The notes under the pieces: model-generated
Database searches by the model: none
The model's input: only the letters and a program-made list of their open reading frames with translations
Told to the model about the DNA's origin: nothing
Part shown: one piece after another, positions 1-35,216 of the stretch
Layout of the letters: each line of letters begins with the position of its first letter
How positions within the stretch are numbered: the first letter of the stretch is position 1
Made by a program: the position numbers and the translations under genes
NCBI GenBank assembly: GCA_020725895.1
Contig: DYTO01000009.1
Coordinates: 1 to 35,216, forward strand
DNA from: Candidatus Hadarchaeum sp.
GTDB lineage: Archaea; Hadarchaeota; Hadarchaeia; Hadarchaeales; Hadarchaeaceae
Direction: 5' to 3'
DNA length: 35,216 bases

Positions 1-521
1 GGGACCCCGCCTATGCTGTGGACATCCAGGATCGGCTCGACGTCAAGGTCCAGCCTGTCGCCGGCCTCCACCATCGATTGGGTAAGAGCGACGATCTCGT
101 CCATTGTCATGTCGCGCGTGTAGCCGCCGACGACGAAGGCTGTCATCTCAGTCGTGGTAAGATTGTCCGATACTATGTCCTGGACTATGCTCCGGATCTC
201 TTCGGAGTTGAGCTGTTGGCCGGACATCTTTTTCTTTATCGCCGCGGCCGAGAGAGGGCGGGGCGCTATTTTTACCTCGACATCGGCCCCTGCCGGAACG
301 CCAAGTGTTCCTGCGGCCTCCATGAATGCGCCGAGCTCGCCCTTTTGCACCATCTTGCGAGTCGTGTTGGCGATCATGGTCACAGACGCTTTTGGGGTGA
401 TCACCTTGACCCTGTCGCCAGTGATGTGACCGAGCGCGTTCGCGTCGTCCTCGTGCATAACGACTATGTTGCGGCCGGTTTCCATGTCCAAAGGTTTGAG
501 CTTCAAGTTTAACGAGTTCAT
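1..521 (-). CDS. deoA: AMP phosphorylase / archaeal thymidine phosphorylase family (5' part, runs off the window edge)
   Basis: Reverse-strand translation from ATG at 521: MNSLNLKLKPLDMETGRNIVVMHEDDANALGHITGDRV...LSAAAIKKKMSGQQLNSEEIRSIVQDIVSDNLTTTEMTAFVVGGYTRDMTMDEIVALTQSMVEAGDRLD...DVHSIGGVP. N-terminal extension plus KHSIGGVP-like motif of archaeal AMP phosphorylases. Missing from the ORF track because it has no stop inside the window. Confidence 0.88.
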   Translation of the reverse strand, partial: MNSLNLKLKPLDMETGRNIVVMHEDDANALGHITGDRVKVITPKASVTMIANTTRKMVQKGELGAFMEAAGTLGVPAGADVEVKIAPRPLSAAAIKKKMSGQQLNSEEIRSIVQDIVSDNLTTTEMTAFVVGGYTRDMTMDEIVALTQSMVEAGDRLDLDVEPILDVHSIGGV

Positions 522-582
522 TTCACCAGAATCTCATTTTGCGCTCATTAGATTTAAGGGTTCCCAAAGTCACGGTTAATTG

Positions 583-870
583 ATGGAAAATAAGGAATTT
601 GAAATCGGCGGGGAGAAGGTCACGGGGTTCAAGATAGATCTGCCGTCCGCGCCATTGCTAGTCATGGTTGCCCCAAAAGGCTACGTGATGTGCGGGTATC
701 TCGACCTGGTGACGGCGGAGAAGCTCGGGCAGGCGGCGGCTGTCGTTAGGGGCGTGAAGAGTTTTGAGGACGTTTTGAAGGCGAAAGTCGCGGGGGCGAC
801 GAGCGGCGCGAAGGCGCTGGGCGTCAGGGAAGGGATGAGCGGACGTGGGGCGCTTGAGCGGATGGTTTAG
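583..870 (+). CDS. DUF1805 family protein
   Basis: MENKEFEIGGEKVTGFKIDLPSAPLLVMVAPKGYVMCGYLDLVTAEKLGQAAAVVRGVKSFEDVLKAKV; resembles the DUF1805 (YunC-like) pattern with GYVMCGYLD. Confidence 0.7.
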   Translation: MENKEFEIGGEKVTGFKIDLPSAPLLVMVAPKGYVMCGYLDLVTAEKLGQAAAVVRGVKSFEDVLKAKVAGATSGAKALGVREGMSGRGALERMV

Positions 871-981
871 ATTTTTCAAATGCAAATAAAGTTAAAATGA
901 AAAGAAAATAAAAAAATAATCGCTGTTGTCAACCGACGAACAGCCCAAAAAATCCCGGTTACCTTGTAAAACTACTGGTCC

Positions 982-1143
982 CTAAAATTTCCGGTGTTTC
1001 TGGAAGCAGTTCCTGCAGTAAACAGCCCTGCCTTCTGTTGGCTTGAATGGAACCTCGCACTCAGATCCGCAGTCGGCGCATGTCGCCTTGTGCATCTCGC
1101 GTGGTCCGAAGTCTCTTCGTCCGCCAAATCTTCCGTATGCCAT
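982..1143 (-). CDS. CxxC-x17-CxxC zinc-ribbon small protein
   Basis: MAYGRFGGRRDFGPREMHKATCADCGSECEVPFKPTEGRAVYCRNCFQKHRKF; two CxxC pairs spaced by 17 residues. Confidence 0.75.
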   Translation of the reverse strand: MAYGRFGGRRDFGPREMHKATCADCGSECEVPFKPTEGRAVYCRNCFQKHRKF

Positions 1144-1302
1144 TTTATTCTCTCCTATTTTTTTAAGATACAACTCGAAGAAACAGCTCGGCCGTTCAAT
1201 CTGGGTTTTCGGAAAAGCCCAATGTATCCCAAATCATTTAATTTTTCGCGCTTAAATAACGGCGCACCAATGCCAAAATTGTACTTTACTGTGAGAAATT
1301 CA

Positions 1303-1431
1303 TTAGACTGGCTTTGGGGCCTCTATCTCGCGAGAAGCCTTCTCCATCGCGCGGCGCCTGAGCTTCTTCAGTCTCCTCTTCTTCTTTTCTCGCCAACCGG
1401 CCCTTTTCCATCTATAACGACGATTGCTCAT
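1303..1431 (-). CDS. Very basic 42-aa protein, candidate eL41-like ribosomal protein
   Basis: MSNRRYRWKRAGWREKKKRRLKKLRRRAMEKASREIEAPKPV; core WRxKKxRRLKxxRR resembles eL41 (WRKKRMRRLKRKRRKMR). SD-like AAGGTGA just upstream of the ATG at 1431. Confidence 0.4.
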   Translation of the reverse strand: MSNRRYRWKRAGWREKKKRRLKKLRRRAMEKASREIEAPKPV

Positions 1432-1520
1432 TTGTTCACCTTTGTATGCCAAATTGATTTGCGCAATCAGGCTATAACTGCTTCTCTTTTTGCAAAGCGA
1501 TATTTTAGTATATGGTGATA

Positions 1521-2006
1521 TCATTTACCTAATTTCAGGAAATCCAAAAATTCGTTCATCAATTCAAATCCACGTCTTCTTGGAATAATCAGCATACGTG
1601 ATTTTTCTTTAAGCGAGACCTCTGTTGGAAAACTGTACACGTAAAATTCCCCATGGAAAAGGCAACCACCTTGGATCTCATCGAACTTCAACTCGAAAAA
1701 AGCGCTTGCCATAAACCTCCACTTTTTCACGGCTTTGATTTTACCGTCGTTTTCGGTTATCTTGAATCTTTTTTGAGTAAGCCATTGGGTTGCGATTTCT
1801 TCTGTTTCTTTCAAATTTTTAGGTAATTGTAGATCAACTAAAGTTCTTTCATTTTTTACAAACAGCATTCCAACAAGATATGACGTTACTGAAAGTATAG
1901 TGATCCCGCCAAAGAACATAACTAACGATGTCAAACTTCCGAGTGAACTACCAATCAATCTTAAAATAATAAAAATTATGATGCCACTTGCTAAAAAATC
2001 AATCAT
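1521..2006 (-). CDS. Hypothetical membrane protein (N-terminal TM segments, soluble C-terminus)
   Basis: 161-aa ORF; hydrophobic N-terminus LASGIIIFIILRLIGSSLGSLTSLVMFFGGITILSVTSYLVGMLF; AT-rich. Confidence 0.6.
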   Translation of the reverse strand: MIDFLASGIIIFIILRLIGSSLGSLTSLVMFFGGITILSVTSYLVGMLFVKNERTLVDLQLPKNLKETEEIATQWLTQKRFKITENDGKIKAVKKWRFMASAFFELKFDEIQGGCLFHGEFYVYSFPTEVSLKEKSRMLIIPRRRGFELMNEFLDFLKLGK

Positions 2007-2057
2007 AAAAAATTGTTCTATAGAAAGTTTTTTATTTTGGATGGACCTATTTTCATT

Positions 2058-2384
2058 TTATCTCCGCTTACCAATCGTTTTGGTGTTATAACCACTTGGT
2101 CTCTTCCACCACTGTGCGCCGTATGCAAAGTACACCAATGAAATAGAGAAGAATGGCAAAAAGAGTATCGGGGCTGTCAGCAAAATTCCATTCAAACTAA
2201 ATTTCTGTAAAATACTGGCGTAAATTGCAACGCTACCCGATAATAGGAAAAATCCTCCGAAAACAAACCCGCTGATTTTATAAAATTTTATATAAAATTT
2301 TAGCCCTCGCACGATATTTTTTGAAGTTACGCGAGGCGCATAGCTCATCGGCTTTATTGGCTTATTTGTGAAAGGATATTTCAA
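2058..2384 (-). CDS. Hypothetical membrane protein
   Basis: 108-aa ORF (TTG start abutting the preceding stop, or internal ATG near 2348); two hydrophobic segments. Confidence 0.55.
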   Translation of the reverse strand: MKYPFTNKPIKPMSYAPRVTSKNIVRGLKFYIKFYKISGFVFGGFFLLSGSVAIYASILQKFSLNGILLTAPILFLPFFSISLVYFAYGAQWWKRPSGYNTKTIGKRR

Positions 2385-2642
2385 TTACTTACCTTGGCGG
2401 ATTTTATTTTGAAGCTTTACGCCCCCATACAAGTAGAATAAACAGGCGGAAATCATCAATGGCAAAACTATTGGAAGCGGCTCTACACGTATGGTATCGG
2501 GAATAGCGCTCATCATCAAAATCGACAAAATGCCACCTAATATCATCAATGCAAAAAAATAATTCAAAATTACAACTTTTTCGGCTTTTGTCTTTTGCAA
2601 ATCAAGTTTCAGGTTTTTAAATGATTTTCGTTTTTGTGGCAT
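2385..2642 (-). CDS. Hypothetical small membrane protein
   Basis: 85-aa ORF with two hydrophobic segments; AT-rich TATA-like sequence (AAATATAAAC on the minus strand) about 30 bp upstream at the trpA 3' end. Confidence 0.55.
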   Translation of the reverse strand: MPQKRKSFKNLKLDLQKTKAEKVVILNYFFALMILGGILSILMMSAIPDTIRVEPLPIVLPLMISACLFYLYGGVKLQNKIRQGK

Positions 2643-2676
2643 CAGTACCCCAAATCGTATTGCCGTAAGTTTATAT

Positions 2677-3501
2677 TTAGCTTGTTGAGCTTTTGTTCCT
2701 CTCTTTGCAAGCCTGCTTCATCTCAGCCGCAAACTTGGCAATCTCCTGAAGAGTTTTCTCGGGCGACTTCAAGTTCTTTGAATATATCTTCGCGACGGCA
2801 CTGCCGGTAATCACGCCGTCTGCACCATTCGAAACCATAGCTGCCGCGTGCTCTCCTTTTGAAATACCGAACCCGGCCATCAGCGGCACGTCCGTCCGCG
2901 CCCGCACCTTTTTCAACAGATTGACGGTCGACTCCAGGAGGCTTTCGCGCGCGCCCGTCACTCCCTCGACGTTCACCACGTACAAGAATCCTGAGGCAGC
3001 CGATACTATCTTCTCTAGCCGTTCGTCGCTGGTCGTCGGCGCGACCTGAAAGATGACGCGGATGTTTGACTTTTCGGCGAAACGCAAGAGTTCATCCGAC
3101 TCCTCGATCGGCAAGTCGGGGATGATCAGGCCCTGTACCCCGGCCTCCTTAACAGTCTTCGTGAACTTCTCGAGCCCCATCACGTACGGGATGTTGTAAT
3201 AAGTCGTCAGGATTATCGGCACATCGACGCCGGCCTTCCTCAGTTTCCTGACGCCCTCGATGCACCTCGTCGGTGTCATCCCTCCCCTCAGCGCGCGCTC
3301 GCACGCAGCGATGAACGTCGGCCCGTCCGCTATCGGGTCAGAGAATGGAACCCCGAACTCCAGCATGTCCGCGCCGTTTTCAACGAGCGTCTTGATCAGT
3401 TCAATCGAGAATTCCTCGTTCGGGTCGCCGTAGTAGACGTGCGGCATGTACGCGCCCTCGCCCCGCGACTTCAACTGGCGGAACTTTTCCTCAATCTCCA
3501 T
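2677..3501 (-). CDS. trpA: Tryptophan synthase alpha subunit
   Basis: Full-length; LEFGVPFSDPIADGPTFIAACERAL, GLIIPDLPIEES, GFGISKGEHAA motifs. Confidence 0.97.
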   Translation of the reverse strand: MEIEEKFRQLKSRGEGAYMPHVYYGDPNEEFSIELIKTLVENGADMLEFGVPFSDPIADGPTFIAACERALRGGMTPTRCIEGVRKLRKAGVDVPIILTTYYNIPYVMGLEKFTKTVKEAGVQGLIIPDLPIEESDELLRFAEKSNIRVIFQVAPTTSDERLEKIVSAASGFLYVVNVEGVTGARESLLESTVNLLKKVRARTDVPLMAGFGISKGEHAAAMVSNGADGVITGSAVAKIYSKNLKSPEKTLQEIAKFAAEMKQACKERNKSSTS

Positions 3502-4660
3502 AGAAATACCTCACAATAGTCTCCAGGTCCTTGTCTCCGCGCCCGGAGTAGTTTATCACAACGACCTCGTCGCGCTCGAACTCCTTCCCGTTGTTCAGGA
3601 CGTACGCTATCGCGTGCGCAGTCTCAAGCGCCGGAATCAGACCCTCCTTCTCAGACATCACCCTAACTGCCTCGAAGACGTCCTTGTCAAAAGCGTGGCA
3701 CGGCTTAACGCGCCCGCTGTCGCAGAGATGTGAGATCTCGGGGCCGCGCCCGGGATAGTTCAGCCCGGCCGCCCGCGTCTTCGAAGGCTTGATCTGCCCG
3801 TGCTCGTCCTGCATTATCTGCATCGCCGCCCCGTGGAGCACGCCAGGCTTGCCGAGGGAGAATGCGGCCGCGCTGTTGTCTGCGTCTAGGCGCTCCCCGC
3901 CACCCTCGACGAAGTAAAGCCTGACGTCGCGCTCGCTAACGAAAGGTCTGAATGCACCGACGGCGTTGCTCCCGCCGCTCCCGCACGCGACTACCGCGTC
4001 GGGAAGCCGTCCTTCCATTTCCATGATCTGCGCCTTGAGCTCCTTCCCGATCACGCTCTGGAAAGTCGCGACTATCTCCGGGAACGGATGCGGCCCGACG
4101 GTCGAGCCCATCAGGTAATGTGTATCGCGGGTGCAAGTCGCCCATTCGCGCAGGGTGTCCGAGACAGCATCCTTCAGGACTCCCATCCCCGTCTCGACTG
4201 GCGTGACCTTCGCCCCGAGCAGCTTGATCCTCTTGACGTTGCTCGCCTGCCTCTCGATGTCCTTCACACCCATGAAAACTTCCACATCGAGGCCAACGAC
4301 GTTCGCCGCCATCGCCGCGGAAATCCCGTGCTGCCCGGCCGCCGTCTCCGTTATCAGCCGCGTCTTCCCCATCCTCTTCGCTAGAAGCGCCTGCCCCAGC
4401 GAATTGTTCAGCTTGTGCGACCCACCGCAAAGCAAATCCTCGCGCTTCAGGTAGACCTTGCAACCGACGAGCTCGCTGATCTTCTTCGCGCGGTAGAGCG
4501 GCGTCGGTCGCCCGCCGTAATCCCTGAACAGGCCGTCGAGCTCCTGTCTGAAATCATCCGTCGGGTAGAATTTCTCAAACGCTTCCTCGAGCTCTATGAG
4601 CGCGTGCATCAGAACCTCGCTGACGTACCTCCCGCCGAACTTCCCGAACCTTCCCTTCAC
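3491..4660 (-). CDS. trpB: Tryptophan synthase beta subunit
   Basis: GRFGKFGGRYVSEVL, KREDLLCGGSHKLNNSLGQALLAKRMGKTRLITETAAGQHG, GCGSGGSNAVG-type motif, GRGPEISHL. Confidence 0.97.
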   Translation of the reverse strand: MKGRFGKFGGRYVSEVLMHALIELEEAFEKFYPTDDFRQELDGLFRDYGGRPTPLYRAKKISELVGCKVYLKREDLLCGGSHKLNNSLGQALLAKRMGKTRLITETAAGQHGISAAMAANVVGLDVEVFMGVKDIERQASNVKRIKLLGAKVTPVETGMGVLKDAVSDTLREWATCTRDTHYLMGSTVGPHPFPEIVATFQSVIGKELKAQIMEMEGRLPDAVVACGSGGSNAVGAFRPFVSERDVRLYFVEGGGERLDADNSAAAFSLGKPGVLHGAAMQIMQDEHGQIKPSKTRAAGLNYPGRGPEISHLCDSGRVKPCHAFDKDVFEAVRVMSEKEGLIPALETAHAIAYVLNNGKEFERDEVVVINYSGRGDKDLETIVRYFYGD

Positions 4661-5307
4661 CTCAGCGCCCCCTTAGCCGCGCTTATGAATTTTCTCATCA
4701 GCTCCGCGTCCTTTTTCCCAGGGCTTGACTCGACTCCCGTCGCGACGTCTACGCCTTGCGGGTGGACCGCCCTTATCGCGTCTGCTACGTTCGAATGCGT
4801 GAGCCCGCCCGCGAGAAAGACCGGCTTGTCGACGGCGTCCCTTATGTCGTGGCTTATGTTCCAGTCGTGTGTCAGCCCCGTCCCTCCGCCACTCCTTCCC
4901 GCCGTGTCGACCAGGATTATGTCCGCGACTTTTGCCGCATCGCGCGCCTTTCGCACTTCCTCCTTCAAATCGGCGCCTTGGGGAGAGACTGGCACGACTA
5001 CTATGAGCTTCACGCCGAGTTCCTTCTTGACGCGCGCGAGTTCTGAGATGGGGATTGTTGGATGGATTTGCATGTAATCTGGTTTAAGGGCGTGCGCTGT
5101 TTCGGTGAGCTCTTCAACGTTCTTCGGCATCACGACGGCGACTTTCTTGGCGTCGCCGGCCGCAGCGAATATCTTCCTCGCCTGCTCGACACCCACGAAT
5201 CGCCTCGACTCCGGAATCAGGATTGCGCCAACCATGTCCGCCCCGAGATCGCTGGCGGCCTTCGCGTCCGCCGGTTCTTTTATCCCGCAAATCTTGACTT
5301 TCAACAT
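4657..5307 (-). CDS. trpF: Phosphoribosylanthranilate isomerase
   Basis: VKICGIKEPADA...GADMVGAILIPESRRFV...LDTAGRSGGGTG-like LVDTAGRSGGGTGLTHDW, FLAGGLTHSNV. Confidence 0.93.
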   Translation of the reverse strand: MLKVKICGIKEPADAKAASDLGADMVGAILIPESRRFVGVEQARKIFAAAGDAKKVAVVMPKNVEELTETAHALKPDYMQIHPTIPISELARVKKELGVKLIVVVPVSPQGADLKEEVRKARDAAKVADIILVDTAGRSGGGTGLTHDWNISHDIRDAVDKPVFLAGGLTHSNVADAIRAVHPQGVDVATGVESSPGKKDAELMRKFISAAKGALR

Positions 5308-5308
5308 T

Positions 5309-6085
5309 TCACCCTCCGACCAGCTCCCTCACCTTTTGCTCGATGTTGCTCGCGCGCATGATGGAAGTGCCGACGAGCACGGCATCGGCGCCGGCGTTCA
5401 GCATCCTCTGCACGTCGCCCCTCGTGTTCATCCCGCTCTCGCTCACAAGAGTGACGTCGTTCGGGATGAGCGGCGCCAGCCTCTCGGTCGTGGCCAGGTC
5501 AACTTTCAAAGTTTCAAGATTCCTGTTGTTTATCCCGATCAGCCTCGCACCCGCGTCGACCGCGAGCTCTATCTCCTTCTCGTCCGTCACCTCCACAAGC
5601 GCTTCCATGCCCAATTTTCTCGTCAAATCCAACAGTTCTGGCAGGGAGTCGCCTAGGATTTTCGTGATCAACAGTATCGCGTCCGCGCCCAGCTCGGCAG
5701 CCGATTCGTAAATCTGGTATTCGCCGACGATGAAATCTTTCCTCAGCAGCGGGGCATCCAGAAATTTCCTCAAGTCCCTCAGAAAACTCGGCTCTCCCTT
5801 GAAGTACTTCCTCTCGGTCAGCACTGAGAGGGCGATCGCACCGCCGCTCAACATGGACTGCGCCAGGCTAATGGGGTCTGCCCCGATCCGGATGTCGCCG
5901 GCCGATGGCGAGGCCCTTTTGATTTCCGCTATCACCGGGACTTTCTTCGCTTTTTTCGCGCTTTCAATCGCGCTGATGATGCTGTATTTTCTCCAGTCGA
6001 TCTTCATCGCCCGCAGTGGCTTGTCCACCATCCTCATCTGTAGGTCGGCCCTGACGTCCGCGACTATTTGCGAAAGTATACTCAC
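5309..6085 (-). CDS. trpC: Indole-3-glycerol phosphate synthase
   Basis: VPVIAEIKRASPSAGDI, LLRKDFIVGEYQIYES, LIGINNRNLETLKVDL, VSESGMNTRGDV. Confidence 0.96.
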   Translation of the reverse strand: MSILSQIVADVRADLQMRMVDKPLRAMKIDWRKYSIISAIESAKKAKKVPVIAEIKRASPSAGDIRIGADPISLAQSMLSGGAIALSVLTERKYFKGEPSFLRDLRKFLDAPLLRKDFIVGEYQIYESAAELGADAILLITKILGDSLPELLDLTRKLGMEALVEVTDEKEIELAVDAGARLIGINNRNLETLKVDLATTERLAPLIPNDVTLVSESGMNTRGDVQRMLNAGADAVLVGTSIMRASNIEQKVRELVGG

Positions 6086-7137
6086 AGGCTGGCCTCCACT
6101 TCCTTGAGCATTCTCAGGTCCCCGCCGGTCGCCTCAACCAATTGGACGACCTTTTCAAACGCCCGCTTGGAATCGATTGAATCGGCGGCGGTTTCTATCC
6201 CGTCCTTGATGTCCGATGCCTTGCCGCCGACCACTATAGCTGCGGCGGCGTTCAACAGGACTATGTCTCTCCTCGGCCCCTGCTCGCCAAGCAAAATTCT
6301 CAGCGTTGCCCTCACGTTGGCTGGCAAATCTTTTCCGGCGATCGCGTCCTTGGTCGCGCGCTTGAGCCCGAAATCCTCGGGTTCCCTGGTGTACGTTATC
6401 ACTTCGCCGTCCACCAGTTCCGAAATCTGGGTCTCGCCAAGCGTTGACAATTCATCAAGGCCGTCAATGCCGTGGACCACCATCACCCTCCTCGACCCCA
6501 GGTTCTTCAGCACCTTTGCGAGCGTCTCGGTCAGGTCGGCGTCGTAGACCCCCATCAACTGGGCTTGGGCGCCGGCGGGGTTCGTGAGCGGCCCCAGTAT
6601 GTTGAAAACGGTCCTGATGCCCAGCTCCCTTCTAACGGGCGTGGCGTACTTCATCGCGCCGTGGAATCTCGGAGCGAACATAAAACCAATTCCTATCTTT
6701 TCGATGCATCTCTGGACTTCCTCCGGGGGAACGTCTATCTTCACGCCCAACGCCTCCATTATGTCCGCGCTCCCGGCCTTGCTCGTGACGGACCTGTTCC
6801 CATGCTTCGCGATCTTGACGCCCGCCCCGGCGGCGACGAACATCGCCGTGGTGCTTATGTTGAACGTCTTGATCTTGTCCCCGCCAGTCCCGCAAGTGTC
6901 GACCAGCAGGCCTTCGACATTCGGCTTTATTCTGGATGCGAAATCCCTCATCGTCCTCGCGAAGGCCGTTATCTCGGCCACGGTTTCCCCCTTCATCCGG
7001 AGTGCCGTGAGGAAAGACGCGATCTGCGCGGTGGTCGCCTCGCCCGACATCAGGCACCTCATCGAGGCTTCTGCCTCGCTCTCAGACAAATCCTCGCCCA
7101 ACACGACTTTTTTCAGAGATTCTTCAACAGCGTTCAT
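6082..7137 (-). CDS. trpD: Anthranilate phosphoribosyltransferase
   Basis: DTCGTGGDKIKTFNISTTAMFVAAGAGVKIAKHGNRSVTSKAGSADIMEALG; NILGPLTNPA. Confidence 0.97.
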   Translation of the reverse strand: MNAVEESLKKVVLGEDLSESEAEASMRCLMSGEATTAQIASFLTALRMKGETVAEITAFARTMRDFASRIKPNVEGLLVDTCGTGGDKIKTFNISTTAMFVAAGAGVKIAKHGNRSVTSKAGSADIMEALGVKIDVPPEEVQRCIEKIGIGFMFAPRFHGAMKYATPVRRELGIRTVFNILGPLTNPAGAQAQLMGVYDADLTETLAKVLKNLGSRRVMVVHGIDGLDELSTLGETQISELVDGEVITYTREPEDFGLKRATKDAIAGKDLPANVRATLRILLGEQGPRRDIVLLNAAAAIVVGGKASDIKDGIETAADSIDSKRAFEKVVQLVEATGGDLRMLKEVEASL

Positions 7138-7715
7138 CGCTTCACCTCATGATCAAGGAAGTTCTTCATGATTTTCTTGCCGTGCCGCGTGAGAATCGAC
7201 TCCGGGTGGAACTGGACGCCGAACATCGGGTACTCAACGTGCTCAATCGCCATTATCTCGCGGTCGGCGTCCGCCGTCTCGGCCGTTATCCTCAAGACTT
7301 TCGGGAGGCTCTTGCGCTCCGCGACGAGCGAATGGTAGCGGGTGGCCTCGAAGGGGTTCGGGACGCCTTTGAAGAGGGCGCTCCCGTCGTGCTTTATCTT
7401 CGATGTTTTACCGTGCATGAGATTTTTCGCGGGCACTATCTTGCCGCCGAAAGCGTAAGCGATTGCTTGGTGGCCCAGACATACTCCCAGAATCGGGACA
7501 TCCTTCCCGAGAGTCTTTATCACGTCGACGGAAACCCCGGCGTCCTTTGGCGTTTTCGGGCCCGGCGAGATGACGATTTTCTCGGGTTTTTCCTGGATTA
7601 TTTTTTTCAGCGGTGCGTCGTTCAGGAAAACCACGGGCTTCGCGCCCAGCTCTCCGACGTAGTGCACGAGGTTGTACGTGAAGCTGTCGTAATTATCTAT
7701 CACAACTACTTTCAT
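7134..7715 (-). CDS. trpG: Anthranilate synthase glutamine amidotransferase component
   Basis: VVIDNYDSFTYNLVHYVGELG, GVCLGHQAIAYAFGG, FGVQFHPESILT. Confidence 0.96.
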   Translation of the reverse strand: MKVVVIDNYDSFTYNLVHYVGELGAKPVVFLNDAPLKKIIQEKPEKIVISPGPKTPKDAGVSVDVIKTLGKDVPILGVCLGHQAIAYAFGGKIVPAKNLMHGKTSKIKHDGSALFKGVPNPFEATRYHSLVAERKSLPKVLRITAETADADREIMAIEHVEYPMFGVQFHPESILTRHGKKIMKNFLDHEVKR

Positions 7716-9193
7716 TTATTCACACCTGCTGCGCGCATCAGGGCCCGCGCCTTGTTTTCAGTTTCATAGTACTCGTTCCTGAGGACGGAGTCCGCGACTA
7801 TCCCTGCCCCGACCTGCACATATCCTTTTCCGTTCTCCGATATCAGCGTCCTGATCGTTATCGCGAGGTCCGCATCGCCCGTGTAGCTGAAAGACCCCAG
7901 GGCGCCGGCGTAAACCCCTCTCCTTGTCGGCTCGAGCTCTTCGATTATTTCCATGGCGCGGACCTTCGGGGCGCCCGCCACGGTGCCTGCCGGGAACGTC
8001 GCACGCAGGGCCTCGAATGCGTCCCTGTCATTCCTCAGCTTCCCGACGACGTTTGTCACGATGTGCTGGACGTGGCTGTACTTCTCGACGCTCATGAACT
8101 CGTCCACTTTGACGGAGTTGAACTCCGAGACGCGACCGATGTCGTTCCTGCCAAGGTCGACCAACATCACGTGCTCGGCGCGCTCCTTCTCGTCCGCGAG
8201 CAGCTCCTTTTCAAGCCTCCTGTCCTCGGCCGAGCTCTCCCCGCGGCGCCGCGTCCCCGCGATTGGCCTCGTCATGACCTCGCTGCCCTCCACGCGCACA
8301 AGTATTTCCGGGCTTGACCCCACGATGCTCCTCTCAGGAAAGTCTAGGAAAAACATGTATGGCGATGGGTTGATCTTTCTGAGGTTGACGTAGAAGTTCT
8401 CCAATCTTGGCGATGGATCGAGCTCGATTCTCCTCGAGAGAACAGCCTGGATGATGTCGCCGGCGTGGACGTATTCCTTGGCGCGCTCTACCATGCGTTC
8501 GAACTCGGCCTTGCTGACATTCGGGCGGGCGGTTATTTTTTTGTGGTTGCCTGGTGGTCTCGTCCCTTTCACGCGCAAGAGCTCCTCGACGCCGGAAGCC
8601 GCGCGCTCAACCGCATCTCTTGCGTTTCCGTCCGACATGAAAACGATGGAACAATGATGGCATCTTTTCGCAACGTGGTCGAAGATCATCATGCGCTCCG
8701 GAAGGATGAATTCAAGCTCGGGCTGGCCGAGGTCGTCTTTTGCGTGGTTGCCGACGTTGAACAGCGAGCGGACATAGTCGTAGCCGATGTAGCCTGTGCA
8801 GGAAAGCATGTAGCGCGCGGCCGGCGAATGGATCTTCATCTCGTCGAATAGCATGGCCCTCCTCAAGATATCTAAAGCGTCGCCGCCTTTTCGAGCCCTT
8901 TTTTTCGCCAGCTTGACGAAATCTTCCCTTCCGGCGATGGAGACCTTTTTCCCACGTATTTTCAGGTATAGAAGTGGGTCGCTCCCGATTATCGAGTAGC
9001 GGGCCTCTTCGCCTGGGCCCTCTGTCGATTCTAGAAGGAAGGAGCCCTTCCGGGATCTCAGGCTGAAATAGATGCTGGCCGGGTCTTGACAGCCCTTGAC
9101 CGTCTTGACCAACGGGACCAGGCATGGGCTGCCGAGTCTTTCAACCGCTCTTTCAACGTCCTTTTTTGTCATTGTTTTCGAGTATATTTGCAT
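7712..9193 (-). CDS. trpE: Anthranilate synthase component I
   Basis: GDIIQAVLSRR, IVGSSPEILVRVEG, RPIAGTRRRG, HVMLVDLGRNDIGRV, FPAGTVAGAPKVRAMEII. The true start may be the internal ATG at 9172 (MTKKDVERA), about 25-35 nt from the TATA-like CTTAAATA. Confidence 0.96.
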   Translation of the reverse strand: MQIYSKTMTKKDVERAVERLGSPCLVPLVKTVKGCQDPASIYFSLRSRKGSFLLESTEGPGEEARYSIIGSDPLLYLKIRGKKVSIAGREDFVKLAKKRARKGGDALDILRRAMLFDEMKIHSPAARYMLSCTGYIGYDYVRSLFNVGNHAKDDLGQPELEFILPERMMIFDHVAKRCHHCSIVFMSDGNARDAVERAASGVEELLRVKGTRPPGNHKKITARPNVSKAEFERMVERAKEYVHAGDIIQAVLSRRIELDPSPRLENFYVNLRKINPSPYMFFLDFPERSIVGSSPEILVRVEGSEVMTRPIAGTRRRGESSAEDRRLEKELLADEKERAEHVMLVDLGRNDIGRVSEFNSVKVDEFMSVEKYSHVQHIVTNVVGKLRNDRDAFEALRATFPAGTVAGAPKVRAMEIIEELEPTRRGVYAGALGSFSYTGDADLAITIRTLISENGKGYVQVGAGIVADSVLRNEYYETENKARALMRAAGVNK

Positions 9194-9306
9194 ATTGTAC
9201 TATTTAAGACTTTAGTGTATATTTTTGTCAAATGGCCATTTTTGGCGTCAAAACTGTTTTTTACGTCGTATCTCACCCGCTTAAATCGGAGAAGGTCAAG
9301 AGGGCA

Positions 9307-9789
9307 GTGATAAAAGCGCTGATAGTTTTCTATTCGCGGACGGGCAACACCAGGTTCGTGGCCGAGGCGATAGCAAGGAACTTGAAAGGGGACCTGGAAG
9401 AGCTTGTTGACAAGAAGAAGCGCGGCGGGATAATCGGCTGGCTTCGAGCAGGTAACGATGCCTCCAGAAAAAAAGAGACCGGGTTGGAGCAGACGAAATT
9501 TTCACCGGCCAAATTTGATTTGATCGTCTTGGGCGACCCGGTCTGGAACAAGAGGGTCACTCCGGCGATGAGAACTTACCTGAACAGGGACGACATTTCA
9601 AAAAAGAAAATCGCGCTCTTCAACACAAGCGGCTCCGGCAAGGCCAACACTCCCCCCCACATGAAAGAACTCGCAAAGAACCAAGATCCTGTCGCGCAGC
9701 TGGTGTTGGGCAAAGTCCTGAAGAACAAGGAAGAGTCCGAAAAGAGCGTCGCCGCGTGGTGCGTGGAAATAAAATCCAAGTTGAAATGA
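9307..9789 (+). CDS. Flavodoxin family protein
   Basis: ALIVFYSRTGNTRFVAEAIARNL (FMN phosphate loop), DLIVLGDPVWNKRVTPAMRTYL, KKKIALFNTSGSG. ORF opens at 9232; GTG at 9307 fits the homologous start and lies about 25 nt after CTTAAAT. Confidence 0.85.
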   Translation: MIKALIVFYSRTGNTRFVAEAIARNLKGDLEELVDKKKRGGIIGWLRAGNDASRKKETGLEQTKFSPAKFDLIVLGDPVWNKRVTPAMRTYLNRDDISKKKIALFNTSGSGKANTPPHMKELAKNQDPVAQLVLGKVLKNKEESEKSVAAWCVEIKSKLK

Positions 9790-9812
9790 TTTTTTAACAG
9801 GCGTTCAGATTA

Positions 9813-10424
9813 TTGAACATGCGAACGAACGTCTTGGTCGCGATCATCGCTGCAGGATTGCTTGCCGCGGTTTCTTTGGGATATCTCGCCACTATGTCTT
9901 CGCAGCCAACTGGCCCCCACTATGAGATTACTGGTTCGGTCAGTCAAGTCGTGGACGGCGACACGATAAGAGTGATCGTCGAGAGCGTGTCCGGCGATGT
10001 CGACCCAGCCGGGCAGATCCACGTCGGGAATGTCGAGTCGGTCAGGTACGAGGGCGGGATAGACGCGCCCGAGACTTGGACGGACCCGCCCGAGAACGGC
10101 GCACTCGAGGCGAAGGAATTCGTTGAGAACCTCACCCCAAAGGGGACCAAAGTATAAGTTGACCTGAACCACCTTTCGACGGGCGGGGAAACTGACCGGC
10201 CGTACAGGGACGTTTTCGAGAGGCTCGTCGGCGTGATCTATTTCCAGGACAATGGGAAGTGGATCAACGTCAATGCCGAGGTCTTGCGATGGGGGCTGCG
10301 GGAATATCCCAACCACGAGTGGACCGCGTTCGAGAACTATCCAGCGGAGTGGGACTATCACGAGTGGCTGGCGCACAATTACCCCTACGTTTCGGGTAGT
10401 TGGTCACGAATAACTGACACGTGA
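9813..10424 (+). pseudogene. SNase-like thermonuclease with N-terminal membrane anchor, interrupted by one in-frame TAA at 10155-10157
   Basis: 9813-10157 encodes TM anchor + GSVSQVVDGDTIRVIV...VRYEGGIDAPET...EAKEFVENLTPKGTKV; after TAA the same frame continues VDLNHLSTGGETDRPYRDVFERLVGVIYFQDNGKWINVNAEVLRWGLREYPNHEWTAFENYPAEWDYHEWLAHNYPYVSG to 10424. Confidence 0.85.
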
Positions 10425-10468
10425 ATGCAAAAACTAATAGAAAAGATTCACCGAGTTTAATTGATAAA

Positions 10469-10783
10469 ATGAAGTGCCCAAAATGTGGCTCGAATATGGA
10501 CAAGTTCGTTGCAGTACACAACAAAAGGGATTTCATTTATGAATGTCCTATATGCGACTACTCGGTACTCAGCGAGCTGGCTAAACAAATAATATTGAAA
10601 TCGACAAAAGAGGCGAAAGAGGGGCGGACATATCTCTGGTGTTGTGCTGTCGATAAAAAAAGCAGGTGCAAGAAAAGCGGCGAGAAACTCACGATATGTG
10701 CGTCCTGCTGCGCTGAGCAGTCAAAGAAATGGTATCGGTTGGGAAAGAAAGACCAGTTAGTCCGACGTTCGGTTCGAAGTTAA
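10469..10783 (+). CDS. Zinc-ribbon hypothetical protein
   Basis: MKCPKCGSNMDKFVAVHNKRDFIYECPICDYSVLSEL...WCCAVDKKSRCKKSGEKLTICASCCAEQ; multiple CxxC motifs. ORF extends to GTG 10421; ATG 10469 is preferred. Confidence 0.6.
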   Translation: MKCPKCGSNMDKFVAVHNKRDFIYECPICDYSVLSELAKQIILKSTKEAKEGRTYLWCCAVDKKSRCKKSGEKLTICASCCAEQSKKWYRLGKKDQLVRRSVRS

Positions 10784-12342
10784 GTTTGCTTCAGTTTCCT
10801 CACCGAGAAGTACCTGTTTATCCCGTTGACCATCGCATCTACGCTCGCCAGCACTACGTCCTCCTTGACGCCCTTCGCGATGTAGAGATTGCCCTTCTCG
10901 TCCTCGAACTTCACCGTGACCTCGGCCAGGGCGTTGCTCCCGCCTGTTATCGCGTCCAGATGGTACTCCTTCAGCTTCAGGTTCGAGATCTCCGACACCG
11001 CCCCCCAGATGGCATTTATCGCGGCGTCGACAGGCCCGACACCGGTGGCCGAGTTCTTCCTCTCCTCGCCCTTCACCGAGACCCAGACGGATGCCGTTGG
11101 GGTTATCGTGCTGCCGGTCGTCACCGTGACTTCCTTCAGCTCGACCGTCTTCTCCTCCTTTGGCAGAGCACCAAGCACGCTCTCCGCGATCGCCAGCAGG
11201 TCGAGCTCCGTGACTTCCTTCCCCTTGTCCCCGAGCTCCTTGACCTTGCGCGTGATCTCCAGCGCCTGCTTCCTGTCGGGCTTTATCCCGATGCTCGTTA
11301 GATGTTTCACGACGGAATGCTTGCCCGTGAGCTTTCCCAGGCCGAGCCTTCTTATGTGCCCGACCGTTTCGGGCGATATCGGCTCGTAAGTCCCCGGGAA
11401 CTCCAGCACCCCGTGCGCGTGTATCCCCGCGGCGTGCGAGAAGGCGTTGCTCCCGACGATTGCCTTGTTCGGCGGGACTGGGATCCCCGTCAGCCTCTGG
11501 ACGAGCTCCGACGTCTCGACGAGAAGTTTCGTGTTGACGTTGGTCTTTATCCCGTAGAGTGTGTGGAGGGCCATGATCACCTCTTCAATCGAAGCGTTCC
11601 CTGCCCTTTCCCCGAGGCCGTTTATCGTCCCGTGGATCTGATCGGCCCCCGCCTCGACTGCGGCCAGGGTGTTCGCGACGGCGAGCCCGAGGTCGTCGTG
11701 GCAGTGGACGCTTATCGGCACCTTGATGACGGGCCTGAGCTCTTTGATCAACCCGTGCATCGCCTTCGGCGTTATTACACCGACCGTGTCAGGGACGTTT
11801 ATTCGGTCGGCGCCGGCCTTCACGGTCGCCTGGAGTATCTGCTTCAGGTAGTCCAGGTCCGTCCGGCTGGCGTCCATCGCCGAGAACTCGACCTTCGCGC
11901 CGTGGTCCTTCACGTACTCCACGAACTCGACGGCCTGGTCGAGGATCTCCTTCCTAGATTTTTTCAAGATGTACTTCAGGTGAATGTCGGAAGTGCTTAT
12001 GAAAACGTGAACGCAATCAACGCCCGTCGCCAGAGCGGCGTCGACGTCCTCCTTCTTCGGCCTCGCCAGCGCGCATATCTCCGTCTTCAGCCCGGCCTTG
12101 ACTATCTCCTTGATAGCTTTCCTTTCCCCCTCGGATGCGATGGGCGTGCCGGCCTCTATCGTGTCCACGCCCAGCTTGTCCAGCTGCTTGGCGAGCCTGA
12201 GCTTCTGCTCGATCGTGAACGACACGCCGGGAGTCTGGTCCCCGTCCCTCATCGTGGTGTCGAAGACCCGGACCTTCTTCGGCAGCTTCTCGCCCTTGTA
12301 GGCCTCGCGGATGTACCCGCTCGTAACGGACTTGTCGCTCAT
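10780..12342 (-). CDS. 2-isopropylmalate synthase / (R)-citramalate synthase family
   Basis: [86 protein letters not shown]-terminal LeuA regulatory domain ([12 protein letters not shown]). Confidence 0.93.
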
Positions 12343-12372
12343 TTCTATTACCCAGAATATTCAGAGTGTCCA

Positions 12373-12381
12373 TTAAATATA
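12373..12381. promoter_or_regulatory. Candidate shared, bidirectional TATA element between divergent LeuA/CimA paralogues
   Basis: CATTAAATATAGC lies about 31-39 bp from both start codons (12342 minus, 12412 plus) and reads as a TATA-like box on either strand. Confidence 0.4.
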
Positions 12382-12411
12382 GCTGGCGTCAGATATAGCA
12401 GAGGTGCCAAA

Positions 12412-13908
12412 ATGGCGAAAAGTAATGTGACTGTGCTGGACACGACTTTGCGCGACGGCGAGCAGACGCCAGGGGTCTCCTTGGGGCCGTCCGAGAAGAT
12501 AGAGATAGCTAGGGCCATCGACGACCTCGGCGTCGACATAATCGAGGCCGGAGCCGCGATAGTCTCGGAAGGCGAGAGGAAGGCGATAAAGCAGATATCG
12601 AAGGAGAAGCTGAACGCAGAGATCTGCAGCTTCACCCGCGCCGTGCGAGCAGACATCGATGCGGCGCTCTCGTGCGACGTTGACAGCATCCATCTCGTTG
12701 TCCCGACATCTGACATCCACCTGAAATACAAGCTCGGCAAGACCAGGGCGGAACTCGTGAAGATGTCATACGATGCGGCGCAGTACGCGCTCGACCACGG
12801 GCTTGTCGTGGAGTTTTCCGCGGAGGACGCGAGCAGGGCCGACCTGGTATTTCTCACGAAGCTGCTCAAAGGGGCGGTCAAGCTTGGTGTCCAGAGGGTA
12901 TGCCTTTGCGACACAGTGGGGGTCCTGACGCCGGAGAAGTCGAAGGAACTCTATTCAAAGGTCGCTGGCGAGTTGAAGGTCCCGGTCGCCGTGCACTGTC
13001 ACAACGATTTCGGAATGGCCACCGCGAACACCGTCGCGGCGGTTAGCGGCGGAGCGCGCGAAGTCCACGTCACGATAAACGGGATGGGGGAGCGCGGAGG
13101 CAACGCGGCGCTCGAGGAAGTCGTGGTCGCGCTCGACAAGTTCGCTGGCGTGAAGACCGGGATCAATCTCAAGAAACTTTACTCGGTTTCAAAGCTCGTC
13201 GAGAAGGTCACGGGTTTCCCGATTTCACCGGCGAAGCCTGTGGTCGGGGAGAACGCCTTCACCCACGCGGCAGGCATCCACACCCACGCGGTCCTGAAGT
13301 ATCCGGCCACTTACGAGCCCATGACGCCCGAGATGGTCGGCCAGAAGAGGCGGCTGGTCTTCGGAAAGCACGTCGGCTCGCACGCGATCGAGAGCGAGCT
13401 GAAGAAGATGGGGCTTAAGCCGACTAAGGAGCAGGTGACCGAGATATTCGGGCAGGTCAAGAGGCTCGGCGACCAGGGCAAGTTCGTCACGGACACCGAG
13501 TTCCGCGCTATCGTTGACTCCGTTCTCGGCAGGGAGTTCGAAGAGGCCGTGAAACTCACGGACTTGACGGTATTCAGCGGGAACAGGGTCACGCCGACTT
13601 CGTCGGTGAAGGTGAAGTTCGGTGATAAGGAAGTCGTCGAGTCGGGGATAGGAATCGGCCCAGTAGACGCGGCGATGAACGCTATCAAGAAGGTCGTCGA
13701 GGGGATTTCCAACATACGCTTACAAGAATATCACGTTGACTCGATTTCCGGAGGGACGGATGCCGTTGTCAACGTTGTGGTAAAGCTGACGGACGGGAAG
13801 AGGATAGTCACGGCGCGCGGAACTAGCGGCGACATAATAATGGCGAGCGTCCAGGCGATGATAAACGGGGTCAACCGGTTGCTTTGGGACCGGAGGATAA
13901 GGGGGTAG
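12412..13908 (+). CDS. 2-isopropylmalate synthase / (R)-citramalate synthase family, second paralogue
   Basis: [47 protein letters not shown]...[43 protein letters not shown]...[14 protein letters not shown]. The tracked 868-aa ORF is over-extended into the antisense of the neighbouring gene; ATG 12412 is the biological start. Confidence 0.93.
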
Positions 13909-13910
13909 TT

Positions 13911-14204
13911 ATGCCGCGACCAGTCCTGGAAGAGATTGAGAAAGTAAGGACGCCGGCGGCCGGGGAAGTCTTGGGGCTCGTGGAGCAGATGTTCGGTTTC
14001 GATCGCGTTCGCGTCCGATGCAAGGACGGCTACATAAGAAATTGCAGGATCAGGGGAAAGATCCGAAAGAGGATGTGGGTGAGGGAGGGCGACGTCGTTA
14101 TCATCCAGCCTTGGCCGGTGCAGGCGACCGAGCGCGGGGACCTTCTTTACCGTTACACCAGGACCCAGGTCGAGTGGCTGAAGAAGAAAGGGCTTTGGGA
14201 TTAA
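13911..14204 (+). CDS. eif1A: Translation initiation factor aIF-1A
   Basis: GEVLGLVEQMFGFDRVRVRCKDGYIRNCRIRGKIRKRMWVREGDVVIIQPWPVQ...KADLLYRY-like RGDLLYRYTRTQVEWLKKKG. Confidence 0.95.
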   Translation: MPRPVLEEIEKVRTPAAGEVLGLVEQMFGFDRVRVRCKDGYIRNCRIRGKIRKRMWVREGDVVIIQPWPVQATERGDLLYRYTRTQVEWLKKKGLWD

Positions 14205-14213
14205 GGGAGTCCA

Positions 14214-14984
14214 TTGTCTGATTTTGAGGATATTCTCAGGAACCTGGAGCGCCGCAAGCGCGAGCGTCTGGAGAAAGATTCGGACACTTACAAGATCATG
14301 GAGAGGGTCTTCGACCAGTCCACCCTCTTTGTCCTGAATGACATGATCAACCGCGGGATCTTCGACGTATTCTACGGCGCCGTTTCCACGGGAAAGGAGG
14401 CGAACATATTCTGCGCGATTGACAAGCTCGGGAACTACGTCGCCGTGAAGATTTACAGGATAGCTACGTCCGACTTCAAGAGCATGCACCGATACCTCGC
14501 GAGCGACCCGAGATTCTCACGGGTTCCGAAGGACCAGAGGCGCGTGATCTTCTCGTGGGCCTCGCGCGAGTTCAAGAATCTGCAGCGCGCCCACGAGGCT
14601 GGCGTCCCCGTGCCGAAGCCGATCGACCAGCAGAAGAACGTCATCGCGATGGAGTTCATCGGGGAGAACGGCGTCCCTTACCCGCGCATGAAGGACTTGC
14701 CACCGAAAGACCCGAAGAAGGCTTTCGAAATCCTGCTCGATTGCGTGAAGCTCCTCTACAAGGAGGCGGGGCTCGTCCATTCGGACCTGAGCGAGTACAA
14801 CGTTATGCTCGCGCCGGACCCCGTTATAATCGATTTCTCGATGGGGACGGAAACCGGCAACCCGATGTCGATGGAATTGCTCCAGCGGGACATGGATAAC
14901 ATCGTTAGATATTTCCGGAAGCTAAAAGTGAAGACTCCCGAAGTCGCCGAGATTGTCAAGGATATCGTTTCTGAAAGCGACTGA
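14214..14984 (+). CDS. rio1: RIO1-type serine protein kinase
   Basis: GAVSTGKEANIFCAID...VAVKIYRI.TSDFKSMHRY, LVHSDLSEYNVML, VIIDFSMGTE; TTG start. Directly after aIF1A. Confidence 0.95.
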   Translation: MSDFEDILRNLERRKRERLEKDSDTYKIMERVFDQSTLFVLNDMINRGIFDVFYGAVSTGKEANIFCAIDKLGNYVAVKIYRIATSDFKSMHRYLASDPRFSRVPKDQRRVIFSWASREFKNLQRAHEAGVPVPKPIDQQKNVIAMEFIGENGVPYPRMKDLPPKDPKKAFEILLDCVKLLYKEAGLVHSDLSEYNVMLAPDPVIIDFSMGTETGNPMSMELLQRDMDNIVRYFRKLKVKTPEVAEIVKDIVSESD

Positions 14985-14987
14985 TAA

Positions 14988-16954
<1,967 letters not shown>

Positions 16955-16958
<4 letters not shown>

Positions 16959-18133
16959 TCTTCCACCTCCACGTCCTTCAGGCCCAGCCATCTCAACGGC
17001 TTGCCCACCTTTCCTGATTTCGCCGCCGCTTCCGTCTCGTCGATCACCGAGTCGATGTCTGCGGGGGTTATGTCTCGACCGGCAAGTCCACAAATGAAAT
17101 CTATCGCAGGGATTTTCAAATTGGCCGATGAAAGGGAAGTTGCGACATCCAGGAACAGCCCTCCTGAAGAGCCGAGTGAGATGTCCTTCTCCATTACCGC
17201 GATCGCCTTAGCGTTACCGACCGCCTCGACCAACTCTTCTCCTGGGAAAGGCCTGAAAGATCTCAGCCGGACCATCCCGATCTTTTTCCCGCGTCTCCTC
17301 CTCTGGTCGATCACATCCTTCAGGGCGTTGCCTAACGAGCCCATCGTTACTATGATCACGTCAGCGTCGTCGCTGCCGTAGCGCTCGAGCAAGCCGTACT
17401 CCCTGCCGAACCTTTTTCCAAATTCTTTCCCGACTTCTGCGATGACCTTCTTGGAATCCATCAGCGCCTCGTGGAGCATGTAGCGGAACTCCGTATAATG
17501 AGCCGGTATCCCAACAGCGCCGACTGTCGTGGGTTTGTCCGGGTCCAGGGAATATGGATAACTGTATGGCGGGATGAAATTGTCCACCTCATTCTGCTGC
17601 GGCACGTCGACTGGCTCGGCAGTGTGCGAGAGTATGTAGCCGTCGTAACAGACCATCACCGGCAAGAGGGTTCTCTCGGCGATGATGAAGCTCTGCAGGA
17701 CTGTGTCGAGTATCTCCTGGTTGTTCTCGCAGTAAAGCTGGATCCAGCCCGAATCGCGGACGGAAATCGAGTCCTGCTGGTCGCACCATATGCTCAGGGG
17801 TGCAGACACCGAGCGGTTGGCGTTCGTCATCACTACCGGGAGCCTGAGTCCCGAAGCCACGAATAGCATCTCGCTCATCAGCATCAGGCCCTGCGATGAG
17901 GTCGCGGTGAAAGCACGGACACCCGTGGCCGCGGCGCCTATGCACGCGCTCATGGCGCTGTGCTCTGACTCGACCCGGATGTACTCCGCGTCAAGCTCAC
18001 CATCTGCTATGAAGTCGGCCAGCTTCTCGACGACCACCGTCTGCGGGGTTATCGGATATGCAGGGACGACCTGGACGCGGGCGAGCCTCGCTGCGATTGC
18101 CGCCGCCTCGTTGCCGTTCAGGACTTCCCTCAC
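16955..18133 (-). CDS. porA: Pyruvate (2-oxoacid):ferredoxin oxidoreductase alpha subunit
   Basis: VREVLNGNEAAAIAARLARVQVVPAYPITPQTVVVEKLADFI...RVESEHSAMSACIGAAATGVRAFTATSSQGLMLMSEMLF...SIWCDQQDSISVRDSGWIQ. GTG start at 18133 with a 4-bp overlap of porD. Confidence 0.95.
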
Positions 18134-18399
18134 TTTTTCTCCTCCACCATCTTTATCGCCTTGAATGGGCATTCGTGGGCGCATATGCCGCACCCCTTAC
18201 AGTACTTGTAGTCTATCTTGTAAGGTTTCCCCTTGATTATCGCGACGTCGGGGCAGTACATCCAGCACTGGCCGCACAACTTGCACTTCTCGACGTCGAT
18301 GACGGGCCTCTGGCTGCGCCACCCGCCTGTCTCGTACTTCTCCGTACTCCCGGGCTCGGTGATCACTGCCCCTAGCTTCAACTTCTTTTTCTCCGTCAT
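18130..18399 (-). CDS. porD: Pyruvate:ferredoxin oxidoreductase delta (ferredoxin) subunit
   Basis: Two 4Fe-4S motifs CKLCGQCWMYCP and CKGCGICAHECP; preceded by TGGWRSQRPVID typical of PorD. Confidence 0.94.
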   Translation of the reverse strand: MTEKKKLKLGAVITEPGSTEKYETGGWRSQRPVIDVEKCKLCGQCWMYCPDVAIIKGKPYKIDYKYCKGCGICAHECPFKAIKMVEEKK

Positions 18400-18929
18400 G
18401 CCATCACCGTCTGCTCGTAGGCGTTCATCACTGCCGCCACGTTCTTTTCCGCGCCCTTCCCTTTGAAATATTTCTCCACGGATTTCGCGACCGACCCCCA
18501 AGAAACCAGCCCGCTCGCGCGCGCGAACGCGCCCAGCATCGCAGTGTTGACTATGGGCCTGCCAAGCGTGTCCATCGCGATTTTGTTGGCGTCGACAAGC
18601 GCAACTCGCCTCCCCTTCAACTACGCGGGGATGATGTTCGAGTTGAGGATGACAAGGCTGCTCGGCTTCAACCCCTTCGTGATGTCCACCGATTCCAATA
18701 TCGTGGGGTCGAAAATCACGACGTAATCGGGGTTGTAGACCTCGCTGCGGACCCTGATTGGCTTGTCGTTTATCCGCGTGAATGCCACTACTGGGGCGCC
18801 TCTCCTCTCCGCGCCGAAAAATGGGAACGCCTGGCAGTATTTTCCCTCGATGAACGCCGCTTCTGCCAGCAGGCGGGCTGCCGTGACCGCGCCCTGTCCG
18901 CCGCGCCCGTGAAAACTGACCTCTATCAT
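18396..18929 (-). pseudogene. porG: Pyruvate:ferredoxin oxidoreductase gamma subunit, interrupted by an in-frame TAG at 18621-18623
   Basis: [53 protein letters not shown]...[50 protein letters not shown]...; one continuous frame apart from TAG, ending in an ATGA overlap with porD. Confidence 0.9.
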
Positions 18930-18981
18930 TGTAATTACGACTATTTTTCGCATACCTTATATTTTGCCCTAGACCACTCGA

Positions 18982-19755
18982 TTGGGTGTAATTGTGGAAT
19001 TGATCGGGTTGGAGCTACCGCTAGTCGGGCCCGGGGACGATCTGGTCGCGAGTATCCTCGAGGCGGCGAAAAAGATAGGTGGGCTGAAAAAGGACGATGT
19101 GCTTGTCGTGGCGTCGAAAGTCATGGCCACGGCCGGCGGGGAGCTTGAGGAGCTTTCGAAAGTCAGGCCTTCCAGGCGCGCGAAAGCGCTGGCGAAAAGG
19201 AGCGACCTGCCGCCAGAGTTCGTTGAGATAATCATCCACGAGGCTGACGAAATCCTCGGCGTGAGCAAGGGCGCGATCCTGACGATCAAGAATGGAGTCC
19301 TCAGCGCGAATGCAGGCGCGGACAGGTCAAACGTTCCCGACGGTTTCGTGGCACTCATCCCTTCGAGGCCCGACTCGGAAGCCGGGAAAATCAGGCAGGA
19401 GATTTCCAAAAGGGCCGGCGTGAAAGTCGGCGTGATAGTCGCCGACAGCAACGTCAAGCCCTTGAGGATGGGGACTGTTGGGCAAGCTATAGGTTTCGCG
19501 GGGATCGAGCCTGTCGTCGACTACCGCGGGCAGCTTGACGTTCACGGGAAACCCCTGCGCATCACGTTCCAGGCGATCGCGGACCAGCTTGCGACAGCCG
19601 CGCAGGTCGTCATGGGTGAGGGCGGGGAAAGGATTCCTGTTGTTGTTGCACGAGGGGTGAAGAAAATATCTACTGAAAATCCAAAATTCTCTCCCAAGAT
19701 CGCGCCTTCAAAGGACCTTTATTCAGGGATGCTGAAGTTTGGTGGGGAAATATGA
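18982..19755 (+). CDS. cofE: Coenzyme F420-0:L-glutamate ligase
   Basis: LPLVGPGDDLVASILEAAKKIGGLKKDDVLVVASKVMATAGG...ISADSN-like VIVADSNVKPLRMGTVGQAIGFAGIEPVVDYRGQLDVHGKPLRITFQAIADQLATAAQVVMGEGGERIPVVVARG. Confidence 0.9.
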   Translation: MGVIVELIGLELPLVGPGDDLVASILEAAKKIGGLKKDDVLVVASKVMATAGGELEELSKVRPSRRAKALAKRSDLPPEFVEIIIHEADEILGVSKGAILTIKNGVLSANAGADRSNVPDGFVALIPSRPDSEAGKIRQEISKRAGVKVGVIVADSNVKPLRMGTVGQAIGFAGIEPVVDYRGQLDVHGKPLRITFQAIADQLATAAQVVMGEGGERIPVVVARGVKKISTENPKFSPKIAPSKDLYSGMLKFGGEI

Positions 19756-20237
19756 ACGCTGGAATAGGGAGTGACGAGATAATCGAAAAGCTGAACAGGG
19801 ACCACAGGATTATACTTGAAGAACTTTTGATCGTGGAAAAATCCCTGGCGAGCAAAAATCCGGATGAAATAAGTGGCGCTTTTGAAAAGCTTCTGGAAGT
19901 TTTGAAAACGAAATTGCAGGCCCATTATCTCGACGAGAAAAACGTCGTTTTCCCGGAACTCGACGAACTCCCGACGAAATGGCCCTTGAAACTGGCGAAC
20001 CTTGACCACGACGACATGGACTTGATTTCTTCAATAGCCGAGAACCACATCGAGTCCGCGGCGAGGTTCAAGGACGAAAAAAAAGTCTTTTCTGCGGTCG
20101 AGACGGCGACGAAACTGATAGAGTTCATAAAAAAGCACTTCAGGCTCGAGGAGGATCTCGTCATTCCCCTTTGCAGGCGCTTGAACGCGGAACAACGCGA
20201 AAGAATCATGAAAAGTTTGAAGGGAAACGGGCGCTAA
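19752..20237 (+). CDS. Hemerythrin HHE cation-binding domain protein
   Basis: LNRDHRIILEELLIVEKSL...LQAHYLDEKNVVFPELDE...LDHDDMDLISSI...FIKKHFRLEEDLVIPLCRR; His/Glu spacing of an HHE four-helix bundle. Confidence 0.8.
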   Translation: MNAGIGSDEIIEKLNRDHRIILEELLIVEKSLASKNPDEISGAFEKLLEVLKTKLQAHYLDEKNVVFPELDELPTKWPLKLANLDHDDMDLISSIAENHIESAARFKDEKKVFSAVETATKLIEFIKKHFRLEEDLVIPLCRRLNAEQRERIMKSLKGNGR

Positions 20238-20350
20238 ATCTGCAATTAAAAATGCTATTTTTCTGCAGTCCGATTTTTGAATTCGATTGAAAAACAGCAA
20301 AAAATGGATTTTAAGGTCAAAAAACGGTTGTTTTGGTTTCGGAATTTTGG

Positions 20351-20367
20351 TTATAAGGCCGTTATAA
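20351..20367. promoter_or_regulatory. Candidate operator TTATAAGGCCGTTATAA upstream of the HTH regulator
   Basis: Two TTATAA half-sites flanking a GC core, directly upstream of the palindromic AT-rich GTTTAAAC (20373-20380), about 28 nt before the ATG at 20408. Confidence 0.35.
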
Positions 20368-20407
20368 TAAGTGTTTAAACGCAAAAAAATAATTGTGTTA
20401 TGAGAGG

Positions 20408-20773
20408 ATGAGGAGAAACTCTATCAGGCCTCCGTGCGAAATAATAGTAAAAAAGCTATTTCCGGCATTAAGAGCGGCACTAGTTGAGGAACTGATTAAT
20501 AAGCATAAGCTGACGCAAATCCAAGTTGCTGAAAAACTCGGCATAACCCAGCCCGCGATCAGCCAGTACGTCAACCAAGCGCGCGGAGCGGAATACAAGA
20601 AAATATTGAAATTTTTCGAACTCGACGCCGAGGTAAAGAAAATGGCTGCCGCAATCGCGAAAAATAGAATACAGTTCCCGAACAAGTTCCAGATATACTG
20701 CGAGATCTGCACAAAAATGAAGAAGAAGATAAATGAAAGCTTGCTGCTGAAAGAGTTCAACAACAAAAAATAA
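20408..20773 (+). CDS. HTH transcriptional regulator (COG2522-like) with C-terminal CxxC
   Basis: IRPPCEIIVKKLFPALRAALVEELINKHKLTQIQVAEKLGITQPAISQYVNQARGAEYKK...FPNKFQIYCEICTKMKKK. Confidence 0.82.
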   Translation: MRRNSIRPPCEIIVKKLFPALRAALVEELINKHKLTQIQVAEKLGITQPAISQYVNQARGAEYKKILKFFELDAEVKKMAAAIAKNRIQFPNKFQIYCEICTKMKKKINESLLLKEFNNKK

Positions 20774-20822
20774 TCCAAAAATCGCTTTTAATTAGAGTAT
20801 GCGGATGTTATATTGGGATCAG

Positions 20823-21995
20823 ATGAACGCTTACTTCGACAACGGGACGACCACCCCGGTCGCGAAAGAGGTCCTGGACGCGATGCTTCCATACTTCAGG
20901 GAGAACTTCGGCCACCCTATTTTCATATATTCCCTCGGGCAGGAAGCGGCCGAGGCGATCGAGAGGTCGCAGAAAATAATCTCGCGGACGATAAACGCGA
21001 AACCAGAGGAGATAACTTTTACCTCGAACGGCACTGAGTCGATAGACCTGGCGATCCGCGGGGCAGCCTACGCCAACCGCAGGAAGGGAAACCACATAAT
21101 CACTACAAATGTAGAGAACCCGTCCGTGCTCAGAGTGTGCGACAAGCTTGAGAGCGATGGGTTCAAGGTAGACTATATCGCCGTTGACAAGCAGGGCCTT
21201 GTGGACCTGGACCAATTGAAAAAAACTATCAACGACAAGACTATTCTCGTGAGCGTTGCGAACGTCAATGACGAGATTGGGACGGTACAGCCTGTGGACG
21301 AAGTAGCGAGGATTGTCCGTGAGCAGGGGCGGAAGATATTTTTCCACGTAAACGCGATCGCCGGTTACATGAGGGTCCCAGTAGATGTCGAGCGCCTCGG
21401 CGTCGACATGCTGAGCCTGAGCGCCCACAAGATCCACGGGCCGAAGGGCGTTGGCGCGCTTTATCTGCGAAAAGGAACGAGGATCGAGCCACTCAACTAC
21501 GGCTACGTCTCGATGTCTGGGCTGAAGCCCGGCACCGAGAACGTCGCGGGGATAGTTGGCTTCGCGAAGGCTGCCGAACTCGCGTCGGACAGGTTCGATA
21601 GAAACGTCAAGAAGATGCTCGAGCTCAGGGAACGGTTGATGAAAGGAATCGAGGAAAGGATGTCCTATTACCTGCTTCACGGCCCACGTGGTGAGAAGAG
21701 AAGCCCGGCCAACGTCAACTATTCCTTCAAGGGGGTCGAGGGCGAGGCGATACTCCTGAGGCTTGACCTAGAAGGGGTGTCCGTCGCGACAGGCTCGGCC
21801 TGCTCGACGAGGAAACTCGAGCCAAGCCACGTACTCACGGCCATCGGGATAAAGCCCGAGGTGGCGCACAGCGCGACGAGGTTCACCATCAGCTGGCAGA
21901 ACACACCCGAAGAGGTTGACTACGCACTTGACGTTCTGCCTGGGGTGATTGAGAACCTGAGGAAGATAAGCCCGATAAAGGCGGAGGATATGTGA
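20823..21995 (+). CDS. IscS/NifS-like cysteine desulfurase homologue with altered PLP-site residues
   Basis: YFDNGTTTPVAKEVLDAMLPYF...TFTSNGTESIDLAIRGAAY...SLSAHKIHGPKGVGALY (PLP Lys)...ATGSACSTRKLEPSHVLTAIG (catalytic Cys). ORF opens at 20799; ATG 20823 fits homologues better. Confidence 0.92.
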   Translation: MNAYFDNGTTTPVAKEVLDAMLPYFRENFGHPIFIYSLGQEAAEAIERSQKIISRTINAKPEEITFTSNGTESIDLAIRGAAYANRRKGNHIITTNVENPSVLRVCDKLESDGFKVDYIAVDKQGLVDLDQLKKTINDKTILVSVANVNDEIGTVQPVDEVARIVREQGRKIFFHVNAIAGYMRVPVDVERLGVDMLSLSAHKIHGPKGVGALYLRKGTRIEPLNYGYVSMSGLKPGTENVAGIVGFAKAAELASDRFDRNVKKMLELRERLMKGIEERMSYYLLHGPRGEKRSPANVNYSFKGVEGEAILLRLDLEGVSVATGSACSTRKLEPSHVLTAIGIKPEVAHSATRFTISWQNTPEEVDYALDVLPGVIENLRKISPIKAEDM

Positions 21996-22396
21996 TGCCA
22001 GCAGAGTACACGGAAAGGAGCCTGTTGAAGTACAGCCAGAAGCTGATCGAGATGTTCAAGAACCCGAAGAATATCGGGGAGATGGAGAACCCGACGGTTA
22101 CGGCGGACGAGGGGGACGTCCAGTGCGGGGACGCTTTCAGGATGTTCCTGAAGATAGAGGACAACGTGATTGTCGACGCGAAGTTCCTCTCTTTTGGATG
22201 CGCGGCCAACATCGCGACCGGTGCGGCGACGACAGAAATAGTGAAGGGCAAAACGGTGGATGAAGCCGAGAAGATAACTATCAAAGAAATCACGGAAAGT
22301 CTCGACGGGCTACCGCCTCTGAAGATGCACTGCGCGACTCTCGCCTTCAAGACGCTGAAGAAGGCGCTCGAGAACTACAGGAAAATGCAGAAGTGA
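21995..22396 (+). CDS. iscU: IscU/NifU-N-type Fe-S cluster scaffold protein
   Basis: NPKNIGEMENPTVTADEGDVQCGDAFRMFLKIEDNVIVDAKFLSFGCAANIATGAATTEIVKGKTVDEA...GLPPLKMHCATLAFKTLKKALENY; the three ligand Cys and the CGD Asp are present. Confidence 0.94.
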   Translation: MPAEYTERSLLKYSQKLIEMFKNPKNIGEMENPTVTADEGDVQCGDAFRMFLKIEDNVIVDAKFLSFGCAANIATGAATTEIVKGKTVDEAEKITIKEITESLDGLPPLKMHCATLAFKTLKKALENYRKMQK

Positions 22397-22400
22397 ACAG

Positions 22401-23096
22401 ATGGGCGAAGTAGCGATCCCGAAATTTTTGGACGCTTGCATAATCTCAAATGGCCTGGAGGTCAGCGAGTTGATGGGGCTGAGGAAGGACGCGATAATGT
22501 ACGTCCAGCCCTGCGCCTCGGAGCGCGGGAAGCTCATGGCCGACATAGAATTCTCCAAGAACCTCGACGCACAGTTCTTCGACACCAATGTCCTCTGCTC
22601 GCTTCTCGAGACTCACAGAAGGAGGTTCGCCGAGCTCAAGTGCAGTCCGAGCCTCGGCGTGGCGAAGGTCAAGTGGAAGGGGCGGGAGATGAGCATTTTC
22701 AAAAACGGGAAGCTCAAGATACAGCGGGCGCCGACCCGCGAGGAGATAGCGAAGATCGCGAACTCGACGGCGCGGCTGATCTGGGGTGCTGTCTTCTGCG
22801 AAGTCTGTGGCAAGCCTGCGCTTGCCTGTGCGTCGGGCGCGTGTGGGAAGTGCAGGACTGGGGAGCACAAAGCCAACGTCGATGAGATGCCGAGCGGTGA
22901 CCTTCTGAAGCAGGCACTTGATGCTTTCGAATCCGCGCGAAAGAATCCTGAGGAGGCAGAGAAGAATTTCCAGAAGGCGAAATATTTCGCGCTGCATTTC
23001 GTGGAGGAAACTCCCGAAAAGAAAAACGCTGCCGCGGGTCTCGCTCTGATCTCCGAAGTCGAAAAATCGGGACAAGCTAAGGCTCAACGGTCTTGA
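22401..23096 (+). CDS. Uncharacterised Cys-rich protein, third gene of the iscS-like/iscU module
   Basis: 231 aa; CEVCGKPALACASGACGKC cluster plus Cys in DACII, QPCAS, VLCS, LKCSP; starts 4 bp after iscU. Confidence 0.65.
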   Translation: MGEVAIPKFLDACIISNGLEVSELMGLRKDAIMYVQPCASERGKLMADIEFSKNLDAQFFDTNVLCSLLETHRRRFAELKCSPSLGVAKVKWKGREMSIFKNGKLKIQRAPTREEIAKIANSTARLIWGAVFCEVCGKPALACASGACGKCRTGEHKANVDEMPSGDLLKQALDAFESARKNPEEAEKNFQKAKYFALHFVEETPEKKNAAAGLALISEVEKSGQAKAQRS

Positions 23097-23499
23097 ACGA
23101 CTCTGAAAGCGGGTGCCCCTTCGAAGTCAGGGAGAAAACTTTTTCCCACCCAAAGGGCGCCTTCCTTACCTCGTAGCCGGTCTCTGTCAGTTTCTCGCGG
23201 AGTTTGTCGATGATTTTCTTCGCGACGTCCGGCTTGCCCGTCTCAGCGGAAAGGTGGACGAAAGGATAGACGACGAGCTTCCTAGCGCCGACCCTCTTCG
23301 CGCCGACGTCTATCTCCTCGGCTCCCTTTTGCACGACGCTGGGGATGTCCTTCTCGTCCTTCTTCTCGATCGTGACGAAAACAACGAGGGCATCTTTGAT
23401 GCCACAGCTCTTGCACTCCTCCGTGATCTCCTCGGCGAATTTCGTCTTTTTTGTGACCTCGAACGAAAAGAAATCGCAGTGTATCAGCAGTACCTTCAT
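23077..23499 (-). CDS. Free-standing archaeal threonyl-tRNA synthetase editing domain protein
   Basis: MKVLLIHCDFFSFEVTKKTKFAEEI...VGARKLVVYPFVHLSAETGKPDVAKKIIDKLREKLTETGYEVRKAPFGWEKVFSLTSKGHPLSESFK; matches the archaeal ThrRS N-terminal editing-domain pattern, ends after 140 aa. Confidence 0.85.
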   Translation of the reverse strand: MKVLLIHCDFFSFEVTKKTKFAEEITEECKSCGIKDALVVFVTIEKKDEKDIPSVVQKGAEEIDVGAKRVGARKLVVYPFVHLSAETGKPDVAKKIIDKLREKLTETGYEVRKAPFGWEKVFSLTSKGHPLSESFKTVEP

Positions 23500-23583
23500 T
23501 CCAGCACCAATAACATTGCACGGCGGCTGTTATAAATTGTTCAGCAAACTTTTAACTCGCGGCCGAGAATTGGAAATGGGAAA

Positions 23584-24792
23584 ATGCTAGATGTGGTGAA
23601 CATTAGGAATGATTTCCAAATCCTGAAGACGGGAGTGATTTATCTGGACAGCGCCGCAAGCAGCCTCACGCCAGAGCCAGTCATAGAGAAGATGCTGGAG
23701 TTCTACCGCGGCTACAGGGCGAACGTGGAGCGCGGCATCCACAGGCTTTCGCAAAAGGCGAGTGACGAGCTCCTGAAGGCGAGGCGGAAGGTGCAGAGTC
23801 TGATAAACGCGGGGTCAGATTCGGAGATAATTTTCACAAAGAACACGACGGAGGGGATAAACTCCGTGGCGAACGGGATAGAGTGGAATAAGGGAGACAA
23901 GGTCGTGACGACTCTCTTGGAACACCACTCGAACCTGGTTGTTTGGCAGAGGGCCGCCCGAAGGTCCGGACTGAAACTCGAGCTGGTGCAGCCAGACAAG
24001 GAGGGCCTCTTCAACATCGGCGATTTCGAGAGGGCGATTGACGAGAAGACTAGGCTTGTCGCCGTCGCGCATGTCTCGAACGTGCTCGGTAGCCTGCTCC
24101 CCGTCAAGGAGATAACAAAGATTGCTCATACACGTGGCGCTGAGGTCCTGGTCGATGCCGCGCAGTCGGTGCCGCACATGCCGGTTGACGTCAGGGCGCT
24201 CGGCTGCGACTATCTCGCATTCTCAGGCCACAAGATGCTCGGGCCGACGGGGATAGGCGTACTTTTCGTCGGGGAGGGGCTTCTGAAGAGTCTCGAGCCG
24301 TTCTGCGTCGGAGGCGGTACGATAGAGGAGGGCGGGCTCGAGGATTACGAGCTCGGGCCTTCGCCGGCGAGGTTCGAGGCCGGGACCCCTCCGATTGCCG
24401 AAGCGATAGGGCTCGGCGGAGCGGTCGACTACATTTCAAAAATAGGCCTCGGTGAGATCGAGAAGCACGAGCGTGGCCTGATGGAAAAAATGTACTCCGG
24501 ACTTTCCGGGATATCGAATGTGGAGGTCTACGGGCCCAGCGACCCCAAGAAGCGCGCCGGCATCCTCTCTTTCAACGTTGAGGGGATGGGGCCGCACGAC
24601 GTCGCGGCTATCCTCGACAACACTGCGAAGATAATGGTGAGATCTGGACAACACTGCGCGATGCCACTCCACACGAAGCTCCTGAACAGACCGAACGGGA
24701 CAGTGCGGGCGTCCATCTACGTTTACAACACTAAAGAAGAAATTGAGAAATTCATAGCTACCGTTGATGAGATCTCCAGGACGCTAGCCTAG
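23584..24792 (+). CDS. sufS: SufS-type cysteine desulfurase
   Basis: GVIYLDSAASSLTPEPVIEKM, LLEHHSNLVVWQ, VLVDAAQSVPHMPVDV, AFSGHKMLGPTGIGVLF, RFEAGTPPIAEAIGL, VRSGQHCAMPLH. Confidence 0.95.
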   Translation: MLDVVNIRNDFQILKTGVIYLDSAASSLTPEPVIEKMLEFYRGYRANVERGIHRLSQKASDELLKARRKVQSLINAGSDSEIIFTKNTTEGINSVANGIEWNKGDKVVTTLLEHHSNLVVWQRAARRSGLKLELVQPDKEGLFNIGDFERAIDEKTRLVAVAHVSNVLGSLLPVKEITKIAHTRGAEVLVDAAQSVPHMPVDVRALGCDYLAFSGHKMLGPTGIGVLFVGEGLLKSLEPFCVGGGTIEEGGLEDYELGPSPARFEAGTPPIAEAIGLGGAVDYISKIGLGEIEKHERGLMEKMYSGLSGISNVEVYGPSDPKKRAGILSFNVEGMGPHDVAAILDNTAKIMVRSGQHCAMPLHTKLLNRPNGTVRASIYVYNTKEEIEKFIATVDEISRTLA

Positions 24793-24812
24793 AGCAAGGC
24801 GGCCAATTCCAT

Positions 24813-24974
24813 TTATATCTTTCCGAGTTCCCCGCTTCTGATCTTCTCAACCAGAAGGTTCCACTCGCCCGCGGTCAGCTTTGCGGTGTGGTCGGCCTCG
24901 CCGATCTCAACGCAGCTGTCCTTGAACTCGACTGCGGGGCATCCGGATTTTCCGCAACACAATACTACTCTCAT
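24813..24974 (-). CDS. Small Cys-motif protein
   Basis: MRVVLCCGKSGCPAVEFKDSCVEIGEADHTAKLTAGEWNLLVEKIRSGELGKI (53 aa); TATA-like GTTTTTATGAAG about 30 nt upstream. Confidence 0.55.
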   Translation of the reverse strand: MRVVLCCGKSGCPAVEFKDSCVEIGEADHTAKLTAGEWNLLVEKIRSGELGKI

Positions 24975-25045
24975 TTTTGCACCGAAACAACTCGACTTTG
25001 CTTCATAAAAACGTTTGGCGGCCCTGGCGGCACGCGGTATTATAC

Positions 25046-25070
25046 TAGTTGGGAGTGATATTCCCAACTA
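25046..25070. other. 9-bp perfect inverted repeat (hairpin or operator candidate)
   Basis: TAGTTGGGA-GTGATAT-TCCCAACTA in the intergenic gap between the JAMM gene 3' end and the small Cys gene 5' end. Confidence 0.6.
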
Positions 25071-25103
25071 CGAAAAAATCCTGCAGCGCCCAAAAAAACG
25101 ATA

Positions 25104-25514
25104 TCAAGTCAGGACAACTTTCTCGTCCTCGACGCCGTCCTCGACAACCTTGCGATAGCCCCTGTAGCTGTTGTCCTTCAGCGAGATTATCAGGAATGAG
25201 TGCCCGACCCAGTACTTGCTCCTGGCCTCGTCCTCCGTCGACCAGAAAGGCTCGTGAGTGGGGTGGCTGTGGAAGAAGCCGACGACCTCCTTCCCCTCTT
25301 TCTCGGCTTGCCTGAAAGCCCGCAAAATCTCCTCGGCATCCATCTCGTAAGCGACAGGCAGGCCCAAAATGTTCTTCGCGAAAATCACATTTTCGACGAT
25401 TCTCTCGTCACCGGCTGATCTGCCCACCAGTATCCCGCACGCCTCGACGGGTGCGCTCTTGCGAGAGTTCTCTGCCATAAGCTCGAAATCCTTCCTTTTC
25501 AATTTCAGAACCAT
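25104..25514 (-). CDS. JAMM/MPN metalloprotease-like protein (Mov34/M67 family)
   Basis: APVEACGILVGR ... GFFHSHPTHEPFWSTEDE, i.e. E + HxHPx6SxxD. Confidence 0.9.
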   Translation of the reverse strand: MVLKLKRKDFELMAENSRKSAPVEACGILVGRSAGDERIVENVIFAKNILGLPVAYEMDAEEILRAFRQAEKEGKEVVGFFHSHPTHEPFWSTEDEARSKYWVGHSFLIISLKDNSYRGYRKVVEDGVEDEKVVLT

Positions 25515-25589
25515 TCAAATCTCAATTAAACAGATTTTTTGTTCCGTAAAAGTTTAGAGGTAAAGAAAACGCTGGAAAATTACCGCAAT

Positions 25590-26192
25590 TTAGCTTGGTT
25601 GAAAAACAGAATCCGCAATAGCTTGATCCAATTTTATGTCGTAAATTCTCACGGTCATTGTAGAATAATTTCCGGGATAATTTTCTTCATACGTAAAACC
25701 TTCGCTGGTTATGCTTGATTGGCCTAATATTCTTTCCATCTGATTTTCGGCTAGGGCGTAGCAATCCGCAAAATAGTCATTATAATCTTGCAAACTAACT
25801 TCCTTCCAATCGCTTGAAGGTCTCCACAACCAAAACTCGTTATCCGCCAAATTGATAATGATACTATTTTCGATCACATAACCCCAGCTATACCTATTCT
25901 CCACTGTGTCTGTTCTTACACTCAAATTATCCGTGTAGACATTCTTTATTCTTGTTCTGCTCTCTATTTTTGTGAAAACATTTTCCCAAAGTTGCCCCGT
26001 GGTTTCGGTTTTAAAGTCAATACCAGTACCTGTCGTTAGCATATCATTTTCAATCGGAGATGTGTTGTCCGCTTGATTGTCGGAACCTCTTAAACTAAAA
26101 ACGATGTATCCGCCGACTGAAAGTCCAACCACCGTGCCTACAACGAGCAACAAAGACGTCGTTTCGCTGGCCCCAATTTCTCTGAGATTCAT
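25590..26192 (-). CDS. Hypothetical membrane-anchored/secreted protein, possibly pilin-like
   Basis: MNLREIGASETTSLLLVVGTVVGLSVGGYIVFSLRGS followed by a polar, AT-rich-encoded ectodomain; single N-terminal hydrophobic helix after a basic/Gly segment. Confidence 0.55.
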   Translation of the reverse strand: MNLREIGASETTSLLLVVGTVVGLSVGGYIVFSLRGSDNQADNTSPIENDMLTTGTGIDFKTETTGQLWENVFTKIESRTRIKNVYTDNLSVRTDTVENRYSWGYVIENSIIINLADNEFWLWRPSSDWKEVSLQDYNDYFADCYALAENQMERILGQSSITSEGFTYEENYPGNYSTMTVRIYDIKLDQAIADSVFQPS

Positions 26193-26272
26193 TTACTCCC
26201 CATCGTTCCTTGCTCTCTCGATATAAATAGTTTTGCGAATGATTATTAAGAAACCAAAAAGAAGTTGTCTCG

Positions 26273-27079
26273 ATGGAGCAACCAATCATCGACAAGATAA
26301 ACGAGCTGACATCTGCCGGGAAGCCATTCGCGATAGTCACTATAGTCCGCACGAGCGGCTCCACCCCGAGAAAAGCCGGCGCGAAAATGATAGTCACGGA
26401 GGACGGGGACACCTTCGAGACGATAGGCGGCGGGTGCGCCGAGAGCGGGATAGTCTCCGAGGCTCTCGACGCGATCGTCAAGGGCGAGCCCAGGATGGTG
26501 AGCATGGACCTCGAGCCGGAGGAGGATGGCGGCGTCGGGATGATGTGCGGCGGGCGCGTTGAGATGTACATCGACGTCGTCAAGCCCCAGCAAAAGCTGC
26601 TGATTATCGGCGGCGGACACGTCGGCGAGCATGTGGCTAGGATGGGTAGCATGATAGGACTCTCAGTCACCGTCATCGATCATGTCGCTAAAAAGGAAGA
26701 CCTGCCTGAAAAGGCTGAGCTGATAAAAGCGCCACTCAAGGAAGGCCTCAAGAAATTCATGATAACGCCGAGCACTTTCATCGTCATCGCGACGCGGCAC
26801 AAGTACGACGAGGAGGCCCTCAGGGAGGTCGTCGACTCGCAGGCGAAGTACATCGGGATGATCGGGAGCAAGAGCCGCGTGAAGCAGATTTTCCAGGAGT
26901 TGGCAGACGACGGGATCTCGCCCGAATACCTGGACAGGGTTCACGCGCCGATAGGCCTCGACATCGGGGCCCAGACCCCGGAGGAGATAGCGACGAGCAT
27001 CTTGGCCGAGATCATCAAGGTTCAGAGGAGCCCCGACGCAACCGGCAAGAGCCTCAGCGACATCACCCGCGGTTCCTGA
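26273..27079 (+). CDS. XdhC/CoxF family protein
   Basis: PFAIVTIVRTSGSTPRKAGAKMIV...GGGCAES...LLIIGGGHVGEHVARMGSMIGLSVTVID...YIGMIGSKSRVKQIFQEL...VHAPIGLDIGAQTPEEIATSILAEII. Confidence 0.93.
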   Translation: MEQPIIDKINELTSAGKPFAIVTIVRTSGSTPRKAGAKMIVTEDGDTFETIGGGCAESGIVSEALDAIVKGEPRMVSMDLEPEEDGGVGMMCGGRVEMYIDVVKPQQKLLIIGGGHVGEHVARMGSMIGLSVTVIDHVAKKEDLPEKAELIKAPLKEGLKKFMITPSTFIVIATRHKYDEEALREVVDSQAKYIGMIGSKSRVKQIFQELADDGISPEYLDRVHAPIGLDIGAQTPEEIATSILAEIIKVQRSPDATGKSLSDITRGS

Positions 27080-27081
27080 CG

Positions 27082-27456
27082 CTAAACGAAAGAAAGAAGC
27101 GTCCCGTCTCCAACGTCCTTCCTCACTTCCAGCAGGAAACCCGTGACGTCTTCCATCTTCACGCCCTTGTCCAGGACTTCCTCGCTTATCCCCATCTGCG
27201 CGAGCATCTCCACCGAAGGAGCGCATGCGCACACTTTCACGCCGGCTTTTAGAGCATCCTTGAACATCTGGTCGACCGGCGGCGCCCCGGACATCTGGAT
27301 GGACTTGCGGCGCTCCTTGTGCACGATGTCGAGCCCGTCCATCGCGCAGTAGAGCCTCACGTCGTCCCCCATCGATGCCGACGCAAGAGAAAGCATCAGC
27401 GCCGGGAAAATCCTCTTCGGGTCGTTGGAAAGCAACACTAAGTGTAGTTTCACCAT
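27082..27456 (-). CDS. DsrE/DsrF-like family protein
   Basis: LHLVLLSNDPKRIFPALMLSLASASMGDDVRLYCAMDGL...GVKVCACAPSVEMLAQMGI. Confidence 0.8.
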   Translation of the reverse strand: MVKLHLVLLSNDPKRIFPALMLSLASASMGDDVRLYCAMDGLDIVHKERRKSIQMSGAPPVDQMFKDALKAGVKVCACAPSVEMLAQMGISEEVLDKGVKMEDVTGFLLEVRKDVGDGTLLSFV

Positions 27457-27477
27457 TTCACCCCCTTCAATTCCGTC

Positions 27478-28380
27478 TTACTTCTGCCTGTGCAGGTAAT
27501 CGAAAATCGCCCAGATGACCTTCGCACCGTCGCCGGCCGCCACGACTATCTGCTTCTGGGGGACGTTCGTCACGTCGCCTACCGCGTATAGCCCGTCGAC
27601 GCTCGTCTTGCAGTTGTCGTCTATTATGATCTCGTAACGCTTGTTCAGCTTGACGAGGTGCGCCACGAACTCCGAGTTTGGAGTATAAGAAATCTCGATG
27701 AAAATCCCCTGGACGGGAATTTCTTCCGGAGTGCCATCCTTGGTAACGACTATCCCGCTTACGAACTTTTCCCCGAGGATCTCCTTCACTCTCGTGTTGG
27801 TGAGGATGGTGACCTTCGGTTCGCAAACGATCTTCTCGCATAGCATCTTGTCCCCTCGAAGCTCCGGGCCGCGCTCGACCAAGTAAATCTTCTTGGCGAT
27901 CCTCATGAGCATCAGCGCCGCGTTCAGCCCGGGGCCGCCCGAACCTACTATTGCAACATCCTTGTCCGCGAATAGAGGGGCGTCGCAAGTCGCGCAGTAA
28001 GTCACACCCTTGTTGTTCAGCTTCTCCTCGCCCGGAACGTTGAGCTTCCCGTGCCTCGCGCCCGACGCTACAAGAACGGTCATCGCCTCGTACGAGTTCT
28101 TGTCCGTCTTCACGACGAACCCGTCCTTTGCCTTCTCGACCTTCAGGACCTCCTCGAACTTTGGCACGACCTTCAGCTCGTCCAATTGGTGCTTGAACCT
28201 GTCCGTGAGCTCGAGGCCGGAAATCGTCTGAAAGCCGGGGTAATTCTGAATCTCGGGAACCAGGCCTGTTCTTCCGCCCAGATCCTTTGCTATCAACGCG
28301 AAATTCATCTTCTTCCTCGCGGCGTATATCGCGGCCGTTATCCCGCCCGGCCCACCGCCGATAATCACGAGCTCGTACAT
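27478..28380 (-). CDS. trxB: Thioredoxin reductase-like FAD/NAD(P) oxidoreductase
   Basis: ELVIIGGGPGGITAAIYAARK, GVTYCATCDAPLFADKDVAIVGSGGPGLNAA, DGLYAVGDVTNVPQKQIVVAAGDGAKVI. Confidence 0.92.
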   Translation of the reverse strand: MYELVIIGGGPGGITAAIYAARKKMNFALIAKDLGGRTGLVPEIQNYPGFQTISGLELTDRFKHQLDELKVVPKFEEVLKVEKAKDGFVVKTDKNSYEAMTVLVASGARHGKLNVPGEEKLNNKGVTYCATCDAPLFADKDVAIVGSGGPGLNAALMLMRIAKKIYLVERGPELRGDKMLCEKIVCEPKVTILTNTRVKEILGEKFVSGIVVTKDGTPEEIPVQGIFIEISYTPNSEFVAHLVKLNKRYEIIIDDNCKTSVDGLYAVGDVTNVPQKQIVVAAGDGAKVIWAIFDYLHRQK

Positions 28381-28384
28381 ATTC

Positions 28385-28591
28385 TCACCCTACCGAAACC
28401 GGGCACTTCGTGTCCGAGTAAGCGCATATCACGCAGCACGAGCCCTTCGGTGAGTTTATCATCTTTCCGCACCGCTCACACTTGTAGAACTGCAAACAAA
28501 TGCCTTTCGGAACGTCTATATCCTGGACGTGACCGCAATTCAGGCATTTGATTTTCGCTTTTTTCGTGCGCTTCCCTCCAGCAAGTTTCAA
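28385..28591 (-). CDS. GDCCVxC-like zinc-binding small protein
   Basis: KCLNCGHVQDIDVPKGICLQFYKCERCGKMINSPKGSCCVICAYSDTKCPVSVG. Confidence 0.7.
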   Translation of the reverse strand: MKLAGGKRTKKAKIKCLNCGHVQDIDVPKGICLQFYKCERCGKMINSPKGSCCVICAYSDTKCPVSVG

Positions 28592-28597
28592 AATCTT

Positions 28598-28843
28598 TCA
28601 CTTTAGATTCAGGGCTTTCTTTATCTCTGCCTGGTCGAAGCCGACGATTATCTTCCCGTCGATGTCCATCACGGGGACGCCCATCTGGCCTGACTTGTGG
28701 ATCATTTCCTCGGCCAATGCGCGGTCCGCCGCGACGTTCTTCTCCTCGTATTCCACCTTGTTGTCCTTGAAGTAGTGCTTAGCCATGTTGCAGTAGGGGC
28801 AAGTCGGGGTCGTGTAAATCACAACTTTTGATTTTGCAGCCAT
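28598..28843 (-). CDS. Glutaredoxin-like protein
   Basis: VVIYTTPTCPYCNMAKHYFKDNKVEYEEKNVAADRALAEEMIHKSGQMGVPVMDIDGKIIVGFD; CPYC active site. Confidence 0.92.
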   Translation of the reverse strand: MAAKSKVVIYTTPTCPYCNMAKHYFKDNKVEYEEKNVAADRALAEEMIHKSGQMGVPVMDIDGKIIVGFDQAEIKKALNLK

Positions 28844-28944
28844 AATATTCCCAAAACAATTGTGCCAGTCGCCTTTTATCGCTTATGAGTTCCCAATTCG
28901 AAACATCTATAAAAACTGCGGGTGAAGTTCTTGCGGGAGTTTGC

Positions 28945-30123
28945 GTGTCGAAAGTGAAACTTGCTGAGGGTGTCTACTGGGTCGGCGCCATCGACTGGAA
29001 CCTGCGCCACTGCGGCGCATACGGTGCTCCGAGGGGGACGACATACAACTCTTACCTAGTCATCGGGGACAATGTCGCGTTGATAGACGGCGTCAAGAGC
29101 GGGTTCGAGGACGAGATGCTCGAAAGGGTGAGGGAAATAATCGACCCGGCTAAAATCGACTTTCTCGTGAGCAACCACGTCGAGCCGGACCACGCTGGCG
29201 GCCTGCCCAAGATTATGGGCGTTTTGAAGAATGCGAAACTCGTGGTTTCGAAATCCGGGAAGGAACCGCTCAACAGGAACTACCACAACGACTGGGGTGC
29301 GATGACGGTGAAGACCGGGGACGAGCTCAGCCTCGGGAAAAAGACCCTAAGGTTCATCGAGGCACCGATGCTCCACTGGCCTGAAACGATGTTCACGTAC
29401 CTAAAAGAGGACGGGATTCTTTTCTCGAACGACGCATTCGGCCAGCACATTGCCTCATCCGGGCGCTTCGACGACGAGGTGGGGCCGGAGGCGATGGACG
29501 AGGCCCTGAGGCTTCTGGCGGTGGTTGTCAGCCCCTACCTGATGATCGCGAAAAACAAGGTCAAGGAAATAGAGACGAGCGGATTGAAAATCAACATGAT
29601 CGCACCCGCGCACGGGATAATCTGGAGGCTGCCTTCGAAGATAATCGACGCCTACAGGCGGTGGACGAGCGGCGAGGGCAAGAAAAAAATAACGGTGGTC
29701 TACGACTCGATGTGGGGAAGCACCGACGCTATGGCCAGAGAGATAACAAGGGGGATCTCGGACGAGGGTGTCGAGGTGAAGCTGTTCAACATGAGGGTGA
29801 GCGACCTGTCTGAAATCATGAAGGAGATTATCGACTCGAGGCTGATCCTGGTCGGCTCGCCAACGCTCAACAGGGATATTTTCCCGACCATCGGATACTT
29901 CCTGACTTTCCTGAGGGGCGCGAAACTTCCGAACAAGAAGGGCGCGGTCTTCGGCTCATTCGGTTGGGGCGGCGGCGCGAACAGGCGGCTCAAGGAGGAG
30001 CTGAAGCTCGCCGGCGTCGATGTCCTTGAAGAGGAGTTGAGCTTGAAGTATTCTCCCACTAGTGAAGAACTCAAGCGCTGCTGCGAGTTCGGTAAAACAA
30101 TCGCGCGAAAAATCAGCGGCTGA
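28945..30123 (+). CDS. fprA: A-type flavodiiron protein (FprA-like)
   Basis: KLAEGVYWVGAIDWNLRHCGAYGAPRGTTYNSYLVIGD, NHVEPDH, LHWPETM, SNDAFGQH, APAHG diiron motifs; C-terminal flavodoxin VVYDSMWGSTDAMAREI. ORF opens at 28885, but GTG 28945 follows TATA-like ATCTATAAAAAC and matches the family N-terminus. Confidence 0.92.
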   Translation: MSKVKLAEGVYWVGAIDWNLRHCGAYGAPRGTTYNSYLVIGDNVALIDGVKSGFEDEMLERVREIIDPAKIDFLVSNHVEPDHAGGLPKIMGVLKNAKLVVSKSGKEPLNRNYHNDWGAMTVKTGDELSLGKKTLRFIEAPMLHWPETMFTYLKEDGILFSNDAFGQHIASSGRFDDEVGPEAMDEALRLLAVVVSPYLMIAKNKVKEIETSGLKINMIAPAHGIIWRLPSKIIDAYRRWTSGEGKKKITVVYDSMWGSTDAMAREITRGISDEGVEVKLFNMRVSDLSEIMKEIIDSRLILVGSPTLNRDIFPTIGYFLTFLRGAKLPNKKGAVFGSFGWGGGANRRLKEELKLAGVDVLEEELSLKYSPTSEELKRCCEFGKTIARKISG

Positions 30124-30127
30124 TGGA

Positions 30128-31803
30128 ATGCAGGAAATTTCATTTGTGATTGGCGGCGAGGCAGGCGACGGAGTGATGAGAACCGCGAACTGATGGGCAG
30201 GATTTTCAACAGGCTCGGGCTCCACGCATTCGTCATCAACGACTACCAGTCCCTGATCAGGGGCGGGCACAACTTCTGCAGGATCCGGGCGGCCGACCGC
30301 CAGGTCTGGAACTACAAGGAGGAGGTCGACTTGGTCGCGGCCCTGAACCAGGAGACGATCACAAAACACGAAAGCGCGCTCTTGGGCGGCGGCGGGATAC
30401 TTTTCGACAGCGACAAGGCGAAGTACTCGGGCGTGGCGAAAAATTACCCGATTCCACTAACGGCGATGGTCAAAGAGGTGGGTGGAACACCGATAATGAG
30501 GAACTCGGCGATGGTGGGTGCTATCGCGTGGCTGTATGGGATTCCGCTGGATGTCGTGAACGTAATATTGGAATGGGCCTACGGGAAAAAGGCCGAGAAA
30601 AACATCATTCTCGCACAAAAGGGACATGACCATGCTAAGCCGAACTTTGCGCAGATCCTGAAAGTTGCGCCCGTCAAAAGGGAACCGACGCACTTCATCT
30701 CGGGAACGGAGGCGATGGTGCTGGGCGCCGTGAAGGCCGGCATGAAGATATACATCGCATACCCGATGACACCGACGACAAGGATGCTGACTTTCGCGGC
30801 CGCAAATGCCGATGAGCTCGGGATAGTCACGGTGCAGCCCGAGAACGAGATATGCGCGGCGAACCTCGCCCTAGGGGCTGCTTACGCCGGGGTGAGGTCC
30901 GTGGTGGGGACGGCAGGCGGAGGCTTCGCGCTCATGCAGGAGACTTTCAGCATGTCGGGGCAGAGCGAGATCCCGGCGGTCTTTGTGGTCGGCCAGCGCC
31001 CGGCCCCGGCGATAGGCCTGCCGACTTACACATCCCAAGCAGACCTGAAGTTCCTGATCAACGCAGGCCACGGGGAGTTCCCGAGGATTGTCGTGGCACC
31101 GGGCGATCCAGAGGAGGCATTCGTGAAGACAGGTGAGGTGATGAACCTCGCCTGGAAGCACCAGGTGCCGGCGATCGTGATAACGGACAAGCACCAGCAG
31201 GAGAGCTACATGAGCATCGCGATTGACGAGGGCAAGGTTTCCGTCGAGCAGCCGGGCCTGGCCGAGGGCTGGGAAGGCGAGTACAAGCGCTACAAGTTCA
31301 CGGAGAGTGGTGTCTCGCCAATGGCATTTCCAGGAAAGCCTGGCGCTGTGGTCAAGGTCACAGGATACGAGCACGACGAGGACGGCTACCCGATAGAAGG
31401 GGGCCTGATGGACAAGAGAATGGGGAAGATGAAGGGGACGATTGATGATTTGAAAAAGAGAGAGACCGTGAAGGCCTATGGCGGCGAGAACGCTGAGAAC
31501 CTGATTGTCGCGTGGGGTTCGACGAAGGGCGCCGTCATCGAGGCGATGAGGCTGATCGACAAGCCCCTGAAATTCCTGCACATGATTTACCTGACTCCTT
31601 TCCCGGATTGGGAAGTCATGAAGCACCTCGAGAAGGCGAAGCATTCCGTTTGCATCGAAGCGAACATGACCGGGCAGCTCCGCTCTTACATCCGCGAACA
31701 GACGGGCCACCTGATCGATAAATCGATCCTGAAGTACGACGGGCGGCAGTTCGACCCGACAGGCCTGGCCAAGGAAATCAAGGGGGCTTTCGAATGGAAA
31801 TGA
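30128..31803 (+). pseudogene. korA: 2-oxoacid:acceptor oxidoreductase alpha subunit (gamma-alpha fused KorA type) with an apparent 1-bp frameshift near 30184-30188
   Basis: MQEISFVIGGEAGDGVMRT (frame from 30128) then, in the +1 shifted frame, ELMGRIFNRLGLHAFVINDYQSLIRGGHNFCRIRAADRQ...YIAYPMTPTTRMLTF...VQPENEICAANLALGAAYAGVRSVVGTAGGGFALMQETFSMSG. ACCGCGAACTG would read T-G-E-L if it were ACCGGCGAACTG. Confidence 0.88.
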
Positions 31804-32645
31804 AGGATTTCAGCACCCCAACGAAAATCACATGGTGCCCTGGCTGCGGCAACTTCACTATCCTGACGGCGGTGAAGCAGGCGATGGCCGATTACGTGAA
31901 CTCCGGCAAATCGAAACCGGAAAACATAGTGATGGCCTCGGGGATCGGTTGCCACGGGAAGATCTCCGACTACATCAAGGTGAACAGCTACTACAGCCTG
32001 CACGGGAGGGTCCCGCCGCCGATGATGGGGATAAAGGTCGCGAACCAGAGGTTGAAGGTGATCGGCTTCGCTGGAGACGGCGACGCTTATGACGAGGGGA
32101 TAAGCCACCTCGTCCACGCCGCGAGGAGAAACCTCGACGTGACATTCATCGTGCACGACAACCAGGTCTTCGCTCTCACGACACAGCAGGCCACCCCGAC
32201 GACGCCGATAGGTTTCAAGACGAAATCCACGCCGAAGGGGAGCTTCGAGCACCCGATGAACCCGCTCCACGTGATGCTGGCGTGCGGCGCGACATTCGTC
32301 GGGCGCGGCTTCAGCGGCAGCCTCCCGCACCTGCGCTCGCTTTTCCTGAAGGCGATAAACCACAGGGGTTTCGCTTTCATAGACGTGATGCAGGACAGCC
32401 GCGTCTTCAACCCATTCGCGGAACTGGTCAAGCCGAGGGTCTACGACCTGAACGAGACAGGGCACGACGTGAAGGACTTCCAGGCTGCCTGGGAGAAAGC
32501 GAAAGACATGGGTGAAAAGATACCGATCGGGGTCTTCTATCAGGTCGAGAAGGAGACATACGAGAAACAGCTGCTCGGCGACCGCGTCCTATCCGAGGAG
32601 AAACCTCTTGCATCAGTCAAACAAGTGTTGAACGAATTCCTTTAG
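31794..32645 (+). CDS. korB: 2-oxoacid:acceptor oxidoreductase beta subunit (KorB type)
   Basis: TWCPGCGNFTILTAVKQAM, ASGIGCHGKISDYIKVNSYYSLHGRVPP, GFAGDGDAYDEGISH, VHDNQVFALTTQQATPTTPIG; no intein. Confidence 0.94.
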   Translation: MEMKDFSTPTKITWCPGCGNFTILTAVKQAMADYVNSGKSKPENIVMASGIGCHGKISDYIKVNSYYSLHGRVPPPMMGIKVANQRLKVIGFAGDGDAYDEGISHLVHAARRNLDVTFIVHDNQVFALTTQQATPTTPIGFKTKSTPKGSFEHPMNPLHVMLACGATFVGRGFSGSLPHLRSLFLKAINHRGFAFIDVMQDSRVFNPFAELVKPRVYDLNETGHDVKDFQAAWEKAKDMGEKIPIGVFYQVEKETYEKQLLGDRVLSEEKPLASVKQVLNEFL

Positions 32646-32837
32646 CTACTCCTCGACCCAAGAAATCGCTTCGACGGGGCAGGCTTTTATCGCCTCTTCT
32701 ATCGTCGCCTCATCCGCGCAGTTCTGGTATTTCACGTGGGACTTGCCGTCACTCTCGATCTCGAAAACTTCTGGCGCGATGGCGACGCACGTCTGAGAAC
32801 CGATGCATTTGTTCTTGTCAACCACTAACTTCCTCAT
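32646..32837 (-). CDS. Single-cluster ferredoxin
   Basis: VDKNKCIGSQTCVAIAPEVFEIESDGKSHV...EEAIKACPVEAISWVEE; Cx2Sx2C...CP. Confidence 0.88.
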   Translation of the reverse strand: MRKLVVDKNKCIGSQTCVAIAPEVFEIESDGKSHVKYQNCADEATIEEAIKACPVEAISWVEE

Positions 32838-32932
32838 TCATCCACAGTTCAATTCTGAACGTCGGGCCGTATATAATTTTTGAAACAAAAAAGTAAAACC
32901 CAGGCCGGTCGCGCCGACCTGGAAACTCAAGG

Positions 32933-33418
32933 TCACTTCCCGAGCAGGGTCTCGAAAGTGTCCTCGTGCTCTATTTCCTCGCCCATTATGTGGCGGATTA
33001 TGTGGAATGTCTGAGGATCCTTTATCCCGTCCTTGAGCTTCTTCAGTATCTTTTCGTAAGTGTCCAAGGCGCACTGCTCAGCCTCGATGACGGCCTTGAT
33101 GATCCCCTCGACGTTGCTCATCTTGACCGGGAGGTTGACCTTCTTGCAGTTGGAAATCTTGATTATCTCCTCGAAGTTCTTCGGGGGAACTCCGCCCATG
33201 TAGATTATCCTGTCCGCAAGCTCGTCCGCGTGCTCGAGCTCTTCCTTCGCGATGCGCTCAAGCTCGCTCGCCACCGGCGGAGCGCTGACGCCCGCAGCGT
33301 TCCTTGCGCCCCAGCCGTAGTAGTAGTATGCGATCCACTCGTCTGCGTAAGCCCTCTTCAAATCATCTATCAACTCGTCGACTTTCGGTCCAACCAATTC
33401 TCTTCCTTTGGTTCCCAT
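32933..33418 (-). CDS. Dps-like/ferritin-like protein (DPSL candidate)
   Basis: DLKRAYADEWIAYYYYGWGARNAAGV, IAKEELEHADELADRIIYMGGVP, ISNCKKVNLP, VIEAEQCALDTYEKIL, EEIEHEDTFETLL; GGAGGTGA SD upstream. Confidence 0.85.
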   Translation of the reverse strand: MGTKGRELVGPKVDELIDDLKRAYADEWIAYYYYGWGARNAAGVSAPPVASELERIAKEELEHADELADRIIYMGGVPPKNFEEIIKISNCKKVNLPVKMSNVEGIIKAVIEAEQCALDTYEKILKKLKDGIKDPQTFHIIRHIMGEEIEHEDTFETLLGK

Positions 33419-33514
33419 CTTTTCACCTCCGGTTTTTCATATAATTATCTTATATTCGACTGCATCGGTTAAAAACCTTGCTTTGGTCAGCGACGTTTGA
33501 CAAAACCCGCTTGC

Positions 33515-33826
33515 TTATTTCTCGATCTTTATCGCCTGGGTCGGGCAGCTTACCTCGCACGCCATGCACTTTATGCAGTCCGGCTCACGCACTGGGTCGG
33601 ATTTCTTTTCTGAAGTCGGGTGCCCCGAAGTGTTCACCATCTCGTAAACGTTGACCGGGCAGACCTCGACGCAGATCCCGTCGCCGTTGCAAGTGTCCCA
33701 GTCGACGCAAGTCTGGCTGCCGTGGACTCCCAACTTTTTGGGAGGTGAAACCGGCCCCCAGACGTCGTGTCCCGCGTGCTTCTCGACCACTTTCATCTTG
33801 CTCTTGAAATCAGGGTCTATCGCCAT
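33515..33826 (-). CDS. zfx: Zinc-containing (dicluster) ferredoxin
   Basis: MAIDPDFKSKMKVVEKHAGHDVWGPVSPPKKLGVHGSQTCVDWDTCNGDGICVEVCPVNVYEMVNTSGHPTSEKKSDPVREPDCIKCMACEVSCPTQAI; N-terminal extension with HAGH and HG, Asp in KSDPV, two Cys cluster motifs, as in Sulfolobus-type zinc ferredoxin. Confidence 0.9.
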   Translation of the reverse strand: MAIDPDFKSKMKVVEKHAGHDVWGPVSPPKKLGVHGSQTCVDWDTCNGDGICVEVCPVNVYEMVNTSGHPTSEKKSDPVREPDCIKCMACEVSCPTQAIKIEK

Positions 33827-33894
33827 ATTATCGTGCTAAACTTGCTTTTGGGTTAAAAAACGTTGCCGCGTTCGCTGGGATGTAGTTTATAATC

Positions 33895-34854
33895 ATGGAT
33901 TTGAAATTCTATCACATGGGCGAAATGGAAAAGGCAAAAAACGCGGGGCGCGAAAAAGAGGCCAAGATTCATGAGCATGAGCACGTCTCTGGGACGGCCA
34001 AGTATATCGGGATTGCGCTGCTGATTACTGCATCATTCTTCATCGTTGAGCTTATAGGCGGAATTCTGACGAGAAGTCTGGCCCTGCAATCGGACGCCTG
34101 GCATATGCTCAGGGACATGCTGGCACTGAGCTTCGCGTTCATCGCGGCGCGGATGGCACTGAGGCCCCCTAGCAATAGAAAAACTTACGGTTATCACAGG
34201 GTTGAAATTCTCTCGGCCCTGATGAACGGGATGTTCCTGATAGCGGTCATAGTTATGATAATCTACCAGGCGCTTTCGCGTATGTTTTCACCTGTTCAGA
34301 TAGAAACAGAGGATATGCTTGCGATTGCATTTATCGGCCTTGTGGCAAACTTGCTGGCGGCGCTGGTCCTTTCGAAATCCGCGGAAAAAAGCCTGAACGT
34401 AAGGGCCGCCCTTCTGCACTGCATGTCAGACGCCGCGGCATCAGTGGGGGTGATAATCGGCGGCTTAATCATCTACTTCACTGGCATCTACCAGGTTGAC
34501 TCGATAATCAGTATCGTGATCGGCTTGCTGATAATCTACAGCTCCATGAAGCTCATCTTCCAGTCGATGAACGTTCTACTCGAAGGAGTGCCGCCGAGTG
34601 TCGACCCAGTGGCGGTTGAAAAAAGAATACGAAGTATGAAGGGCGTTAAGGACCTGCACGACCTCCACGTCTGGTGCATAACACCGACAAAAGTTTGCGC
34701 GATGAGTTGCCACGTGGTGATTGAGGGCGGCATCAACAGGAGAAATTTGATCTCGACGATGATGTTCGTGCTGAAGGAGGAGTTCGGGATAGATCACACG
34801 ACGATCCAGCTCGAGGAGAAGGGCTATCCAAAGGGCGCCGAAGAACACCACTAA
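33895..34854 (+). CDS. Cation diffusion facilitator (CDF) family transporter
   Basis: SLALQSDAWHMLRDMLALSFAFIAARMALRPPSNRKTYGYHRVEILSALMNG...ALLHCMSDAAASVGVIIGG; HxxxD metal sites in both predicted helices. Confidence 0.94.
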   Translation: MDLKFYHMGEMEKAKNAGREKEAKIHEHEHVSGTAKYIGIALLITASFFIVELIGGILTRSLALQSDAWHMLRDMLALSFAFIAARMALRPPSNRKTYGYHRVEILSALMNGMFLIAVIVMIIYQALSRMFSPVQIETEDMLAIAFIGLVANLLAALVLSKSAEKSLNVRAALLHCMSDAAASVGVIIGGLIIYFTGIYQVDSIISIVIGLLIIYSSMKLIFQSMNVLLEGVPPSVDPVAVEKRIRSMKGVKDLHDLHVWCITPTKVCAMSCHVVIEGGINRRNLISTMMFVLKEEFGIDHTTIQLEEKGYPKGAEEHH

Positions 34855-34884
34855 GACTAAGAATCGGTTGTTTTGCGGCGGAAT

Positions 34885-35216
34885 TCAATCGAACGTGAAC
34901 GCCGAAGGACAGATCTTGTTCAATACACATGCCCCACACTTCGGCTTTTTCGCCGTGCAGATTCTCCTTCCGTGGAAAATGAAAAGGTCCGTTATCCCTT
35001 CCCAATTATCTTGCGGGACAATCCTCATCAAGTCACTCTCGATTGCGGCTGGATTCTCGCTAGCTGTGAGACCCAACCTGTGTGAAACGCGGGCGACGTG
35101 AGTGTCTACGGCAATCCCTTCCACGACACCGAAAGCGTTTGTAAGGACGACGTTTGCTGTTTTCCTGCCGACACCGGGCAGCTGGAGCAACTCCTTCATC
35201 GTCCGCGGAACCTTTG
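34885..35216 (-). CDS. nth: Endonuclease III family DNA glycosylase (3' part; 5' end beyond window)
   Basis: ...KVPRTMKELLQLPGVGRKTANVVLTNAFGVVEGIAVDTHVARVSHRLGL...CTAKKPKCGACVLNKICPSA; HhH, catalytic Asp (VDTHV), C-x6-C-x2-C-x5-C-type Fe-S motif. Confidence 0.94.
   Translation of the reverse strand, partial: KVPRTMKELLQLPGVGRKTANVVLTNAFGVVEGIAVDTHVARVSHRLGLTASENPAAIESDLMRIVPQDNWEGITDLFIFHGRRICTAKKPKCGACVLNKICPSAFTFD

Follow-up and report, generated by a model that had tools for sequence, protein, structure and literature searches.

The active site of IscS*, an IscS-like protein encoded in a genome of the Hadarchaeota, has been altered at several positions that matter for catalysis in E. coli IscS, and the reading that we favour, at roughly even odds (about 0.5), is that the protein gave up classical cysteine desulfuration and is now a dedicated partner of IscU, supplied with sulfur by SufS and standing in for SufBC. 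How archaea assemble Fe–S clusters is poorly understood, and where their minimal systems obtain sulfur is a matter of debate. The window referred to below is the whole stretch of DNA that was analysed, 35,216 nucleotides in length, and IscS residue numbers given without the word "window" are those of E. coli IscS.

The IscS* gene and its clade

The gene for IscS* occupies 20823..21995 on the forward strand, and was recognised from the list of open reading frames, from its Pfam match to Aminotran_5 (class V aminotransferase fold, E 8e-73) and from its place in a clade of 12 members. The longest frame runs over 20799-21995 (+) and encodes 398 aa; since the orthologues begin in our multiple alignment at the position of window M9, the start is probably at 20823 and not at 20799, as the earlier note on this DNA had it. 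IscS* falls below the NCBIfam equivalog cut-offs of both IscS (365.1 versus 643.2) and NifS (450.7 versus 530.75). Over 386 columns it is 39% identical to E. coli IscS, and with A. fulgidus IscS2 the figure is 43%; along their whole length these two reference sequences agree with the PDB chains 1p3w and 4eb5. The AlphaFold model of IscS* is poor (mean pLDDT 53) and was left unused for placing the new residues.

A search of 40 related genomes returned nine further full-length orthologues from the Hadarchaeota, and two more came from 398 genomes searched in another archaeal phylum, both of them from one genus; together these 12 proteins (ten from Hadarchaeota and two from outside) form a single clade. 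Common to all of them are N35H, N80D, H104N, N155D, Q183A and G233Y, and the residues N104, D155 and D80 are found in 12/12 members and in 0/121 of the other IscS sequences (133 were compared). Of 62 columns that are near-invariant in canonical IscS, all 12 keep 46, while six (N35, N80, H104, N155, G233 and E236) are replaced in every member. Since the set is common to other Hadarchaeota and to a second phylum, it is the product of neither chance nor sequencing error, and the fixation of the new residues points to selection acting on an altered site, not to decay. We likewise reject the idea that the window gene is a decaying pseudogene, which is ruled out by its 63-71% identity to the nine other Hadarchaeota orthologues, by intact frames and by the fixed replacements. 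A real loss can be seen in genome G020 (L048:7375-7581), where a decayed remnant retains only the first ~64 residues of IscS*, with neither IscU nor X (the cysteine-rich protein described below) beside it.

The earlier note had suggested that the His-to-Asn, Asp-to-Asn and Gln-to-Ala changes might together define a clade that travels with IscU and the gene at 22401-23096. The first and last of these do exactly that, but D180N is present in all ten Hadarchaeota members whereas the two outside orthologues keep Asp, so that it arose later, inside the clade, and is ruled out as a mark by which to define it. In a maximum-likelihood tree of 103 sequences, which was a quick one with some long-branched rows, and in which the IscS* group was named only after the tree had been seen, the 12 proteins fall together (SH-aLRT 99), next to a sister group (SH-aLRT 95) that keeps Lys206 and has an altered site of its own, with H155 or N155, D183, V243, L354 and W240. 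The IscS types that have lost the lysine, including that of A. fulgidus, are placed elsewhere in the tree, and a common origin of IscS* with the A. fulgidus type was tried and rejected, the joint clade failing the AU test (p=0.00386). Judging by alignment and tree, then, altered IscS sites have arisen more than once within our sample, and the change set of IscS* is different from that of A. fulgidus IscS and evolved independently. Further archaeal IscS proteins without the lysine (L094, L110, L114, L115, L100 and L056, with Arg, Thr or Leu at 206) all keep Cys328, and some are encoded beside a canonical IscS.

What has been replaced and what has been kept

The PLP of E. coli IscS has His104 stacked on its ring, Asp180 in contact with its pyridine N1 and Gln183 in contact with its phenolate oxygen; Asn155 and Arg354 form part of the pocket lining (PMC9978102). 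The mutants H104Q, D180G and Q183E are each inactive with PLP still bound, and R354K is fully active (PMC9978102); it should be said that the D180 and Q183 mutants carry Gly and Glu, not the Asn and Ala of IscS*, and that each was tested singly. In the window protein, on the forward strand throughout, the ring-stacking His104 is replaced by window N107 (21117..21119), the pocket residue Asn155 by window D158 (21270..21272), Asp180 by window N185 (21351..21353), and Gln183, the partner of phenolate O3', by window A188 (21360..21362). Two further replacements lie at Asn35, now window H39 (20913..20915), a histidine otherwise found in 6/121 sequences, all six in the sister group, and at Asn80, now window D83 (21045..21047). 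With three positions replaced that are each indispensable in E. coli IscS, classical desulfuration by IscS* is unlikely, and the suggestion in the earlier note that the protein is no classical desulfurase has become the better bet because E. coli IscS with H104, D180 or Q183 mutated one at a time is inactive (PMC9978102).

The retained residues are just as consistent. The Schiff-base Lys206 (window K211, 21429..21431, +) and the mobile-loop Cys328 (window C335, 21801..21803, +) are present in 12/12 members, as the earlier note had read them in this one sequence, and Cys328 is in fact Cys in all 133 IscS sequences compared. Arg354 (window R361, 21879..21881, +), which is replaced in the Archaeoglobus-type lysine-less IscS, is likewise kept in 12/12, together with T76, S203 (T in one member), H205 (window H210) and T243, four residues that we take to form the phosphate cup. 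G233 and E236 lie within the segment that leads to T243, and in this segment the window protein also has H235 to S238, E236 to M239, R240 to K243 and S241 to P244 (the second residue of each pair in window numbering). The earlier note's H-to-N, D-to-N, Q-to-A, HE-to-SM and NVND changes are all present and hold in the multiple alignment; R240 to K is ruled out as a feature of the clade, with K in eight and R in four of the 12, and N35H, N80D, G233Y, the kept Arg354 and the contrast with SufB had escaped that reading.

This pattern of loss and retention brings up two rival explanations. It is highly improbable, in our opinion, that IscS* is an ordinary active desulfurase in which the changes are tolerated, or are compensated by, for example, window His39 and Asp83. 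The catalytic Lys, Cys and Arg354 are kept and two fixed new ionisable residues do sit at normally invariant positions, yet single mutations suffice to inactivate the E. coli enzyme (PMC9978102), and among the 133 sequences only two others keep Lys206 while having neither His104 nor Gln183, each of them in the altered sister group. More deserving of attention, although still rather doubtful, is the idea that IscS* is still a PLP enzyme, one whose ring surroundings have been rewired and which carries out, for example, slow or partner-activated desulfuration or a beta-elimination of sulfide from cysteine. Here the phosphate cup and Lys206 would hold PLP, Arg354 would perhaps hold substrate, and the Asp/Asn exchange of N155D and D180N, with the loss of His104 and Gln183, would alter the reaction. 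The 12/12 conservation of Lys206, Arg354 and the phosphate cup, and of the new residues, looks like selection and not decay; the two outside orthologues keep Asp180; in the sister group Lys206 likewise persists, in a site altered in another way (H155, D183, V243, W240); and PLP binding survives in the E. coli mutants at the positions concerned (PMC9978102). Set against this are the simultaneous replacement of three residues that E. coli IscS cannot do without, and the linkage to SufS, which suggests that sulfur is made elsewhere. A further objection lies in the role of Asp180, which in proteins of this fold type adjusts how PLP acts as an electron sink. Anchoring of PLP through its phosphate and the lysine may persist in IscS* while the ring electronics change.

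IscU, protein X and a candidate regulator

Directly after IscS*, and overlapping it by 4 bases, comes the gene for the IscU scaffold (21992..22396, +; NifU_N, E 4e-38), in which the cluster-ligand positions C45, D47, C70, H113 and C114 are invariant in the alignment. This is followed, beginning 4 bases past IscU, by a gene for a cysteine-rich protein that we call X (22401..23096, +), and the order of IscU and then X after IscS* holds in 10/10 Hadarchaeota loci and in both loci outside the phylum. That IscU keeps its five ligand positions and follows IscS* everywhere speaks for IscS* as an IscU partner. In the Hadarchaeota, NifU_N occurs only beside IscS* or beside an Archaeoglobus-type IscS, and the latter type of IscS-IscU pair is found at L049-L052 (genomes G013, G008, G024 and G003), together with IscS* in three genomes and preceded by a DsrE-like gene in 3/4 loci. 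One IscU, in G011 (L040:8048-9550), is split by an in-frame intein exactly at a cluster-ligand Cys (FG/C...HN/CAANIATG, with slashes at the junctions), its NifU_N matches flanking LAGLIDADG and intein domains. Another in-frame intein, with a LAGLIDADG-like region, is carried in the window by a pyruvate:ferredoxin oxidoreductase beta-subunit-like gene (14988-17093, -; Intein_splicing E 1.5e-13).

Protein X has no family match in Pfam, NCBIfam or PDB sequences. Nine cysteines (C13, C38, C66, C81, C133, C136, C143, C148 and C151) are invariant in its ten Hadarchaeota members and all nine are present in the two outside homologues. The predicted model is confident (pLDDT 88), and its Foldseek matches are partial and TBP-like only (best E 0.03, TMq ~0.3), so that in the model a TBP-like fold amounts to a partial resemblance. 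A scan of a public genome collection matched X only in the Hadarchaeota and did not pick up the second phylum's divergent X, which was found through the IscS* neighbourhood. A divergent relative that keeps seven of the cysteines lies directly upstream of, and overlaps, SufS on a 4.1 kb contig of G026 (L162:2764-3306), a genome in which neither IscS* nor SufB was detected.

Upstream of the core, 25 bases before the longest IscS* frame, lies a gene for an HTH_3 (XRE) regulator (20393..20773, +), whose homologues are found near nine other IscS* loci. Its Cys15 and a C-x2-C motif (C103, C106) are invariant across the two phyla, and on these grounds the protein is a candidate Fe–S-responsive regulator. 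Between X and SufS, on the opposite strand (23077-23499, -), the window encodes a free-standing archaeal ThrRS editing domain (tRNA-Thr_ED, E 1.5e-43), homologues of which occur near the IscS* cluster in L039, L040, L042, L043, L044 and L047.

SufS as neighbour, SufB as counterpart

At 23584..24792 (+), 1.6 kb downstream of IscS*, the window encodes a SufS with Aminotran_5 at E 7e-135 and the canonical motifs EHHSN, VDAAQS, SGHKM and RSGQHCAMPLH that the earlier note had pointed out; it scores 471.7 bits with the sufS model, just under the cut-off of 475.1, and is the only canonical cysteine desulfurase that a scan of the window's own genome found. The earlier note's proposal of SufS as a sulfur source gains support from the second phylum, where the genes run HTH-SufS-IscS*-IscU-X in tandem on a single strand, SufS and IscS* being separated by 5-8 bases, and from the repeated linkage of SufS to such genes. 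SufS lies within ~1.5 kb of 3/11 IscS* genes and 6/11 of the sister group, as against 1/55 for canonical IscS, 0/13 for the A. fulgidus type and 1/13 for other lysine-less types (9/22 for IscS* and sister group versus 1/55 for canonical IscS, p=3e-5, ignoring relatedness). The lack of SufE in all 28 Hadarchaeota genomes searched also counts in favour of SufS feeding IscS*, while against it must be set the fact that SufS does not adjoin IscS* in 7/10 Hadarchaeota loci. The incomplete genomes G010, G011 and G021 yielded no SufS.

A second strand of evidence comes from SufB (PF01458), the scaffold that archaea usually have, which is present in 17/28 Hadarchaeota genomes, being found in 2/10 of those with IscS* and in 15/18 of those without (Fisher p=0.003; 0.008 at completeness of at least 80% and 0.011 at at least 88%), counts which ignore relatedness and in which gaps in MAGs can mimic absence. 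Each of the genera g5, g7 and g8 has species with IscS* only and species with SufB only. SufB was not detected in either outside IscS* genome (98% and 100% complete), so that it is missing from 10/12 IscS* genomes overall; G005 and G024 carry both, and the exclusion is thus not absolute. Read most simply, this pattern means that IscS*-IscU-X takes the place of SufBC.

How might IscS* work?

In the reading that we favour, IscS* would dock IscU via its retained IscS framework and the C-terminal LR-x-[IM]-SP segment, as their conservation suggests. The neighbouring SufS, linked genetically and the only canonical desulfurase found, would take sulfur from cysteine, and this sulfur would pass as persulfide to the mobile-loop window Cys335 or arrive as sulfide. 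Window Cys335 would then present sulfur at the IscU site, or serve there transiently as a ligand of the cluster, much as Cys321 does in A. fulgidus; X might conceivably take part in cluster loading or hand-over; and the whole unit would do the work of SufBC (SMS), the archaeal scaffold. It counts against this reading that Lys206, Arg354 and the phosphate cup, for which a protein acting only as a scaffold has no need, are all retained; the lysine-less Archaeoglobus type, with Asp or Ser at 206 and Asn at 205, has lost Lys206, His205 and Arg354 together.

The A. fulgidus precedent, brought up in the earlier note, is sound: that protein has Asp in place of the PLP lysine and is no longer active (PMC7585200), and in the IscS-IscU structure Cys321 of this inactive IscS ligates the IscU cluster (PMC7585200, PMC9769115). 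Like IscS*, A. fulgidus IscS2 (PDB 4EB5/4HVK) and Methanosarcina acetivorans IscS1 adjoin IscU, have an altered PLP site and keep the loop Cys, classical desulfurase activity being reported as absent in the former and predicted to be absent in the latter. Both lose Lys206, however, which IscS* keeps; A. fulgidus IscS2 has Asp at 206, Asn at H205 and Leu at R354, all three retained in IscS*, and keeps His104 and Asp180, of which IscS* has changed the first in all 12 members and the second in the Hadarchaeota. It is conceivable, although in our view unlikely, that IscS* is a sulfide-era scaffold partner of this same kind, giving only window Cys335 as a cluster ligand and stabilising IscU, with sulfide entering IscU directly and SufS serving other thiolation. 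Sulfide can indeed feed E. coli IscU without IscS under anaerobic conditions (PMC13015791) as well as archaeal SmsCB (PMC12192291), and most SufB genomes without IscS* also have SufS. What weighs against such a partner is the retention of Lys206 and Arg354, an AU test that rejects shared ancestry with the Archaeoglobus type (p=0.004) and the linkage to SufS, seen nearby at 0/13 loci of that type versus 9/22 of IscS* and its sister group.

Other known systems help to place IscS*. With E. coli IscS and bacterial NifS (group I) it has in common Lys206, Cys328, Arg354, the phosphate cup and the LR-x-x-SP segment, and it differs from them at H104, N155, Q183, N80, N35, G233 and E236 in 12/12 members and at D180 in the ten from Hadarchaeota. 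Like the minimal ISC system (MIS), IscS*-IscU is a two-gene core without adjoining carrier genes, but its desulfurase site is altered and SufS, X and the HTH regulator are linked to it. SMS (SufBC) has the same presumed role in general Fe–S cluster assembly, with an unrelated scaffold, and across the Hadarchaeota is largely exclusive with IscS*-IscU-X. A bolder proposal, which we put forward only tentatively, is that SufS-IscS*-IscU-X is a distinct archaeal Fe–S machine in which SufS charges IscS*, be it a non-desulfurase or a re-specialised PLP protein, and X is a new cluster handler, the whole having been swapped with SufBC several times independently, whether it replaced SufBC or vice versa.

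What it means

IscS* is a naturally re-engineered IscS whose conservation spans two phyla and whose gene order links it to IscU, to SufS and to a new cysteine-rich protein. The PLP lysine is missing in 42/133 of the IscS sequences compared, and "cysteine desulfurase" is thus an unsafe annotation for many archaeal IscS genes. If our favoured reading is true, the role of IscS as a partner of IscU can be studied apart from catalysis, and desulfuration would have been lost repeatedly by the IscU partners of archaea.
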